Below, one piece after another: positions 1-64,000 of a DNA stretch of 64,000 nt (positions are counted from its first letter, which is position 1; the number at the start of each line of letters is the position of its first letter). A program made the position numbers and the translations under genes. The DNA is from Desulforamulus ruminis DSM 2154. Its GTDB lineage: Bacteria > Bacillota > Desulfotomaculia > Desulfotomaculales > Desulfotomaculaceae. The stretch is taken from NCBI RefSeq assembly GCF_000215085.1, contig NC_015589.1, positions 806,001 through 870,000 on the forward strand, written 5' to 3'. Under the pieces are notes generated by a model, which ran no database searches, was not told where the DNA came from, and was given only the letters and a program-made list of their open reading frames with translations.

Positions 1-2
1 GG

Positions 3-314
3 TACCAGTTCGATGAACAGGATTTAAAGATATACAAAAGAGAGCTCATTCGTTTGGAAAATTCCCTGCAAAGCGTAAAAGAAAAACCCTACGAAATTGT
101 TGTCATGATGCATTTTATGCCAACCAATGAAAACCACGACCGATCAGACTTTATCGATATTCTTTGTCATTATGGGGTAAAGACCGTGGTTTACGGACAC
201 CTGCACGACCGTGCCGGAAAATACCGCTTGCCGGATGAAGCGTGGGGTATTCGGTTTCATCTGGTCAGTGCCGATCATGTTCATTTTAGCCCTGTAATAA
301 TCAAAGAGATATAG
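3..314 (+). CDS. Metallophosphoesterase, C-terminal part (cut by window edge)
   Basis: The reading frame is open from the first bases of the window to a TAG at 312-314, so only the C-terminal ~103 residues are visible. They contain an MHF motif and a GHLH motif, which in calcineurin-like phosphoesterases supply the last metal-binding histidines. The arrangement (MMHF, about 35 residues, then YGHLH) fits the predicted phosphohydrolases of the COG1768 type, cytosolic binuclear-metal enzymes of unknown substrate. The start codon and N-terminal metal ligands lie outside the window. The family is well supported; the exact substrate cannot be inferred. Confidence 0.8.
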   Translation, partial: YQFDEQDLKIYKRELIRLENSLQSVKEKPYEIVVMMHFMPTNENHDRSDFIDILCHYGVKTVVYGHLHDRAGKYRLPDEAWGIRFHLVSADHVHFSPVIIKEI

Positions 315-433
315 AAAATTTGATGAAAAAGAAAATTTAATCCTTGCATAAATTTCATGATTTGTAATATGGTTTTGTCATATAATGTACCTGAAGGTAA
401 TGTTTTACATGCATCAAAGGAGGGGAAACAGCT

Positions 434-1996
434 TTGAAATTGAAATTGACCACCCGTATTATTCTGGGATACTGTACCATACTGGCAATGGCCGGCATAC
501 TGGCTGCCGTCATGGTGTACAAGGTAAACCAGATAACTCTGCAAATCGACGGTTTACAGCAGCACAATCTCCGCACCATGCAGGGTATCCAGGTATATTT
601 GGATGAAGAGGCACAGAATTCGATTATTAAAGAATATCTGATTACCGGTTCCCAGGAGGACAAACAGCAATATCAAGAGAAATTTAAGGAAAGCCTGCAA
701 CGGCAGGAAGAACTGGTAAAAATAACTCGCCAGAAGATTAATTTGGACAGGCTTACCAAAGTTAGAGACCTGAATGTACAAATGGAAAAAGAGTTTACCA
801 ACGGCATTGTTCCCCTGGTGGAACAGGGAAGGATTGAAGAGGCCCGGCAGATCAAGGACGAAAGGCTGGACCCTCTGTCCACACAGTTAAAGGGAGCCAT
901 TGACGAATATGTGGCAGGCAAGCAGCAGGAGATTAAGAATGCCGAAACCTTATCTCTGAGTGCCAGCCAGGAGGCTAAGAAAATTGCCCTGATTTTTGCA
1001 GTGGTGTTGGGAATCATGGGCATTGGCTTCAGTATTTTGGCCTCTCGTGCCGTTACGCAGCCCATCAACCGACTGGTGAAGGAAACCGAAGTGGTGGCCT
1101 CCGGCGATTTAACCCAACGGGTGGAGGTAAAAACCCAAGACGAGCTGGGCAAATTAGCCACCGCCTTTAATACCATGATTGAGAATCTCCATCTTATGAC
1201 CCGGCAGGTGGTGGAAAAAAGCAGCGGTTTAGCGGCCCATAGTCAGGAATTATCCGCAGCCAGCCAGGAGGTTAGCGCCAGCGTCGAGGAAATAACCAGT
1301 ACCACCACAGATATGGCCAGCTCCGCCAATCAGGAGGCGGCAGGGGCGGCTAACGCCGTGGAGGCTACCCGCAGTGTGGAAATTTCAGCCGAACAAGGGA
1401 ATCAGGCGGTAGAGCATGCCATGCAAAAGATGAATTCCATTGTCAGCCGGGTGGACAAAAGTGCCGGCCAAGTTCTGCAACTGGGTGAAAGATCCCGGGA
1501 AATTGGCAAGATTACGGATGTTATCACCGGCATTGCCGATCAGACCAACCTGTTGGCCCTGAATGCGGCCATTGAGGCGGCCCGGGCGGGAGATCAGGGG
1601 AGAGGTTTTGCCGTTGTAGCCGAGGAGGTCCGGAAATTAGCCGAACAGTCTTCCCAGGCGGCCAAGGAAATCAGTGCCATAATCAGCCAAATTCAGGGAG
1701 AAACAGAACAAGCGGTTAAGGATATGAAACTGGGGGTTGGAGAAGTTCACGAAGGAACCCGGGTGGTTAGTGCCGCGGGTCAGTCCTTAAAAGAGATTCT
1801 GGAGCAGGTGAAAGACACCGTTTCCATCATTGAAGAAATTGCCCAGGGGGCCGAACGAAACAGCCAAAGCGCTCAAACCCTGGCAGCAGCAACCCAGCAG
1901 GTTAATGCCACGGTGCAACAAATTGCCAGTGCCTCTCAGGATTTGGCCAGAATGGGAGACGAATTTCAAAGTCTGGTTACTCACTTAAAAGTGTAG
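434..1996 (+). CDS. Methyl-accepting chemotaxis protein
   Basis: A 520-residue transmembrane chemoreceptor. A TTG start follows a strong AAAGGAGG. Residues ~8-29 form the first membrane helix, ~30-180 an extracytoplasmic four-helix-bundle sensor, ~183-203 the second membrane helix, ~204-257 a HAMP linker, and the remainder the coiled-coil signalling domain. The hairpin tip region around residues 355-400 contains the highly conserved [18 protein letters not shown] and [15 protein letters not shown] blocks that contact CheA and CheW. The ligand is unknown. The gene stands alone with its own terminator directly downstream; a second receptor with an adjacent CheW gene lies near 37-39 kb. Confidence 0.95.
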
Positions 1997-2003
1997 CATT
2001 GTA

Positions 2004-2037
2004 AAAAAGGTTGCCGTGTGTCCCGTGCAACCTTTTT
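2004..2037 (+). terminator. Rho-independent terminator of chemoreceptor gene
   Basis: An AAAAAGGTTGC arm pairs with GCAACCTTTTT and is followed by a T-rich tail. It begins within 10 bases of the receptor stop codon. Confidence 0.85.
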
Positions 2038-2099
2038 ATTGTTTATGAGAGGAAAAAGGGTTAAAATTGTAAATAAGATTTCCTCAGGGAGGTAGATTC

Positions 2100-3098
2100 T
2101 TGCAAAAGTCCTACACGACCCTCATACCTGAACTGCATAAGTTTACATATGAAATTATGGAGTCTTCCGAGGACCTGATCACGATTATTGATAAACATGG
2201 CATTATTATTGCCATGAACCCGGCTTTAAGCAAACTGCTTAATATAAAGCATGAACAGTTGCTCGGACAGCCCCTGGTGGAGGCGGTGTACGGTGGACGT
2301 AAATTTGATTTCCAGGGGAATTATCTAAGTCCCATCATCGAAACCCTGGAAACCGGACGAGAGTTTAAAGGAAAAGAAATGGGCATTAAATCCCCCTTAA
2401 TGAACGGATCTTTTGTTTGTCTTACCACCACAGGAATTCTTCGGGATTCCCGTGGCCGACTGGCCGCTGTTTATTGCTATGATAAAGATTTGACCCTGTG
2501 CCGCCAACTGGAACGCACCAATGAAAAACTGGAGGAATTAATTCACAGCCAGCATTTACAAACGGTGTTGGCTTTTTCTGAAGCTATTGGGGCCAGGGAT
2601 AACTACACCCGGGGCCATTCGGAACGGGTAGCGGAATATGCCCAGATGATCACCAGGGCCATGGGACTTGACGACCTTGATCAACTGGTCTACGTGGCGG
2701 CCCTGGTACATGACGTAGGCAAAATAGGAATCCCCGAGCACATCCTGAACAAGCAGGGCCGATTAACCGACGAGGAATACCAAAAGATTAAGGAACATCC
2801 CGTAACCGGCGCCAACATATTGAAACAAATTGGTACTTTTAATCACCTGGTTCCCATTGTTCGGGCACACCATGAACGCTATGACGGTCGGGGTTATCCG
2901 GACGGTCTGGCCAAAGAGGAGATTCCTTTAATCAGCCGTATCATCGGAGTAGCCGACGCCTTTGAGGCCATGACATCCGACCGCAGTTACCGCAAAGGCT
3001 TTACCATTGAACAGGCTGTGGAGGAGTTAAAATGCTGCTCCGGTTCCCAGTTTGATCCCCAGGTGGTCAAACATTTTCTTAGACTGATTGCGGATTAA
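2100..3098 (+). CDS. PAS domain / HD-GYP phosphodiesterase
   Basis: A 332-residue cytosolic protein starting at TTG behind CAGGGAGG. Residues ~15-135 form a PAS sensor domain, followed by a short coiled coil and an HD-GYP domain at ~150-332. The metal-binding and catalytic signatures are intact: the first His of the family near residue 172, HDVGK near 204, and HHERYDGRGYP near 257, so the GYP signature is present. HD-GYP proteins with these residues hydrolyse cyclic di-GMP. The PAS domain would couple this to a redox or small-ligand signal, but no cofactor-specific residue can be identified by eye. The gene has no obvious operon partner. Confidence 0.9.
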   Translation: MQKSYTTLIPELHKFTYEIMESSEDLITIIDKHGIIIAMNPALSKLLNIKHEQLLGQPLVEAVYGGRKFDFQGNYLSPIIETLETGREFKGKEMGIKSPLMNGSFVCLTTTGILRDSRGRLAAVYCYDKDLTLCRQLERTNEKLEELIHSQHLQTVLAFSEAIGARDNYTRGHSERVAEYAQMITRAMGLDDLDQLVYVAALVHDVGKIGIPEHILNKQGRLTDEEYQKIKEHPVTGANILKQIGTFNHLVPIVRAHHERYDGRGYPDGLAKEEIPLISRIIGVADAFEAMTSDRSYRKGFTIEQAVEELKCCSGSQFDPQVVKHFLRLIAD

Positions 3099-3187
3099 AA
3101 CAAGGGACCTTTCAACATTAGAAGATTCTTGGGCTAAGATACGACTTCATATCCTTATCATCTTTACTCCCTAAAAAATAATTTGCT

Positions 3188-3216
3188 TTGGCGTGATAGT
3201 CGAATTCCGCTATAAT
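3188..3216 (+). promoter_or_regulatory. Sigma-A promoter of deacetylase gene
   Basis: TTGGCG at 3188-3193, a 17-base spacer, then a perfect TATAAT at 3211-3216. The -10 box overlaps the upstream in-frame ATG at 3215, so that ATG would lie outside the transcript. This supports the internal start at 3254. Confidence 0.75.
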
Positions 3217-3253
3217 GAAAACCTTATTAAAAAACTTCAGAAAGGTCTTATTT

Positions 3254-3952
3254 ATGAGAAAGACACTAATAATTGTTGGAATTGGAATGCTATCCGTTTG
3301 TCTTCTCTTATTCGGAACATATAAATTAATGAATTCAAGAACATACCAGTTATTTGGAGGTTTGACTCAACAGGTGGAGACAAATCAAAAGGTAGTAGCT
3401 TTGACTTTTGATGATGGACCAACGAAGAACAAAAATCAGCTTTTACAGTTATTAGATAAATACAATGTAAAGGCTACCTTCTTTCTAATTGGTAATGAAA
3501 TTGAGAAATACCCGGAGGAAGCTAAAAAAATTGTCAAAGCAGGTCATCAAATGGGAAATCACACCTATTCTCATAATCGAATGGTTTTCAAAACCCCTTC
3601 CTATATCAAGGAAGAAATTGAAAGAACAGACCAATTAATTCAAAAAACTGGGTACAAAGGTGAAATTGATTTCAGACCACCAAACGGAAAAAAACTTATA
3701 GGATTGCCATATTACCTAAAGAAGCATAATAGAGATACCATTACTTGGAGTATAGAACCAGATACCTATTACACTACTGTTGCTGATAAAGTGAATTATG
3801 TGAAGGATAATATAAAGCCAGGTTCTATAATCTTGATGCATCCAATGTATGATGATACTGGTAAAGAACTTCAAGCCATTGAAGGGGTCTTACAAGCACT
3901 ATCAAATGTAGGATACACATTTGTGACGGTCAATGAGCTTCAGGAGTTATAA
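3254..3952 (+). CDS. Polysaccharide deacetylase (NodB domain), membrane anchored
   Basis: A 232-residue carbohydrate-esterase-4 protein. An N-terminal hydrophobic segment (~3-22) would anchor or export it. The NodB fold shows TFDDGP near residue 51 (catalytic base and metal Asp), HTYSH near 103 (metal His pair), FRPP, and LMHP near the C-terminus in place of the more usual LxHD. It probably deacetylates peptidoglycan or another wall glycan. The ATG at 3254 is chosen because it follows AGAAAGG and because a consensus -10 box overlaps the upstream ATG at 3215. The gene is clearly more AT-rich than its neighbours, which suggests recent acquisition. Confidence 0.88.
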   Translation: MRKTLIIVGIGMLSVCLLLFGTYKLMNSRTYQLFGGLTQQVETNQKVVALTFDDGPTKNKNQLLQLLDKYNVKATFFLIGNEIEKYPEEAKKIVKAGHQMGNHTYSHNRMVFKTPSYIKEEIERTDQLIQKTGYKGEIDFRPPNGKKLIGLPYYLKKHNRDTITWSIEPDTYYTTVADKVNYVKDNIKPGSIILMHPMYDDTGKELQAIEGVLQALSNVGYTFVTVNELQEL

Positions 3953-3973
3953 GTTTAGGATTAAGGTCAATTC

Positions 3974-4008
3974 TTAGTATGCTAGTCCAGGAAAACCTAG
4001 CATACTAA
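3974..4008 (+). terminator. 12-bp perfect hairpin after deacetylase
   Basis: TTAGTATGCTAG pairs perfectly with CTAGCATACTAA around an 11-base loop, 22 bases after the stop codon. No long T tract follows, so it may be a weak terminator or an RNA-stabilising hairpin. Confidence 0.5.
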
Positions 4009-4038
4009 TGACAACACTACTTTTCAGGAGGGCGACCC

Positions 4039-4428
4039 TTGGCCAAAAATATATTACCAAAGGTGCAGGAAATTTTAGAATTAAGAAAAGTATCCATGGA
4101 GGAGTTAGCCCGGCGGACCATGCTGGAAGTTTCGGATATAGAAGGGCTCAAACAATTTAACTCTAAGAAAGCTTCCCATTTGGCCATTACTCAGGCCATT
4201 GCCATGGCCCTGGAGATTAACGCCTATTATTTTTGGGGGGACGATGTGGTGGGACCCAGACGCATTCTCTCCCGTTTGAATGTTTTTGATCAGCAAAAAT
4301 TGCTAAATGGTCAGCTTGTTCCCTTTCTTCGCATTCATAAAGACCAGGCTGCCGAGGGAATAACCGATGAGGAATTGGATGCTTTAATTCAGGTGATGCT
4401 GGAGCAGGAGAAGCATCCGGATGTATAA
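4039..4428 (+). CDS. Small helix-turn-helix protein, function unknown
   Basis: 129 residues, TTG start 6 bases after AGGAGGG. Residues ~8-65 have the spacing of a Cro/C1-type helix-turn-helix (MEELARRTMLEVSDIEGL followed by a second helix pair), but the match is weak by eye. The C-terminal half is helical and acidic, ending in a run rich in Glu. No membrane segment is seen. It is transcribed alone and ends at a bidirectional terminator shared with the opposing ATPase gene. A role in transcriptional regulation is only an inference from the N-terminal fold. Confidence 0.7.
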   Translation: MAKNILPKVQEILELRKVSMEELARRTMLEVSDIEGLKQFNSKKASHLAITQAIAMALEINAYYFWGDDVVGPRRILSRLNVFDQQKLLNGQLVPFLRIHKDQAAEGITDEELDALIQVMLEQEKHPDV

Positions 4429-4454
4429 GACACAATAGAAGACTGCTGAACAAG

Positions 4455-4493
4455 AAACCTCCAGGCCACGGTAAAAGTGGACTGGAGGTTTTA
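4455..4493. terminator. Terminator between convergent genes
   Basis: AAACCTCCAG pairs with CTGGAGGTTT and is followed by TT; the mirror strand also ends in T. It can serve both the HTH gene and the convergent ATPase gene. Confidence 0.7.
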
Positions 4494-4513
4494 ACATTGA
4501 GGGCAGGCTAAGT

Positions 4514-5863
4514 TTAAAAATCAATATTATCCCGGTATTTGAGGTGATCAATAAACTGGCGGGCGGTTCGACCGGACCGCTCATTGTGCCAGAGAATCCA
4601 CTGCAGGGCCAGCTTTTCAAGGGTTTCAGAGTCCAGCATAATTTCTTCCTGCCGGGCCAGTTCCCGTACAATGTTTAAAAAGGCCATTTTGTCCGGGGAT
4701 TGGAAGGTGACTTTTAACCCAAAGCGATCCGCCAGAGATAGTTTTTCCTGGGCGGTATCCCCCGGGTGTACTTCACCGCCTCGGGTTGTCTCCAGTTTGC
4801 GGTCGGTAAAATATTCTTTAATCAGATTCCGCTGATTGGAGGTAACATAAATCCGCAGGTTGGAGGGCTGCTGCTCCAGGCTGCCTTCCATTTGGGTTTT
4901 AAATTCCTTGTATTCAGTCTCCTTTTCTTCAAAGGAAAGATCATCAATAAAGATAATAAATTTCAGGGGAATTTTACGCAGATAGCGGGTCAGTTGCTGG
5001 AGGCTGCCCAGATTCTTTTTCGATACCTGCACCAACCGCAGACCGGAAGGCCCGTATTCGTGCAGCAATGCCTTTACGGTAGAGGACTTTCCTGTGCCCC
5101 GGTCTCCATAAAGCAACAAATGATGGGCTGTTAGGCCCTCCAGCAGTCGTTCGGTATTATCGATGACCTGCTGACGTTGACGCTGATAGCCGATCAACTG
5201 CTGGAAGCGTATGGGATCGGGTTTCTCAATGCCGCTCAGCCTGTAGCCCGAAGGGGTCTCCTCCCAGTGAAAGGCCCAGTAGAGAGCAAAATCGCCTAAG
5301 CCAACCCGGGGGTAGAAGGAAAGTAGGTCATCCAACAGGCCCGGCCAGTGGTCGGACTGAAGCAGGCGCTGCTTCATCTCTAAGAGCCTGCCGGCAGAAG
5401 AAGTTACAGATAGGTCGCCGGAAGCCGGAGAACTGATGAACCCGTTCATCTTAAAATAACCCGGGCAGACTTGAAAAATTTCATCTAAAATTTCTAAACC
5501 TTGCTCACAAAGAGTCTGCAGTATCCTTAAATCATGCAGACAGGCTTCTCTTAAAGCCGGAGAGATCGGGCTGCCTTCAGCCGCCGCCCGGGTAAAAGGG
5601 TTATCATCCAGTAAAATCAAGTTTAACAGATGGTTTTGCCAGGGATTCCCCGCCGGGGGTGACAGTTTGGAAGAAAAGGCTTCCAGCAAGACTTTTCCCA
5701 TACGGTGATAGTCTGCCAGCTTTTCCTCGGGTAAAAAACCGTTTTCAGCGGCAGCGCCGGTAATGCCGGCAAAAATCTTTATTGCCTGATTCTCCTGTAT
5801 ATCTTGAAAGAGAGTTAAACAATGAAGGGATTGATACAAGGGTGAAATGTCATTTCTGTTCAA
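4514..5863 (-). CDS. DUF815 family AAA ATPase
   Basis: A 449-residue cytosolic protein with TTG start behind CGGAGG. The N-terminal ~235 residues are helical and specific to the family. The C-terminal part is the DUF815 P-loop ATPase: Walker A GDRGTGKSS near residue 253, Walker B FIIFIDDLSF near 302, a sensor-1-like YVTSNQRNL, and an arginine-rich segment before the end. Known members are widespread in bacteria and remain uncharacterised; the fold suggests a MoxR/AAA-like remodelling ATPase. It is followed by the decayed yyaL gene in the same direction, with about 66 bases between them. Confidence 0.85.
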   Translation of the reverse strand: MNRNDISPLYQSLHCLTLFQDIQENQAIKIFAGITGAAAENGFLPEEKLADYHRMGKVLLEAFSSKLSPPAGNPWQNHLLNLILLDDNPFTRAAAEGSPISPALREACLHDLRILQTLCEQGLEILDEIFQVCPGYFKMNGFISSPASGDLSVTSSAGRLLEMKQRLLQSDHWPGLLDDLLSFYPRVGLGDFALYWAFHWEETPSGYRLSGIEKPDPIRFQQLIGYQRQRQQVIDNTERLLEGLTAHHLLLYGDRGTGKSSTVKALLHEYGPSGLRLVQVSKKNLGSLQQLTRYLRKIPLKFIIFIDDLSFEEKETEYKEFKTQMEGSLEQQPSNLRIYVTSNQRNLIKEYFTDRKLETTRGGEVHPGDTAQEKLSLADRFGLKVTFQSPDKMAFLNIVRELARQEEIMLDSETLEKLALQWILWHNERSGRTARQFIDHLKYRDNIDF

Positions 5864-5929
5864 TATGCTTCGCCTCCGGTGCTTGTATAACCGGTTATTC
5901 TACATGGTTCCGCCGTAACCCTGCCGAAT

Positions 5930-8020
5930 CTAGGAAATGATCTCCAGTAATTGCTTTAAATTGGTGACCGGCGGCCGGCAGGCAAGATTTTTACAAACAT
6001 AGGCCGTGGCTTTGCCGCCCTGCGCCGCTTTTTCCTTCAGGAGGGGCAGCAGAGACTCGACTTGATCATTTATTTGGTCTTCCAAGCGAACCAGGATCGC
6101 AGCATTGGGAAGAAACTTTTGCTGTACCGCCGCAATCATGTGCTTTAAGTCCGGAGCGGAATTCTTTCCGGATAAAACGATTTCCAGCGGTGCTTCCTGA
6201 TTCAGGTAGGCGCCAACCAGGAAAAAGGCATGGCCGGCGGGATAAGACCCCAAATTTCCGGCAAAAGTCCTAAACTGTTTTTCGGCTATTTGCTGGTATT
6301 TGTCATTGCCAGTAAGGCGGGCTAAACGCAGGAGATTTACGGTGGCTGCGGAATTCCCCGAGGGGATGGCCCCGTCATAAATTTCCTTGGGTCGGCTGAG
6401 CAGTTGTTCGCTGTCCTTACCGTAAAAGAAAAAGCCGCCATTTTCCCGGTCAAAGAATAATTCAATCATATCCTCCGTCAATTCCATCGCCCGTTGAACA
6501 TAAGCCGATTCGTAGGTGCTGGCGTAAAGCTCCAAAAGTCCCCATACCGCAAAGGCGTAATCCTCCAGGTAGGCGGGGTAGGCGGCTTCCCCCTGTCGGT
6601 AGCGGGCCAGCAGGCGGCCGTCCTGCCGGCGCAGGCTTTGCTCAATAAACTTCATGGCCCGGGCCGCCGCTCGGGTATATTGCTCGTCCCCCAGAATCCT
6701 GCCTCCCATGGCCAGGGCGGCAATCATCAAGCCGTTCCAGGAGGTGAGGATTTTATCATCCTTGTGCGGATGGATTCTCTTCTCACGCTCGGTAAACAGG
6801 ATTTTCCGGCATTTCTCCAGCCCTTCCACCAGGTCTTTCAGATCAATATCCAATTCCCCGGCAAATTTTACAGGGTCCTGGTGAATCAGGTTAGGTATGC
6901 CGGCTCCTTCAAAATTGCCTTCTTCGGTGATGTCATAATAACGGCAAAATAACTCGCCGTCGATTGGACCCAGGATATCATAAACCTCCCGGGGCTGCCA
7001 GACATAAAATTTGCCCTCTGCCCCTTCGGAATCAGCGTCCTCTGCGGAAAAGAAAGCTCCCTCGGGGGAAGTCATGTCCCTCAATACATAAGTGAAAATC
7101 TCCTTGGCTATTCGACCGAAGCGGGCGTTGCGGTTGATTTGATAGGTTTCCAGATAAGCCATGGCCAACAGGGCGTTATCATAGAGCATTTTTTCAAAGT
7201 GCGGCACCAGCCATTGCCGGTCGGTGGAATACCGGGCAAACCCAAAACCAACATGATCGTAAATGCCGCCCCGGTGCATGGAATCCAGCGTTTCTTCCAC
7301 CATACTCAAAGCCTTTGGCTCACCGGTTTTCTTCCAGTAGCGCAGCAGCAGCATGAGATTGTGCGGGGTAGGAAATTTCGGCGCATCGCCGAAGCCGCCG
7401 TAACGGGTATCGTAACTGCGGAGGAAAAGCTGGTAAGCTTTGTCCAGAACATCCGCTGGCAAAGTTCCCGGTCTGGCTCCCACTTCCGCCTGGATTTTAG
7501 AGGTAAGCTGATTGCCGATTTCTAAAAGCTTTGGCTGCTCGCTTTGCCAGAGCTGGGCAATTTGCTCCAGAACATCCATTAACCCCGGTCGACCGTACTT
7601 GGAATGCTTGGGGAAATAAGTTCCGGCAAAAAAGGGTCTTTGTTCCGGCGTCATGATGATGGTTAAAGGCCAGCCCCCTTGACCGGTCAGAGCCTGGCAA
7701 ACGCTCATGTAAATCTGGTCAACATCCGGACGTTCTTCCCGGTCTACTTTAACGGCAATAAAATTTTGATTTAAAAGCTCGGCTACTTCCAGGTCCTCAA
7801 AGGATTCCCGTTCCATGACATGACACCAATGGCAAGTTGGTTTCTATAACCAACACTATGAGTACCCAATAGAAAGAAATATCGGCTTATCCTCAGCTTT
7901 TGCTTTATCAAACGCTTCTTGACTCCATGGGAACCAATCAACAGGATTGTGAGCATGCTGTAACAGATAAGGCGATTTCTCGTTTATCAATCTATTGGGT
8001 ACAACATTCTTGTTAGTCAT
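5930..8020 (-). pseudogene. yyaL: yyaL-type thioredoxin-fold protein (DUF255), interrupted by two in-frame amber codons
   Basis: Read on the minus strand from the ATG at 8020 (preceded by AAGGAAGG), the product begins like family members: a [15 protein letters not shown] block, then FLSIGYS. The next expected residues are TCHWCH, the thioredoxin-like CxxC. Between them lies a 21-base insertion (7840-7860) with TAG at codons 55 and 59. The frame is not shifted; after the insertion it continues as TCHWCHVMERES to a TAG at 5930. Without the insertion the product would be 689 residues, from memory the length of B. subtilis YyaL. The C-terminal part is a six-hairpin glycosidase-like fold. An intact ORF from Met at 7816 survives but lacks the CxxC. 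It is either a recent pseudogene or needs stop-codon readthrough. Confidence 0.85.
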
Positions 8021-8305
8021 TTTATCACCTTCCTTCTATATCTTTTTAATTTATTATCCCCACAATAAAAGATACTACTTTATATATTAACATCAATTTG
8101 TGGTAAAGAATGACTTTTTAACTCCATTCATTATTTGCTTCTGAACATAAATGAGGCATTAAACCAATAATTAAGTTTAAGGTGTGGTTATGTGCAGAAA
8201 TATAGAAGAGTATATTGGCATTGTCTTATCATTCTATAAAAAGTAAATGCTGTTGTCCTTGTCAAAAAAGAACAGTCCCCGTGACAAAAAACTGGGAAAA
8301 AATGC
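8021..8305. other. AT-rich intergenic stretch without a gene
   Basis: No convincing coding frame. A TTGTCA (8259-8264) and TGACAA (8282-8287) pair flanks an A-rich core containing AACAGTCCCC. Similar short elements recur in other Clostridia from memory; only one copy was found here. Confidence 0.4.
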
Positions 8306-8353
8306 TTGACACTTAAATTTATGTATGCAATATTAATAATGATTATCATTTTC
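8306..8353 (+). promoter_or_regulatory. Promoter with overlapping Fur-box-like operator 1
   Basis: TTGACA at 8306-8311 with an AT-rich -10 region (8329-8336). At 8335-8353 a 19-mer AATAATGATTATCATTTTC matches the classical Fur box (GATAATGATAATCATTATC) at 16 of 19 positions. Binding there would block RNA polymerase, so low-iron induction of the following surface protein is predicted. Confidence 0.75.
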
Positions 8354-8403
8354 GTCATTAAAATGATAATATAAAAAACGAAGGCTTCCGCTGGTTTAAA
8401 GAC

Positions 8404-8423
8404 TTGGCATAAGCCAATTTTTT
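8404..8423 (+). terminator. Small hairpin plus T6 in the leader
   Basis: TTGGC pairs with GCCAA around a 4-base loop, followed by six T. It lies between the two Fur-like boxes and could be a weak attenuator or the end of a transcript from the first promoter. Confidence 0.35.
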
Positions 8424-8436
8424 ATAACTAATTAAT

Positions 8437-8455
8437 GATAATGGGTATCATTATC
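8437..8455 (+). promoter_or_regulatory. Fur-box-like operator 2
   Basis: GATAATGGGTATCATTATC matches the Fur consensus at 16 of 19 positions and sits inside a perfect 9-bp inverted repeat, ATGATAATG and CATTATCAT, with a 5-base centre (8435-8457). It lies about 75 bases upstream of the surface-protein start. Confidence 0.75.
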
Positions 8456-8529
8456 ATGCTTGGAGGTGTAAAAAAGGTGTAAAAAGAAGGTAAATCGGCT
8501 GTAAAGAAGATTGAGGAGGATAATACATT

Positions 8530-11500
8530 TTGAAACTTACAAATCTGAAAAAGGAATTTAGAAGGTTTGTCGGGCTTATATTGGCGGTGGTAATGCTCAT
8601 TTCGTCTGTCCCGCCTGTTTATGCCGGGGAGGTTGCAACAGGGGCAGGAAGCGCTGTGGTTTTACAGGAAAATGATGAAGGACTACAGAGCAGCCCAACA
8701 CCTGAAGAAGAGCCTGCAGTGAACGGCGAGAATAAAGATATCGAAAATAACGGGGATGAAGAGTCCCAGGGTAGTATCATTCCGGAGGATGGGGCTGAGG
8801 ATCCAGGTTCAGAGACAACTTCTGAGACAAACGAAGATACTAGCGAAAATAACGGAGATGAAGAGTCCCGGGGTAGTATCGTTCAAGAGGATGGGGCTGA
8901 GAATCCACCCTCAGAGATAACTACTGAGGCAAACGAAGAAATTCTCAGCGACGAACCGGATGTTGTTCCAAATCCGGTACAAATTTATAGTATGAGTCTG
9001 GCAGGCGATTATAAAGACGGGACATATGAAGGAACGGGCCAGGGACGCAATGGTGACATCGTTGTAGCGGTTACAATAGCGAATAATACCATTACCGAAA
9101 TAGAAGTAATTTCACAACAAGAAACCCCAAGTTATTGGCAAAAAGCTTTAGCGCTGGTGGATACAATCAAAGATGCAAATTCTACTGATGTAGACAGTGT
9201 CAGTAGTGCAACATTAAGCAGCGAGGGCATTAAGGAGGCGGTTAACAACGCTCTGGCCAAGGCTTTGAAAACCGTTTTTGAAAGTGGGGATGGAAGCAAG
9301 GATAATCCTTATGAGGTCAAGACTGCAGAACAGTTAACAGGATTCGCCAACGAGGTAAACAATGGTAATGACTATCAAGGCAAGTACATCATACTTTCCG
9401 ACGATATTGATCTTAGCGGTCAGGAATGGATACCCATTGGCGTTACCGGGCCAGGATTTTCCGGCACCTTCAACGGAGCAGGCAAGACGGTGCAGGGTCT
9501 GACCATAAAGAACGGAACGGCGCAGTATGCGGGTCTTTTTGGACAGTTAGGAACCGGAGCCAGAATTTCCGATCTTGAGCTTACCAATGTCGACATTTCA
9601 ACCAGTGTTGTTGAAGCAACCTATGATAGTAATGTAGGCTCTATTGCAGGCAGCACAGCGGCTGATGTTGTCATCAACAATTGCAGAATTGACGGAAAGG
9701 TTGCGGCTTCTGCCAGTAATAAGATAAGCCGGGCCGGCGGAGTAGTTGGCTTTTTAGGACAAGAAAACGTTGTTGCCAACTGCTATACAGATGTTGCTGT
9801 CACTGCCCATTCGGCAACTAGCATTGCAAATGCGGGCGGCATCGCCGGGGTGTCGGGTAACAAATGTGTGATTGTTAACGCTGCTGCTCTGGGAGATGTC
9901 TCCGCCCGGGCAGACGGTAAGTCATTGAGTGTGGCAGGCGGCATACTGGGCACACATGCAGGAACTGCTTATAATGTGTATGCCTTAGGGGAGGTTACTT
10001 CTGAAAGTGCGGATGAAGCCAAGCATTTGGCAGGCGGCATCAGCGGCATGGTCACACCCAATACGGCGCTGATCAATGCCTATTACAATGACCAAAATGC
10101 TCAAGGATTTATGACGGCCACTCCTACTGTTGCTATCGGCTATGAGGAGAATGTCCGGGCACTCGGGCAGGGAGATATGAGTTCTCCGGGCTTTGCCGAA
10201 GGGTTAAACAATGGGTTGAAAAAAGCATCCCTATCTGCTGCGGCAGCAGCCGTTGCGGCAGCCAACAAACCCAATATGGGTGATTTGCAAAGTGCGGCAG
10301 GCTCTGTGAAATTCTATGCCTGGGAGCCCGCCGGCGGCAAGGTGGTGCTGGCCAACCGGTTTTTTGTCGATGATACCGTCAATACAGCGATCTTTGAAAG
10401 CGGGCAGGGAACAGCAGAGGATCCGTTTATCATTAAAACGGAGCAACAGTTGAGAGACTTTGCGAAATCCCTTTCAGACGATATGACCTATGCAGGCATA
10501 TACATTGCTTTGGCTGGAGATATAGATGTTTCCAGCGAGCAGTGGACTCCCATAGGACTGGGACATTATGATTTCCGCGGTGTATTTGACGGCAAGGGTC
10601 ATGCTATCAAGAACATGTCCATCGGCTCCAGAAACAATAGCTATGAAGAACCAATTGGCGACGCAAACGACGCCGGTAAAATGACTACTTTTTATGGTTT
10701 ATTCGGGGTAATTGGCGAAAATGGTGTGGTAAAAAATCTTGGCATCGAAAACGCAACCGTTTCTGTCAAAAGGGAAGGAATTTGCTACGCCGGGCTGCTG
10801 GCGGGCGTTACAGACAAGAGCTATATTGATAGCTGCTATGCAACAGGCTATGTCTACAGTGAAACCACCCATCCATTAAAAACCGAGTCCTCAGAAAGAA
10901 TCAATGCCTGGGCCGGCGGACTGATAGGAATGACGGTAAGGGGCGGTATTATCAACTCATGGACGGACGCTGAAGTTTATTGCACTGCCGTAGGAGGGCT
11001 GGCTGAATCCGGAGCCTTTATCGGTATGAGCAACAGAAGTGTGGTGGCCAATTGCCTGGCCCTTGGTGATGCGGGCGGCAGGGCAAGGAGAGACAACGGA
11101 TATGAAGGGGCACCCGCTGTATCCTCCTTTATCGGTGTCAATGGGGGGAAAATGGCAAATTGCTATTCCGTTGGCAACATGAAGGCCGATTCCTTTTCGC
11201 AATATGTGGGTTCCATAACAGGTTGGGCCACGGGAATTGCCAGGCAGTTTGTATCCTATTATAATTCCGATGCTGTCCAGAACAACAACGGCACAATCAA
11301 TAAGCCTGTTTTAGATGTAGGATTTTTGGTTAGCGCAGGTGTAAATGACGAGGGTGAGCCCTATGACGGTACGTACCATGTGGGCATCCTGCCCAAAAGC
11401 TCAGCCGAGCTTAAAAGCCAGGCCTTTGCAGATCTTTTAAATGCAAATCACAATGCCTTTCCTCTGGATATTGTCAATGGAGTGAGCTCCAACATAGGAG

Positions 11501-13740
11501 AGCAGAATGCCATGGGGCTGCCGGACTTTATGAAGCTCAAGGCTTGGCAACTGGTTGGCGGTATTGTGTTGCCTGTGGGTGAGCCGGTTGCCACAACCTA
11601 TAAGGATATGACGCCGAATTTTGAGCCTAATAAGCTGGATATGGCGGACGGAACCTACTACGGCAGGAAGGAAGGCCCCAGCGGAAAAGATATCTATGTA
11701 GAGATTAAAGTTGAAAAAAGCCGGATAGAAGATATCCGCGTTACAGAGCACGGCGAGGGAGCGGCCCTGGAAGAGGTTAGGACAAATGTTATTCAAGCAG
11801 TCGTCGCAAGCCAGAACTACGCCGTGGAAGACAATGACAGTGACATTGTCAAGGCCTTAAAAGGCGCCATAGCGACAGCGGCACAGAAGGCTGCCAAACG
11901 TGACCAGACAGGCTACGGAAAGGTCGACCCCTCTATATTTGCCGGTGGGAACGGAACAGAGACCAAGCCGTATCTGATTAAGACAGCCGATCAGTTGCGG
12001 GCCTTTGCGGCATCTGTCAATGCCGATGAGCATTATGAAGGCCAATTCATCAAGCTGGACAGCGATATTTCCCTGGCGGGAATGAACTGGTTGCCGGTGG
12101 GAGGTTCGGGAGCTTATGGCTTCAGAGGTACCTTTGACGGAAATAATAAGGTCATTAGACACATGACCATAGGCTCCGCTGCAGCTCCGGAGGAATATTG
12201 CAAATCCGTTGGTCTTTTTGCCAATCTTGAAGCGGCAAAAATCAAAAATTTAGGCCTGGAGAATGCTGCTGTTTATCTAAAGTATATGGAAGACGACCAA
12301 ATAGCCTATGCGGGTCTTCTCGCGGGTTATGTAGCTGAAAATGCTGGAGACGGAGGATATATTGATTTTTGTTATGCTAAGGGAAAAATCAACACTTTCA
12401 CGGCCAAGCAAAATGACAGCGGAGGTCTGGTGGGAGGTATTAACCGCGGTACAATAGCAAACTCTTATGCCGATGTGACAATCGATGCGAGGAGCAGGGA
12501 CAACTATAGCTATGCCGGAGGGCTGGTCGGCTTGCCCAACCGGGCGGCCGTTATCAACAACTATGCCTTCGGAAGTATAAACGGCGCAGGAAATGGCGCC
12601 AGGGTAACGATAGGCGGCATCGCAGGCTTGAATGCCGGGGTGGCTGTCAATAATTTTGCTAATGTAAGCCTTATCTCAGAAAATACAACAGAGGATATCG
12701 GAGGTTTTACAGGCAGAACCACGGGGATTAGTTATATTGAGCAAGGCTATTATAACACAGGAGCCAAGCAGGTTAGCGGAAAAGCGGTTATTTCTCCTGC
12801 CAAAGGGGTAGGAAGGATTGTGGCAGGAAATGATTATGGCAAAGGAACTGTCATAGCTTTGGAAGGCAAAGCTTTATCCGAGCTTAGGAGTAAAGATTTG
12901 GCAGACCGGCTCAATGCCAACAAGAACGACAGTGCTCTCATGGCCAGAGCCAATGCTGTTCTGGATGGGTTTGGCAGCAAAATTGCTCCAAATGTAACAT
13001 TGCGTGATTGGGCCTATTCATCAAAGGAGCAAGCCGTGATATTTAAGGATAGGATTGTATCATCTCCGGGTTCAGGAGGGAGAGGTTCATCCGGACGCTC
13101 GTCCTCAGATTCAAACACTGATGAAAAGGATACGGCTGCAGAGGATAAAAAAGAAACTAACAATGGTTCGGCTGTTTCACCGGCCGAAGCAGCCGCAAAA
13201 TTATTCCCGGATGTCAATAATCATTGGGCTGCTACTGTTATCGGAAAGGCAGTGGACAGGAAGCTTTTTGCCGGTGTAGGCCCGCAAAGCTTTGCTCCGG
13301 ATAGTACCATGACAAGAGAGATGTTTGTTGCCGTACTTAGAAACCTCGCTAATGCGGAGATTGTAGAACCGGTTAATTTTAAAGATGTTGAAAAAAATTC
13401 CTGGTATGCAGGCTCTGTGGGTTGGGCTAACCAAACGGGCATCGTAAGCGGCATCAGTTCTGAAGAATTTGGTGTAGGCAAAGCTGTGACAAGAGAGCAG
13501 ATCGCTGTTATGCTATATAATTTAGCCAAAGCAAAGGGTTTGCAAATGTCTGAGGAAGGAAATGTGGGCTTTGCTGACCAGGCTTCCATAAGCGACTGGG
13601 CAAGGACAGCGGTTACCGCCATGGCCAACGAAGGCATTATTAGAGGCAGGGACAATGGAAGCTTTGATCCGCAGGGCCAAGCTACCAGGGCAGAAGCTGC
13701 TGCAATGACTGTCAACTTTATGGAGAGATATGGTCTATAG
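8530..13740 (+). CDS. Giant SLH-anchored surface protein with FMN-binding and GLUG-repeat domains
   Basis: 1736 residues, TTG start 8 bases after GAGGAGG. A signal peptide (1-32, cleaved after VYA) precedes an acidic linker with a 34-residue tandem repeat. An FMN_bind domain (~158-248) carries DSVSSAT (222-228), a variant of the Dxx(S/T)GAT site where ApbE links FMN to the final Thr. Three large modules follow, each opening with an F(E/A)(S/G)G.G...P(Y/F) motif and a GLUG-type beta-helix (from ~247, ~620 and ~1135). A second FMN_bind-like domain (~1036-1125) has no Thr acceptor. Three SLH domains (~1555-1736) would bind secondary wall polymer. The protein is therefore predicted to be exported, wall-attached and flavinylated. 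Two Fur-like boxes upstream and apbE downstream support a redox role tied to iron. Confidence 0.9.
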   Translation: MKLTNLKKEFRRFVGLILAVVMLISSVPPVYAGEVATGAGSAVVLQENDEGLQSSPTPEEEPAVNGENKDIENNGDEESQGSIIPEDGAEDPGSETTSETNEDTSENNGDEESRGSIVQEDGAENPPSEITTEANEEILSDEPDVVPNPVQIYSMSLAGDYKDGTYEGTGQGRNGDIVVAVTIANNTITEIEVISQQETPSYWQKALALVDTIKDANSTDVDSVSSATLSSEGIKEAVNNALAKALKTVFESGDGSKDNPYEVKTAEQLTGFANEVNNGNDYQGKYIILSDDIDLSGQEWIPIGVTGPGFSGTFNGAGKTVQGLTIKNGTAQYAGLFGQLGTGARISDLELTNVDISTSVVEATYDSNVGSIAGSTAADVVINNCRIDGKVAASASNKISRAGGVVGFLGQENVVANCYTDVAVTAHSATSIANAGGIAGVSGNKCVIVNAAALGDVSARADGKSLSVAGGILGTHAGTAYNVYALGEVTSESADEAKHLAGGISGMVTPNTALINAYYNDQNAQGFMTATPTVAIGYEENVRALGQGDMSSPGFAEGLNNGLKKASLSAAAAAVAAANKPNMGDLQSAAGSVKFYAWEPAGGKVVLANRFFVDDTVNTAIFESGQGTAEDPFIIKTEQQLRDFAKSLSDDMTYAGIYIALAGDIDVSSEQWTPIGLGHYDFRGVFDGKGHAIKNMSIGSRNNSYEEPIGDANDAGKMTTFYGLFGVIGENGVVKNLGIENATVSVKREGICYAGLLAGVTDKSYIDSCYATGYVYSETTHPLKTESSERINAWAGGLIGMTVRGGIINSWTDAEVYCTAVGGLAESGAFIGMSNRSVVANCLALGDAGGRARRDNGYEGAPAVSSFIGVNGGKMANCYSVGNMKADSFSQYVGSITGWATGIARQFVSYYNSDAVQNNNGTINKPVLDVGFLVSAGVNDEGEPYDGTYHVGILPKSSAELKSQAFADLLNANHNAFPLDIVNGVSSNIGEQNAMGLPDFMKLKAWQLVGGIVLPVGEPVATTYKDMTPNFEPNKLDMADGTYYGRKEGPSGKDIYVEIKVEKSRIEDIRVTEHGEGAALEEVRTNVIQAVVASQNYAVEDNDSDIVKALKGAIATAAQKAAKRDQTGYGKVDPSIFAGGNGTETKPYLIKTADQLRAFAASVNADEHYEGQFIKLDSDISLAGMNWLPVGGSGAYGFRGTFDGNNKVIRHMTIGSAAAPEEYCKSVGLFANLEAAKIKNLGLENAAVYLKYMEDDQIAYAGLLAGYVAENAGDGGYIDFCYAKGKINTFTAKQNDSGGLVGGINRGTIANSYADVTIDARSRDNYSYAGGLVGLPNRAAVINNYAFGSINGAGNGARVTIGGIAGLNAGVAVNNFANVSLISENTTEDIGGFTGRTTGISYIEQGYYNTGAKQVSGKAVISPAKGVGRIVAGNDYGKGTVIALEGKALSELRSKDLADRLNANKNDSALMARANAVLDGFGSKIAPNVTLRDWAYSSKEQAVIFKDRIVSSPGSGGRGSSGRSSSDSNTDEKDTAAEDKKETNNGSAVSPAEAAAKLFPDVNNHWAATVIGKAVDRKLFAGVGPQSFAPDSTMTREMFVAVLRNLANAEIVEPVNFKDVEKNSWYAGSVGWANQTGIVSGISSEEFGVGKAVTREQIAVMLYNLAKAKGLQMSEEGNVGFADQASISDWARTAVTAMANEGIIRGRDNGSFDPQGQATRAEAAAMTVNFMERYGL
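8743..8946 (+). repeat. Two tandem 102-bp imperfect coding repeats
   Basis: Copies start at 8743 and 8845 and encode a 34-residue acidic unit beginning ENNGDEES. They form the flexible linker between signal peptide and FMN-binding domain. Confidence 0.8.
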
Positions 13741-13778
13741 AGCCAAGACTTTCTTGACTCTAATGGTTAAATGAAGAA

Positions 13779-13823
13779 GCTAAAGCCGCAACCCTTTGAG
13801 GTAAAAAGAGTTGCGGCTTTAGC
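13779..13823 (+). terminator. Strong 14-bp hairpin between surface protein and apbE
   Basis: GCTAAAGCCGCAAC pairs perfectly with GTTGCGGCTTTAGC around a 17-base loop. No T tract follows directly (CATGATTTTG), so it may be a leaky terminator or processing site that lowers apbE expression relative to the surface protein. Confidence 0.6.
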
Positions 13824-13862
13824 CATGATTTTGCAAAATGCTCCATTTTTTATGAGGTGATG

Positions 13863-14918
13863 ATGATACGCTGGCCTTTGGTAATATGTTTTTTCATCTT
13901 GATATTTGTACCAGGCTGCGGCCAATCCAGTGTTTTACAAGAAGTGATAGATGAAAGATTTATGATGGATACCTTGGTTAAGATTACCGTGCTTTGTGAG
14001 GACAAGCAGCAGGGAAAAGCCGCGTTAGAAGCTGCCTTTGCGGAATTTGAGAGGATTAGTATACTAACGAGTCGTTTCCCCCAGGGCAATGGGAGTTCTG
14101 CCTTGGGTGATGTGATGCTGGCAAATAAAAATTCAGGCCTAAAACCTGTCAAGGTCAGCAACGATACCTTTGCTATTTTGGAACGCTGCCATTATTATGA
14201 GCAGCTAAGCGGCGGAGCCTTTGATGTGTCAGTTGGCCCGGTTATGGAACTTTGGGGTTTTGGCGGTAGTCAGAGAGTGCCCACTGATGCTGAAATTAAG
14301 CAAACCCTGGATTTGGTGGGTTATCAAAAGATACTCCTTGAGCCACAACAAAAAACCGTTTATTTAACGAAGCGGGGCATGGGTATTGATTTAGGTAGTG
14401 TGGCGAAGGGTTATGCCACCGATCAGGCGGCTGCGGTGTTGAAAAAAATGGGTATCAAACATGCCCTGATCAATGCCGGGGGAAATATTTACGCTCTGGG
14501 CAGCAAAGCAGATGGCTCCCCCTGGCGGGTGGGTATTCAGGATCCACGCAATCAGCAAGGTTTGGTGGCCATTGTCTCAGTTAAAGATGCGGCGGTGGTG
14601 ACCTCGGGGGATTATCAACGTTATTTTCAAGAGGCGGGGGTACGCTATCACCATATTATGAATCCCGCTACGGGCAAGCCGGCCAGAGAGGTTATGCAAA
14701 CCACAGTGATAGGTGCTTCGGCCACCGATGCAGATATTTTATCGACAATTTTATTTGTCTTGGGACCGAAGCAAGGGATGGATTTCGTACAAGGGGTTCA
14801 GGATACCCAAGCCATATTTATCACCCCGGACAAACAAATAACCATAACGAATCAACTCACTAAGCAACTGGAATTTACCGGAGCAGATGGTTATCGGGTC
14901 ATTCATGACAATTCATAA
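13863..14918 (+). CDS. apbE: FAD:protein FMN transferase ApbE, lipoprotein
   Basis: About 351 residues. The ATG at 13863 sits 5 bases after GAGG; in-frame GTG and ATG codons at 13857 and 13860 are too close to the ribosome binding site. A lipobox VPGC (Cys19) indicates a membrane lipoprotein facing outward. ApbE signatures are visible: FMMDT near the N-terminus, GAFDVSVGPVMELWGFG, GIDLGSVAKGYATDQA, INAGGNIYALG, the metal-ligand-type motif HHIMNPATGKPA, and ATDADILST. ApbE transfers FMN from FAD to a Thr in FMN_bind domains with release of AMP. The obvious client is the SLH protein encoded just upstream. The next gene starts 21 bases after the stop, so they form an operon. Confidence 0.95.
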   Translation: MIRWPLVICFFILIFVPGCGQSSVLQEVIDERFMMDTLVKITVLCEDKQQGKAALEAAFAEFERISILTSRFPQGNGSSALGDVMLANKNSGLKPVKVSNDTFAILERCHYYEQLSGGAFDVSVGPVMELWGFGGSQRVPTDAEIKQTLDLVGYQKILLEPQQKTVYLTKRGMGIDLGSVAKGYATDQAAAVLKKMGIKHALINAGGNIYALGSKADGSPWRVGIQDPRNQQGLVAIVSVKDAAVVTSGDYQRYFQEAGVRYHHIMNPATGKPAREVMQTTVIGASATDADILSTILFVLGPKQGMDFVQGVQDTQAIFITPDKQITITNQLTKQLEFTGADGYRVIHDNS

Positions 14919-14939
14919 ATAATGACGCCAGGTGAACGA

Positions 14940-15320
14940 ATGAAAAAATTAAATTACTACCTAACAATCGGTTTTCTGGGTCTGGTTTTACTCGGGACAG
15001 CGGGGTTATATCTTCCGCAGTATAGGGGAGCAGAGCAAGCTTTGTTCTTGGAGATATATAAGGATGGTCAGTTATATCAAAAAATTCCTTTGTCTACGGC
15101 AACTGACCAGGAAATCAAGGTTACTAATGAAATGGGACATTATAATCTAATAGAAATCAAGGCGGGCCAGGCCCGGGTGAAGCAAGCGGACTGCCCGAAC
15201 CAAGTATGTGTTCATGCCGGCTGGCTGAGCAAACCCAACCAAATCACCTTTTGTGCTCCCAATAAAGTGAAGGTTAAACTGACAGGACAAGGGAATAATC
15301 TAGATGCCACTTCCTATTAA
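14940..15320 (+). CDS. NusG domain II-containing membrane-anchored protein (EetA-like)
   Basis: 126 residues from the ATG at 14940, which follows AGGTGA; an in-frame ATG at 14922 has no such site. Residues ~5-24 form a single N-terminal membrane helix, and the rest is a NusG-domain-II fold. The family signature is clear near the C-terminus: ADCPNQVCVHAGWLSKPNQ followed by CAPNKVKV. From memory, small proteins of this kind sit beside FMN_bind/ApbE genes in flavin-based extracellular electron-transfer loci, where one is called EetA; that name should be verified. It lies between apbE and a Gx-type membrane protein gene, separated from the latter by 26 bases. Confidence 0.85.
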   Translation: MKKLNYYLTIGFLGLVLLGTAGLYLPQYRGAEQALFLEIYKDGQLYQKIPLSTATDQEIKVTNEMGHYNLIEIKAGQARVKQADCPNQVCVHAGWLSKPNQITFCAPNKVKVKLTGQGNNLDATSY

Positions 15321-15346
15321 AGTCAATCACATAGGGGGAATGAAAA

Positions 15347-15856
15347 ATGAAGACCAAACGTATCTTACTTATTGCTTTATTTATTTCCCTGGCGGCAGCC
15401 CTTAGTATCGTGGAGAGGTCTATCATCATCCCCCCGCACCCCGGTGTAAAGCTGGGTTTGGCCAACGTAATTACCTTACTGTCCATTATCATGTTAGGGC
15501 ATAAAGATGCTTTTTTGGTGGTGCTTCTGCGTTGTGTTTTAGCAACCCTGGTGGGGGGGAATCCGGTCAGTTTTTTATTCAGCATTACCGGAGGATTGTT
15601 TAGCACCTTGGTCATGGTGCTGTTGTGGAGAACTCTCAGCCAACACATCAGTATTGTTAATATCAGCATTATCGGGGCTATCTGCCACAATCTAGGCCAA
15701 TTATTAGTGGCCAGTTGGTTAGCCCATGAACTCTTGATCTACAGCTTGTTACCAATCTTAATGATTTCCGCTGTTATAACCGGTTACGCCGTGGGTGTGG
15801 TAACCAGGCAGGTTTACAAGTCCCTGCAAGCCCGACAGGTCAAAGTGTATAGCTAA
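15347..15856 (+). CDS. Gx transporter / Hpre_diP_synt_I family membrane protein (EetB-like)
   Basis: 169 residues, largely hydrophobic with about five membrane helices. The start at 15347 follows TAGGGGGAATGAAAA. The segment PPHPGVKLGLANVITLLSI is the hallmark of the family annotated as heptaprenyl diphosphate synthase component I or Gx transporter, which resembles ECF transporter S components. It completes the order surface flavoprotein, apbE, NusG-II, Gx. In flavin-based electron-transfer loci such a protein is proposed to pass electrons or quinone-related substrates across the membrane, but its biochemical role is not settled. Confidence 0.85.
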   Translation: MKTKRILLIALFISLAAALSIVERSIIIPPHPGVKLGLANVITLLSIIMLGHKDAFLVVLLRCVLATLVGGNPVSFLFSITGGLFSTLVMVLLWRTLSQHISIVNISIIGAICHNLGQLLVASWLAHELLIYSLLPILMISAVITGYAVGVVTRQVYKSLQARQVKVYS

Positions 15857-15937
15857 TATAGGCTGATTCCACTCCAGAGAAAGTTATTGTTTTTTAGGAG
15901 AGTAGTCATGGCTCTAAAATTAGTCACAAAACTAAGA

Positions 15938-15962
15938 GGGGCTGTTACAGTTCATAGTGAAC
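15938..15962 (+). repeat. Left arm of a palindrome split by the IS element
   Basis: Removing the IS and one AAC duplication joins this arm to 17639-17650. The result is a long hairpin: GGGGCTGTTACAGTTCA, loop TAG, and a complementary arm ending in GACAGCCCC, with one mismatch. It resembles the GGGGCTGT hairpins at 41935 and 54747. Confidence 0.75.
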
Positions 15963-16007
15963 TGAACTGCCCCCCGACAAGTAGACAGGACAAAAAATAA
16001 AAATAAA

Positions 16008-16811
16008 CTAGGCAGCCTTGGTTCGAACTTCCATCGGACTAAGGCTGTTTAACTTGGCCTGTAACCTCTCATAATTATAAAAATAGATGTAATCATCAAT
16101 GTCCTTCTTAAGAGCTTCAAAGGTTTGATATTTATGTAGATAATACTTCTCACACTTAAGCGTTCCCCAGAAGCCTTCCATCGGTCCGTTATCAATACAC
16201 TTGCCAACCCGAGACATACTCTGAGTTAAGCCATAAGCTTCTAGTCGTTTCTTGAAGCCCCAGGAGGTATACTGAAAACCCCGATCACTGTGAATTATGG
16301 GTGTGCTGCCGGGTGCCGTTTGAAGAGCCAAGTCCAGGGTCTCGAAAACAAGACGGTTGTTATTCGAATGGCCTAAAACATAGGATACGATGGATTTATC
16401 ATGTAAATCGAGAATCGCACTGAGATATGCTTTTTGACCCTTTCCGTATTTGAATTCAGTTACATCCGTCAACCACTTTTCATTCGATTCCTCTGCTGTG
16501 AACTGGCGGTTTAAAAGATTTTCTGCGATCTGCCCAGGAGTTGATCGAATGTATTTCTTTTTCTTTCTACGGATGACGGATTGAATTCCAGCAAGCTTCA
16601 TGAGGCGATAGACCCTCTTCGGGTTAATCGACTGATGGGTTTCCCGTCTTAAATTGATGGTTAATTGACGGTACCCATAAATGCCTTCAACCTTCTCGTA
16701 GAGCAGGAGCATCGCTTGCATGAGTTGCTGATTTTCTTGTTCGCGAGGACTTACTTTTCGCTTTAACCATTTGTAATAGCCTGAACGTGAAATCTGCGCC
16801 ATTTCACACAA
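16008..16811 (-). CDS. IS3-family transposase OrfB (DDE integrase)
   Basis: 267 residues as annotated from a TTG. An N-terminal HTH_21-like region (SRSGYYKWL, then GIYGYRQLT) precedes an rve integrase core. Catalytic acidic residues are visible in TDVTEFKYG, HSDRGFQYTS and the DNGPMEGFWGTLKCE segment, i.e. a DDE triad. The frame is open upstream of the TTG and overlaps the end of orfA, so the active enzyme is probably an OrfAB fusion made by -1 frameshifting rather than a separate product. The protein is identical to that at 54807-55610. Confidence 0.93.
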   Translation of the reverse strand: MCEMAQISRSGYYKWLKRKVSPREQENQQLMQAMLLLYEKVEGIYGYRQLTINLRRETHQSINPKRVYRLMKLAGIQSVIRRKKKKYIRSTPGQIAENLLNRQFTAEESNEKWLTDVTEFKYGKGQKAYLSAILDLHDKSIVSYVLGHSNNNRLVFETLDLALQTAPGSTPIIHSDRGFQYTSWGFKKRLEAYGLTQSMSRVGKCIDNGPMEGFWGTLKCEKYYLHKYQTFEALKKDIDDYIYFYNYERLQAKLNSLSPMEVRTKAA

Positions 16812-16885
16812 TAAGACTAGACTAAAATGCTCTTCTCCTTGTACCGCTTGAATCGCGTCATAAATCTTCTGATGCCGGATTTGGC

Positions 16886-17569
16886 TTAAAACCTCCTCCT
16901 TTCGAGTTCCTGTAACTTTTTTAACAGGGCATTTTCTGCTCTAAGTCGCTCGTTTTCGTATTCTAGTTTTTTCATAGCAAGCCTTTGCCGATCGCTCTCA
17001 CTTAATTCTTCCGGTGCTTTTTTCCGTCCCCGTCTATCCTTTAAGGCCTCTTCTCCACCTGCTTCATATTTCTTAACCCATTGATAAACCTGCTGGTATG
17101 AAACTTGATATTTCTCTGAGGTGTTTTGGTAATCATGGTTATGAGAAAGACAGTATAGGACCATCTCAATCCGTTCTTGCCAACTGGTAGTGCGCCCTTT
17201 AGTCATAGCCTTGGCTCCTTCCGATGGGTAGGATTTAAAACTGCTATGATTATTATACTTGTTAATCCACCTTGCCAGTTGTGTCCGACTCGCTATTTTA
17301 TACTTATCTATAATTTGATACTGTGAGTATTCGCCCGAAAGGTAATCCTGAACGGCTTGAAGTTTAAGTTCTGGTGAATATTTATTAAAATGGGTTTTTA
17401 TTTCTAGCCCTTCATATCCGTACAATTCATATCGATGTCGCCATTTAACCAAGGTAGTCACACTAATATCATATTTTTTAGCTATCTCTACACAGGTAGC
17501 CTGACCTGTTTCAAGTTCCTGTAGTATTGCTAGTTTCTCTGCTGCTTTGTATTGATTTATTTTTGACAT
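16886..17569 (-). CDS. IS3-family transposase OrfA (helix-turn-helix protein)
   Basis: 227 residues from the ATG at 17569, which follows GAGGGGAGC; a longer frame from 17620 lacks a ribosome site and would start inside the terminal repeat region. Three helix-turn-helix units of the HTH_29/insertase type can be recognised (for example VEIAKKYDISVTTLVKW and SEKYQVSYQQVYQWVKKY), followed by a C-terminal leucine-zipper-like helix. OrfA binds the terminal repeats. Near its end the frame reads through A AAA AAG, the usual IS3 frameshift site. It is longer than many IS3 OrfA proteins. Confidence 0.9.
   Translation of the reverse strand: MSKINQYKAAEKLAILQELETGQATCVEIAKKYDISVTTLVKWRHRYELYGYEGLEIKTHFNKYSPELKLQAVQDYLSGEYSQYQIIDKYKIASRTQLARWINKYNNHSSFKSYPSEGAKAMTKGRTTSWQERIEMVLYCLSHNHDYQNTSEKYQVSYQQVYQWVKKYEAGGEEALKDRRGRKKAPEELSESDRQRLAMKKLEYENERLRAENALLKKLQELERRRF
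16916..16922 (-). promoter_or_regulatory. Programmed -1 frameshift heptamer A AAA AAG
   Basis: On the minus strand, in the orfA frame TTA AAA AAG, the ribosome can slip back one base. The -1 frame is then open as VTGTRKEEV... straight into OrfB. The counterpart in copy 2 is 55715-55721. Confidence 0.8.
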
Positions 17570-17665
17570 TAAAATGCTCCCCTCATGATAGCCGGTTTTT
17601 TTATTTAACCTGTCTACCATATGGGGAGCATATCAAACTGTGACAGCCCCTTAACCCTATTAAAA

Positions 17666-17791
17666 TTACTTTGCTTTTGGTTTGCTCTCAATTTTTTCCA
17701 CTTCATCATCACTATTTACAGCTTTTTTAAAGTCATGCAAACACTCTCCCAGGGATTTGCCTAAGCCCTTTAATTTCAGGATCAAAGATGA
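17666..17791 (-). pseudogene. tatA: TatA C-terminal remnant
   Basis: A 41-codon minus-strand frame ends in a KLKGLGKSLGECLHDFKKA segment followed by an acidic/lysine tail. This is the amphipathic helix and tail of TatA-type twin-arginine translocase subunits. The membrane helix is missing: a stop codon lies just before it. The remnant lies 30 bases from the end of IS copy 1. The segment is short, so the assignment is tentative. Confidence 0.5.
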
Positions 17792-17970
17792 TTAGGACGA
17801 CATTTTTGTGGCTAGTAAAGATATCAATCAGAGCTATTATTGAATTTGTTTGTTATGTAAAATTATATATTTATTTGTGATACAATTATGTCACAATATC
17901 ATGGAGAGAATTATACATGAATACTATTATAATATTAAAATCAACTACATGTTACCTGAGAAAATTCTTT

Positions 17971-17985
17971 GAGTAACAGTTACTC
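17971..17985 (+). promoter_or_regulatory. Candidate HxlR operator
   Basis: GAGTAAC-A-GTTACTC is a perfect 7-bp inverted repeat located between a TTGAGT -35-like box and a TATAAT -10-like box, about 45 bases before the HxlR gene. A related AGTTACT half-site lies near 18430, ahead of the next gene. Confidence 0.45.
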
Positions 17986-18031
17986 TGTTTTATTATAATA
18001 GCTTTAAATAAAAATCTGGAGGATACTATTT

Positions 18032-18415
18032 GTGAAATATGAACCTAAACTTGAAAAGGAAATTATGTGTCCCATTGAATATGGTCTTGAAATTTTCGGT
18101 GGCAAATGGAAATCAAGAATTATTTGCGTATTATCAGCTAAGCCTGTAATGAGATATAATGAAATAAGAAAAGAGCTTGGCAATATCACCGATGCGGTAC
18201 TTGCTGCAATGTTAAAAGAGTTAATTGAAAATGATATGATTGATCGTAGACAATATAACGAAATCCCTCCGCGAGTAGAATATGCCTTAACTGAAATAGG
18301 GAAATCTTCACTTCCCATATTGCAGAGTATTTGTGCATGGTCAAGAACCCATACCAAAGAGAACCTGAATAAAAAATTACCGTCCTGTAAAACTTGTCCA
18401 CAACTGCATAAATAA
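18032..18415 (+). CDS. HxlR-family transcriptional regulator
   Basis: 127 residues, GTG start behind CTGGAGG. Single winged helix-turn-helix of the HxlR/MarR-like type: CPIEYGLEIFGGKWKSRIICVL is the family N-terminal signature, followed by RYNEIRKEL and the wing region IPPRVEYALTEIGKSLLP-like segment. Cysteines at the N-terminus (IMCPIE) and a C-terminal CKTCPQ pair could be redox responsive, as in other HxlR/YodB proteins. It probably represses itself and the following gene, which begins about 120 bases downstream. Confidence 0.92.
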   Translation: MKYEPKLEKEIMCPIEYGLEIFGGKWKSRIICVLSAKPVMRYNEIRKELGNITDAVLAAMLKELIENDMIDRRQYNEIPPRVEYALTEIGKSSLPILQSICAWSRTHTKENLNKKLPSCKTCPQLHK

Positions 18416-18534
18416 CTATGAAATTTAATAGTTACTTATAAATTTACTAATATATTTGCTCTATCGAGTTGCTCTGTTATACTTCGTTTATGGTTAAAGC
18501 AAACCAAAGAACAAAGCAAATGGAGGTATGAAAC

Positions 18535-18825
18535 ATGAGCGCAAAAGTTTATCTTGAAATCACAATGGTTATTAGCGAAGCTAATCGCCCGGCAGCAGCT
18601 AAAGTGTATAACGATTACCGCGGACCTTTCCTGTCTCAAATCAAAGGGGCTGTTTCCAAAGAACTGCTTATCCGTGACGAGGACGTCCAGGTGTTACATG
18701 GCTTTGACAGCGTTGAGAATGCAAAAGCTTATCTGGGCAGCGAGATGTTTAAGAAAGATGTTTTTGTTGGCCTGCAACCTCTGTGGAGTGCAGATCCGGA
18801 TGTTAAAATTTATAGCGTTGTTTGA
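18535..18825 (+). CDS. Small dimeric alpha/beta-barrel-like protein (ABM-type)
   Basis: 96 residues, ATG after AATGGAGG. The pattern of alternating strands and helices and the AKAYLGSEMF segment suggest the ferredoxin-like fold of antibiotic-biosynthesis-monooxygenase domain proteins. No cofactor site is evident. Its place directly after an HxlR regulator fits a small stress- or quinone-responsive protein. An overlapping 96-residue frame at 18554 is a shadow. Function is not established. Confidence 0.7.
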   Translation: MSAKVYLEITMVISEANRPAAAKVYNDYRGPFLSQIKGAVSKELLIRDEDVQVLHGFDSVENAKAYLGSEMFKKDVFVGLQPLWSADPDVKIYSVV

Positions 18826-18904
18826 GCCAGCTATCTCAATATGAATTAGAGGTCCGAAGTGCGTTGGCATTTCAGGCCTCTTGCTTTTTAGAAAGGAAGA
18901 AATT

Positions 18905-19852
18905 ATGGAGAAACAATGGCTACGCAACTTTCCCGTCAGTCTATTTGTAAGTGTCATGGGTATTACCGGTTTATCTATAGCCTATCAGAACTATGCACAT
19001 TTTTTCCCCCTGGCACAAAATATCGGGATGGTTTTGCTCACAATAGCGTTCCTCCTGTTTTTTAGCCTATTGATAGTGTATATATCCAAGATTCTGACGC
19101 ACAAGCATGCGGTGTTAGCAGAATTTAATCATCCAGTAACAGCAAATTTTTTCCCAGTTATTTCAATCAGCCTCCTTCTTCTCGCAATTGGTAGCTTCGA
19201 TATAAATCAGATTTTCTCCAGAGCACTTTGGCTAGTCGGCAGTTCTCTGCATTTGATGCTCTCTTTAATCCTGATGTCTCGATGGATTACCCAAAAATAT
19301 GATATTACCAATGCGAACCCGACTTGGTTTATCCCGATAGTGGGGAATATTTTGGTTCCGATCGTTGGAGTCGAATTCTTTGACAAAGAAATATCCTGGT
19401 TCTTTTTCAGTATAGGGTTGTTCTTCTGGTTGGTAATGTTCCAGATTGTATTCTACCGGTTAGTATTTCATGATCAGTTGGTAAAGAAGCTCGTCCCCAC
19501 TCTGGCTATCCTGATGGCTCCCCCTGCTGTGGGGTTTTGTTCCTACGTTAAACTAACCGGTAGTTTTGATATGTTTGCAAGAATAATGCTTTACTTAGCA
19601 CTTTTTTTAGTGTTGTTACTTTTATCCTTGGCCAGGCAGTTTTTTCAACTCCGCTTCGTTGTCTCATGGTGGGCTTACACCTTCCCTCTATGTGCCGTGA
19701 CTATAGCATTTACTATAGCAGCCAATTTCTTGCCTTCCTTCTTTATGGTATGGGTGTCTACAGGGCTGTTAGTGTTGTCATCTGTTGTCGTGGCATTAGT
19801 AGCTGCTAAGACTGTTGGAGCAATTTTCTCAAAACAGTTGTACGAGGAGTAA
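18905..19852 (+). CDS. SLAC1/TehA-family anion channel or transporter
   Basis: About 315 residues with roughly ten hydrophobic helices. The ATG at 18905 follows GAAAGGAAG; the longer frame from 18881 lacks a site. The N-terminal NFPVSLFVSVMGITGLSIA is typical of the tellurite-resistance/dicarboxylate (TDT) family, which includes TehA and plant SLAC1. It probably moves small anions such as sulfite, malate or nitrate across the cytoplasmic membrane; the substrate cannot be told from sequence. It follows the HxlR and ABM-type genes and may share their induction. Confidence 0.88.
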   Translation: MEKQWLRNFPVSLFVSVMGITGLSIAYQNYAHFFPLAQNIGMVLLTIAFLLFFSLLIVYISKILTHKHAVLAEFNHPVTANFFPVISISLLLLAIGSFDINQIFSRALWLVGSSLHLMLSLILMSRWITQKYDITNANPTWFIPIVGNILVPIVGVEFFDKEISWFFFSIGLFFWLVMFQIVFYRLVFHDQLVKKLVPTLAILMAPPAVGFCSYVKLTGSFDMFARIMLYLALFLVLLLLSLARQFFQLRFVVSWWAYTFPLCAVTIAFTIAANFLPSFFMVWVSTGLLVLSSVVVALVAAKTVGAIFSKQLYEE

Positions 19853-19875
19853 AAATCGTATCTGACGCATGGCGC

Positions 19876-19917
19876 AGCCCCCTCGACTAAGGCTACATAA
19901 GCGAAGGGGCTTGTTTT
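19876..19917 (+). terminator. Terminator of SLAC1 gene
   Basis: AGCCCCCTCG pairs with CGAAGGGGCT (one mismatch) and is followed by TGTTTTAT. Confidence 0.65.
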
Positions 19918-20030
19918 ATGCCGGTATCTACCTATCTCTATATACCTGCTATTATTTTTTGGTGGTGGCAGGTATTTTGATTTTTTGAATTTCATCTCCA
20001 TCTGCTTTAGATACAGCACGTAATCTATAA

Positions 20031-20162
20031 GTGTTTATACAATTCGTTCTGTTCTTCTTCACCAAAAGGGAATGCCAAAACACTCATGCAGCCTTGAAAG
20101 CCTTGAAAGGAGTCCTTATCAACGATGAGGCCATGCGGGTCAATGTCTCGGGACCACTGTAA
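20031..20162 (+). pseudogene. Possible protein remnant, unrecognised
   Basis: A 43-codon frame ends in HAALKALKGVLINDEAMRVN-type sequence and a TAA. It looks coding, perhaps the C-terminal tail of a transposase, but has no ribosome site and no recognised family. The rest of 19918-20266 shows nothing convincing. Confidence 0.25.
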
Positions 20163-20266
20163 AAGACTACGGTATTTAAATATTTATATAACAAACTGGT
20201 ATGATAGAAAAAATCATTAAACAATTTTTACAACACTTATTAAATTTTGTTATATAGTTCTTTTTA

Positions 20267-21340
20267 TTACTGTTTCCAAGCCATTAGGTCTATTGTAAGC
20301 TTGCCGTCTGAAAAAATTACCATGCTTTTCTGTGGCGATGTGGTTAAAATATCATTCTTATATAATATGAGATTATTTCTCCGCCAAACAGAGAGAATGA
20401 TTCCTACGAGTGCCATACTTATAACATACCCTGTACCACCGTAAGATACAAAGGGCATATTGAAACTCATCAAGGGGAACAAATTGAAATTCATTAAGAT
20501 ATTTATTAAAAATTGTGCTGATAATATGGTACAAACAGATAGAGATAAATAAAAACCATAACAATTTTTTATTTTATTTATGGTCATAATCATTCTGACT
20601 ATAAAAATACCAATAAGTAAGATCAGTATAATTCCAGCCGCCCAGCCAAGCGTTGCTATTACATTGATAAGCACATATTGGCCTGTGACATTGGGCATCG
20701 TCATGTCCAAACCCTGGCCCTGGTATGTAGCCTTGGTTTTGCCAAACCAGTTTGAAATGGAAAGCCATGTTTTTGCCATGTATTGTAAATAACCTACTCC
20801 CGAGGGATCTTCTTTCCCCCTGGAAAAATATAACGCAAAGCGATTTAACTTATATGGATTTGCTATGATACTATATGCAAATAATGCAGCAGGGACAACA
20901 CCACCTGCACACAATGATATTAACTGGATTTTCTTGTTTTCGCCAAAATGATTTCTCATGATAGCAGTTATAAATACAACTCCATATGCTATTGTCATTA
21001 CAAAGGCAGTAGAGACACTTGGCATCATTATAAGTAAAAATACCGAAAAGCTACTTTGAATAATTAATTTTAAAATTCCGATAGCACCTTTCCCGCGGTA
21101 TTTTTCTAAAAAACCTACAAACCCAATTAAAAACAATAAACTTGCAAGTTCCGGCGATGAAGTGTGATAATTACCGATTTGAAAACCACCTTTAACGCCG
21201 TTTACTTCTATTCCTGTTAACATTGTTGTCACAAGCAATAAAATCCCGGAGATATAAATAGGCGTTGATATGTTTTTTAACCGAGTATAATCAAAATAAT
21301 ATAAGGCAGTCGTAACACTAATACCAATAATTACAAACAC
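20267..21340 (-). CDS. FtsW/RodA/SpoVE-family protein, C-terminal part of a frameshifted gene
   Basis: 357 residues, strongly hydrophobic with about nine membrane helices. The C-terminal FVSYGGTGYVISMALVGIIL matches the PFVSYGG signature of SEDS-family glycosyltransferases (FtsW, RodA, SpoVE). The first family helices are absent from this frame and are found, in the -1 relation, at the end of the preceding ORF (21340-21678). Read upstream, this frame continues SKYIVFVIIG, which joins smoothly onto the other ORF after GQ. One lost base near 21360 therefore appears to have split a single PadR-linked SEDS gene of about 470 codons. It is probably non-functional unless frameshifting occurs. Confidence 0.8.
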   Translation of the reverse strand: MFVIIGISVTTALYYFDYTRLKNISTPIYISGILLLVTTMLTGIEVNGVKGGFQIGNYHTSSPELASLLFLIGFVGFLEKYRGKGAIGILKLIIQSSFSVFLLIMMPSVSTAFVMTIAYGVVFITAIMRNHFGENKKIQLISLCAGGVVPAALFAYSIIANPYKLNRFALYFSRGKEDPSGVGYLQYMAKTWLSISNWFGKTKATYQGQGLDMTMPNVTGQYVLINVIATLGWAAGIILILLIGIFIVRMIMTINKIKNCYGFYLSLSVCTILSAQFLINILMNFNLFPLMSFNMPFVSYGGTGYVISMALVGIILSVWRRNNLILYKNDILTTSPQKSMVIFSDGKLTIDLMAWKQ

Positions 21341-21678
21341 TATATACTTAGAAAAGTCGATTGCCCGAACATCACAAATTTACTGCTTGAAAACATAACG
21401 ATTCCACCGATTATGGTAATAATCGCTGTTAGAATTAAAAGGGACCATTCCGTTTGGGGCTTATGCTGACGATTTAGCTTTATACCTATTTCATCAGTGC
21501 TTCCCATAGCAGAGATTGCTAAATCAAGCGCTTTTTCTTCATCGTACCCATTAGCTATATTTTCTTCCTTTAATTGGTTTATATGTTCGCCAAGCTCTTC
21601 TCGAATATCTTTATGTACCGTTTTACACTTTATATGAATACAAACATCATCTAGAAATTCTTTTATTTTTTTATTCAA
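21340..21678 (-). CDS. Permease prefix domain plus first membrane helix, N-terminal part of the frameshifted FtsW-like gene
   Basis: 112 residues from a TTG at 21678 that overlaps the PadR stop codon and follows GGGGGG, indicating translational coupling. The soluble segment (~1-70) is the permease prefix domain: REELGEHINQLKEENIANG followed by EKALDLAISAMGSTDEIG. In Firmicutes this is often fused to ABC permeases or SEDS proteins and paired with a PadR regulator. The ORF stops soon after one membrane helix, while the next ORF supplies the remaining membrane part in another frame. Confidence 0.75.
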   Translation of the reverse strand: MNKKIKEFLDDVCIHIKCKTVHKDIREELGEHINQLKEENIANGYDEEKALDLAISAMGSTDEIGIKLNRQHKPQTEWSLLILTAIITIIGGIVMFSSSKFVMFGQSTFLSI

Positions 21679-22009
21679 AGCAAATCCCCCCAATTACAGA
21701 ATTAACCGCTTCGGTGTAAGTTTGCCACTCAGATTTTTTATCCTCCAACAGTTTTTTTCCGGCTTTTGTAATTGTATAATATTTTCTGCGTTTTCCATTA
21801 TCGGCATCAAACCAATAAGATTCAATGGCTTTTTCATTTTCTAAGCTGTGAAGCATAGGATAAAGGGTTCCTTCTTTAAGCTCAAAAACATTTTTCGATA
21901 ACTTTTTAAGCTCATGTGTTATTTGATACCCATACATGTCTTTTCTATCTAAAAGAGAAAGAATGAGAATAGATGTACTGCCCTTCATAAGTTCCTTATT
22001 AATTTTCAC
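21671..22009 (-). CDS. PadR-family transcriptional regulator
   Basis: 112 residues from a GTG at 22009, 5 bases after GGAGG; the upstream ATG at 22021 overlaps the ribosome site. Winged helix-turn-helix with the PadR pattern: LSLLDRKDMYGYQITHEL, ELKEGTLYPMLHSLE, and KRRKYYTITKAGKKLL. It is the first gene of an operon with the FtsW-like protein and probably autoregulates it. Confidence 0.92.
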   Translation of the reverse strand: MKINKELMKGSTSILILSLLDRKDMYGYQITHELKKLSKNVFELKEGTLYPMLHSLENEKAIESYWFDADNGKRRKYYTITKAGKKLLEDKKSEWQTYTEAVNSVIGGICFE

Positions 22010-22251
22010 GTTAACCTCCATGCATAGTAAATCTCTATAAGTAGAAATTCTATGTATTATATTATATTTAGGAAAATTCTGTTTGTCAATATATCCTATA
22101 TAACGGGAACTACTGTCATCATTTATTTATTTTTATATAGGTAAGTAAAAAATGTAGAAGAAATATAAGAATCACCCGTCTTCTAAGGGAAGGGCAATGC
22201 CTTATTATATCTGTCAATCATTTTATCCCAATATTTTGGGTGCAAGGAATT

Positions 22252-22297
22252 TAAAATAGCCTCAACCCTATATTTGTACAAAGGTCGAGGCTATTTT
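22252..22297. terminator. Terminator downstream of second HxlR gene
   Basis: AAAATAGCCTCAACC pairs with GGTCGAGGCTATTTT with one wobble; T-rich on both strands. It lies 45 bases beyond the stop codon of the minus-strand HxlR gene. Confidence 0.75.
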
Positions 22298-22341
22298 TCG
22301 GGTGTCAATGTGTACGTAATCAGCGCCTGAATAGCCATGAC

Positions 22342-22698
22342 TTACAGTTGCTCATGATCTTTCGCCTTTTCCATCTGTGCTGTACCCCACTTAGCAAGTT
22401 CGGCCAATGCCGGGAGCAGAGTTTTGCCTGATTCGGTTAAATGATATTCCACACGTGGAGGTATCTCCATATATTGAATGCGGGCGATTAATCCATTGCC
22501 TTCCAATTCTTTTAAGGATTGAGAGAGCATCATATTGGTTATACCGCAGACTTTTCTTTTTATTTCATTGTACCGCAGCACGGAGTTTTGACTTAACACC
22601 CATATAATCGGAAAGTGCCATTTTCCGCCAATGAGATTTAAAGCATAGGTAACGGGGCATTTGTTCATTTCGTCATTAATATTTACTTTTTTCTTCAT
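22342..22698 (-). CDS. HxlR-family transcriptional regulator
   Basis: 118 residues from the ATG at 22698 after TTGGAGG; a TTG at 22710 is too close to that site. CPVTYALNLIGGKWHFPIIWVL, RYNEIKRKVCGITNMMLSQSL and IPPRVEYHLTESGKTLLP are the full HxlR signature, with a conserved N-terminal Cys. It is divergent from a PNPOx-like gene, so it most likely controls that gene from the shared 112-base intergenic region. Confidence 0.92.
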   Translation of the reverse strand: MKKKVNINDEMNKCPVTYALNLIGGKWHFPIIWVLSQNSVLRYNEIKRKVCGITNMMLSQSLKELEGNGLIARIQYMEIPPRVEYHLTESGKTLLPALAELAKWGTAQMEKAKDHEQL

Positions 22699-22750
22699 AG
22701 CATCCTCCAATAGTCATGAATTTCTTACTAGATAAGAAAAAAATGCATAC

Positions 22751-22778
22751 TTGATATTTTATTTTTTTATCATATAAT
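22751..22778 (+). promoter_or_regulatory. Promoter of PNPOx-like gene
   Basis: TTGATA, 16-base spacer, TATAAT, followed 32 bases later by the GTG start. It lies in the divergent region facing the HxlR gene. Confidence 0.6.
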
Positions 22779-22810
22779 CATATCATAATAAAGTAAAGGA
22801 GAGAAAAGTT

Positions 22811-23206
22811 GTGAATGAGGTTCTTAAATTTCTGACAGATAATCCGGTTTTTTATATTGCTACGGTTGACGGAGATGTTCCAAAGGTGCGTCCTTTCGGA
22901 TTTGTTATGGAGTATGAAGGCAAACTATGCTTTTGTACCAACAATCAGAAAGATGTATACAAGCAACTCAAAGCAAATCCGAATGTTGAAATAAGTACAA
23001 CCTCAAAAACAGGCGAATGGTTACGATTAAAGGGTAAAGTGGTTTTTAACACCAGTAAGCAGTCCAAGCAAGCTGCCTTGGAGGCGGCCCCAGCCCTTAG
23101 TAAAATGTACAGTGTTGATGATTCCATCTTTGAAATTTTTTATATTGAAAACGCAGAAGCAACCTTTAGAGATTTTAATGGTGGATTCAGAACTATTCAA
23201 TTTTAG
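22811..23206 (+). CDS. Pyridoxamine 5'-phosphate oxidase-like flavin-binding protein
   Basis: 131 residues, GTG start after AAAGGAGAG. The split-barrel fold is visible: FYIATVDGDVPKVRPFGFVM, then GKLCFCTNNQKDVYKQLKAN and GEWLRLKGKVVF. Such small PNPOx-like proteins bind FMN, F420 or heme and often reduce nitro compounds or quinones. Paired with a divergent HxlR regulator, it probably belongs to an electrophile or quinone stress response. The precise substrate is unknown. Confidence 0.85.
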   Translation: MNEVLKFLTDNPVFYIATVDGDVPKVRPFGFVMEYEGKLCFCTNNQKDVYKQLKANPNVEISTTSKTGEWLRLKGKVVFNTSKQSKQAALEAAPALSKMYSVDDSIFEIFYIENAEATFRDFNGGFRTIQF

Positions 23207-23414
23207 AGATGCTTCTAAAAGCTAAGCACTGAAAGGCAGGAATTCTTCTTCTTTCGGTGTTTTTCTTTTTTAGAGATATAAAGGAGAGCGGTAGAATGGA
23301 ATTGGGACAAATCTTTTTAAGGGATTATTTAATCGTAGCTACAATATCCTAAATGTGATAAACTTTTTCTATTCCAATTAAAATTGGCAAAAACAGCGGG
23401 ATAGGAATAGCAAA

Positions 23415-24752
23415 ATGATCATTCAGCATAATTTAAGTGCTTTAAATACCTACAATCATTTTAATAAAGCAAATATGTTCCTTTCTAAAGCTGCGGAGAA
23501 ATTAAGTTCAGGTTTAAGAATTAATCAAGCCTGTGACGATGCGGCTGGTTTGGCCATTTCAGAAAAAATGAGAGCTCAAATTAGAGGCTTATACCAAGCT
23601 CAAAGAAATATACAAGATGGCATATCTCTTATCCAAACCGTAGAAGGTGCATTAGCTGAAATAGAAAATTCCAATTTACAGAGAATGAGGGAATTAGCCG
23701 TCCAGGCATCCAATGGAACAGTAACGGATCAAGAGAGGCAAATGATTCAAAGGGAAATCAGTCAAATTATTGATGAGATCGAGGCCGTTGCAGACAATAC
23801 CGAGTTTAATGGGAAAAAACTGCTGAATGGACCCAATGTACAAATTACTCCCGGTGAAACAACCGTAGTTGCCAAAACCGAGGTGATTACCCCAGCAATC
23901 GGGGTTATTGGAGTTTATATATTAGACTATACTCAGAATCTATCCAGCACCCTGGCATTTGGCTTGGAAGCCTCTCCAGCCAATACCCATTCAAATGCTA
24001 TGTTTTCGTTTTCAAATCCTCCGGTTAAACCCAATTATATCTATAGCCCGCTGGGGACAGATACCCAATCCACCTTGGAAAATTTAGTAGCGACATTTAA
24101 TAGTATCAAGAATGACACCAGTGGAGATCCGGATATTACTTTACACAAAAATTTTATAAATGATAATAACATACAAATTCGCCTTTATGGAATGGATGTT
24201 ATCGTTTTAACCGCCGATACAGAGATATATTTTAATCAGATGCCCGCAGGCCCGGACGGCAGTAGGCTAATGTCCGGCTGCTGGTGGGCCGTTGCGGGAT
24301 ATACGGTGGATTTTACATATCATGAATTACAAACAACACCGTCAGAGATAAACATAATGGATACAATTTTGCAAGTCGGGCCCAATTCCCAGGATATATT
24401 TAAAATTGCCTTGCCGAATGCTAAAACCTCACAAATCGGCATAAATAATATTGATGTTACAAATCAGTCTAATGCAGAACAGGCAATTTCAATGATTGAT
24501 CAGGCAATCGATACAATCTTAGCTGAACGTTCTAAATTTGGTGCCTATCAAAATGCATTAGAACATATTTTGAGAAATGTAGCAAATAGTAGTGAAAATC
24601 TAACTTCGGCTGAATCTAGAGTCCGGGATGCAGATATGGCAAAAGAAATGATGGGATTCTTAAAAGAGAGCATTCTTCTTGAGGCTTCTCAAGCGTTATT
24701 ACAACAAGCCAATCAATCACAAGATCGTATACTAAATTTACTTAAATCATAA
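23415..24752 (+). CDS. fliC: Flagellin with unusual central domain
   Basis: 445 residues. The conserved D0/D1 N-terminus (MIIQHNLSALNTYNHF..., SSGLRINQACDDAAGLAISE) and C-terminus (SAESRVRDADMAKEMMGFLK, ILLEASQALLQQANQ) are complete, so it should polymerise. The central ~145-345 region is Pro/Thr/Asn-rich and unlike common flagellin D2/D3 domains. Ribosome site is weak (AGGAAT). There are no flagellar genes next to it and no clear sigma-D promoter was found. It may be an accessory or phase-specific flagellin. Confidence 0.93.
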   Translation: MIIQHNLSALNTYNHFNKANMFLSKAAEKLSSGLRINQACDDAAGLAISEKMRAQIRGLYQAQRNIQDGISLIQTVEGALAEIENSNLQRMRELAVQASNGTVTDQERQMIQREISQIIDEIEAVADNTEFNGKKLLNGPNVQITPGETTVVAKTEVITPAIGVIGVYILDYTQNLSSTLAFGLEASPANTHSNAMFSFSNPPVKPNYIYSPLGTDTQSTLENLVATFNSIKNDTSGDPDITLHKNFINDNNIQIRLYGMDVIVLTADTEIYFNQMPAGPDGSRLMSGCWWAVAGYTVDFTYHELQTTPSEINIMDTILQVGPNSQDIFKIALPNAKTSQIGINNIDVTNQSNAEQAISMIDQAIDTILAERSKFGAYQNALEHILRNVANSSENLTSAESRVRDADMAKEMMGFLKESILLEASQALLQQANQSQDRILNLLKS

Positions 24753-25103
24753 TCGATACGATTTTTTCTACAGGGATGGCTATCCAGAACAGAAAGCAAC
24801 AAGAGCATTTTTAGGATACGATATTTTTTTTGACTTGCTTTACCTCTCCCTTGCCTTCCTCAGGCTAAGTTATCTTGTAAGCTAATACCCACAAATTTCG
24901 CCGGTAGAGCCATGCTTGCAACAACAGTAAATACTGGCTCTGCTCAGATCGTCCCCTGCGGGGCCTTCCCACTGCCAATTGACTTTAATTTAAAATGGAT
25001 AAATAATAAAAAATGACAAATTTATGAAATTAAAAGGGTGTATCCATAATTATCGCGAAGATAATCATTCTTAATAACAAAAGTGGCATAAAGGAAGGGC
25101 TCC
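24753..25103. other. Intergenic stretch, no gene recognised
   Basis: About 350 bases between flagellin and histidine kinase genes. A minus-strand frame near 24870-24970 looks weakly coding but matches no family I recognise. No clear terminator or promoter was found. Confidence 0.3.
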
Positions 25104-26939
25104 ATGATTACTTGCTTACATCAGCTATATAACTTCGGTCGTTTCATCAACACTTTACCGACAGCCATCGTATTTGTAAATGACAAGGGGGATATAGTCA
25201 AATGTAATGAAAGATTTACAAGCTATTTTCCAGATTTAAAGGGGGAAGATTTGATCGGAAAACCAGCTAGTGGCTCTGAAGAATTATTGGGTGCGCAGAT
25301 TGCCCGGGTATTAAAGGGGGAAGAGGTATATGCCCAATTTATCCTTTGGCAGGGCAGAGAATTTTTAACCAATGCCTTTCCCTTAAAAGATTGGGAAACC
25401 GGTGCAATTCCAGGAGCAATTATTATTTTTCAAGATATAACCAGTGAAATGAGCTACCAAAGGGAAACGTATCGTTTAGCCAATTTGCAGAATATTGCCA
25501 AGGAACGTACCTACGCACTAAATCAGGAAATCTCCTTGCGACAACAAATTGAAAAAAAATTATTGAATTTAAATAAAAAAGTTTCCGGTATGCTTGAAGG
25601 GATCAAGAATGGATATATGACATTGGATCAAACGTTCCGGTTCATTTATGTAAATAAAGAGGCGGAGAGATTTATTGAATTACCCAAAGAAGAACTCATT
25701 GGGCATTCCATGTGGGATAAGCTTCCAACGGAGTTGGGGTTAAAATATTACAATGAATATCACCGGGCACTGCAGGAACAAACGGTTGTACATTTTGAGG
25801 CTTTTTTATTAAACGGTCCCAAATGGGCTGAAGTATATCTTTATCCTTCCCAAGAGGGATTATCCATTTGTTTGAATGATATAACCAAACAAAAATATAC
25901 AGAGGAAAAATTGCGGGAAAGTAAAGAAGGGTTTCAAGCCTTATTTAATCATAGTTTGGATGGAATTATTTTAAATGATGCTGACGGGAGAATTATCGCC
26001 GCGAACCCTTCCGCATGCAAGATGTTTGGGCGAACGGAAAAAGAAATGCGTCAAATGAACCGGGCTGAAATCATTGACTTAACCGACCCGAGAGTATTGG
26101 CCCTGGCTAAGCAGCGGGAACATCAGGACCAATTTAGCAAAGAAATCAATTTAATGCGAAAAAATGGTGCAATATTTTCGGGTAAAGTTACTTCCACTAT
26201 TTTTAGAGGAGAAAATAACCAGTTATTATCATGTTTAATCATTCGCGATATAACTAAGAATAAAAAATTTGAGCAGGAGATGTCCCGGCTGGATCGCCTT
26301 AACTTGATTGGCGAAATGGCAGCGGGAATTGGTCACGAGGTAAGAAATCCCATGACCACCGTTAGGGGATTTTTACAAATGTTGAAGGGCAAGGAGCGGT
26401 ATGCCGGGGACCAGGAATATTTTGATTTAATGATTAGTGAGTTAGATAGAGCCAATTCCATCATTACAGAGTTTCTTTCCGTTTCCAAAAGTACATCCAA
26501 TCATTTTGAGATAAAAAGCCTAAATGATATTATTGAAGAGATTTATCCGCTTATTCAGGCAAATGCCTTAAATCATAATAAAAATATAAAATTTAATCCT
26601 GGGAATATTGTAAGTTTTACCTTGATTGAAAAAGAGATTCGCCAAATGATTCTAAATTTTGTTAACAACGGTTTAGAATCAATGGAATCTGGCGGATTAA
26701 TCACCCTATCAACCTATATGGATCAAGGAGAAATTGTCCTGGAAATAAAAGATCAAGGGACCGGGATTGAACCAGGGGTTTTGGATAAAATAGGAACTCC
26801 CTTTGTGACCACAAAGGTGAATGGAACCGGACTGGGTCTGGCCGTTTGTTACAACATTGCCGCCCGCCATAAAGCAACCATTGAAATTCAAACGGGATCA
26901 AAAGGAACAACCTTTTTTGTAAGGTTTAAAATAAATTAA
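25104..26939 (+). CDS. Cytosolic PAS sensor histidine kinase
   Basis: 611 residues, ATG after AAAGGAAGG. No membrane helix. Three PAS domains (~12-120, ~160-270, ~275-395), the first two separated by a short coiled coil, precede a HisKA dimerisation helix with the phospho-acceptor His in AAGIGHEVRNPMTT (~415), then HATPase_c with an N-box NFVNNGLESME, G1 DQGTGIEPG and G2 GTGLGLAVCYNI. The layout resembles soluble Kin-type kinases of spore formers. A likely partner is the sigma-54 response regulator 1.2 kb downstream, although a small gene and a divergent Cys-rich gene lie between them. Confidence 0.93.
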   Translation: MITCLHQLYNFGRFINTLPTAIVFVNDKGDIVKCNERFTSYFPDLKGEDLIGKPASGSEELLGAQIARVLKGEEVYAQFILWQGREFLTNAFPLKDWETGAIPGAIIIFQDITSEMSYQRETYRLANLQNIAKERTYALNQEISLRQQIEKKLLNLNKKVSGMLEGIKNGYMTLDQTFRFIYVNKEAERFIELPKEELIGHSMWDKLPTELGLKYYNEYHRALQEQTVVHFEAFLLNGPKWAEVYLYPSQEGLSICLNDITKQKYTEEKLRESKEGFQALFNHSLDGIILNDADGRIIAANPSACKMFGRTEKEMRQMNRAEIIDLTDPRVLALAKQREHQDQFSKEINLMRKNGAIFSGKVTSTIFRGENNQLLSCLIIRDITKNKKFEQEMSRLDRLNLIGEMAAGIGHEVRNPMTTVRGFLQMLKGKERYAGDQEYFDLMISELDRANSIITEFLSVSKSTSNHFEIKSLNDIIEEIYPLIQANALNHNKNIKFNPGNIVSFTLIEKEIRQMILNFVNNGLESMESGGLITLSTYMDQGEIVLEIKDQGTGIEPGVLDKIGTPFVTTKVNGTGLGLAVCYNIAARHKATIEIQTGSKGTTFFVRFKIN

Positions 26940-27084
26940 AGAAACCCTTTATGAACAAGAAGCCGTATTGCGCCCACTACAAGTAAGAAAAAATGCATGA
27001 TTTATTTTAATAAAAACAATCATAGTTTTCCCCACCGGTGCATACAATTATTGAGTAGCCATTTTTGAGCAAAGGGGGGAAACA

Positions 27085-27201
27085 ATGAATAAAGAATTAA
27101 TTAATGAAATATTGGACAGCATTGGGTTGGAGAGCATCCTTTTGGATAAGGAGCAAAGAATTTATCCGGAGGATGGCCTGGTTCAGAGAAGCATGGAGTA
27201 A
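27085..27201 (+). CDS. 38-residue small protein
   Basis: ATG preceded by AAAGGGGGGAAACA, one of the strongest ribosome sites in the window, and followed one base after the stop by an intrinsic terminator. The acidic peptide begins MNKELINEILDSIGLESILL and ends YPEDGLVQRSME. No homologue is recognised. Its position between a histidine kinase and a response regulator gene suggests a regulatory role, but that is a guess. Confidence 0.6.
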   Translation: MNKELINEILDSIGLESILLDKEQRIYPEDGLVQRSME

Positions 27202-27238
27202 AACCGGGAGTCCCTTGATGGGTCCCGGTTATATTTTT
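27202..27238 (+). terminator. Terminator of 38-residue gene
   Basis: AACCGGGA pairs with TCCCGGTT with additional inner pairs, followed by ATATTTTT. Confidence 0.8.
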
Positions 27239-27249
27239 GGTAAGAGAAG

Positions 27250-27279
27250 AAAATGAAAACCACCCTAAAATTGGGTGGT
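27250..27279 (-). terminator. Terminator of Cys-rich gene
   Basis: On the minus strand ACCACCC and GGGTGGT pair around a 7-base loop and are followed by TTTTCATTTTC. It lies 11 bases past the stop codon. Confidence 0.75.
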
Positions 27280-27289
27280 GCCAGAATCA

Positions 27290-27796
27290 TTATAAAGACT
27301 TATTTAAAGTAGTGGATGGAGCATCCCGGCGTAGTTTGCGGGGGCTCCTTGGAGCTAGGCAGCAAGCATTGCCTGCGGCGGCATTGCGGATGGTTTCCGC
27401 GGTGGATTTAAGCGTTGTACAGAGATGCGGTGAAATTTCTATATTTAATTTTGAATGGCGCATGGTATAGCGTGTATTGGCCGGACATCCCTTGCATTTA
27501 TCAGCTTGTTTCTTCATGAAATCCAACTGATGGGATGTGGGGCGAATATAACCTCTTTCACAATGTTCAAAAAAGTCTTTAATTCCCAGTGGGTCATCTT
27601 CAACAGGACAGTTGCAAACAATTTCCACTGAATCAGGCTTCGCGTTCATATGAGAGGTGACTAACTCACAAACAGACATCCCCAAAGTACCTTTGGCTTT
27701 TAACGGGCAGGAACAATTACTGCAAGACTCAAAATTTTTCTCCCCGCAGGTCTTTCGGATATCAACTACCTCTCTGAAATTATTCACTCGTATCAT
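27290..27796 (-). CDS. Cysteine-rich protein of unknown function
   Basis: 168 residues from the ATG at 27796 after ATGGAGG. About a dozen cysteines occur, several as close pairs: CSNCSC near the N-terminus, CNC near the middle, CKGC, and CC near the C-terminus. This could hold an iron-sulfur cluster or zinc. There is no signal peptide or membrane segment. The C-terminus is basic and ends in RSPRKLRRDAPST. It lies opposite to the flanking signalling genes. I do not recognise a family. Confidence 0.7.
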   Translation of the reverse strand: MIRVNNFREVVDIRKTCGEKNFESCSNCSCPLKAKGTLGMSVCELVTSHMNAKPDSVEIVCNCPVEDDPLGIKDFFEHCERGYIRPTSHQLDFMKKQADKCKGCPANTRYTMRHSKLNIEISPHLCTTLKSTAETIRNAAAGNACCLAPRSPRKLRRDAPSTTLNKSL

Positions 27797-28161
27797 ATAT
27801 ACCTCCATGATTGGTCAACAACAAAGTAGTTGTAAGCCCGCCTCCAGGTGAAAAAAACCCATTCCTGGAAATTAACCTAGATTGACAACATTCGACAGTG
27901 CGTTAAAAAATCCTTTTAATTCATTCTAACATTTTTGAAGTTTTTTAAATAGCTACAAAAATCATATTTAAATTATAAAGAATTTTTAATGAAATTCAAA
28001 TGTTTAAACTATTTGCTATCGGGCTTATAACGGCTTACCCATTCCATTGGGGATGAGTGACAAGACAAGCCATTGTCATTAAAATAGAACATGTAGTAAA
28101 GAAAGGAGAAAATTTAAGGATGGGTTAAGGTCCTTTCAACCGGATTAAGGGGTGGATACCG
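27797..28161. other. AT-rich intergenic region, no gene seen
   Basis: Divergent region between the Cys-rich gene and the sigma-54 regulator gene. Several AT-rich promoter-like stretches are present, but no consensus -24/-12 element or convincing small ORF was found. Confidence 0.3.
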
Positions 28162-29646
28162 ATGAATATTTTGCTGGTGGACGATGATCAGGATAGTAGA
28201 GCCTGTGTCGGTAATTTTTTAAGGGAGATGGGACACCGGGTAATGGAGTGTGACAGTGGGCGAAGTGCTTTAAATCTTATTGCTTCGGGCGACTTTTCCA
28301 TGGTTTTATCGGATATAAAAATGCCTGGAATGTCAGGAATTGAATTGTTAAAAAATATTTCTTTTCTTCCTGAAGGCAAAAAGGTGGATGTGGTTTTATT
28401 TACCGGGCATGGTGACATGGAGACGGCCATCGAGGCCTTAAGAGCGGGAGCCTACGATTATTTGTTAAAACCCATTAACGTGGAAGAATTGGCCGCCATC
28501 ACCGAGCGTATCGCTGATTATCAAGCCCTGCGCAGGGAAAACATGATACTAACCAAACATTTTGAAGATAAGTTGAAAGCTGAAACAGAAGAAACCAGAA
28601 GGCAATTATCCAAACTAAAAGAAACACTGGCCCGCTCCATGGGTTTAGGCAATATCGGTTTTTTTTCAGAAACCATGCAACGAATCGCAGAGCAAGCCAA
28701 TAAATATCACACCGACCGCTCTATTCCGGTGTTAATACAGGGAGAAACCGGAACGGGAAAAGAAGTTATCGCCAAATTAATACACTATGGTGAGTCCTGG
28801 GAAAACAGACCCTTTGTGGACATTAACTGTGCGGCCTTAACGCCCAGCCTTTTTGAGAGTGAGCTTTTTGGCTATGAAGCCGGAGCTTTTACCGGAGGAT
28901 TACCCAAAGGGCAAAAAGGAAAACTGGATCTTGCCCAAGGAGGGACTTTATTTTTAGATGAGGTGGCAGAGATTCCCCTGGAGCTTCAGGGAAAGTTGTT
29001 ACGGGTTATCCAGGAAAAGGAATTTTACCGAATCAGCGGGCTGAAAAAAGTGAAGGTGGATGTAAGAATCATTTGTGCCACCAATGTGGATATAACCAAG
29101 AGGGTAGAGCAAGGGAAATTCCGGGAAGATTTATACTATCGGCTTAAAGTGGGTCATATTTTAATACCGCCCCTCAGGGACAGAAAGGAAGACATTCTTC
29201 CGCTGGCTAACTTGTTCCTGCAGGAATTTTCAAAGCAAAAACGAAAGAGTTTTTCCCGCATCGGAGATGCAGCAGCCAAGATTTTAAAGGGGTATCACTG
29301 GCCGGGGAATGTCCGGGAACTGCGCAATGCCATCGAATGGGTTATCTTTATGTATGACGAAACAGAACTTAAGTCCGAATATTTAGCAATCTTGGACAGG
29401 ATCAATCCCAACCATAACCGGGAGGAAAAGATGGAACCCAAAGAGCTGAATCCGGAAGAATTTTCTTTACCGGAAGAAAGATTTTTTTTAGAAGAGTATA
29501 TGAATAAAATTGTGCTTAAAGCACTGAAAAAGTATGGGGGGAATAAAACCAAGGCAGCTCAATATTTAGGGATTTCCAGACGTTCTTTGTATTGTAAAAT
29601 GAAACATATCCGGTTTCCCAATAAAAATGAGGAAATAGAGCAATAG
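28162..29646 (+). CDS. Sigma-54-dependent response regulator (NtrC family)
   Basis: 494 residues. Receiver domain (~1-120) with the acidic pair DDD near residue 7, phospho-acceptor in LSDIKMPGMSG (~51) and Lys in LKPIN. The AAA+ domain (~165-400) has Walker A GETGTGKE, GAFTGG (a known variant of the GAFTGA sigma-54 contact loop) near 239, and Walker B GGTLFLDEVAEIP. The C-terminal Fis-type helix-turn-helix is GGNKTKAAQYLGISRRSLY. It activates sigma-54 promoters; a target may be the downstream anion transporter/AprA-like operon, but no -24/-12 element was found there by eye. It lies 46 bases before a Crp/Fnr gene. Confidence 0.95.
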   Translation: MNILLVDDDQDSRACVGNFLREMGHRVMECDSGRSALNLIASGDFSMVLSDIKMPGMSGIELLKNISFLPEGKKVDVVLFTGHGDMETAIEALRAGAYDYLLKPINVEELAAITERIADYQALRRENMILTKHFEDKLKAETEETRRQLSKLKETLARSMGLGNIGFFSETMQRIAEQANKYHTDRSIPVLIQGETGTGKEVIAKLIHYGESWENRPFVDINCAALTPSLFESELFGYEAGAFTGGLPKGQKGKLDLAQGGTLFLDEVAEIPLELQGKLLRVIQEKEFYRISGLKKVKVDVRIICATNVDITKRVEQGKFREDLYYRLKVGHILIPPLRDRKEDILPLANLFLQEFSKQKRKSFSRIGDAAAKILKGYHWPGNVRELRNAIEWVIFMYDETELKSEYLAILDRINPNHNREEKMEPKELNPEEFSLPEERFFLEEYMNKIVLKALKKYGGNKTKAAQYLGISRRSLYCKMKHIRFPNKNEEIEQ

Positions 29647-29692
29647 ATTCGGCCATGGTGGGTAAATTATAAATTGTGGGGGAGGGTGCTAG

Positions 29693-30349
29693 ATGTCTGA
29701 GATTAAGTTAACGGACAGCGAAATGAAATATCTGGAATCCATTGGTTCGGTGGTGAAATATCCCAAGGGACAGATTATTTTTGCAACCGGGCAAAAAACC
29801 AACGAAGTTTATTTTATAAAGACCGGTTGGGTGAAGATCTATCGGACTTCCATGGACGGACGTCAGGTATCGGTGGCTCTCCGCTACCCCGGGGATTTTA
29901 TTGGTTTGGCGGAAGTCTTAAGTGACGAACTGGAGAGAGAATACAATGCAGAGGCCATGGACAATGTTTCTCTTTTAATCGTCTGGAGAGATACCTTTAA
30001 TAAAATGTTGTCTCAAAATCCCATATTTACCGCCCGGGTTTTGAACTTAATGGGCAACCGGCTAAGGGAAGCTCAGAATACCATTCATGATTTTATTATT
30101 AACCCGGTGCAGGGACGCCTGGCCCTGGTCTTAGAAAATATGGCCTTACGGTCGGGAATTGCCGGGGACGGCAACATTGTTCGCGTTCGTTTAAGAGTGA
30201 CCCAGGAGGAACTGTCCTGTATTGTGGGGGCCTCCCGCCAGACCGTGTCTTCCCTTTTAACCTTATTCAGAGAAGATGGATGTTTAGAATATGAAGGAAG
30301 AGAAATAACCTCAATCAATTTAGAAAAACTAAGAAGTTGGATGGAATAG
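29693..30349 (+). CDS. Crp/Fnr-family transcriptional regulator
   Basis: 218 residues, ATG after GTGGGGGAGGG. A cyclic-nucleotide-binding-type beta roll (~20-110, YPKGQIIFATGQKTNEVYFI), a long dimer helix, and a Crp-type winged helix-turn-helix (~165-215, VTQEELSCIVGASRQTVSSL). There is no N-terminal cysteine cluster, so it is not a classical oxygen-sensing FNR; the effector is unknown. It directly precedes the SLC13/AprA-like operon and a near-perfect palindrome between them is a candidate operator. Confidence 0.93.
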   Translation: MSEIKLTDSEMKYLESIGSVVKYPKGQIIFATGQKTNEVYFIKTGWVKIYRTSMDGRQVSVALRYPGDFIGLAEVLSDELEREYNAEAMDNVSLLIVWRDTFNKMLSQNPIFTARVLNLMGNRLREAQNTIHDFIINPVQGRLALVLENMALRSGIAGDGNIVRVRLRVTQEELSCIVGASRQTVSSLLTLFREDGCLEYEGREITSINLEKLRSWME

Positions 30350-30371
30350 CCGGATTATATCCGGTTTTTTA
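30350..30371 (+). terminator. Terminator of Crp/Fnr gene
   Basis: CCGGAT pairs with ATCCGG followed by TTTTTTATTG, directly at the stop codon. Confidence 0.8.
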
Positions 30372-30424
30372 TTGTCAACATGTAGAGAGGACTGCAACAA
30401 AAACCTTTTAGCCCATAAAATGGG

Positions 30425-30458
30425 TGACAAATGTCGGCAAACCGACAGAAATTTGTCA
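30425..30458 (+). promoter_or_regulatory. Nested palindrome, candidate Crp/Fnr operator
   Basis: A core TGTCGG-CAAA-CCGACA, 6-bp half-sites spaced by 4 bases like FNR-type sites, lies inside a wider repeat TGACAAAT ... ATTTGTCA. It is between the regulator gene and the transporter gene, about 110 bases ahead of the latter's start. Confidence 0.55.
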
Positions 30459-30568
30459 TAAGTAAGGTATTTCCGGACCAATTGCTTCGTTAAAATAATC
30501 ACAATACAGGCTTGCAAGCTGTAAAGGGGTGTTTGGATAAGGAAATATTGTTGTGGGGAGATGGTAAC

Positions 30569-32077
30569 GTGTCAAGTACGACATCCATGGATTTATCAAA
30601 CAATAAAAAGGAACTTTTAACGGGAGGCCAGGGAAAACAGCCTGGTTCGCAAAAAAACTATGCTCTGCCGGGATTTATACTGGCTTGGCTGGTGTTTGCG
30701 GCAATTATAACAATGGTCCCGGTTTCCGAAGGGGGTTTAAGCGCGGAAGGCCGGGCAGCCTTGGCGGTAATGGGGTGGGCAACCGTTATCTGGTTAACCA
30801 ACGCGCTTCCCATTGGTATCTCTGGACTTATGATCCCGGTGCTTTTAAAATTAACCGGCGCGCTGCCCAAAATACCGATGGCTTTTGCCGGCTTTACCAA
30901 GGATGTAACTTTCTTGATTCTGGGTTGCTTTATCCTGGCTGCGGTGATGCAGACCACCGGATTGGACCGGCGGATTGCGCTGGGCATTGTTTCCAGAGTA
31001 AAACCCAAGGTGGGCAGCGTAATTAAGGGGTTAATGGCGGCTCACTTGGTCATGGCGGTATTGGTTCCGGCAACCAATGCCCGGGGCGCGGTTTTTCTGC
31101 CCATTGTCTCAGGTTTAAATAACCTGTTTGGCAAAACCGGGGATGGCCTCCGGGCCAGAAAAGTTCTGACCATGGTGGGAATCGGGTTTGCTTCATTGGC
31201 CTCCGGAATTGTCTTAATGCACAGCCATATGTCCAACGTCATCGTGGCCCAAACCATTAATCAGAGCGTAGGAGCCAACACCATCACCTGGAGTAAATGG
31301 GCCTGGATGAACTGGCCTATGTTGGGTGTACTGGTAATCATCTATTTCTGGTGCAACTGGATATTAAAAACCAAAAATATTGAGGTGCCCGGCGGCATCG
31401 AGGAAGTAAAGATGCAGAAGGATGCACTGGGCAAAATGTCTTTCACCGAGTGGGTGGTCCTAGTGGCCTTTTCCATGGCCATTCTTCTCTGGGCCACCGA
31501 TGAGTTCCATAAGCTGGGTTCGGCTATTGTCACCCTAGGGGTGGTCATGCTGCTGTTTATCCCGGGGCTGACCAACCTTTGCTGGAAAAAGGTACAATCC
31601 AATACCATTTGGGGCACCTGGCTTTTATTGTGCGGTTCCCTGTCGCTGGTGGACGCCTTTGGAAGCACGGGAGTGGATAAATGGCTGGCCTCCCATCTGG
31701 TTGGCATAGCGCCTGCCTGGGGCTGGATCGGAGTTACACTGTTCGTTTGTATTGTAGTACAGATTCTCCGACTGGGAATAGTCAGCAATGTGGCGGCAGT
31801 GACCTTGCTGGCCCCCATTGTGGCAGCCATGGCGCCGATGCTCCATTTAAACACGGTGGCCTTTACCATGGCGGTATTAAATGTGGACAGCTTCGCCTTT
31901 GTATTGCCTATCTCAGTTACAGCCTGTCTGATTGCCTACGGTACTGAAGAGTTCAGCTTTGCGGAGTTTGTTAAAGTAGGGGCGCCCCTGACACTCATGG
32001 TCATTCTGTATACGGTTTTCATTATGTTGCCATGGTATGCCTTTACAGGATTCCCAATCTGGGTGCCGACTAACTAA
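30569..32077 (+). CDS. SLC13/DASS-family anion transporter
   Basis: 502 residues from a GTG at 30569 after GGGGAGATGG; the longer frame from 30512 lacks a ribosome site. About twelve membrane helices in the divalent anion:Na+ symporter pattern, including WLTNALPIGISGLMIPVLL and the repeated family motif region with VPATNARGAVFLPI. Family members import sulfate, dicarboxylates or tricarboxylates with sodium. Its stop codon is 16 bases before the AprA-like gene, so the transporter probably brings in the substrate, or exports the product, of that oxidoreductase. The substrate is unknown. Confidence 0.9.
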   Translation: MSSTTSMDLSNNKKELLTGGQGKQPGSQKNYALPGFILAWLVFAAIITMVPVSEGGLSAEGRAALAVMGWATVIWLTNALPIGISGLMIPVLLKLTGALPKIPMAFAGFTKDVTFLILGCFILAAVMQTTGLDRRIALGIVSRVKPKVGSVIKGLMAAHLVMAVLVPATNARGAVFLPIVSGLNNLFGKTGDGLRARKVLTMVGIGFASLASGIVLMHSHMSNVIVAQTINQSVGANTITWSKWAWMNWPMLGVLVIIYFWCNWILKTKNIEVPGGIEEVKMQKDALGKMSFTEWVVLVAFSMAILLWATDEFHKLGSAIVTLGVVMLLFIPGLTNLCWKKVQSNTIWGTWLLLCGSLSLVDAFGSTGVDKWLASHLVGIAPAWGWIGVTLFVCIVVQILRLGIVSNVAAVTLLAPIVAAMAPMLHLNTVAFTMAVLNVDSFAFVLPISVTACLIAYGTEEFSFAEFVKVGAPLTLMVILYTVFIMLPWYAFTGFPIWVPTN

Positions 32078-32093
32078 AAAGGAGGAACAATGG

Positions 32094-33854
32094 ATGCCAA
32101 GAGCCCAATTACCTCAAACCATTGATGCAGCAGAAGAAGTTCGCATTGATACGGATATTTTAATTATTGGTGCAGGAAATGCCGGATGTTTCGCGGCCAT
32201 CGAAGCGAAGCGGATGAATCCGGAATTAAAAGTCACTTTATTGGAAAAAGCGCATATTGATCGCAGTGGTTGCCTAGCCGGCGGCATGGATGCCATTAAC
32301 ACCTATATTAAAAAAGGACGCACCATTGAGGATTTTGTACGCTGGAGCCGTTCCCAGGCCGGAGGTTTACTGCGGGAAGATCTCACCATCAGCATGGCGG
32401 AAGTATTAAACCAGCCCATTGAAGAGTGGGAAGAATGGGGTATGCCCATAAAATATGAAGAAGACGGTGATGAATATAAAACCCGCGGTAAATGGGACAT
32501 CACCATCAGCGGCTCTGAAATGAAGGTCATTCTGGCGGAAAAAACCCGGGAATCCGGCTGTGAAATTATTAACCGGGTTGTAGCCACCAATTATTTAATG
32601 GAAGGCAATAAGGTTATCGGCGCCATTGGTTTTGGTGTCCGGGACGGTAAAGTCTATATCCTGCGGGCCAAGGCTACCATCATTGCCACCGGTGGTGCGG
32701 CCGGTCTATATAAACCCTATCAAAATGACGGCAACGACTGCCATCATCAGCTTTGGTATTCGCCCTTTAACGTAGGAACCGGCTTTGCCATGGGCATCCG
32801 TAAAGGTGCGGAAATGACAACCTTTGAAATGCGCTGGTGCGCAACCAGAACCAAAGATTTTAACGGACCCATTGATACCATTTCCGTGGGTTATAAAACC
32901 CCGATGATAAACTGCAAGGGAGAGCAAATTCTCAAGACCCGCTATGCTCATTTAGGCGGGGATGCGGCTCCGCGTTTTATCCGGGCCAATCTGCCCATGG
33001 ATGAATGGCGTGAGGGACGGGGTCCTTGTTACGTGGATACCACCCATATGACCCAGGAACAAATTTATGATATGAAGTACGATTACCTTAACGAGCGTCC
33101 CAGCTATGTGCTGTTCCTGGCCGGCCGGGCCCAGGATTTAAGTAAGGAACCCATTGAAATCTACGGTTCCGATCCATATATTGTTGGCGGTCACACAGCC
33201 AGCGGTTACTGGGTGGATGTAAAAAGAGCCACCACTTTGCCCGGATTATTTGCCTGCGGCGATGTGGCCGGTGGTACCCCGAACAAGTTTGTGGGTGGCT
33301 GTGCCGCCGAAGGATTGCTTTCCGCCAGGTCAGCCGTTGAATACGTAAAGGATATGGAACTGGGCACAATCGATCAAGATCAGATCACTCAAGAGAAAGA
33401 TCGGATTTTTGCACCGGGTTTTCGTCAAATGATTGTTGGCGATGGTGTTAAGCCCAGGGAAATGGAAGAGAGATTACAACGTTTAATGGATGAATATGCC
33501 GGTGGAGTGCATCAGTTCTTTAGAATGAATGAGGAAGGTTTGCAATATGCCCTGCGTCATATCCATCAGATGAAAGAACAAGTCCAATATTTGATTGCTT
33601 CCGATCTGCACGAACTAATGGAAGCCCATGAAATCATTGATCGTCTGGATGTGGCCGAAACGCTGGTGCACCACCTCATGTACCGCAAAGAAACCAGATG
33701 GCCGGGCTGGCAAACCCGTGCGGATTTTCCGGAAAAGAATGATGAAAAGTTTGACTGCTTTGTGAACTCCCGGTATAATCCTGAAACCCGAGAAGTGGAA
33801 ATGTTTACCCGTCCCTATGAGCAGTTGATCCCCGGTGATCGTTTAAAAGCCTAA
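32094..33854 (+). CDS. AprA-like FAD-dependent oxidoreductase (adenylylsulfate-reductase alpha family)
   Basis: 586 residues; the ATG at 32094 is 8 bases after AAGGAGG. An FAD-binding Rossmann motif LIIGAGNAGC (~24-32) is followed by the AprA-type EKAHIDRSGCLAGGMDAIN and FEMRWCATRTKDFNGP (~244-259), which parallels the substrate-site RxxxxRxKDxxGP segment of dissimilatory APS reductase. GLFACGDVAGGTPNKFVGG is the C-terminal FAD motif. From memory, true AprA is longer, and its partner gene encodes a longer AprB. No sat or qmo genes lie nearby. It forms an operon with an SLC13 transporter and a ferredoxin, so it may reduce another anion. APS reduction cannot be excluded. Confidence 0.85.
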   Translation: MPRAQLPQTIDAAEEVRIDTDILIIGAGNAGCFAAIEAKRMNPELKVTLLEKAHIDRSGCLAGGMDAINTYIKKGRTIEDFVRWSRSQAGGLLREDLTISMAEVLNQPIEEWEEWGMPIKYEEDGDEYKTRGKWDITISGSEMKVILAEKTRESGCEIINRVVATNYLMEGNKVIGAIGFGVRDGKVYILRAKATIIATGGAAGLYKPYQNDGNDCHHQLWYSPFNVGTGFAMGIRKGAEMTTFEMRWCATRTKDFNGPIDTISVGYKTPMINCKGEQILKTRYAHLGGDAAPRFIRANLPMDEWREGRGPCYVDTTHMTQEQIYDMKYDYLNERPSYVLFLAGRAQDLSKEPIEIYGSDPYIVGGHTASGYWVDVKRATTLPGLFACGDVAGGTPNKFVGGCAAEGLLSARSAVEYVKDMELGTIDQDQITQEKDRIFAPGFRQMIVGDGVKPREMEERLQRLMDEYAGGVHQFFRMNEEGLQYALRHIHQMKEQVQYLIASDLHELMEAHEIIDRLDVAETLVHHLMYRKETRWPGWQTRADFPEKNDEKFDCFVNSRYNPETREVEMFTRPYEQLIPGDRLKA

Positions 33855-33871
33855 GAACAGGAGGTTAAGCT

Positions 33872-34177
33872 ATGCCGCCAGTAGTATATCAGGAAAAATG
33901 CAAGGGTTGTGGAAAGTGCGAGGAGATCTGCCCCGGAGATTTACTGGAATTAACGGAAGAAAAAAAGATTGTTTGCCGTGCCCCCAGGGATTGCTGGGAT
34001 TGCATGGCCTGTGTAAAAGCCTGTCAGTTTGGTGCCCTGGAAACCAGAATACCTTATCAACTGGGATATTATCCTGCCAGACTGATCCCTAAAATGAGGG
34101 ATAAGGAAATTGAATGGACCAGTATTGATATTCATGGGAAGGTAGAGAAGTTTTTAGTAAAAACCCGTAACAAGTAA
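33872..34177 (+). CDS. AprB-like two-[4Fe-4S] ferredoxin
   Basis: 101 residues, ATG after AACAGGAGG, 17 bases after the flavoprotein stop. Two complete cluster motifs: CKGCGKCEEICPG (~11-22) and CWDCMACVKACQFG (~45-55). The C-terminal ~40 residues extend past the ferredoxin core as in AprB but are much shorter than in the classical subunit. It would pass electrons to the FAD of the preceding protein. A long terminator follows, closing the three-gene operon. Confidence 0.92.
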   Translation: MPPVVYQEKCKGCGKCEEICPGDLLELTEEKKIVCRAPRDCWDCMACVKACQFGALETRIPYQLGYYPARLIPKMRDKEIEWTSIDIHGKVEKFLVKTRNK

Positions 34178-34190
34178 TATACACGAATTT

Positions 34191-34240
34191 ATCAATTCAA
34201 AAGCCGATCTGAGTCCGCTCAGGTCGGCTTTTGAATTGAT
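34191..34240 (+). terminator. Long operon terminator
   Basis: A stem of more than 20 bp (arms starting ATCAATTCAAAAGCC and ending GGCTTTTGAATTGAT) with a 4-base loop and one wobble. Confidence 0.8.
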
Positions 34241-34364
34241 TACTAAATAATTTCCCGGCAGCTTGCTTCAGCACAATGATATAGAACCTTGATTTTCTGA
34301 GAAAAACTACCATTGCTGCTAAAGTATATGTTAAAGTATAGGTAAAAAACTGGGGGTGTCCATA

Positions 34365-35387
34365 TTGCTCTGTTTACTAAAAAGGAACAACAGACTTTTT
34401 CTATTGGCTCTCATGGTGCTTTGCCTGACCCTTGTCCCGGTTGCCGCCTGGGCAGACGGGGATATAAAAATATCCATTGCCGATCCGGACAAGCCGGATG
34501 GAGCAAACTATGAGGGAACCACGGTGTATAAGGTTTTGGAAACTCCTACCGTTATTTATGGAGAGAACCGTGCCTTGGGAACCCTGCGTGTAACCGGAAA
34601 AGAAGGCATTCAAGAACCTTTAAGGCAGGGGAACAAAATTTTGGTGAGTTTGCCGGCGGGGCTTTCCTATATGCAGGTGCCCAATGCTGAAAACTATAAG
34701 AATTATGTACAATGGCCTGAAACCGTGGATGGCATGAAAAATCAAATAGCAGACGCACCCGGTGCTCCAGGAGTTAAATTTATTGCCGGAACACCCCGCT
34801 CCATTACTTTGGAAGTAGGAAATATCGATCAAAACGGAGAGAATGTATTTCTGGATATTCTTTTTAATAAAGAGGATTTTAGCACCGTAAGGGTGAGCAA
34901 ACTGCTGGACATTGCTGAAGAATATCAAACTCATCCGGCTGAAGAGGTAACCCGGCTTGACTTTGTTAAAATTTATGCCGATGTGGTGATTCCCTTTGAC
35001 GGTTCCTTAAAGGAAAGCGATGAATCCCTGACGGGGAATTTTTCCGACCTGCCGGAATTAACCGCAAAGGAAGAACAGGCCATCAGCGGGCTCATTCATT
35101 CCGGTCTTGTGGCGGGGTATCCCGGAGGAGCCTTTAAACCTGAGGAAAAAATAACCAGGGCGGAAGCTGTTGCCATGGTGGGGAGATTATTTCCGGAGGC
35201 TGAGCAAAGGCCTGTTTTTAAAGATAAACTTCCTGGCTGGGCTGTGGGGCACATCAATGGGGCTGCAGCACGGGGATTGGTTATAGGTTACCCGGACGGA
35301 ACCTTCCGGGCCGACCACACCATCATCAAGTCCGAAGCCCTGGCCCTTCTGCAAAGATTATTAGAATCTTATTGTAGTCCCAATTAA
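34365..35387 (+). CDS. Secreted protein with C-terminal SLH domains
   Basis: About 340 residues. A TTG at 34365 fits the GGGGG ribosome site; the frame also opens at a GTG at 34356. A signal peptide (hydrophobic LFLLALMVLCLTLVPVAA, cleaved near AWA) leads to a ~190-residue beta-rich domain of unknown type, then two SLH repeats (~225-340) with the signatures GLVAGYPGGAFKPEEKITRAE and GLVIGYPDGTFRADHT. It should be attached to the cell wall polymer at the surface. No enzymatic motif is seen. It stands alone between two terminators. Confidence 0.88.
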   Translation: MLCLLKRNNRLFLLALMVLCLTLVPVAAWADGDIKISIADPDKPDGANYEGTTVYKVLETPTVIYGENRALGTLRVTGKEGIQEPLRQGNKILVSLPAGLSYMQVPNAENYKNYVQWPETVDGMKNQIADAPGAPGVKFIAGTPRSITLEVGNIDQNGENVFLDILFNKEDFSTVRVSKLLDIAEEYQTHPAEEVTRLDFVKIYADVVIPFDGSLKESDESLTGNFSDLPELTAKEEQAISGLIHSGLVAGYPGGAFKPEEKITRAEAVAMVGRLFPEAEQRPVFKDKLPGWAVGHINGAAARGLVIGYPDGTFRADHTIIKSEALALLQRLLESYCSPN

Positions 35388-35442
35388 ATTGGTTTAAATA
35401 AGAACTAATGAAGGCTCCAAGGCAATGCCGAGGACTTCAAAG

Positions 35443-35486
35443 GAAATGAGGCTTTCACCCCCTTAGGCGGGCGGAAGCCTCATTTC
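35443..35486. terminator. Terminator between convergent genes
   Basis: GAAATGAGGCTT pairs with AAGCCTCATTTC, and either strand ends T-rich. It separates the SLH gene from the opposing ATPase gene. Confidence 0.75.
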
Positions 35487-35497
35487 TTAATCGCATT

Positions 35498-36625
35498 TTA
35501 TTCGTTTCCGGACTCCTCGGCATATTTCAAAATTTGTGCCAGGACATCATCCCGCCGGACGTTGATGGCCTCAAAATTCATGGCCGGGATGTAATAGGTT
35601 TCCATGACATCGTGCTCGGCCTTGGCTGCGGCGATGTAATCCACGGCCCGGTGAACGGCGGAATGGAGACGCTCCCGGGCATAGGTAATTTCATCCCCGT
35701 ATAGTTCCAGGATGCTGGAATTCAGGTGTTTGTTCAGGTTATACAGTTTCACTTTTTTAAGGTTGACCAACTGCTGGGGTGTAAATTGGATGAAAGGAAT
35801 TTCCTTCATTACAGCGATTTCCAGGTCCGGAATCACCACTAGGTCTACTTCGGCGGGTTCAAGGGTGGAATGAAATACTTCGCTGTCTAACCCGTTCATG
35901 TACACATGATCAGCCACTTTTCCCAAGATCCCGTAAGCCAGGGCAGTGCAGTCGCCGGTAATCAGGTAAAGCTTTTTTACCTCCTGAAGGACGGTATCCA
36001 AATGGTGGCAGGGCCCTTTAGGGGTAAAGGCGGAGGCAAACAGGCGGCGGACTTTGGCCTCCCGGGCAAACTGAGCAGGGGCGTCGTCCAGTACATCGTC
36101 TATGATATCTAAGGTGATTTTGTTTATTCCCGCCATATTTACGGCTTCCCGGTAATAGGCGGTCAATTCATCTTGAATGACTCTGGCTCCGGCCAATTGA
36201 TGATAGGCAATCTTAAATAGTTTGCCCACCCGGGCGTTGGACTTAAGAATGGCGTCCTTATTTTTAATGATTAAATCTTCATTCCAATAATCTCCCAGAT
36301 GAATAATGGTATCCACAGCTCCGGGGTGTTTAGGATCTACCACATGGGGAGCCGTGCCGTCCAGCAGAGCCACGCCAATGGAGGGGATGCACACTCCGTC
36401 CAGGGATCCGTTGTCCGATGAGCAGCAGTGGTACTCCACATCATAACCCAGTTGAAGCATTTTTTCACCGATGTGGCACATAAAAGTGGATTTCCCAACC
36501 CCGGGTCCTCCTTTTATGACAAAAATTCGGGTGGCGTTCGGTTCAATAATATGGTCATAATAGGAGAAAAAACCCTGACAGGTATTTCCGCCGGGAAATA
36601 CCTTTTTTAGTCTCCCCTGTGCCAT
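35498..36625 (-). CDS. PRK06851-family P-loop ATPase
   Basis: 375 residues from the ATG at 36625 after TAAGGAGG. It has duplicated P-loop-like halves as in the PRK06851 family: the first half shows RIFVIKGGPGVGKSTFM (Walker A) and a following CCSSDNGSLDGV segment. The second half is more degenerate. Cytosolic. Members are common in spore-forming Clostridia and uncharacterised. Its leader contains an ANTAR-type hairpin, discussed separately. It lies downstream of a cheW gene in the same direction but probably has its own regulation. Confidence 0.85.
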   Translation of the reverse strand: MAQGRLKKVFPGGNTCQGFFSYYDHIIEPNATRIFVIKGGPGVGKSTFMCHIGEKMLQLGYDVEYHCCSSDNGSLDGVCIPSIGVALLDGTAPHVVDPKHPGAVDTIIHLGDYWNEDLIIKNKDAILKSNARVGKLFKIAYHQLAGARVIQDELTAYYREAVNMAGINKITLDIIDDVLDDAPAQFAREAKVRRLFASAFTPKGPCHHLDTVLQEVKKLYLITGDCTALAYGILGKVADHVYMNGLDSEVFHSTLEPAEVDLVVIPDLEIAVMKEIPFIQFTPQQLVNLKKVKLYNLNKHLNSSILELYGDEITYARERLHSAVHRAVDYIAAAKAEHDVMETYYIPAMNFEAINVRRDDVLAQILKYAEESGNE

Positions 36626-36689
36626 GAATGTAACCTCCTTATTAGGGTAGAGTAGGCAACGCTGCCATGGCACGGGGTAGCCCTGACTT

Positions 36690-36718
36690 CCAGGCGCCGT
36701 TGCCCGGAACTTTGTTCC
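36690..36718 (-). promoter_or_regulatory. Possible ANTAR-type hairpin in leader of the PRK06851 gene
   Basis: On the minus strand CCGGGC - AACGGC - GCCTGG forms a 6-bp stem with a hexaloop having A1 and G4. An overlapping upstream hairpin GGAAC/GTTCC precedes it. A competing pairing GGCAACG with CGTTGCC further downstream could sequester it. No T tract follows. Confidence 0.45.
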
Positions 36719-36783
36719 TGTAATTCATATTAAGGAGGCCAGGCTGTCTATGACATCTTTTTATCAGGGAAAAACTGGGCAGG

Positions 36784-37209
36784 CTAATGGTCCAATTGCA
36801 CCAGGGCGGAGAGATTGATGAGCAATCCCAGAGCATCCCTATATTTAAAAATCCCTTGCACCAGACGCTCGTTTTCCAATAAGGGTAAGTATGCCGGAAA
36901 CTCAAGCTGTTCCGGGTCATAAAAGGTTACCTCTTCCACGGCATCGACAATGATTCCGGCAGTGTGGTCACCTGCTTTGACCACCATGATTCTTTGCTTG
37001 GCGTTTACATTCTCGGTAGCCCGGCCTAAGACCGGGGCAAGATCGAGAACCGGTATTATGGCAGACCTTAGGCTGATGACACCTTTTATCCACCGGCTTG
37101 CTTTAGGAATCGGAGTGATTTTCACCAGCCTGATAATTTCAAGCACTTCCTCCATGGGTATGGCATAATGTTGTTTCCCCATGGTAAAGACCACGATTTG
37201 TTTAGCCAT
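36784..37209 (-). CDS. cheW: CheW chemotaxis adaptor
   Basis: 141 residues from the ATG at 37209 behind GGGGGTT. Typical CheW sequence: IVVFTMGKQHYAIPMEEVLEII, then GVISLRSAIIPVLDLAPVLG, IMVVKAGDHTAGIIVDAVEEV. It links receptors to the CheA kinase. The start overlaps the end of the chemoreceptor gene, so the two are translationally coupled and probably form one signalling unit. No cheA is present in the window. Confidence 0.95.
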   Translation of the reverse strand: MAKQIVVFTMGKQHYAIPMEEVLEIIRLVKITPIPKASRWIKGVISLRSAIIPVLDLAPVLGRATENVNAKQRIMVVKAGDHTAGIIVDAVEEVTFYDPEQLEFPAYLPLLENERLVQGIFKYRDALGLLINLSALVQLDH

Positions 37210-37210
37210 A

Positions 37211-38818
37211 CTAACCCCCACTTGTTTCAAGCCTAAATTTATTAACCGATTCGTTTAGTTCCTGGGTAATGAAAAGCAGGGCGCCGACAGAGGCGGACAC
37301 TTCTTCCATGGCTGCAGTTTGTTCTTCGGTGGATGCGGCTACATTTTGTATGGCGGCTGTTACCTGCTCGATGGCGGAGGCGATGTCCTGAATTTGTGTA
37401 GATAGGCTTTGTACTGCACTAATGATATTCATAAAATTGCCGCTTACCTCTTTTACAATGTTGTTGCCCGTTTCTACCTCCCGGGCACTGTCATGCATCC
37501 TTGCAACTGCCTGCTGGGATTCCTTTTGAATGGATGCGATCAACTGCTTAATTTCCTGTGTGGCATCCGAGGACTGTTCAGCCAATTTACGTACTTCTTC
37601 AGCCACCACGGCAAAACCGCGTCCGTACTCACCGGCTCTGGCCGCTTCAATGGCTGCGTTTAAGGCCAGTAAATTGGTTTGATCCGCTACCTGGGTTATC
37701 ATTTCAACGATTTTATTGATTTCTAAAGATTTTTCATGAAGACCGTTGATGACATTGACCACTTCCCGGGTGGAGTTGGCAATGCTCTCCATCTGCTTGA
37801 TCACTTTGCGGATTTCCTCATTCCCTGCACCGGCATGACCCGCTGTATCTTCGGATATTCTAGAAATGTTTTGCATATTGGTGGTAATTTGTTCCACTGT
37901 GGTGGCTACTTCTGCCATGGTGGCGGCGTTTTCATTGGCACTGGCCGTGGTTTGCTGGGCGCTGGAGTTTAGCATTTGAGAAGAATCAGCTACATCGTTG
38001 GATTTCTCTTTAATTTGTTGTACCAGTTCCCGCATTTGAAAAATCATTCCTCTAAAACCCTCTGCCAGTCTGCCAATCTCATCCTTTGCCTGAAAATGAA
38101 TTTTTCCGGTGAGATCTCCCTTGGCGGTAAGCTGAACAATTTTCAGCAACTCAGAGATGGGTCGGCTGATCAGGGTAGTCATAAAAAGTCCCATGCTCAC
38201 AGCAAACATCAGGCAAACCACCACCAGAATGATCATGGATAGCATGGCTTGGTTGGCTGTTTGGGTATTGCTGTCTAATTTAAGCTGGGCATTTTCTATG
38301 TTAAGCTTGGTTAATTGCTGTATGGATTGATCTGCTTCCAGGACCTGTTGAATCCATTCCTTATTTTTCAGTAAGGTTAGTGCTTCATTAAATTTATCTT
38401 CTTGAACCAATTGGATAAATTGATTTTGATGTTCCCGGTATTTTCTTACATTCCCTTGTAAGGAATCAAAAATTTTACGCTCCTCATCGGTTTGGATCTT
38501 CTTTTCAAATTCAACAAGATTGCTATTCATCTGCCGGTCCAGTAGACTGATCTTTTCTAAACATTCTGCCACAGCCGCCTGATCCTCTTGATTTATGATG
38601 CAGTCGCGTAAATTAACTCTTACCAGTTGAAAATCCACGCCAATTTCCCCGATTTCCACCAGGGAAACGGTATTGTATTCGTATAGTTGCGAATAGATAT
38701 CATCAACGGTCCTTAAATTAATAATTCCAAGCACGCCAATCAGTCCTGCCATTAGAACCAGCAGCATAAAGGTGGACAAAAGTTTGGTTCTTATCTTTAA
38801 GTTGGTAAACCATTTCAT
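37211..38818 (-). CDS. Methyl-accepting chemotaxis protein
   Basis: 535 residues from the ATG at 38818 after TTGGAGGAG. Membrane helix ~11-31, four-helix-bundle sensor ~32-185, second helix ~190-210, HAMP ~212-265, and the signalling coiled coil with [18 protein letters not shown]. It follows the PAS-GGDEF-EAL gene and precedes cheW, forming an operon that couples chemotaxis with cyclic-di-GMP turnover. Confidence 0.95.
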
Positions 38819-38859
38819 GATTTTGTCTCCTCCAATGAAATAAGTTTTTAAGACGTCAT

Positions 38860-41709
38860 TCACTCCGTTAGAAAACCCTTACTTAATATTTTTTCTATCT
38901 CTGTACCAGGCAAAGGTTTGCTGTAATAGTATCCCTGAACGATAGAACAGCCCAGTCTTTTTAAGAAAGCAATCTGCTCTTTGGTTTCAACCCCCTCTCC
39001 AACCACTTCCAGGTGAAGGCTTTTGGCCAGTACGATAATGGTGGAAACGATGGCTTCATCTTCCTGGTCACTGGTAATGTCCGAGATAAAAGAACGGTCG
39101 ATCTTAAGCTTTTTTAGAGGGAATCTTTTTAAGTAGTTAAGGGATGAATAACCGGTTCCGAAGTCATCTACGGAGATACTCACGCCCATAGATTTTAGAG
39201 AGTTAAGGATCTTTATGGTCAGCTCCGGATCTTTCATGGCGGTACTTTCGGTAATTTCCAGTTCCAACTGGGTGGGATCAATCTTAGTTTCTTCAAAGGT
39301 GCGCGTAATGGTTTCAATTAGTGAACTTTGTTGGAAATGCCTGGCAGATAAATTAACGGCAATTTTTAAGGTTTTGTTTTTCTTTAGCCATATCCCGGCC
39401 TGAGTGCAGGCTGTTTTTAACACCCATTTTTCGATGGGAATAATTAAACCGGCTTCCTCTGCCAGTGGAATAAACTCTTCCGGAGAAATTAACCCCATGG
39501 TGGGATGAATCCACCGCAGCAAGGTCTCAACCGCGATAATTTCTTTGCTTTCTATATGGACCTGGGGTTGGTAGTAAAGGATAAGCTCCTGTTGTTCCAG
39601 GGCATGGTGCAGGTGATTTTCCAGTCGAACCTTCCTTAATGACCTGTCCTGAATGGTGGAGGTATAAAATTGATAATTGTTTTTTCCCCTTTCCTTGGCC
39701 CAGTACATGGCGGTATCCGCTCTTTTTAAAAGGGTTTCTGCGTCTTCTCCATCCCCGGGATACGTGGCAACACCAATACTGGCGGTAAAATAAAACTCAA
39801 GGTCATCAATAATCCAGGGCTTACGGAAACCATGAAGTATTTTTTCCACAATTTCTTTTAAAGCCTCATTATGCGGCAGTTCCAATAAAACAGTAAATTC
39901 ATCGCCACCCATGCGGCTGACAATCCCCTGATTGTCAACGATAGCGGTTAACCTTTTACCCACATCCACCAGTAATTTATCACCGGCCCCATGGCCCAGA
40001 GTGTCATTAACCCGTTTAAACATATCCAGATCGATGAATAAAACAGAAATGGTATTTATGCTGCTGCCTGTAGCTTCAAGTCGATTGGCTAATATCTCCG
40101 TAAATTTGGTTCTGTTGGGAAGTCCTGTAAGGGTATCGTTAAAGGCAAGAAAACTAATTTTTTCCCCTGTTTTTTTCCGTTCCGTAATATCTTCTTTAAC
40201 GGCAAGATAATGGGTTATTTTGTCAGTGGAATCCCGAATGGAGGAGATGGAAGCATACTCCCAGTAAAGCTCCCCGCTTTTCTTTTTATTTAAGAATTCT
40301 CCCCGCCACTCTTGTCCGGCAGAGATCACTTTCCATAGTTTTTTATATTCCTCGAGCGGAACCTTGCCGGATTTTAAAATGCGGGGATTCTTACCAATGA
40401 CTTCATCATAGTGATAACCTGTGATTTCGGTAAATTTTGGGTTTACATATTCGATCTCTCCGGCGGTATTGGTGATAATAACAATGCTCGGGCCTTGTTC
40501 TACTGCGGTGGACAACTTTAAAACCTGCTCTTTGGTAGACTTTAATTCCGTAATGTCGTAGCATACGCCGATATAACCTGCGAATTCCCCTTTTATGCCG
40601 CTGTAGGGCCTCCCGGAGTGGATAATCCAGCGATATTTTCTGTCGTATCTCCTAAGCCGGTATTCAAGCTTGAAGGGTCTCCGATCTTTAAGGGCGTGAC
40701 GATAAGCAATGGAAACGTTACCCACATCATCAGGATGAATGTTTTCCATCCACCCGTAATTTTGTTCTTCCTGCAGAGTCCTGCCGGTAAAATCAAGCCA
40801 GCTTTTATTCAAATCAATATATCGTCCGCGTCTGTCTGCGTGCCAGGCCAAAGTGGGCAATTCGTTAAAGATACTGAGGTAGAAATCCCGGGAGTCTTTG
40901 ATGGCATCCTCTACTCTTTTTCTCTCGGTAATGTCACGAATGGACTCGATGGCGCCAATCACCTGATGATTTTCATCGTACAGAGGAGTTGCCTTGGCCC
41001 AAAGATAGATGTCTTGGCCCGGGAAAAAATTTTCCACAAAGCTTTGGGTGTAAAGGGAATCGTTGGTTCTTTTTAAGTCGTAGGTACAGTCAAATTGATC
41101 AAAGGTATCCGAGAAAATAAAATCAATCAGCATGGGCCGGGCCTCATTGTAAAAAGGCAGCGAATAGGCAAAATCACCCTTCCCAATCATGTCCTCCTTT
41201 TTAACTCCTGTCATTGTCTCCATGGCACGATTCCAGGCGATTACTTTTCTTTCTTTGTCAATGGCAAAAGTTGCATCGGGCAGGAATTCAATCATACTGT
41301 TCAGTTGCTTTTGGGCCAAACGTAGTTTTTTTTCTACTTCAATACGATCGCTGATGTCTCTAATGATACTTAATAAAAAATTGTCACTATCAAACCGAAA
41401 TGCCTGAGAACTTACTTCCACCGGAAAGCTGCTTCCGTCCTTACGCCGGTGGGTAGCCTCAAACAGCAGATGCTCTTTGCTTGCCTCCTGCATCTGCTCT
41501 TTAACTAAAGAATCCGCATCGGGCTGCCTTAAGTCAAAGATGGTTTTATTTACTAACTCCTCATAACTAAAACCATAAGCATCAACGGCGGACCGATTGG
41601 CATCGACAATTCTACCGTCACTTTGTAGAATCAGAATAATATCCCGAGAGTGATTGAAGATTAACTCATATCGATTTTGTCGGTGGTTAAACCGGGTCTC
41701 TTTCTTCAT
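38860..41709 (-). CDS. PAS(4)-GGDEF-EAL cyclic-di-GMP protein
   Basis: 949 residues from the ATG at 41709 after GGGAGTG. No membrane helix. Four PAS/PAC units (~15-130, ~140-265, ~270-390, ~395-515) precede a GGDEF domain with an intact SRMGGDEF and an EAL domain. The EAL signature reads ETLLRW, but [20 protein letters not shown] and EGVE are conserved, so phosphodiesterase activity remains possible. No RxxD inhibitory site precedes GGDEF. First gene of the operon with a chemoreceptor and cheW. Confidence 0.93.
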
Positions 41710-41934
41710 AAAAATTTTCACTCCCATTTCATAAAAACCAAGTATTGCTTTATAATATGAAAACGCAAGCTAGCCGTTACCACATTCTGGAATAAGTTGG
41801 CGGTTTAAAAAAGACGCTGGATGCAGACCGCTTTTTTGTTGCTTTAATAAAATCAGGCAAATTTTTTGTCACTGGTTCCGCCATCGTTTGCCAACTTCAT
41901 TTGGGCGGGCTGTCAAAATAAAATGGGGCTGTGC

Positions 41935-42090
41935 AAAAAGAACCAGAAAAGGTCCCTATTGCACAGCCCTAAAAAATAATAGAACACGGATTTTATGGAT
42001 TTCTACTGATTGTTACGGATTTAATATAAATAATAAAATCCGCGCAAATCCTTATCATCCGTTAAATCCGTGTTCTATTTCTTATTAGCC
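41935..42090 (+). repeat. MITE-like palindromic repeat, copy A
   Basis: Begins with a GGGGCTGTGCAAAAAGAACC hairpin closed by a GCACAGCCCT arm, then AAAAAATAATAGAACACGG, an AT-rich core with several ATCCG/CGGAT units, and a closing CCGTGTTCTAT that is complementary to AGAACACGG. A diverged copy, split by the IS, is at 54747-56596. It contains no ORF. Confidence 0.75.
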
Positions 42091-42163
42091 TATTGTTTGT
42101 TGGACTGCTCTTTGGTCCACTTTTGCTACACTCCCCACGGGGAGAGATTTTTTTGTGAACTTA

Positions 42164-42206
42164 GGAAAAATCAGGCATCCCGCTCCTTGAAGAGGATGGA
42201 ATGCCA
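42164..42206 (-). terminator. Probable asnB terminator
   Basis: On the minus strand GGCAT pairs with ATGCC with further inner pairs, followed by TGATTTTT. It begins 13 bases after the asnB stop. Confidence 0.5.
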
Positions 42207-42218
42207 TTTAAAACAAAA

Positions 42219-44069
42219 TTAATCCACTTTAATAGAAACATGATATTCATTTAACCAGTGATTTAATTGATACAGGTAAGCAAACAACTGGGGGCCGGTC
42301 ATTAACTGGCCAAACCAGGGTCTGGCAAAGTGGTCGCCTTCCCCTTGGAGCATGGATCGGACGGTGCTGATGTCGATTAACTCCAGAAGGGGGGAGGAAG
42401 GATCATCCAGGATGTCCTGCAACAGGGTTTTTACGGCGGATAGATAGGCCGGATTATGGGTTTTGGGATAGGGGCTTTTACGACGTTCCAGAACTTCCTC
42501 CGGAAGAACCCCGGCCAGGGCCAGGCGGAGCAAGCCCTTTTCCCGGTCGTTAAAGCTCTTTATGGACCAGGGAACATTCCACACATATTCCACCAGACGA
42601 TGGTCGCAGAAGGGCACGCGGACTTCCAGACCGGTGGCCATGCTCATCCGGTCCTTGCGGTCCAGTAGGGTTTGCATAAACCAGACGATATTCAGGTAAA
42701 ACATTTCCCGTCTTCTGGCTTCAAGGGGATCTTCGCCGGGCAGGCGCGGCACCTCTTCAATGGTTTCGCGGTAACGGGCCGCCACATATTCCTCTAAAGG
42801 AACTGCCCGGCGCAATTCCGGGGAAAGCAGGTCTGCCCGCTCCCGGGTGGCCTGGGACCAGGGAAAGGTATTAGCGTTTAAGGCATCTTCCTGATGGAAC
42901 CAGGGGTATCCCCCAAAAACTTCGTCGGCACATTCTCCAGATAAGGCGACGGTGGCTCCCTTTTTAATTTCCCGGCAGAACAAATAAAGAGAGGAGTCTA
43001 CATCGGCCATACCCGGCAAGTCCCGGGCCAAAAGAGCCGTTTTTAAAGCTTCCACCAGCATGGGCGTGTCGACGGTAAAATAATGATGCTGTGACCCCAG
43101 GAAATCGGACATGACTTTTACCCAGGGAGCGTCCGCATTGGGCTGGAAAGCACTGGCTTTAAAGTACCGGTCGTTATCCACATAATCAATGGAATAGGTG
43201 TGCAGGGAACCCATACGGTTCTTTTTATAAGCTAAGCTGGCAAAGGTGGACAGGGCGCTGGAGTCCAAGCCGCCGGACAGCAGCGTGCAGACAGGGACGT
43301 CCGCCACCAACTGCCTGGATATGGAGTCTTCCAGAAGTTCTCTCACCCGGTGAACGGTTGTGTGAAGATCATCCCGGTGAGGTTCGCTGACCAGGTTCCA
43401 GTAACGGCTGATATGAACACCCTGATCATTGTATAGTAGGCGGTAGCCAGGGCGCAATTCCTGAACATCTTTAAAAACTCCCTGGCCGGGAGTGCGGGCC
43501 GGTCCCAGGCCGAATATCTCCGCCAAACCTTCTTCATTTACCTCCGGTTTCACCAGGGGATGAGCCAGCAGCGCTTTTAACTCGCTGCCAAAAATGAAGG
43601 CGCTGCCTCTGCGGGCGAAGAAGAGGGGTTTAACACCCATGCGATCCCGGGCCATAAACAAGCTTTGGGCGGACTCACTCCAGATGCCAAAGGCAAAAAT
43701 GCCGTTAAAGCGTTCCACGCATTGACCGCCCCATTCAATATAAGAGGCCAGGAGAACCTCGGTATCCGAGTGGCCCCGGAAGCGATGTCCCCGCACTTCC
43801 AGTTCCCGGCGCAGTTCCGGGGTATTGTATAATTCGCCGTTATAAACAATCACGTAGGTACAGTCGCCCTGTTGGCGAATCATGGGTTGGGCGCCCCCTT
43901 CCGGGTCCACTACGCTTAGACGACGGTGGCCCAGGGCAGCCCGGGAAGAATACCAATAGCCCTCGGCATCCGGACCCCGGTTGGTGAGCGTGGCAGTCAT
44001 TTGCTCCAGAATGATTCGAGCTCCGGACAGATCAATTTCTCGGTCAATCCAACCCGTTATTCCACACAT
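42219..44069 (-). CDS. asnB: Asparagine synthetase, glutamine-hydrolysing
   Basis: 616 residues, ATG after AAGGGAGG. Cys2 of MCGITGW is the Ntn-type glutaminase nucleophile; NGELYN and the SDTEVLL segment line the glutamine site. The C-terminal synthetase domain has the PP-loop LLSGGLDSSALS near residue 265 and a conserved SGECADEVFGGYPW. It makes asparagine from aspartate, ATP and glutamine. Its leader carries an ANTAR-type hairpin that overlaps a terminator. It is divergent from the ANTAR regulator gene. Confidence 0.95.
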   Translation of the reverse strand: MCGITGWIDREIDLSGARIILEQMTATLTNRGPDAEGYWYSSRAALGHRRLSVVDPEGGAQPMIRQQGDCTYVIVYNGELYNTPELRRELEVRGHRFRGHSDTEVLLASYIEWGGQCVERFNGIFAFGIWSESAQSLFMARDRMGVKPLFFARRGSAFIFGSELKALLAHPLVKPEVNEEGLAEIFGLGPARTPGQGVFKDVQELRPGYRLLYNDQGVHISRYWNLVSEPHRDDLHTTVHRVRELLEDSISRQLVADVPVCTLLSGGLDSSALSTFASLAYKKNRMGSLHTYSIDYVDNDRYFKASAFQPNADAPWVKVMSDFLGSQHHYFTVDTPMLVEALKTALLARDLPGMADVDSSLYLFCREIKKGATVALSGECADEVFGGYPWFHQEDALNANTFPWSQATRERADLLSPELRRAVPLEEYVAARYRETIEEVPRLPGEDPLEARRREMFYLNIVWFMQTLLDRKDRMSMATGLEVRVPFCDHRLVEYVWNVPWSIKSFNDREKGLLRLALAGVLPEEVLERRKSPYPKTHNPAYLSAVKTLLQDILDDPSSPLLELIDISTVRSMLQGEGDHFARPWFGQLMTGPQLFAYLYQLNHWLNEYHVSIKVD

Positions 44070-44106
44070 ATGCTTTCATCCTCCCTTTTAAATAGGATAA
44101 ATAATC

Positions 44107-44181
44107 AAAACAAAAGCCACCATGGTAAAGGGGGATGCCTTAACCACGTGGCGCCGTTGCCAGTTGGCAGGATTTGTTCCG
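44107..44181 (-). promoter_or_regulatory. asnB leader: ANTAR-type hairpin overlapping terminator
   Basis: Minus strand: TGGC - AACGGC - GCCA (44149-44162) is a short stem with a hexaloop having A1 and G4. Its 3' arm GCCA also begins a terminator stem (GCCAC ... GTGGC, 10 bp with a bulge) followed by TTTTGTTTT. An upstream hairpin around GGAACAAATCC is non-canonical as the first ANTAR hairpin. Confidence 0.65.
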
Positions 44182-44192
44182 CTTTCTTTATT

Positions 44193-44222
44193 ATTTTATG
44201 TGGGCAGAATTTAAAATGTCAG
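44193..44222 (-). promoter_or_regulatory. asnB promoter
   Basis: Minus strand CTGACA (44217-44222), 18-base spacer, TAAAAT (44193-44198). Transcription would begin a few bases before the leader hairpins. Confidence 0.55.
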
Positions 44223-44357
44223 TGCTGGGTACAGGCAATTTATGGTTTCCAATCAATGCGGGCTGAAAGCCGGCAGGATACCGGAAGTAAAGAGCCTGCG
44301 GTATGGCCGGTTAGATCGAAGAATATTGTATACTTGGCCGGAGGGAGAAAAAACCTA

Positions 44358-44387
44358 TTGACTGGGGATTGACCTCTGCAATATAAT
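44358..44387 (+). promoter_or_regulatory. Promoter of ANTAR regulator gene
   Basis: TTGACT (44358-44363), 18-base spacer, TATAAT (44382-44387). The predicted start lies about 20 bases ahead of the first leader hairpin. Confidence 0.7.
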
Positions 44388-44414
44388 ACACACATATAAT
44401 AGCTGAATATCAAT

Positions 44415-44485
44415 GGATACAATGTTGTATCCTATCAAGGCAACGATGCTCAGGCAGGTAGAGGTTTACCTGTCTGGGTTTTTTT
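44415..44485 (+). promoter_or_regulatory. ANTAR tandem-hairpin leader with terminator, own-gene control
   Basis: Hairpin 1: GGATAC, loop AATGTT, GTATCC. Hairpin 2: GGC, loop AACGAT, GCT, a weak stem. Both hexaloops have A1 and G4, as the ANTAR RNA target requires. The 3' side of hairpin 2 overlaps a 12-bp terminator stem (44449-44460 with 44467-44478) followed by seven T. Confidence 0.8.
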
Positions 44486-44504
44486 GTTGTTACGGAGGGA
44501 TACT

Positions 44505-45080
44505 GTGGCCAACCAACGAATTATCATCGTAGACTCAGATGAAACATGGCGTAAGAGTTTAAAGACCATGTTGGGCAAGCTGGGTTACCTGGTAGTTGGC
44601 GATGCTTCCGATGGCCCTACTGCATTAATGTTGGTGCGAACACGTAACCCGGACTTGTTAATCATTCAGGACAATTTGCCTGGCGTTAATGGTTTAGAAG
44701 TGGCCCGCATTTTATACGAGGACAAACTGGCACCGGTGATACTCAGCACAGACTATATGCAGCAGGAATTGGTTGAAAAAGCCAAGGAAGCCCGGGTTTT
44801 CGCGGTTTTGGTAAAGCCCATCGAGGAGCAGGCGCTATTCCCTGCGGTGGAACTGGCACTGGGAAACTATCAGGAAATCATTCGGCTGGAAAAGCAAGTG
44901 GAGGAACTGAAGGACACTTTGGAGACCCGCAAGCTGGTTGAAAAAGCCAAGGGAATCTTAATGAAGACCATGAACATTAATGAAGAAGAGGCGTTTAAGC
45001 GCATTCAGAAGCAAAGTATGAACAAGCGCATCTCCATGCGGGCGGTAGCAGAGGCTTTGATTCTGGCCCACCAAATATAA
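44505..45080 (+). CDS. ANTAR-domain RNA-binding antiterminator with degenerate receiver
   Basis: 191 residues from the GTG at 44505 after ACGGAGGG; an upstream TTG at 44484 falls within the terminator T tract. Residues ~5-118 form a receiver fold, but the phospho-acceptor Asp position reads Gln (PDLLIIQDNLPG, Q55) while Lys104 and the S/T81-82 position are kept. A coiled coil (~122-140) leads to an ANTAR domain (~140-190, KLVEKAKGILMKTMNINEEEAFKRIQ-type). ANTAR proteins bind paired hexaloop hairpins and prevent termination. The leader of this gene and of both downstream glnA genes carry such hairpins, so it most likely controls nitrogen assimilation and itself. Confidence 0.92.
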   Translation: MANQRIIIVDSDETWRKSLKTMLGKLGYLVVGDASDGPTALMLVRTRNPDLLIIQDNLPGVNGLEVARILYEDKLAPVILSTDYMQQELVEKAKEARVFAVLVKPIEEQALFPAVELALGNYQEIIRLEKQVEELKDTLETRKLVEKAKGILMKTMNINEEEAFKRIQKQSMNKRISMRAVAEALILAHQI

Positions 45081-45102
45081 CGTGCTATAAAAATGGAATA
45101 TT

Positions 45103-45173
45103 GGGGTAAGCAATACCCTTGGGCAATGGCGCCTTTTATAAGGGAGTAAATTCCTTTAATAAAAGGTGTTTTT
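45103..45173 (+). promoter_or_regulatory. glnA1 leader: ANTAR-type hairpin overlapping terminator
   Basis: Hairpin 2 is GGC, loop AATGGC, GCC (45122-45133) with A1 and G4. Its 3' arm starts a terminator CGCCTTTTAT (45130-45139) pairing with ATAAAAGGTG (45159-45168) and followed by TTTTT. The upstream hairpin GGGGTA/TACCCT has a 5-base loop AGCAA and is not canonical. Confidence 0.75.
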
Positions 45174-45321
45174 ATGTTCTATGGTCAAAAGGAAAATTTT
45201 CCGGTAGCAAAAGAGGTAACAAGGATTTTGGCCGCTTAGATCGTAGGGGTGACTGAATTCAAGCTTTCTTTAACATTAAGTTATTTTAAACCAAAATATA
45301 TTATAAGAAAGGTGGCTCATT

Positions 45322-46656
45322 ATGGACACGGCGTTAAAAAAAGAAGTAATGGAAAAAGCCAGGGAGATGGGAGTTAAGTTTATCCGCCTGCAGTTTACCG
45401 ATATTTTTGGATCTTTGAAAAACGTGGCCATTACGGTAGAACAGTTGGAAAAGGCTTTGGATGGAGAGTTAATGTTTGACGGTTCATCCATTCACGGCTT
45501 TACTAGAATTGAAGAGTCCGATATGTACCTGCGTCCGGACCCAAGCACCTTTGTGGTATTTCCCTGGAGACCCCGTGAAGGCGCTGTTGCCCGTTTAATT
45601 TGTGATGTTTATAATCCTGACGGAACACCCTTTGAAGGCGACCCCCGTTACGCTCTGAAGAAAGTTCTGGCGGAAGCCAAAGAAATGGGTTACACCATGA
45701 ATGTAGGACCTGAGTGTGAGTTTTTCCTGTTCCAGTTGGATAAAGATGGTAAACCCACCACAGAGACCCATGACGAGGCCGGATATTTTGATATGACACC
45801 GGTTGACATGGGTGAAAATGCACGGCGTTTTATGGTGCTCACTCTGGAAGAAATGGGCTTTGAAATAGAGGCTTCCCACCACGAAGTGGCTCCGGGTCAG
45901 CATGAAATTGATTTTAAGTATTCCGATGCTTTGGATGTGGCGGATAAAATCATGACCTTTAAGTTTGTGGTACGCACCATTGCCCAACGACATGGTCTTC
46001 ATGCCACCTTTATGCCCAAACCCATTTTTGGTATCAATGGTTCCGGAATGCATATGAACCAGTCCCTGTTTACTCTGGATGGTGAAAATGCCTTTTATGA
46101 TCCCGCCACGCCCGATCAATTGAGTGAAATCGCCAAACATTATATTGCCGGGTTGATTAAAAACGCCCGCTCCTTTGCGGCTTTGACCAACTCCACGGTG
46201 AATTCTTACAAACGCCTGGTTCCCGGATATGAAGCCCCCTGCTATGTAGCCTGGTCTTTACGCAACCGCAGCTCCCTGATCCGCATTCCTGCCAAGCGGG
46301 GGATGTCCACCCGCGTTGAATTGCGCAACCCGGACCCGGCCTGCAATCCCTACCTGGCCATTGCCGCAGCCTTGAAGGCCGGTTTGGATGGAATTAAAAA
46401 TAAGCTTACACCTCCGGCTCCTTCCGAGCGGAACATTTATCACATGGATGCCGAGGAAAGGGCGGCAGAAGGGATTGTCAGCCTTCCCGCCAGCATCCAG
46501 GAAGCGGTTTCGGAGCTGCAGGCCAACCCGGTTATTGCTTCGGTACTGGGACCTCACATTTTAGAAAAGTTTGTTGAGGGTAAAAATGAAGAGTGGGATG
46601 AATTCAGAACCACTGTCCATGACTGGGAAGTTAAAAAATATCTTACTCTTTACTAA
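45322..46656 (+). CDS. glnA: Glutamine synthetase, type I-alpha (first copy)
   Basis: 444 residues, ATG after AGAAAGGTGG. Full GSI sequence: [39 protein letters not shown], the ATP-site segment [23 protein letters not shown], and the Glu-flap and Arg region [17 protein letters not shown]. It ligates ammonia to glutamate with ATP. Length fits the non-adenylylated alpha type. Differences from its paralogue at 46949 include His for Glu in SSIHGF and NRSSL for NRSPL. It has its own ANTAR-type leader and a terminator downstream. Confidence 0.96.
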
Positions 46657-46686
46657 ATCCTTCGATTTATAGAAGTTTATTTTATG

Positions 46687-46729
46687 AAAAAGGCAGGCTT
46701 TGCCCCGGAGGGGTATGGTCTGCCTTTTT
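46687..46729 (+). terminator. glnA1 terminator
   Basis: AAAAAGGCAG pairs with CTGCCTTTTT around an inner GCCCC/GGGGT stem. Confidence 0.85.
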
Positions 46730-46816
46730 ATGCTTTTCTTAAAAGTATACAAAATTCATGTCGATAAGGTATGGATTTTTGCACTTTTATTGGCTATACT
46801 AAACAAGAAAATGAAT

Positions 46817-46899
46817 GGCACAATGGCGTGCCGGAAAATTAGGCAATGGCGCCTGCGACTGGAGTACATTTTTTGTGCTGCCTGTTGTAGGCTTTTTTT
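46817..46899 (+). promoter_or_regulatory. glnA2 leader: canonical ANTAR tandem hairpins and terminator
   Basis: Hairpin 1: GGCAC, loop AATGGC, GTGCC (46817-46832). Hairpin 2: AGGC, loop AATGGC, GCCT (46841-46854). Both loops are identical with A1 and G4. GCCTGCGAC (46851-46859) re-pairs with GTTGTAGGC (46884-46892) followed by seven T, so hairpin 2 and the terminator are mutually exclusive. Confidence 0.88.
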
Positions 46900-46948
46900 A
46901 GCTTTATGATATAATACTTGATAAAAGTAAAGCGAAAGGTGTGTTATT

Positions 46949-48283
46949 GTGACCAAGCTGACTAACGACGATGTTAGACAAATGTGCAAAGATTTAAATG
47001 TTAAATTTATCCGCCTCCAGTTTACAGACATCTTTGGAGTACTCAAGAATGTGGCCATTACCGTTGAGCAACTGGATAAAGCCCTTGATGGAGAGATGAT
47101 GTTTGACGGATCCTCCATTGAAGGATTTGTAAGAATTGAAGAATCCGATATGTACCTCCGTCCGGATCCCAGCACCTTTGTGGTATTTCCCTGGAAGCCC
47201 CGGGAAGGTGGGGTAGCTCGTTTAATTTGTGACATTTATAATCCCGATGGCACTCCTTTCTTTGGGGATCCACGGTATGCTTTAAAAAGAGCCCTGGCCG
47301 AGGCCGAACAGATGGGTTATGTCATGAATGTGGGCCCCGAAGCGGAGTTCTTTCTGTTCCATGTGGATAATGAAGGCCGTCCCACTACCAAAACCCACGA
47401 CAAGGCCGGTTACTTTGATATGACGCCCATCGACCTGGGTGAAAACGCCCGTAGGGATATGGTCCTGACCCTTGAGCAAATGGGCTTTGAAATAGAGGCT
47501 TCTCATCATGAAGTGGCCCCGGGCCAGCATGAAATTGATTTCAAATATGCCGACGCCCTGGATATGGCCGATAAAATTATGACTTTTAAATTGGTGGTAC
47601 GCACCATCGCCCAGCGGCATGGGTTGCACGCCACTTTTATGCCAAAGCCGGTATTCGGCATTAACGGTTCCGGGATGCATGTTAACCAGTCCCTGATTAC
47701 CCTTGACGGTAAAAACGCTTTTTATGATCCCGATGCACCTATGGGTTTGAGCAAGGTTTGCATGAATTATATTGCGGGTTTAATGAACCATGCTGACGCC
47801 ATTACAGCCATTGCCAACCCCACCGTAAATTCTTACAAGCGTCTGGTAGCCGGTTATGAAGCTCCGGTTTACGTGGCCTGGTCCGGCCGGAACCGCAGCC
47901 CGTTGATCCGTATCCCGGCCAAGCGGGGGATGTCCACCCGGGTTGAACTGCGCAGTCCGGATCCCTCCTGCAATCCCTACCTGGCGCTGGCAGCTTGTCT
48001 GCATGCAGGATTGGACGGCATTAAAAAAGGAATGACTCCCCCGCCGGCCACCGATAGAAACATCTATGAAATGACTTTGGCCGAGCGCCAGGAACTGGGC
48101 ATTAGCAATCTTCCGGAAAACCTATCGGAAGCCCTGAAAGTACTGGCTGCAGATAATGTCATTAAAGAAGCCCTTGGGCCACACATTTTTGAACGGTTCA
48201 TAGAGGCCAAGAGTATTGAGTGGGACCGGTACCGTATGCAGGTTAGCTCCTGGGAATTGGACGAGTACCTTGAAAAGTTTTAA
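46949..48283 (+). CDS. glnA: Glutamine synthetase, type I-alpha (second copy)
   Basis: 444 residues. It starts at GTG after GCGAAAGGTG and is collinear with the first copy, clearly a tandem duplicate with strong identity. It keeps the canonical [24 protein letters not shown] and [13 protein letters not shown] segments, so it looks the more conventional of the two enzymes. Two adjacent copies, each with its own ANTAR leader, suggest differential regulation of ammonia assimilation. It is followed by a terminator and then gltB. Confidence 0.96.
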
Positions 48284-48323
48284 TCTTCCCCTCCATAGAT
48301 AAGATAGAAGCAGTAAAGGTTTT

Positions 48324-48372
48324 TGCCCGGGCAAGCGTACTTAAAAGGGTATTGCCTTATCCGGGCATTTTT
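48324..48372 (+). terminator. glnA2 terminator
   Basis: TGCCCGG pairs with CCGGGCA, with an inner GCAA/TTGC pair, followed by TTTTTA. Confidence 0.8.
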
Positions 48373-48600
48373 ATCCCCTTTTCATTTAGGCAGAAAATTC
48401 TAACTATTTAGTTGTTTAATACTTTGGAGAAGGCAGGTATCGTGAAATGACAGCCACTGGCCCGCCTCAACAAAACTCAAAAAATGTTTAAACAAAAGGA
48501 TTTAATTTGATGAGCGGGATTTTGTGGTGGATGGATTTAATAACCGCCAACAACTCGATTCCCGGCGTTAAAATATTTAGCAATAGGAGGTAATAACGCC

Positions 48601-51600
48601 ATGACTGGTATGTCTCCCGGAAGTCTTAATGGATTACCCCTAAAACAAGGCTTGTACAACCCGCGATTCGAGCACGATGCCTGTGGTATTGGGTTTGTAG
48701 CCAACATAAAAGGGGAAAAATCAAACGAAATTTTGCGCCAGGCTCTGACCATTCTAATGAACCTCGACCATCGCGGAGGTCAGGGCGCCGAGGTTAATAC
48801 CGGCGATGGGGCAGGAATTCTTATCCAGATTCCCCATGGTTTCTTTGTCAAAGAGTGTGAGAAATTAAATATGGATCTGCCTCCTGCGGGCCGGTACGGC
48901 GTGGGTATGCTGTTCCTGCCCAGGGATCCGGAGCAGCGTGAAGGCTGCCGGCGCATACTGGAACAGGTTATCGAGGAAGAGGGGCAAACCTTACTGGGCT
49001 GGAGGGAAGTCCCGGTAAACGACTCGATGCTCGGCGAAGCGGCCAAGCTGGCCCAGCCGTCCATTTTCCAAGTTTTTATTGGAGCAGCCCCGGAAGTAAA
49101 GGACAGCCTGACTTTTGAACGCAAGCTTTACGTTATTCGAAAACGCACCCGGAAAGAGGTCCGTCGTTCCCTTTTAGAAGAGGGAGAAACTTTTTACTTT
49201 GCCAGTTTGTCTTCCCGGACCATTGTATATAAGGGAATGCTCACACCTGAGCAGTTAGATCAGTTTTATCTTGATTTGCAACAGCCGGATGTGGAAATTG
49301 CTCTGGCCCTGGTACACTCACGCTTTAGCACCAATACCTTTCCCAGTTGGGAAAGGGCTCACCCTTACCGCTATTTAATTCACAACGGCGAAATTAACAC
49401 ACTGCGCGGGAATGTTAACTGGATGCACGCCCGTCAGGCCATGTGCCAGTCGGAGCTGTTCGGGGATGATTTTAAAAAGATCCTGCCGGTGCTTGACCAG
49501 GAAGGCAGTGATTCTTTAATCTTCGACAATTGTATGGAGTTTCTTTTCCTTTCCGGCCGGTCTTTGCCCCATGCTGCAATGATGATGATTCCTGAGCCTT
49601 GGTATTATCATGAAGGCATGAGCGACGAAAAGAAAGCTTTTTACGAGTATCATAGCTGTCTGATGGAGCCCTGGGATGGTCCTGCCGCCATTGCTTTTAC
49701 CGACGGCAAAATGATCGGCGCAGTACTGGACCGCAACGGTTTAAGGCCTTCCCGTTATTATGTAACTAAGGATGACATGATTATTCTGGCTTCCGAAGTG
49801 GGTGTGCTGGATATCGATCCGGCCAACATCGCCTATAAAGAACGTCTCCGGCCGGGCAGAATGCTGCTGGTGGATACGGAAGAAGGCAGGATTGTTACGG
49901 ATGAAGAGTTAAAGCAGCGGATTGCTTGTGAACATCCTTACCGCCAGTGGATTAACGATTATATGATGAACCTGGAGGATCTTCCGGGGACTGCGGAAGT
50001 TCCGGAAGGGGCGGCTGAAAACAGCCTCCAGCGACAGCAGGCCTTTGGCTATACCCATGAAGACTTGCTCAAAACTCTGGAGCCCATGGCCAAAAACGGC
50101 GTTGACCCGGTAGGAGCCATGGGAAATGACGCCTCTCTGGCCGTGCTGTCGGAAAAGCCTCAGCTATTATATACCTACTTTAAGCAATTGTTTGCCCAGG
50201 TTACCAATCCTCCCATTGATGCCATCCGGGAGGAAATCATAACGGCTACCGGCACCACCATCGGTTCTGAAAAGAATTTGATTCAGCCGGAGCCGGACAG
50301 TTGCCGCAGAATCAGGCTGAAAACACCCATTCTGAGCAACCAAGATTTGGCCAAACTGCGTGGTATCCGGAAAGAGGGTTTCCGGGCTGTCACCCTGCCC
50401 ATTTTGTACCCGGCGGCCGATGGCAGTCAGGGGCTGGAAAAGGCATTGGCTGCACTCTTTCAAGCAGCGGACTTGGCTATTGCCGAGGGTGCCAACCTGC
50501 TGATTTTATCCGATAGAGGGGTGAACCCGGAAAAGGCCCCTATTCCCGCCCTCCTTGCGGTATCCGGTCTGCATCACCATTTGATTCGGGAAGGGACCCG
50601 TACCAAAGTCAGTTTGCTGCTGGAATCCGGAGAACCACGGGAAGTGCACCATTTTGCCGTTTTACTGGGCTACGGCGCCAGCGCCATTAATCCTTATCTG
50701 GCCATTGAAACCCTGGACGATATGATTCAGCGGGGATACATTTGCCAACTAAGCCCCGAAGAGGCCGCCAAGAACTACATCAAGGCTGCCACCAAGGGGG
50801 TCGTCAAGGTCATGTCCAAAATGGGCATTTCTACTATTCAAAGTTACTGCGGAGCACAGATTTTTGAAGCGATTGGCATTCACCAGTCGGTGATTGACCA
50901 ATACTTTACCTGGACCCCTTCCCGCATTGGCGGTATTGGCTTGGATGCCATCGCCCGGGAAGTGGAACTTCGCCACCGGCGGGCTTATGAGGAAGGTGCA
51001 GATCCTACCCTTGATTCAGGATCCGCCTACCAGTGGCGCCATAACGGGGAAGAACACATGTATAATCCCCAAAGCATTTACTACTTACAACAGGCCTGCC
51101 GCAACGGTGATTATGACTCCTTTAAAAAATATTCCAGCCTGCTGGATAAAGAGGCTAAAACAAGTTCTACCATACGGGGGCTGTTTTCCTTTAAATCAAA
51201 CCAGCCGCCGGTACCCATTGAGGAAGTGGAGTCCGTAGAGGCTATCTGCCGCCGTTTTAAAACCGGCGCCATGTCTTACGGTTCCATCAGCAAAGAGGCC
51301 CATGAATGCCTGGCCATTGCCATGAACCGGATCGGTGGTAAAAGCAACACCGGGGAAGGGGGAGAAGATCCCGCCCGTTTTATTCCTGATGCCAACGGCG
51401 ATTTAAGGCGCAGTGCCATTAAACAGGTGGCATCCGGCCGATTCGGCGTTACCAGCCATTATTTAGTTAATGCGGATGAAATCCAAATTAAGATGGCCCA
51501 GGGGGCAAAACCCGGCGAAGGGGGGCAACTGCCCGGCGGTAAAGTATATCCCTGGGTTGCCGAGGTGCGGGGAACCACGGCCGGTGTCGGTTTGATTTCC

Positions 51601-53211
51601 CCCCCGCCGCACCACGATATCTACTCCATTGAAGACCTGGCGGAGTTAATTCACGATCTTAAGAACGCCAATCCCAGAGCAAGAATTAATGTCAAGCTGG
51701 TTTCAGAGGTTGGCGTGGGCACCATTGCTGCAGGGGTTGCCAAGGGGCGGGCCGATGTGGTGTTGATCAGTGGCTATGACGGCGGCACCGGTGCATCCCC
51801 GCGTACCAGCATGAGGCATGCCGGACTGCCCTGGGAGCTGGGTTTGGCCGAAACCCATCAAACGCTGGTGTTGAACAAACTGCGCGACAGAATTGTGGTG
51901 GAGACCGACGGCAAGCTGATGACCGGCCGGGATGTGGTGATTGCCGCACTCCTGGGTGCGGAGGAATATGGCTTTGCCACCGCGCCCCTGGTTGCTTTGG
52001 GCTGTGTCATGATGCGGGTTTGTAACCTGGATACCTGCCCGGTGGGTGTTGCCACCCAGAATCCGGAGCTGCGCAAGAATTTTAAAGGAAAACCGGAGTA
52101 TGTGGTTCACTTTATGCAGTTTATTGCCCGGGAAATGCGGGAAGTCATGGCTCGACTGGGCTTCCGTACCATCAATGAAATGATCGGCAGAACGGACGTA
52201 CTGGATATTTGTGATGCTGCGGATCACTGGAAGAGAAAAGGATTGGACCTTTCCACACTGCTTCATCAACCGGATATTTCTGAAACGGTGGGCAAATATT
52301 GCCGTATAGCTCAGGACCACCGGCTGGAGAAATCCCTTGACATGCAGCAGCTTTTAGATATCTGCCGTCCTGCGCTGGAAAAGGGAGAACCGGTACAGGC
52401 CCGATTGCCTATCCGCAATATTAACCGGGTGGTGGGCACCATCTTAGGAAGCGAGGTTACCCGCCGTTACGGTGCCGTAGGCCTGCCGGAGGACACCATT
52501 CAGTTGACCTTTGACGGCAGTGCCGGACAGAGTTTTGGTGCCTTTGTCCCCAGAGGAATTACACTGGCTTTGCAAGGGGATGCCAATGATTACGTGGGTA
52601 AAGGGCTTTCCGGTGGAAAAGTCATTGTTTTCCCGCCAGCCCAATCTACCTTTGTTCCTGAGGAAAATATCATTATCGGCAATGTGGCGTTTTATGGTGC
52701 AACCTCTGGAGAAGCCTATATCCGCGGTGTGGCGGGAGAAAGATTCTGTGTCAGAAACAGTGGTGTGCGGGCAGTGGTGGAAGGCGTGGGTGATCATGGC
52801 TGTGAATATATGACCGGCGGGCGGGTCGTAGTGCTTGGCTCAACGGGCAGAAACTTTGCAGCAGGGATGTCGGGCGGTATTGCCTATGTGCTGGACCAAG
52901 ACGGAACATTCCCCAATCACTGCAACAAGGAAATGGTTCTTCTGGAAAAACTTGAAAATGCTGAAGAGATTCAAGAGGTAAAAAATCTGATTGAACAGCA
53001 TTTAAAATATACGCAAAGTTCAGTGGCTCAAAAAGTATTGACTCATTGGGATGATCTGCTGCCGAAATTTGTACGGGTTATCGCAAAGGATTATAAACGC
53101 ATGATGGAAGCCATTGAGCGGGCTTATGGCCAAGGTCTAAGTGGTGAGGAAGCCATTATGACGGCCTTTGAAGAAAATAAGAAGGATAAATCCCGGGTCA
53201 GCGGCAATTAA
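48601..53211 (+). CDS. gltB: Glutamate synthase large subunit
   Basis: 1536 residues, ATG after ATAGGAGG. A 27-residue propeptide precedes Cys28 ([10 protein letters not shown]), the Ntn glutaminase nucleophile exposed by processing. Next come the central domain, the FMN-binding synthase barrel (~860-1230) with [10 protein letters not shown] and [14 protein letters not shown], and the 3Fe-4S ligands [12 protein letters not shown] near 1140-1150. A C-terminal GXGXG beta-helix domain closes the protein. It transfers the amide of glutamine to 2-oxoglutarate. gltD starts 27 bases after its stop. No ANTAR-type hairpin was found in its 220-base leader. Confidence 0.97.
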
Positions 53212-53238
53212 CAGGAAAAATGGGTTGGGGGGTACGTC

Positions 53239-54723
53239 ATGGGTAAGCCTACCGGATTTATGGAATACAACAGGGAGCTTGCTGCCAATCGTGAACCCTT
53301 GGAACGGGTAAAAGATTGGCGGGAGTTTTACAACAGATTGCCGGAAGAAAAACTGAAAATACAGGCGGCACGTTGTATGGAATGCGGAACGCCCTTTTGT
53401 CACAGCGGCATCATGATTAACGGGATGGCTTCAGGCTGTCCCAACCATAATGTGCCGTCCGAATGGAACGACTTGGTTTACCGGGGCTTGTGGAAGGAAG
53501 CTCTTCACCGCCTTTTAAAAACCAATAGCTTCCCGGAATTTACCGGCCGGGTTTGCCCGGCGCTGTGCGAAGGAGCCTGTACTGCGGGGCTGGTTGGGGA
53601 GCCGGTAACCATAAAAAATATTGAAGTAGCCATTATTGAAAAGGCTTTTGAAGAGGGCTGGATGGCACCGCAGCCCCCCGCCAAACGCACCGGCAAAAAG
53701 GTTGCGGTGGTGGGCTCCGGACCGGCCGGATTGGCTTGCGCGGCCCAACTGAATAAAGCGGGTCATCAGGTAACGGTTTTTGAACGGGCCGATCGGATTG
53801 GCGGTTTGCTGATGTACGGGATCCCCAATATGAAGCTCGACAAGCGGTATGTGCAAAGGCGTGTGGACTTAATGGCCGCAGAGGGGATTACCTTTGTAAC
53901 CGGTACCGAGGTGGGTAAAGATATTCCGGCCGAGCAGATGCTGAAAGAATTTGATGCCACCGTTCTTTGCGGGGGCGCCACAAAACCACGGGATCTGCCG
54001 GTGGAAGGAAGGGAGCTCAAGGGAATTCATTTTGCTGTTAATTTCCTCGGGGCCAATACCAAAAGTTTATTGGATTCCCATCATCAGGATGGCCATTTTA
54101 TCTCCGCCGAAGGAAAAGATGTAATTGTGATCGGCGGCGGCGACACCGGCACCGACTGTGTTGGAACCGCTTTGCGCCATAAATGCAAAAGCGTTTTTCA
54201 GCTAGAAATCATGCCCCGGCCCCCTTTGGAGCGGGGTCCCAATAACCCCTGGCCGGAGTACCCGAGAATACAAAAAGTGGATTACGGCCAACAGGAGGCG
54301 GCTGCCCTTTACGGGGACGATCCGCGGCAATATTGCATTACCAGCAAAAGATTTGTTGGAGATGAACAGGGACAGGTAAAAGAAGTGCATACCGTTCAGG
54401 TCGAATGGGTAAGGAATGAACAGGGACGCTTTGTGCCCAAGGAAATTCCCGGAACCGAAAAGGTGTGGCCTGCTCAACTGGTACTTTTGGCCATGGGTTT
54501 TACCGGGCCTGAAGAAACTTTGCTGGAGCAACTGGCTGTGGAACGGGATGAGCGAACCAACGTCAAGGCCGAATATGGTCGTTTTTCCACCAGTGTGAAA
54601 GGAGTATTTGCCGCCGGGGATATGCGCCGGGGTCAAAGCCTGGTGGTATGGGCAATCAACGAAGGACGGGGAGCGGCCCGGGAGTGCGACCGTTACTTGA
54701 TGGGTTCCACGCAACTGGTATAA
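53239..54723 (+). CDS. gltD: Glutamate synthase small subunit (NADPH dehydrogenase)
   Basis: 494 residues. The N-terminal part holds the cysteines for two 4Fe-4S clusters ([25 protein letters not shown]). Two dinucleotide-binding motifs follow, [12 protein letters not shown] for FAD and [11 protein letters not shown] for NADPH, then a C-terminal FAD segment [17 protein letters not shown]. It supplies electrons to GltB. The operon ends at the IS insertion 38 bases downstream, which has entered its 3' hairpin. Confidence 0.97.
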
Positions 54724-54746
54724 ATTTGATTCATAGTATAAATGAA

Positions 54747-54761
54747 GGGGCTGTGGCAGAA
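54747..54761 (+). repeat. Left end of MITE-like repeat copy B, interrupted by the IS
   Basis: GGGGCTGTGGCAGAA directly precedes the IS. Without the IS and one GAA duplication it continues at 56438 and aligns with copy A at 41935. Confidence 0.65.
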
Positions 54762-54806
54762 TGAACTGCCCCCCGACAAGTAGACAGGACAAAAAATAAA
54801 AATAAA

Positions 54807-55610
54807 CTAGGCAGCCTTGGTTCGAACTTCCATCGGACTAAGGCTGTTTAACTTGGCCTGTAACCTCTCATAATTATAAAAATAGATGTAATCATCAATG
54901 TCCTTCTTAAGAGCTTCAAAGGTTTGATATTTATGTAGATAATACTTCTCACACTTAAGCGTTCCCCAGAAGCCTTCCATCGGTCCGTTATCAATACACT
55001 TGCCAACCCGAGACATACTCTGAGTTAAGCCATAAGCTTCTAGTCGTTTCTTGAAGCCCCAGGAGGTATACTGAAAACCCCGATCACTGTGAATTATGGG
55101 TGTGCTGCCGGGTGCCGTTTGAAGAGCCAAGTCCAGGGTCTCGAAAACAAGACGGTTGTTATTCGAATGGCCTAAAACATAGGATACGATGGATTTATCA
55201 TGTAAATCGAGAATCGCACTGAGATATGCTTTTTGACCCTTTCCGTATTTGAATTCAGTTACATCCGTCAACCACTTTTCATTCGATTCCTCTGCTGTGA
55301 ACTGGCGGTTTAAAAGATTTTCTGCGATCTGCCCAGGAGTTGATCGAATGTATTTCTTTTTCTTTCTACGGATGACGGATTGAATTCCAGCAAGCTTCAT
55401 GAGGCGATAGACCCTCTTCGGGTTAATCGACTGATGGGTTTCCCGTCTTAAATTGATGGTTAATTGACGGTACCCATAAATGCCTTCAACCTTCTCGTAG
55501 AGCAGGAGCATCGCTTGCATGAGTTGCTGATTTTCTTGTTCGCGAGGACTTACTTTTCGCTTTAACCATTTGTAATAGCCTGAACGTGAAATCTGCGCCA
55601 TTTCACACAA
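54807..55610 (-). CDS. IS3-family transposase OrfB, copy 2
   Basis: 267 residues, identical to OrfB of copy 1: rve integrase core with an apparent DDE triad, expressed as an OrfAB fusion by slippage at 55715-55721. Confidence 0.93.
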   Translation of the reverse strand: MCEMAQISRSGYYKWLKRKVSPREQENQQLMQAMLLLYEKVEGIYGYRQLTINLRRETHQSINPKRVYRLMKLAGIQSVIRRKKKKYIRSTPGQIAENLLNRQFTAEESNEKWLTDVTEFKYGKGQKAYLSAILDLHDKSIVSYVLGHSNNNRLVFETLDLALQTAPGSTPIIHSDRGFQYTSWGFKKRLEAYGLTQSMSRVGKCIDNGPMEGFWGTLKCEKYYLHKYQTFEALKKDIDDYIYFYNYERLQAKLNSLSPMEVRTKAA

Positions 55611-55684
55611 TAAGACTAGACTAAAATGCTCTTCTCCTTGTACCGCTTGAATCGCGTCATAAATCTTCTGATGCCGGATTTGGC

Positions 55685-56368
55685 TTAAAACCTCCTCCTT
55701 TCGAGTTCCTGTAACTTTTTTAACAGGGCATTTTCTGCTCTAAGTCGCTCGTTTTCGTATTCTAGTTTTTTCATAGCAAGCCTTTGCCGATCGCTCTCAC
55801 TTAATTCTTCCGGTGCTTTTTTCCGTCCCCGTCTATCCTTTAAGGCCTCTTCTCCACCTGCTTCATATTTCTTAACCCATTGATAAACCTGCTGGTATGA
55901 AACTTGATATTTCTCTGAGGTGTTTTGGTAATCATGGTTATGAGAAAGACAGTATAGGACCATCTCAATCCGTTCTTGCCAACTGGTAGTGCGCCCTTTA
56001 GTCATAGCCTTGGCTCCTTCCGATGGGTAGGATTTAAAACTGCTATGATTATTATACTTGTTAATCCACCTTGCCAGTTGTGTCCGACTCGCTATTTTAT
56101 ACTTATCTATAATTTGATACTGTGAGTATTCGCCCGAAAGGTAATCCTGAACGGCTTGAAGTTTAAGTTCTGGTGAATATTTATTAAAATGGGTTTTTAT
56201 TTCTAGCCCTTCATATCCGTACAATTCATATCGATGTCGCCATTTAACCAAGGTAGTCACACTAATATCATATTTTTTAGCTATCTCTACACAGGTAGCC
56301 TGACCTGTTTCAAGTTCCTGTAGTATTGCTAGTTTCTCTGCTGCTTTGTATTGATTTATTTTTGACAT
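55685..56368 (-). CDS. IS3-family transposase OrfA, copy 2
   Basis: 227 residues from the ATG at 56368, identical to OrfA of copy 1: helix-turn-helix repeats and a C-terminal zipper-like helix ending at the A AAA AAG slippery site. The longer frame from 56419 has no ribosome site. Confidence 0.9.
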   Translation of the reverse strand: MSKINQYKAAEKLAILQELETGQATCVEIAKKYDISVTTLVKWRHRYELYGYEGLEIKTHFNKYSPELKLQAVQDYLSGEYSQYQIIDKYKIASRTQLARWINKYNNHSSFKSYPSEGAKAMTKGRTTSWQERIEMVLYCLSHNHDYQNTSEKYQVSYQQVYQWVKKYEAGGEEALKDRRGRKKAPEELSESDRQRLAMKKLEYENERLRAENALLKKLQELERRRF

Positions 56369-56437
56369 TAAAATGCTCCCCTCATGATAGCCGGTTTTTT
56401 TATTTAACCTGTCTACCATATGGGGAGCATATCAGAA

Positions 56438-56596
56438 TGAACACAGTATGGTTCGTTTTGCACAGTTCCTTCTTGTCTAAAAAATAATAGAACACGAATT
56501 TAACGATTTCACTGCTTCACACGGATTTTTAAATCTTTTATTTAATATCCGTGCAAATCGTATAATCCGTTCAATGCGTGTTCTATTCCTACTAGC
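56438..56596 (+). repeat. MITE-like palindromic repeat, copy B (right part)
   Basis: Contains TTTTGCACAG, CTAAAAAATAATAGAACACG, an AT-rich core with CACACGGATTTT and TATCCGTGCAAAT, and a final GCGTGTTCTAT. It aligns in order with copy A (41935-42090) but is diverged. The end motifs AGAACACG and CGTGTTCT are complementary. Confidence 0.7.
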
Positions 56597-56621
56597 CGTG
56601 GCAAAATGAAACCGTTGCTGT

Positions 56622-56945
56622 TCAGGCGGAGGGAGATGAAGATGGAGATGGAGCGGTTAAATCGGACTGTTTCCAACTGGTAAAACCCTGGGCTTTGGCT
56701 TTTTGCATCAGCCCCATATATCGCCTCTCGCAGGTGGTGGTGTATAAAATAGCGGATTCCAGCAAATCTTTATCGGCCCAATCCATTTGCCTTTGGGCGA
56801 TAAGCCAGGCCTGCTTGGCCTCTTCAATTTGTTTTTCTAAAGAGAATTCGCCATGGGGACTGTTATCCATAATAAGAACTCTTTTAATATTGCTCCAGGA
56901 AAAATCCTTTAAAATAGCACGCCAAAGGTTTCTGTCGACTTTCAC
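56622..56945 (-). CDS. DUF2508-like small protein
   Basis: 107 residues from the GTG at 56945 after AAGGAGGTG; a TTG at 56966 lies upstream of that site. The helical core EKQIEEAKQAWLIAQRQMDW followed by ESAILYTTTCERRYMGLMQKAK matches the pattern of YaaL/DUF2508 proteins of Firmicutes, which often lie near recombination genes and have unknown function. The tail is Ser/Pro rich. Confidence 0.65.
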   Translation of the reverse strand: MKVDRNLWRAILKDFSWSNIKRVLIMDNSPHGEFSLEKQIEEAKQAWLIAQRQMDWADKDLLESAILYTTTCERRYMGLMQKAKAQGFTSWKQSDLTAPSPSSSPSA

Positions 56946-57152
56946 GGAATTCACCTCCTTGTCCAACTGTTACATGTTTATAAAAGAGGGAGAAAGAATA
57001 TTACAAAAAGTTTTAAAATCATAATGAAGGGAATAGTCAGTATTCGAATTAAGTGATTTATTTTACAATTTGAACTTAAAACAGAAGTTATTGCCAATCC
57101 AATTAAGGATTGTTATAATTTTCTCAAGTCAAGGGCCTGGAGGTGTAAAAAA

Positions 57153-57287
57153 GTGTCTAAATTAATTGGAAAGATTAAAATTGTAAACGGTAAAATACAG
57201 TTGATCCGAATTGGTGATGGGAAAAAGATCAGAACAGGTTCCTGTTATAAAATGTATGCCGCTTTGAGGAAGGTGAAAGGCGCATAG
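57153..57287 (+). CDS. 44-residue basic small protein, copy 1
   Basis: GTG start after CTGGAGG, 44 residues: MSKLIGKIKIVNGKIQLIRI, a Gly/Lys turn, then CYKMYAALRKVKG. It is 75 percent identical (33 of 44) to the product at 57521-57655 with no gaps. Both have a probable two-strand hairpin followed by a basic helix, which could bind nucleic acid. Similar upstream elements (TTATTTTACAATT and ATTGTTAT.ATTTTC) precede both, and each is followed by its own terminator. No family is recognised. The strong conservation between copies argues that they are real genes. Confidence 0.75.
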   Translation: MSKLIGKIKIVNGKIQLIRIGDGKKIRTGSCYKMYAALRKVKGA

Positions 57288-57309
57288 TGGAATCTTTCAA
57301 AAATACTGT

Positions 57310-57341
57310 AAACTCGGGCTATAAGCCGGGTTTATTTTTTT
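57310..57341 (+). terminator. Terminator of first small-protein gene
   Basis: AAACTCGG pairs with CCGGGTTT (one wobble) and is followed by ATTTTTTTTT. Confidence 0.75.
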
Positions 57342-57520
57342 TTGCTTAAAAATTTGAAAATGGAAAATATAGAACATTTACATATTTCAGAGTAGAGGTT
57401 TACCAAGAAAGTTGTGACTTATTTTACAATTACGAATAAAAGAGAGTGGGTTGATTTTTTTAAAAGGTATTGTTATTATTTTCACAAGGAATAAAATATT
57501 AAAAGAAGGAGGTGCAGATT

Positions 57521-57655
57521 ATGTCGAAACTGATTGGTAAAATTAAAATTTTAAATGGAAAAGTGCAGTTGGTCCGTATTGATGAAGGACAGAAACTTAG
57601 AACGGGCTGTGCCTATAAAATGTATGCTGCACTTCGGAAAGTCCAGGGCTCATAA
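57521..57655 (+). CDS. 44-residue basic small protein, copy 2
   Basis: ATG after AGAAGGAGG, 44 residues beginning MSKLIGKIKILNGKVQLVRI and ending AYKMYAALRKVQGS. Same size and frame as the gene at 57153; differences are mostly conservative (I/L/V, K/Q, D/E). The one cysteine has moved by a residue (GSC against GCA). It has a better ribosome site than copy 1. Tandem arrangement, separate promoters and separate terminators suggest a duplicated, separately expressed pair. Confidence 0.78.
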   Translation: MSKLIGKIKILNGKVQLVRIDEGQKLRTGCAYKMYAALRKVQGS

Positions 57656-57700
57656 ATGGGAACCCTCGGTGTATCCAATCCTTTGCCATCCCTAACAACG

Positions 57701-57745
57701 TAAAATGCAATGCCTATTTAGAATTAAGGGCATTGCATTTATTTT
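57701..57745. terminator. Bidirectional terminator
   Basis: AAATGCAATGCC pairs with GGCATTGCATTT, followed by ATTTTTATT; the opposite strand reads TTTTA. It separates small-protein copy 2 from the opposing 102-residue gene. Confidence 0.8.
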
Positions 57746-57755
57746 TATTATTCGG

Positions 57756-58064
57756 TTAGGCGCGAATCATTCTTTTTGCCCAGTTTACAAGAGGATGATA
57801 CCATTTTTGGCTCGTTGGCTTTGAGGAATGGTTTGGAGATTGTTTAACGGGTATCCAGCATAAATTTTCTTGGTCCGGTGCAGTCTTGGACTGGACAGGG
57901 CGATACATGGCTTTTACCAGCACCGGATAAAGTTTTCCGTCACTGGAACGGATCATCTTGCCCCGGATTTTAATATTGCGGGCTGTGGCTTGGGATAAAT
58001 AATAGGCTTCATTTTCTCCGGTGAGCTCAATCATTTCTTCTATTATTTCCCATTCCTTTTCCAT
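57756..58064 (-). CDS. Small hypothetical protein
   Basis: 102 residues from the ATG at 58064 after CAGGAGG. The acidic N-terminus (MEKEWEIIEEMIELTGENEA) leads to a beta-rich stretch KIRGKMIRSSDGKLYPVLVKA and a basic C-terminus. No membrane helix and no known motif. Unrecognised; function unknown. Confidence 0.6.
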   Translation of the reverse strand: MEKEWEIIEEMIELTGENEAYYLSQATARNIKIRGKMIRSSDGKLYPVLVKAMYRPVQSKTAPDQENLCWIPVKQSPNHSSKPTSQKWYHPLVNWAKRMIRA

Positions 58065-58210
58065 AACACCGCCTCCTGAAAACAATTATAATGGGGAGGC
58101 CCTGGACGGGAAAGGGGTGTAAAATGTCTATCCAATTGATATAATGGAAAATCATGACAAGCTTTTAAGGAGTGTGAGAAAAAATCGTTACACAAAAGGA
58201 ATTAATTCAA

Positions 58211-58480
58211 ATGGATGAACAGCAAAGGGAAGATTATTTATTAGAGGTATTACAGCGAAAGCTTACGGAACTAAAAACCACGGCAATCAATGAAAAACCT
58301 TCCGGAGAACATCAACACGGACCCGATTATCAAAGGGGTGTAGCCGCAGGGTTTGTATCCGGTCTGGGCTTTGCGGTGCGGGTACTTGCCCCGGAAGGAG
58401 AGCTATGGCCCAAGGCAGCTAAAATGCTTGATGAATATAACCGGTGGGCCCAGGACTTTAACCGGCGGGGAAGGGATTAA
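58211..58480 (+). CDS. Small hypothetical protein
   Basis: 89 residues; the ATG lies 10 bases after AAAAGGAA. An acidic, helical N-terminus is followed by a Gly/Ala-rich segment GVAAGFVSGLGFAVRVLAPE and a charged tail. The hydrophobic stretch is too weak to be a certain membrane helix. No family recognised. It may be co-transcribed with the next two genes. Confidence 0.55.
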   Translation: MDEQQREDYLLEVLQRKLTELKTTAINEKPSGEHQHGPDYQRGVAAGFVSGLGFAVRVLAPEGELWPKAAKMLDEYNRWAQDFNRRGRD

Positions 58481-58570
58481 TTTTCCCATCGGGGTAAACC
58501 AGTCACAGCCCGGTTTTGCAGTGCATAGCATATCTTAACCATAGTATTAGTGACAGGATGGGGGAATGCT

Positions 58571-59068
58571 ATGGGGGGAGCAATTGCATACCCAAAAATC
58601 ATCGGTGCGCTAACGGATACGAGTTTTCTTGTGGTTCCTGCCTTAAAGGATGAAATGGCTGGTTATTGCGAACGCTTGGCTCTGGGGGAAAATGTTCAAT
58701 ATCATTTGGATTGGAATCTGGTCATCATTAAATCTTTGAACCGCTGTCTGGTGACCCTGGAGATTCTGTGGGATGATGGGAATATCAGCGTTATTGGTTT
58801 CCCAAAAGATACTTGGGAACAATTAAGTCAATTTATAAATTATAGGAATCTATTATTGTTGCCGGACAGGGGACTGGTTGAATGTTCTCTAATCAGTCCA
58901 AAGGCTGCAGAAGGGTTCTTGATAAAAGATGCCAACAAGGGCCTGGTAAACCTGGCCCATAAAGCCGCCAATATTCCTCCCAGCCTGAATGTCGGGGGTT
59001 TAGTGGATCCTCTGTGCAACCTCCTGAATACAGCCAGAAAAATATCGAACGGAGTCCTCCTCAGTTAG
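58571..59068 (+). CDS. Hypothetical protein
   Basis: 165 residues from the ATG at 58571 after ATGGGGG; a longer frame opens at 58550. Mixed alpha/beta composition, no signal peptide, no recognisable catalytic motif. It ends 15 bases before the nuclease-like gene, so an operon is likely. Function unknown. Confidence 0.6.
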   Translation: MGGAIAYPKIIGALTDTSFLVVPALKDEMAGYCERLALGENVQYHLDWNLVIIKSLNRCLVTLEILWDDGNISVIGFPKDTWEQLSQFINYRNLLLLPDRGLVECSLISPKAAEGFLIKDANKGLVNLAHKAANIPPSLNVGGLVDPLCNLLNTARKISNGVLLS

Positions 59069-59083
59069 CCGGGGTGATGATCA

Positions 59084-59782
59084 TTGGAAACCATTCGGGT
59101 TGTCAGTTACAATATTTGTCATGGCCGTGGTATGGATGATAAGGTGAATTTGAACCGTGCGGCTGCGGTTCTTGCCTTTTCAAGAGCCCATTTAATCGGA
59201 GTTCAGGAAGTGGATAAGTATCTTCCACGCAGTGGGTGCTGCAATCAGCCCAGAAGGCTGGGAGAGATTTTGCGAAGGAACTGGGCCTATGGTCCAAATC
59301 TTAAATGGGGTCCCTGGTCCCAGTATGGTAACGCAGTCTTGAGCTTCTGGCCCATTACCGGGGTAAAAAGACATTTATTACCCAGTCAGGGTGAACAAAG
59401 GGGGATATTGGAAACTGAGATCAAGTTGGGTAAGGAATTGATCTCCTTTTTTTGCACTCACCTGGGATTAAACCGACAAGAACGAATGGATCAAGTACAA
59501 GAAATTTTGCAAGTCATTTCCACCACGGAGAAACCTTCCATTCTGGTGGGTGATTTAAATGACGGGCGGGATACTCCGGAGTTTGCCGCGTTATCCAACG
59601 TCCTAAGGGAGGCCACGGAGGTTACGGGTGGATTTAGCACTTTTCCGGCCTGGCAGCCGGAAGAACAATTGGATTTTATTTTTGTGTCGCATCATTGGCA
59701 GGTCGTTTCAGCCAATACTTTACAGTCCTATGCTTCAGACCACCTGCCTGTGGTAGTTCAATTAAATTTAAAAGTAACATAA
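59084..59782 (+). CDS. Endonuclease/exonuclease/phosphatase-family hydrolase
   Basis: 232 residues, TTG start after CGGGGTG. The EEP fold motifs are in order: VVSYNICHGRGMD (Asn and metal region), GVQEVD (metal Glu), FFCTHLGLN, VGDLNDGRDTPE, LDFIFVSHHW and SDHLPVVVQL (catalytic Asp-His). No signal peptide, so cytosolic. The substrate could be nucleic acid or a phosphoester; the family does not decide this. Confidence 0.92.
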   Translation: METIRVVSYNICHGRGMDDKVNLNRAAAVLAFSRAHLIGVQEVDKYLPRSGCCNQPRRLGEILRRNWAYGPNLKWGPWSQYGNAVLSFWPITGVKRHLLPSQGEQRGILETEIKLGKELISFFCTHLGLNRQERMDQVQEILQVISTTEKPSILVGDLNDGRDTPEFAALSNVLREATEVTGGFSTFPAWQPEEQLDFIFVSHHWQVVSANTLQSYASDHLPVVVQLNLKVT

Positions 59783-59810
59783 AACGGCACCTGGTGGGGT
59801 GCCGTTTTTA
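59781..59810. terminator. Terminator between convergent genes
   Basis: AAAACGGCAC pairs with GTGCCGTTTT, T-rich on both strands. Confidence 0.85.
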
Positions 59811-59819
59811 ATTCACTAA

Positions 59820-60641
59820 CTATTTCGTATTGGCATAAATCATATGACCATAATTGGCCAGTACCGGGAGAGAACGTAAATAAGAATTTTTTGTTGAAGT
59901 ATCAAAGAAGTACAACGCGCCATTGGTTGGATCTTCACCGTACAGGGCTTTCTCAGTGGCCTCCAGGGCAGTGGATGTGGCAGGGCGTTTAATCCAACCA
60001 TTTTGTACCGGGCCAAACTGATTACGGGCATAAATGACTTCTGAGATGGTATTAGGGAAAGAACTGCTCTGCACCCGGTTAATCACCACGGCAGCTACTC
60101 CCACTTGAGCCTCCACCGGTTCCCCGCCTGCTTCGGCAGTAACCAGACGGGCCAGCAGGTCCAGTTCTTCTTCCGTATAGGGTATTACCGGCCGTTTGGC
60201 GCTCCTGCTCACCTCTACCGCCACCGGTCCGGCGCTGCGGGAAGTGGCGACGGGAACGATTAACTGCTGTCCGGGGTAGATTAAATTACCCGTGAGGCTA
60301 TTGGTTAGAATTAAGGCCTCGGGACGAATGTTATATTTTTGGGCGATGACATGAAGACTGTCCCCCGGTTTAACGGTATAGGTGGTATTGGCGGGAGCAG
60401 CAGAACCGGCAGCCGGATGGTCCGGAATGGTCAATATTTGGCCAATTTCCAGAAAATCGCCGGTAAGTCCGTTGGCGGTCTTAATTTGCTCGACACTGAC
60501 GTTCAGCTTCTGGCTGATGGCGGACAGGGAGTCACTGGGAACAACCGTATAAGTGGCAGCATAAGCAATGGCTGCAGGAATGAGCACTCCCAAAACGCAG
60601 ACAGATACAAAGATCCGTTTAAAACGGACGAAAAAATTCAT
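59820..60641 (-). CDS. LysM-domain cell wall hydrolase (SleB/CwlJ type)
   Basis: 273 residues from the ATG at 60641 after AAAGGAGGG; the longer frame to 60746 lies within a riboswitch. A signal peptide (~1-28, AYA) precedes two LysM domains (~30-73 and ~86-130, TYTVKPGDSLHVIAQKYNI) that bind peptidoglycan. A Hydrolase_2 domain (~155-273) follows, with RLVTAEAGGEPVEAQVGVAAVVINR and a GALYFFDTS segment, the family's catalytic Glu being in AEAGGE. Related enzymes degrade spore cortex or wall peptidoglycan. A c-di-AMP riboswitch upstream ties its expression to wall or osmotic homeostasis. Confidence 0.93.
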   Translation of the reverse strand: MNFFVRFKRIFVSVCVLGVLIPAAIAYAATYTVVPSDSLSAISQKLNVSVEQIKTANGLTGDFLEIGQILTIPDHPAAGSAAPANTTYTVKPGDSLHVIAQKYNIRPEALILTNSLTGNLIYPGQQLIVPVATSRSAGPVAVEVSRSAKRPVIPYTEEELDLLARLVTAEAGGEPVEAQVGVAAVVINRVQSSSFPNTISEVIYARNQFGPVQNGWIKRPATSTALEATEKALYGEDPTNGALYFFDTSTKNSYLRSLPVLANYGHMIYANTK

Positions 60642-60652
60642 TGGAACCTTTT

Positions 60653-60804
60653 CCCTCCTTTGGCCTTCGAGGTTAGCTGTCGGGTTCGGGTTGAAGGGCA
60701 CCCTACCGCACCTGTAGACACCTCCGTAAAAAGGCAGCGGATTCACCCCGTAAAATTTGTCCCCCGTACTCCGGTTTTCGCGGAGATTCGGCCTCTTTTG
60801 TAAA
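60653..60804 (-). ncRNA. Cyclic di-AMP riboswitch (ydaO/yuaA)
   Basis: On the minus strand the leader contains CGGGGGAC, GGGGTGAATCC, then AGGGTGCCCTTCAACCCGAA and CCGACAGCTAACCTCG, in the order and spacing of the ydaO class. It lies directly ahead of the LysM/SleB hydrolase gene. Binding of c-di-AMP normally turns such genes off. Confidence 0.88.
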
Positions 60805-60924
60805 GTTATGAATTATTTTACTGGTTTTCCATAAATGTGTCCACCCTCAATATTTGGTAATTGTTCACATAGCATTGATTTATTGGGAAATAATATTTTT
60901 GCATTTAGCTCTGGGGGTGTTTTT

Positions 60925-61430
60925 TTGGAAAGCCAGACGGGAGTAAAAATAGCCATTATCGGGGCAGGTCAGGTTGGAGCGTCGGTGGCCTTTGCCATTA
61001 TGTCCAGTGGGCTGGCCAGTGATTTGGTTTTGGTTGATGTCGATAAGGATAAGGCTAAGGGAGAGGCGCTGAACCTGGGGGATGCCGCTGTGTTCACGAA
61101 ACCTGCCGGTGTAATAGCCGGAGATTTTGAAGACTGCCGGGATGCCCATATCATCATATTTACGGCAGGCAGCAATCAAAAACCTGCCATTGCCTTTGTC
61201 CTGAAACGCATCTGCGAAGCTGTGATCAGGGATGAGAATTCTATCTTGACGGTTTCGGGACTGGTTGATCATCTTTATGATATAGAAGGGTGTTGTTTAA
61301 GCATGTCCTGTATTATAAATGGGAGAGGAAGAAGCGAAGTGATTCCCCTGCCATGTCCGTGGAAGAGGAGGAGGGGCTAAGGAATTCCGCCAGGATTTTA
61401 AAGAAGGTTATTCAAGCGTTGGGGATTTAA
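60925..61430 (+). pseudogene. ldh: L-lactate dehydrogenase, internally deleted and frameshifted
   Basis: A TTG start after GGGGG begins a normal LDH N-terminus: KIAIIGAGQVGASVAFAI, LVLVDVDKDKAKGEALNLGDA, then IIIFTAGSNQKP. It jumps directly to a C-terminal segment ICEAVIRDENSILTVSGLVD. About 150 residues that include the catalytic His region are missing. After EVIPLP a one-base loss shifts the frame; the true C-terminus (SVEEEEGLRNSARILKK) is found in another frame and ends at 61430. The gene cannot encode an active enzyme. Confidence 0.88.
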
Positions 61431-61737
61431 GAGAAACTTATAACTTTCTTGCTATCCCATGATTATTAAGATAATGGCCTGCGAACTAAAGGAGTCCCAG
61501 CACAATTATTGTCTACAGGACCAAAGAGGAATATAAGTGCGTAACCTATAGTAGTTGTTACTTTTCAGCTTATGGTCTTATGGAATTATAAAAGTTATTG
61601 GACTAACCAATTAATTTTATTCCATATGAAAGATTAAAAAATCATAAAGAAAAGTCACCCCATTTGCTTGATAGCAGAGAGGCATTCCATTAAAATAAGT
61701 TGGAATGTAATACGCGGGAAAAGAAGGAGGTGCTGAC
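61431..61737. other. Intergenic region without gene
   Basis: About 300 bases between the ldh remnant and the MscS-family gene. No coding frame, terminator or riboswitch is apparent. Confidence 0.4.
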
Positions 61738-63024
61738 ATGTATACTAAAATCATCGCCTTTCTAGAGCGCTTTGGAAGTCAGGGCGCTATGGCCGATTTT
61801 GCCGCCAATGCCGTAATTTTGCTGGTCATAGGGATTATTTGCGTGTTATCAAGGCTTATTGCCAAGGAAATTCTCTTAAAAATTGTCACCAGTTATGCCA
61901 AAAAGAGCAGGCCGAGCTGGGATGATATTTTACTTGAAAAAAGGGTTTTCCAACGCCTTTCTCATCTTGTGACGCCCATTATTATCGCTCTCTTTGCGGG
62001 TACTTTTCCAAAGTACGAGGAACTGATCATGCGTGGCGTGCTGGTGTATACGGTTGCCGTCATGATGGGCGTGGCAGACGCGCTGATCAATGCTGTCGAT
62101 GAGATATACAGAACCTACGAAATTTCTAAAGTGAGGCCCATGCGTGGGCTTCTGCAGATTATTAAGGTGGCTGTGTTTATTATCGGCTTCATTGTAATCA
62201 TTGCCGGTCTGATTGGTGAAAGTCCGCTGGTGCTGCTGGGTGGCATCGGTGCCATGACCGCCGTTACCACCCTGGTTTTCAAGGATTCAATCCTTGGCTT
62301 TGTGGCGGGGATACAGATGACCTCAAATGATATGATACGCATCGGCGACTGGATTGAGATGCCGAAATATGCGGCGGATGGAATCGTGATCGACTTGTCC
62401 CTAAATACCGTCAAGGTGGAAAATTTCGATAAAACCATTACCTTTATCCCGGCTTACGCCCTGGTGTCCGATGCTTTTAAAAACTGGCGGGGGATGCAGG
62501 CCTCGGGTGGACGCAGGATCAAGAGGGCGATTTATATTGATGCCGGAAGCGTAAATCTTTGCTCGGACGCCATGATCGAACGCTTTCGCAGAATGGAGCT
62601 ATTAAAGGACTACATTGAGGAAAAGCTGCAGGAGGTGGAGGAATACAATCTCAAGGGGAATATTGACCTTTCGGAGCCTGTAAACGGGCGCAGACTGACC
62701 AATATCGGTACATTCCGAGAATACATGAGGGCTTATTTGAAGCGGCATCCCGGCATACACAAGGAGATGACGCTGATGGTAAGACAGCTTCCGGCCGAAG
62801 GACAGGGAATACCTCTGGAGATTTACGCCTTTGCAAACACCGTTCAATGGGTGGACTACGAGGGAATCCAGTCGGATATATTTGATCACCTCTTTGCCGC
62901 TGCCCCAAGATTTGGGCTGAGCGTCTTCCAGCAACCGTCAGGACAGGACATCAGAAGCGCCCTGGAGAATGAAAAGGCAGCCGCTTGGCACAGTAGCATG
63001 GGAAAAAACTCCAATAATCAATAA
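61738..63024 (+). CDS. MscS-family mechanosensitive channel
   Basis: 428 residues, ATG after AGAAGGAGG. Several membrane helices lie within the first ~170 residues, including a pore-type helix GIGAMTAVTTLVFKDSILGF. A cytosolic beta domain follows with IRIGDWIEMPKYAADGIVIDLSLNTVKVENFD, typical of MscS, and a longer C-terminal domain as in the YbdG subgroup. It would release solutes under hypo-osmotic stress. The neighbouring c-di-AMP-controlled hydrolase hints at an osmotic or wall-stress region, but there is no shared operon. Confidence 0.93.
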   Translation: MYTKIIAFLERFGSQGAMADFAANAVILLVIGIICVLSRLIAKEILLKIVTSYAKKSRPSWDDILLEKRVFQRLSHLVTPIIIALFAGTFPKYEELIMRGVLVYTVAVMMGVADALINAVDEIYRTYEISKVRPMRGLLQIIKVAVFIIGFIVIIAGLIGESPLVLLGGIGAMTAVTTLVFKDSILGFVAGIQMTSNDMIRIGDWIEMPKYAADGIVIDLSLNTVKVENFDKTITFIPAYALVSDAFKNWRGMQASGGRRIKRAIYIDAGSVNLCSDAMIERFRRMELLKDYIEEKLQEVEEYNLKGNIDLSEPVNGRRLTNIGTFREYMRAYLKRHPGIHKEMTLMVRQLPAEGQGIPLEIYAFANTVQWVDYEGIQSDIFDHLFAAAPRFGLSVFQQPSGQDIRSALENEKAAAWHSSMGKNSNNQ

Positions 63025-63034
63025 AGGATTTAAA

Positions 63035-63075
63035 TCAGCGGTTAAGCCGGGAAATGGCTTAACCGCTGACTTTTA
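63035..63075 (+). terminator. MscS terminator
   Basis: TCAGCGGTTAAGCC pairs perfectly with GGCTTAACCGCTGA around a 7-base loop, followed by CTTTTAG. Confidence 0.8.
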
Positions 63076-63145
63076 GTAACTAAATAAGCTCCTCAGGTCC
63101 GTTTCCGGGGTTTTTAACCTTACCCTTTCAATTATAGGGATAAGT

Positions 63146-63316
63146 TTAACCCTTGTCTACTATAGTGCCAAGTTCACCATCGATCTGCATAAAATGTGCC
63201 AGGGTTCTCCTTTGAATCGGTTCATAAACTTGACTTAAGGCTTCTATTAAATTTGAAATCAGATGTTCCTTTTCAAGAGCAGACATGAGCGAGTAAAACT
63301 CATGTAGTTTATAATC
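63146..63316 (-). pseudogene. Catalase C-terminal remnant
   Basis: The minus-strand frame directly after the ABC permease stop encodes HEFYSLMSALEKEHLISNL, then IQRRTLAHFMQIDGELGTIV and a stop. This matches the C-terminal helices of monofunctional heme catalases (a FY-x-L...EK-x-x-L-x-x-N segment and an IQ-R...F-x-x-D-x-x-x-G-x-x-V segment). Only about 56 codons remain, with no start codon or heme site. The permease gene abuts it at the point of truncation. Confidence 0.6.
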
Positions 63317-64000
63317 TTATCCGGTATTGACATCTCGACGTTTCATCCAGAAGACAGCGAATAGCACGCAGGCCAGAAGATACAGTGCGCAACTGAGAAG
63401 GAACTGCTCCAGGCTGCACTGCATCGGGCCGCCGGGCTGATTGGCACGCATTCCGAGGCTTAACAGCGAGTAAGGAAACAAGACTCCGTAACCTTTCGCA
63501 AGCATCGCAAGCCCGACAATACCGCCAATCAGGGCAATCCCCACCGGTACGGCAAAGCTTCGGATGACAAGAGAAAGGCAAAGCTGCACGGAACAGATTA
63601 CGATGGCTCCGGCTGAGCCGGTCAGCAGCCATTCAAGCAATTCCGGCGGAACCGGAGAGGACAGCCCGGCGAGCTTGCCGGACAGCACAAATAGGATTCC
63701 GATCCAAACTTGTGTAAGAACCACCATAACCGAGGCGGTCAAAAGCTTTGCAAGAAACAGACCGCTTACCGGTACCGGCGCTGTCATAATCGTGTTCCAG
63801 TTATAGTTCATGTGTTCCAACCTGTACAGATAGGAGCAGTATACGCCGATAATAGCGGGAAGAAAGAAATAGCAGGAAAACAGGGTGTGCTGTGTCCACA
63901 GGCTGTACCATTCCTCCTGTAAAATCCCGATATTTTGTACGTAATTAAAAGTTCCGATAAATGCGGGCAGAACCGGCAGGAGAACAAACGCAAACCAAAC
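63317..64000 (-). CDS. ABC-2 type permease, probably lantibiotic-immunity type (partial)
   Basis: The frame is open from the TAA at 63317 to the window end, so 227 residues of the C-terminal part are visible and the start lies outside. About six hydrophobic helices. The order WFAFVLLPVLPAFIGTFNY, YLYRLEHMNYNWNTIMTAPV, then SGLFLAKLL resembles the MutE/EpiE/SpaE permeases that protect cells from lantibiotics. The family call rests on that EHMNYNWN-type segment. The gene for the ATP-binding subunit would lie beyond the window. Confidence 0.8.
   Translation of the reverse strand, partial: VWFAFVLLPVLPAFIGTFNYVQNIGILQEEWYSLWTQHTLFSCYFFLPAIIGVYCSYLYRLEHMNYNWNTIMTAPVPVSGLFLAKLLTASVMVVLTQVWIGILFVLSGKLAGLSSPVPPELLEWLLTGSAGAIVICSVQLCLSLVIRSFAVPVGIALIGGIVGLAMLAKGYGVLFPYSLLSLGMRANQPGGPMQCSLEQFLLSCALYLLACVLFAVFWMKRRDVNTG

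Follow-up and report, generated by a model that had tools for sequence, protein, structure and literature searches.

The closest described systems to the locus reported here are APS reductases of the AprBA type and their relatives. In work on the A. fulgidus enzyme, the sulfo group is held by N74, W234, R265 and H398 as well as by D361 via water, the phosphate and ribose are contacted by Y95, V273, G274 and H446, the adenine is clamped by R317 and L278, and the AMP channel is lined by Y95, W144, F261, F277 and F448 (PMC2211403). For the role of Q145, we relied on PMC10322725, according to which MtPAPSR of Methanothermococcus prefers PAPS. MtPAPSR and the CysDN/CysC-linked assimilatory AprBA of Firmicutes have a short AprB, and their genes adjoin cysC, cysD or genes for ABC-type transporters. 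In Desulfofundulus salinus, a second, separate aprAB cluster has been listed as part of sulfate reduction, with no distinct function assigned to it (PMC11206085); possibly, it is the same cassette as that described below. Some transporters of the DASS family carry sulfate (PMC5840216).

A three-gene operon for a DASS transporter and AprBA-like proteins

We analyzed bases 806001-870000 of the single contig of 3,969,014 bases that makes up the genome of Desulfotomaculum (Desulforamulus) ruminis DL (described in PMC3569383); this 64-kb stretch is referred to as the window, and all coordinates are those of the window unless given in Mb. D. ruminis is a sulfate-respiring bacterium of the gut. The operon at 30569-34177 comprises three genes on the forward strand. 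The first (30569..32077, + strand; GTG start at 30569) encodes a 502-residue DASS/SLC13-family anion transporter, which matches PF00939 with 189.5 bits (cut-off 27), scores slightly under the cut-off of TIGR00785 (190.4 and 198.6 bits, respectively) and matches VcINDY in the PDB. The second (32094..33854, + strand) encodes an AprA-like FAD subunit of 586 residues, labeled AprA2 here; its open reading frame opens at 32037, and the start is most likely the ATG at 32094, which lies behind the ribosome-binding sequence AAGGAGG and gives a length that matches those of relatives. The third (33872..34177, + strand) encodes AprB2, our label for the short, 101-residue AprB-like subunit with two [4Fe-4S] motifs. 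AprB2 matches TIGR02060 with 64 bits as well as the beta subunits of 8a8o and 1jnr in the PDB, and in an alignment all eight cysteines of the clusters are kept, as is the Trp for electron transfer, while the long C-terminal tail is absent. These data, with family matches far above chance, bear out the gene coordinates of an earlier sequence-only reading and its description of an operon that opens with a divalent-anion transporter, followed by an AprA-like flavoprotein and a short two-cluster ferredoxin.

A gene for a Crp/Fnr-family regulator (29693..30349, + strand; PF00027 and PF13545) adjoins the operon, from which it is separated by a terminator-like hairpin with a T run at the Crp stop codon (30348..30366, + strand); such hairpins are not above the shuffled expectation in this region, and the argument for this one is its position directly after the stop codon. 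Directly 3' of the operon, we read an inverted repeat of 22 bp (one G-T) with a 4-nt loop (34192..34239, no strand assigned), which is the probable end of the transcript.

The sequence-only reading stated that sat and qmo genes are missing nearby, which is correct; yet a genome search revealed a full sat-aprBA-qmoAB-hdrBC locus elsewhere in D. ruminis, at ~3.435-3.445 Mb. This canonical aprBA locus rules out that the genome has a single AprA, as a search with PF02910 alone had indicated, because in D. ruminis PF02910 matches AprA2 and not the canonical AprA. D. ruminis also has several sulfite reductase genes, two dsrAB pairs among them, and a family search detected no PF01507 protein in its genome. 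The genome papers of D. ruminis (PMC3569383) and D. gibsoniae each count one APS reductase, indicating that the AprA2 locus was overlooked, and we did not find the cassette described in the literature that we searched.

Family models and phylogeny support a distinct AprA2 clade

AprA2 scores above the cut-off of NCBIfam NF005331, "adenylyl-sulfate reductase subunit alpha" (653.8 bits; cut-off 557), and far under that of the aprA equivalog TIGR02061 (412.1 bits; cut-off 641.75). The NF005331 match favors the main rival to the function proposed below, i.e., that AprBA2 is an APS reductase isoform, either for low sulfate or assimilatory, with its own DASS as a sulfate importer and with APS provided by Sat elsewhere in the genome. 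The closest solved structure is MtPAPSR (8a8o; E value of 9e-162), followed by dissimilatory APS reductase (1jnr; 8e-104), and the former match speaks for a PAPS reductase like MtPAPSR. In sequence, MtPAPSR and the assimilatory AprBA are nearest to AprA2 (~40-47%), while its identity to the alpha subunit of dissimilatory AprBA is 33-40%. The AprA-like proteins found in a search of plasmids were all more distant (42.5% at best), and in an AlphaFold model of AprA2 made with 16 close relatives as input the capping domain was poor (mean pLDDT of 66).

In a maximum-likelihood tree of 58 proteins, the 27 AprA2 proteins form a single clade (SH-aLRT of 99) outside canonical AprA, outside the class that adjoins sat-aprBA and outside the CysDN/CysC-linked reductases. 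In this quick tree with long outgroup branches, forcing AprA2 together with canonical AprA was not firmly rejected (AU test, P = 0.072), and forcing it together with the PAPSR/assimilatory class was weakly rejected (P = 0.039); the exact branching order around AprA2 is therefore not settled. The phylogenetic placement that the sequence-only reading had called for thus sets AprA2 apart from the canonical clade in the best tree but does not firmly exclude their union. The analysis supports a distinct AprA2 clade that is not a canonical APS reductase.

AprA2 retains the sulfo pocket and has a rewired AMP pocket

We compared the pocket residues of 37 AprA2 sequences using A. fulgidus numbering. 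The sulfo-group residues N74, W234, R265, D361 and H398 are invariant in all 37, while on the AMP side all 37 carry identical changes at contact and channel positions (Y95W, Q145D, F261W, V273I, G274D, F277S and H446N), and L278 is replaced by V in 35. None of the other AprA classes examined has the Trp and Asp residues at 95, 145, 261 and 274. AprA2 resembles dissimilatory AprBA in N74, W234, R265 and H398 and in its partner subunit, which has two [4Fe-4S] clusters and the electron-transfer Trp, but differs from it in the rewired AMP channel and in an AprB2 without the long C-terminal tail. Conservation of substrate-site arginines had been proposed as a check on the locus; besides R265, the adenine clamp R317 is kept, as are W144 and F448 of the channel, and some nucleotide could therefore still bind AprA2. 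These three retained residues are a point for an APS reductase isoform; against it, the AMP-side pocket is unlike that of every (P)APS-linked class examined. For a PAPS reductase, the P/APS loop residues differ, with K120/R121/S122 of MtPAPSR being K/W/D in AprA2. The comparison suggests that AprA2 has kept the sulfo chemistry and that its nucleotide site has been rebuilt.

The alignment also bears on an organic dianion reductase that would perform a fumarate-like C=C reduction, with the DASS exchanging acceptor and product. AprA lies within the fumarate reductase superfamily, and a layout of regulator, transporter and reductase is typical of organic-acceptor cassettes, both of which favor this explanation, as does dicarboxylate exchange by known DASS relatives (PMC5840216). 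However, the HPT...RGEG catalytic segment of fumarate reductases and the GANRL arginine (SdhA/NadB) are absent from the AprA2 alignment, in which AprA-type N, W, R and K are found instead, and we regard an organic dianion as improbable. Of the earlier proposal that the locus imports an anion and reduces it in an AprA-type active site, the dicarboxylate branch is therefore disfavored, and the sulfur-compound branch fits the conserved sulfo pocket.

The cassette is conserved and linked to Crp and DASS genes

Within the class, 24 of the 113 genomes have AprA2, which also extends into other families of the phylum; named relatives come from Desulfosporosinus, Desulforamulus, Desulfocucumis, Desulfoscipio and Anaerospora. 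Across 39 loci, which we grouped by hand into 21 lineages, the Crp gene and AprA2 recur in 21 lineages, DASS in 20 and AprB2 in 18 based on open reading frames; using tblastn, AprB2 was detected in all loci of the tblastn set. An HdrA/MvhD-like electron module recurs in 13 of the 21 lineages, small downstream proteins in six and four, HdrB in three, and three other gene clusters near the cassette in eight, three and three. In many loci, HdrA/MvhD or AsrAB-like NAD(P)H modules lie downstream of AprB2, and Qmo/Hdr-type electron partners, seen in many relatives, are a further likeness to dissimilatory AprBA. No other sulfur enzyme recurs beside the cassette in these loci. Of the two upstream regulators that had been noted, the Crp/Fnr gene is conserved beside the cassette in relatives, and the sigma-54 regulator is not.

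Linkage to SLC13 in related genomes, whose absence would have spoken against the earlier proposal, is present: most cassette loci have an intact DASS gene, whereas none of 26 loci for other AprA classes has one nearby. In the loci read, AprA2 never adjoins sat or cysDN, which counts against an APS reductase isoform, although a neighborhood of assimilatory AprBA with a CysD-type gene is known, which is a point for the isoform. Unlike MtPAPSR and the assimilatory AprBA, AprA2 also does not adjoin cysC, cysD or ABC-type transporter genes.

The cassette DASS resemble SLC13/DASS transporters such as VcINDY, CitT and NaS1 in family membership and length but lack the first SNT substrate/Na+ motif. 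In the DASS of the window, this motif is replaced by ATN (PATNARG), and among the cassettes it is ATN, ATV, AAV or TVA, with a conserved segment H-[MFL]-x-N; consequently, the substrate is not readable from known transporters. Identity of DASS in this slot to that of the window ranges from 81% down to ~30%. L164 combines a DASS of only 31% identity with an AprA2 of 79%, which looks like a replacement of the transporter in this slot with its task unchanged. In three lineages (L037, L050 and L169), DASS is a decayed remnant and AprA2 is intact, which argues against a strict dependence of AprA2 on DASS; the L050 locus also has a gene for a TauE/SafE exporter nearby.

Exporter genes bear on an AMP-independent sulfite oxidase, in which sulfite on FAD N5 would be attacked by water activated by an Asp (145 or 274) at the place of the AMP phosphate, sulfate would leave via DASS and electrons would pass to ferredoxin/Hdr. 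A TauE/SafE exporter adjoins the cassette in Desulfoscipio, a YeiH-type gene precedes it in L170, and in AprA2 two carboxylates, both invariant, lie at AMP-contact positions or close to them. We nevertheless consider this reaction very unlikely, given that the potential of the sulfate/sulfite couple is very low, allowing net oxidation only with low-potential acceptors, that AprA2 carriers are mostly sulfate reducers and that D. ruminis does not disproportionate thiosulfate (PMC11206085).

A predicted Crp-type operator precedes the DASS gene

Between the Crp gene and the operon lies a predicted Crp-type operator, TGTCGGCAAACCGACA (30432..30447, + strand), which is the sole exact match to TGTCR-N6-YGACA in the 64-kb window. 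Of 29 orthologous Crp-DASS intergenic regions, 16 contain an exact match (shuffled expectation, 0.005), and 23 contain a match when one mismatch is allowed (shuffled expectation, 0.385). These counts are not fully independent, since the motif had first been derived from part of the same set of loci and several loci are closely related. Despite this partial dependence, the excess over shuffled sequences is very large. The Crp-type protein may switch the operon via this operator.

AprA2 occurs in genomes without PF01747 ATP sulfurylase

PF01747 ATP sulfurylase is absent from seven AprA2 carriers, i.e., G491, G525, G528, G185 and G236 (99-100% complete), G270 (80% complete) and Anaerospora, where absence of Sat refers to PF01747 alone and the check for CysDN was confined to Anaerospora, D. 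ruminis and a small number of genomes outside the six G-numbered ones. Based on these carriers, AprA2 does not need Sat. PF01747 is also absent from the L052 metagenome bin, where CysDN and CysC occur along with another AprA that is PAPSR-like. In Anaerospora, we rejected the sole PF01507 match over the cut-off as a CysD since it sits among phage genes. In the Sat-less genomes, the cassette is flanked by NAD synthesis, moeA, c-di-GMP and amidase genes, which are not conserved and were discarded as a clue to the substrate.

While D. ruminis itself has Sat, as an APS reductase isoform would require, AprA2 differs from dissimilatory AprBA in lacking sat linkage, in being linked to DASS and in occurring in genomes without PF01747, and we consider an isoform unlikely. 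A PAPS reductase appears barely credible to us: its tree grouping is weakly rejected, and more than half of the AprA2 carriers tested lack a full match to APS kinase. The APS kinase of D. ruminis was not accepted as support for PAPS supply, as its neighbors are glycosyl- and methyltransferase-like genes, probably of a polysaccharide cluster.

AprBA2 as a candidate reductase of an imported sulfo-anion

AprA2 seems to combine a kept sulfo chemistry with a rebuilt nucleotide site and does not need Sat, and its gene is accompanied by those for a transporter, a regulator and, in many cases, an electron module but by no further sulfur enzyme. We read this most simply as a reductase that acts in one step on an imported sulfo-anion. 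Specifically, AprBA2 may be an electron-fed FAD reductase of a small non-nucleotide sulfo-anion, a reading that we hold to be evenly poised. A substrate distinct from that of canonical APS reductase, as first suggested from the locus, is likely, given that the cassette occurs in bacteria without the main sulfate-activating enzyme.

In this proposal, the cassette would be a self-contained unit for acceptor utilization. DASS would import a small sulfo-anion such as a sulfur oxyanion, and electrons would reach AprA2 via the two [4Fe-4S] clusters of AprB2, from the HdrA/MvhD module in cassettes that include it and from a housekeeping donor in D. ruminis. The reduced FAD N5 would attack the sulfonyl sulfur, as in APS reductase, giving an FAD-sulfite adduct and then sulfite. 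Because the nucleotide channel has two extra Trp and two extra Asp residues, the leaving group would probably not be AMP; for thiosulfate, it would be sulfide.

Thiosulfate is our first guess at the substrate, and a doubtful one. D. ruminis respires thiosulfate and sulfite, N5 attack on the sulfonyl sulfur of thiosulfate would set sulfide free, sulfur oxyanions are among the substrates of some DASS, and the low potential of thiosulfate fits Hdr-type electron delivery. To our knowledge, however, thiosulfate is used widely, also by organisms other than AprA2 carriers, which weighs against the guess. The phsA reported in Desulfofundulus salinus weighs against it as well (PMC11206085). For Anaerospora, we found nothing useful on physiology with thiosulfate in the literature consulted.

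More broadly, we tentatively suggest that AprBA2 could represent a new class of nucleotide-independent FAD/[4Fe-4S] enzymes that directly make or break the S-X bond of a sulfur oxyanion, either by converting thiosulfate or a similar compound to sulfite or by oxidizing sulfite without AMP, and that are coupled to electron modules of the Hdr type and to an anion transporter of their own. A curated NCBI model labels the whole AprA2 clade of Firmicutes as APS reductase, although all members examined have an altered nucleotide pocket and PF01747 is missing from several carriers; AprA2 appears to be mislabeled in databases. If AprA2 handles another sulfo-anion, aprA-based counts of sulfate reducers would be inflated, and a cytoplasmic, transporter-fed route for an intermediate sulfur species would come within reach of experiment with a single purified enzyme.

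AprA-like genes in related loci

The locus L052:5482-14387 carries the genes for the AprA-like flavoprotein AprA2 and its short, two-cluster partner AprB2. Downstream of these come genes for electron transfer (HdrA/MvhD-like, AsrA-like and AsrB-like), and the gene for DASS, the SLC13-family anion transporter, stands last; this is the AprA2 cassette in a longer version. In D. ruminis itself, two dsrAB pairs are present (genome positions 0.385-0.389 Mb and 3.786-3.790 Mb), in agreement with what has been reported for this organism. A Cys-rich ORF of 172 aa in the window (27290-27808, minus strand), flanked by the histidine kinase gene on one side and the sigma-54 regulator gene on the other, had no match in Pfam or NCBIfam.

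A second class of AprA paralogs, at 42-46% to AprA2, directly adjoins sat-aprBA at L125, L126 and L138, which are loci from other families of the bacterial class. The gene order, AprA-AprB-QmoA-like protein (~790 aa)-sat-aprBA, is an APS reductase locus in doubled form, and the pocket of these paralogs is of its own type, RGKWNIE. One more AprA-like group (L171-L176), with neither DASS nor sat adjoining, has a distinct conserved pocket (RGRWNIK ... PTGTLALGF).

In a Desulfosporosinus metagenome bin (L147:1-5200), cysC, cysD and cysN adjoin an AprA resembling MtPAPSR, the Methanothermococcus PAPS reductase. This AprA is likely a bacterial enzyme of that same type, acting as a PAPS reductase.

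Follow-up and report, generated by a model that had tools for sequence, protein, structure and literature searches.

The leader of glnA2 and the question it raises

The genome of Desulforamulus ruminis DSM 2154 (3,969,014 bases, one contig) carries two adjacent genes for type I glutamine synthetase, and the leader of the second, glnA2, contains hairpins that raise the question of whether transcription is stopped before the gene, and by what protein it is let through. The original prediction saw there a textbook antitermination switch of the ANTAR type. In what follows, the window denotes the whole 64,000-nucleotide stretch of DNA analysed, and coordinates refer to it unless stated otherwise. 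The order of the cluster is asnB (minus strand), a REC-ANTAR gene, glnA1, glnA2, and then gltB and gltD; the last two names are our own reading of the sequence and come from no family search. The principal genes are the following.

44484–45080, plus strand: REC-ANTAR regulator gene (ORF as listed; Pfam ANTAR and Response_reg)
45322–46656, plus strand: glnA1, type I glutamine synthetase
46949–48283, plus strand: glnA2, type I glutamine synthetase, GTG start

The start of the REC-ANTAR gene is more likely GTG 44505, which is preceded by GGAGGG. The sole Rfam match at the gathering score within the window is a c-di-AMP riboswitch (RF00379, 85.5 bits) at 60648–60803 on the minus strand.

Architecture and folding of the leader

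The elements identified between glnA1 and glnA2, with the evidence for each in brackets, are listed here.

46795–46800, plus strand: putative −10 element TATACT of a promoter 5' of the attenuator (sequence)
46817–46832, plus strand: hairpin P1, GGCAC-AATGGC-GTGCC, 5 pairs (sequence, folding, covariance model)
46833–46840, plus strand: P1–P2 linker, 8 nt
46841–46854, plus strand: antiterminator hairpin P2, AGGC-AATGGC-GCCT, 4 pairs (sequence, folding, covariance model)
46851–46892, plus strand: intrinsic terminator hairpin (sequence, folding)
46893–46899, plus strand: U tract of the terminator, T7 (sequence)
46907–46915, plus strand: extended −10 motif TGATATAAT of a putative attenuator-independent promoter (sequence, congeners)

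The two tandem hairpins, of 5 bp and 4 bp, exceed the minimum of 3 bp for ANTAR-target RNAs, and both carry the A1/G4 hexaloop, with AATGGC read directly in each, as predicted. The predicted spacing of 8 bases is that of the linker, which lies inside both published ranges, 5–12 nt in the account of eut leaders in PMC3369931 and 2–25 nt in PMC8164766. In the terminator, the 5' arm GCCTGCGAC (46851–46859) is paired with the 3' arm GTTGTAGGC (46884–46892), and the tetranucleotide GCCT at 46851–46854 serves both as the 3' arm of P2 and as the foot of the terminator. P2 and the terminator thus compete for this segment and cannot coexist, and the mutually exclusive pairing described in the original prediction is borne out.

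Folded alone, the terminator reaches −25.5 kcal/mol compared to −12.9 kcal/mol in shuffled sequences (z −5.3), and the P1 and P2 pair reaches −14.7 kcal/mol (z −0.8), a stability that is ordinary for its composition. In silico, the complete leader folds into P1 and the terminator. When the growing transcript is followed in the same way, P1 and P2 are found at lengths of 50 to 85, and from 90 the full terminator replaces P2. Imposing P1 and P2 on the finished leader costs only 2.8 kcal/mol, and antitermination may therefore be leaky.

Genome scans and controls for chance

A scanner looking for two A1/G4 hexaloop hairpins, the second overlapped by a terminator, found three sites in the window, which correspond to the glnA2 leader, the leader of the ANTAR gene itself, and a weaker site at 42361. 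Under a strict rule (P1 of at least 5 bp, P2 of at least 4 bp, terminator at or below −20 kcal/mol), 150 dinucleotide-shuffled versions of the window, scanned on both strands, contained no site. Under a loose rule the same number of shuffles yielded 31 sites (0.21 each) versus 3 in the real window, and by this control the loose-rule site at 42361, which lies inside the asnB region, was judged to be probably a chance occurrence.

Applied to both strands of 36 loci (32 found via the ANTAR protein and four from the D. ruminis genome), the scanner gave 55 matches, every one of them in the same orientation as the ANTAR gene. Of these, 53 lay outside the D. ruminis genome and 41 passed a filter that left out matches inside genes or with no recognised downstream gene; after removal of one overlapping duplicate, 40 were aligned. 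The covariance model built from these 40 rows includes the D. aquiferis ortholog (L026) and none from D. ruminis. Covariation in this alignment leans towards structure, since the scanner had chosen its rows for pairing and for A1/G4 loops.

Searched against the 3.97-Mb genome, the model places the glnA2 leader first genome-wide, with 40.2 bits and an E-value of 6.3e-6 (E-values of this model being rough), followed by the ANTAR gene leader with 36.5 bits. The third and fourth matches are at genome positions 2644328 (34.5 bits) and 3510539 (27.9 bits), and the fifth, the leader of glnA1, is at the noise level of the genome (17.6 bits, E 1). Matches with E at or below 0.05 are present in 37 of 41 genomes, comprising D. 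ruminis and 40 relatives.

Conservation in Desulforamulus

For a further comparison, leaders of glnA2 orthologs were picked by protein and not by motif; eight of nine genomes were used, and the ninth (G007), whose gene is interrupted by stops, was left out. P1, P2, and the terminator are present in all eight leaders, as is TATACT or TATAAT at the putative upstream −10 position. The antiterminator pairs are formed in 70/70 assessable cells; the outer pair of P1 is G-C in D. ruminis, A-U in six leaders, and U-A in one. Shifting the pairing partner breaks both the antiterminator and the terminator structures. The covariation score of the antiterminator was equalled by 17 of 500 shuffles of the eight orthologs, which is suggestive and not strong, and that of the terminator by 95 of 500.

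The loops are more variable. A1/G4 is found in P1 of four of the eight leaders and in P2 of six (the remaining two begin with G1), and in both loops together in only two. Pairing and overlap are thus kept more strictly than the letters of the loops, and a strict A1/G4 rule cannot be upheld as a requirement, since orthologous glnA2 leaders break it. The same applies to the identity of the two loops, which we do not retain as a special feature; P1 and P2 loops differ in relatives, so identity is not required.

A 15-base element shared upstream of the glnA2 promoter, AGTATACA-WAATTC, is not claimed as an operator because it is barely commoner in the genome than its reversed control (72 versus 61 occurrences with at most two mismatches).

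A probable promoter behind the terminator

Between the terminator and the start codon, at −42 to −50, the motif TGNYATANT is found in all eight congeneric glnA2 leaders, with an expectation of 0.008 per 50 nt over all loci examined; as the species are related, this count amounts to fewer than eight independent observations. In a more distant set, the motif follows none of the attenuators of ANTAR genes (0/14), gltB (0/11), or glnA1 (0/8), and it is present in three of eight leaders labelled glnA2, in two of the three further from the terminator. The extended −10 is probably a promoter giving a basal, unattenuated glnA2 transcript, and its conservation after the terminator suggests that glnA2 depends on the switch only in part.

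The REC-ANTAR regulator and its paralogs

The protein encoded at 44484–45080, two genes upstream of glnA2, matches Pfam ANTAR (1.4e-21) and Response_reg (8.6e-20), and NCBIfam returned for it just generic receiver matches, far below the cut-offs. With phmmer it is matched along its length by Rv1626 (1s8n, 1e-38) and by the chain of 6wsh/6ww6 (1.3e-32), which we take to be EutV. Its closest ANTAR orthologs are those of Desulforamulus putei (81%) and D. aquiferis (80%). The receiver retains the conserved Lys and Thr; its residue 54 is Gln, and the residue aligned to it in the chain of 6wsh/6ww6 is Asp. Among 29 orthologs of at least 50% identity, the D. ruminis copy counted, this position is occupied by Asp in 12, Glu in 12, Gln in two, His in two, and Ala in one, so that Asp is absent from the acceptor position in 17 of these 29 close orthologs.

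In the EutVW type, a phospho-accepting Asp is accompanied by an adjacent histidine kinase. Here Gln54 stands at the acceptor position, and no histidine kinase was found among the five neighbouring proteins scanned; an unlinked kinase could still serve the regulator. Two-component control of this protein appears unlikely from its sequence, and since Gln54 replaces the Asp of the EutV type, a partner protein or a ligand rather than a kinase probably switches it.

Four ANTAR genes are present in the genome, one of them within the glnA cluster, and which ANTAR protein binds the leader is therefore judged from position. The gene at genome position 2443088 keeps the Asp and adjoins a PdtaS-like histidine kinase (HisKA_2/GAF_PdtaS). 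That at 799280 also keeps it and precedes a PII-like gene (glnK) and an ammonium transporter gene (amtB), whereas that at 451230 carries Glu in place of the acceptor Asp and precedes a third gene resembling glutamine synthetase. In 31 of the 32 loci found via the window's ANTAR protein, the ANTAR gene is followed immediately by glnA; the remaining locus, L030, is cut off by the end of its contig.

The third glutamine synthetase-like gene (GlnA3; 451.5–452.9 kb of the genome, L052:2010-3401) is thus paired with its own ANTAR gene, 451230. None of 17 sequences of the GlnA3 class has Glu at the aligned flap position, and the His of NGSGMH is absent in the eight Desulforamulus copies. We do not class GlnA3 as a dead enzyme, however, since in nine of these 17 sequences the residue just before that flap position is Glu.

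Other leaders with related elements

The glnA2 switch is one of several. By the covariance model, such elements also precede the ANTAR gene, nifH, and a chemoreceptor gene, and, more weakly, glnA1 and others. The elements in the two leaders nearest to glnA2 are as follows.

44415–44432, plus strand: P1 of the ANTAR gene leader, GGATAC-AATGTT-GTATCC (scanner, covariance model 36.5 bits)
44439–44450, plus strand: P2 of the ANTAR gene leader, GGC-AACGAT-GCT (scanner, covariance model)
44448–44479, plus strand: terminator of the ANTAR gene leader, overlapping P2 (scans)
45103–45119, plus strand: P1-like hairpin of the glnA1 leader, pentaloop AGCAA, off consensus (model 17.6 bits, folding)
45121–45134, plus strand: P2 of the glnA1 leader, GGGC-AATGGC-GCCT
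45130–45168, plus strand: terminator of the glnA1 leader, overlapping P2 and followed by TTTTT (folding)

The ANTAR gene leader has a match in eight of nine congeners, with A1/G4 in both loops in all eight. In the glnA1 leaders of Desulforamulus, P2 (mostly AATGGC) and the terminator are kept, and P1 has drifted to a pentaloop, to G1 loops, or to no clear hairpin. These leaders may be half-site attenuators that respond differently to the ANTAR protein.

Within the D. ruminis genome, model matches precede nifH, with a pair of PII-like genes and, judging by sequence, additional nitrogenase-type genes downstream of it, and a chemoreceptor gene; in relatives they precede nifH, amtB, and glnA, and in three congeners a chemoreceptor gene as well. 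The nifH leader (L051:6870-7240, minus strand) seemingly contains two tandem attenuators. The P1 of the first is GGATAC-ATTGAT-GTATCC, and the P2 loops, GAAGGC and GTTGAG, begin with G. In the case of the chemoreceptor, a protein with MCPsignal and a Cache-like C-terminal domain, the attenuator is directly 5' of the gene (G000:C1:2644328-2644367, minus strand; L050:7829-7868). Homologs of 52–54% identity carry an attenuator in three congeners (L084, L087, L088), near the glnA cluster, an arrangement that suggests nitrogen control of the chemoreceptor.

The leader of asnB (44170–44110, minus strand) has a P2-like hairpin, GGC-AACGGC-GCC, that overlaps a terminator, with P1 degenerate or absent. 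The scanner found this hairpin in seven of eight congeneric asnB leaders and missed the D. ruminis copy, which was read by eye. Degenerate ANTAR-like elements with terminators also lie at L053:1990-2600, before PII-like and ammonium transporter genes and downstream of another ANTAR gene.

Comparison with known ANTAR systems

Regulons of this kind were predicted by Ramesh et al. 2012 in Desulfotomaculum reducens and D. acetoxidans, the latter with 13 attenuators in six units, and, in the passages concerned, ANTAR RNAs are placed upstream of genes for PII, ammonium transporters, nitrogenase subunits, and glutamate/glutamine synthase enzymes, with P2-overlapping terminators found only in genomes that have ANTAR genes (PMC3369931). 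These regulons resemble that of D. ruminis in bacterial group, in the dual hairpins, in the overlap of P2 with the terminator, and in the association with glutamate synthase and other nitrogen genes. In turn, ANTAR proteins, NitR among them, are linked to ammonia assimilation in clostridia in the part of PMC4676874 that deals with them, and the NitR-type proteins are found beside glnA and glutamate synthase genes, as here. The glnA2 switch consequently belongs to a kind already known. The same passages of Ramesh et al. do not treat a lost phospho-site, a second promoter, or a chemoreceptor target, and what appears new is modest, namely the precise location, a neighbouring regulator that has lost its phospho-site, a promoter that probably bypasses the attenuator, and looser rules for the loops.

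The eut leaders of Enterococcus faecalis, as outlined in PMC3369931, likewise combine a REC-ANTAR protein with a dual A1/G4 hexaloop antiterminator; the receiver of EutV is phospho-accepting, unlike the D. ruminis regulator with its Gln54 and no histidine kinase adjacent. A partner protein, not phosphorylation, gates the ANTAR output in AmiR–AmiC of P. aeruginosa and in NasT–NasS, according to the portions of PMC3369931 and PMC3795266, respectively, that describe them. However, no AmiC- or NasS-like gene adjoins the D. ruminis regulator, whose neighbour is a glutamine synthetase.

Proposed mechanism and alternatives

The glnA2 leader very probably attenuates transcription under the control of an ANTAR protein. 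RNA polymerase would start about 10 nt before P1. According to folding in silico, without the ANTAR protein P1 and the terminator would form and transcription would halt before glnA2. By analogy with the eut system, an active ANTAR dimer on the two hexaloops would hold P2 and keep its 3' arm from the terminator, and the polymerase would then enter glnA2. The best candidate for the regulator is the REC-ANTAR protein of 44484–45080; as the leader of its own gene has the same attenuator, it probably exerts positive feedback on itself. Given Gln54, a partner protein or a ligand would control it, and not a kinase, and the promoter after the terminator would supply basal glnA2 transcript.

On the model of AmiR and AmiC, we infer a regulator that a partner restrains or sets free, and not the output of a phosphorelay. 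We put forward tentatively, as a possibility that we hold to be less likely than its opposite, that the glutamine synthetase encoded beside the regulator is the direct sensor gating the non-phosphorylatable receiver, at the level of RNA, with GlnA3 as a pure regulator. A precedent for signalling from glutamine synthetase to a regulator is the binding of the glutamine-inhibited enzyme to the repressor GlnR, as summarized in PMC9249791. A literature search for ANTAR proteins with glutamine synthetase as a partner found no paper, most subscription journals being outside its reach.

Among the alternatives, the switch could be real and its regulator another ANTAR protein of the genome, such as that of 2443088 or 799280, or several could share targets. 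With four ANTAR domains encoded, one of them keeping its Asp beside a HisKA_2/GAF_PdtaS kinase, this has some plausibility, yet we regard it as unlikely, as the window's ANTAR gene is close by, has a leader whose element ranks second in the genome, and is followed directly by glnA at all but one of the loci of its orthologs. It is very improbable that the terminator simply serves the upstream gene in the ordinary way, with the two AATGGC hairpins present by chance or as a remnant of decay. Intergenic terminators are common (a scan of the region gave 10 terminator-like sites versus 5.6 in shuffles), but glnA1 already has a terminator-like hairpin of its own at about 46690–46729, and the dual hairpin ranks first in the genome with an independently built model and recurs in every congeneric glnA2 leader examined. 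Glutamine riboswitches precede glutamine synthetase genes of other bacteria, which lends a metabolite riboswitch, for instance a glutamine aptamer, upstream of glnA2 a certain appeal; it is nonetheless the least credible reading, as no Rfam family reaches the gathering score at the leader and all matches of a permissive Rfam scan of 44000–48700 are far under their thresholds.

Control of the leader by an ANTAR protein, as originally predicted, is thus supported by the geometry, by the ANTAR gene two genes upstream, by the rank of the covariance match, and by conservation in congeners. The epithet "textbook" has to be qualified in view of the Gln in place of the receiver Asp, the extended −10 after the terminator, and the presence of A1/G4 in both loops in only two leaders out of eight. 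The glnA2 switch is a well-supported addition to a known class, with the regulator, its self-control, and its targets in one cluster. If true, the reading with a protein partner would join glutamine synthetase, as a nitrogen sensor, with ANTAR antitermination, and would explain a kinase-free route by which nitrogen status reaches glnA and the nitrogenase genes in these sulphate-reducing Firmicutes.
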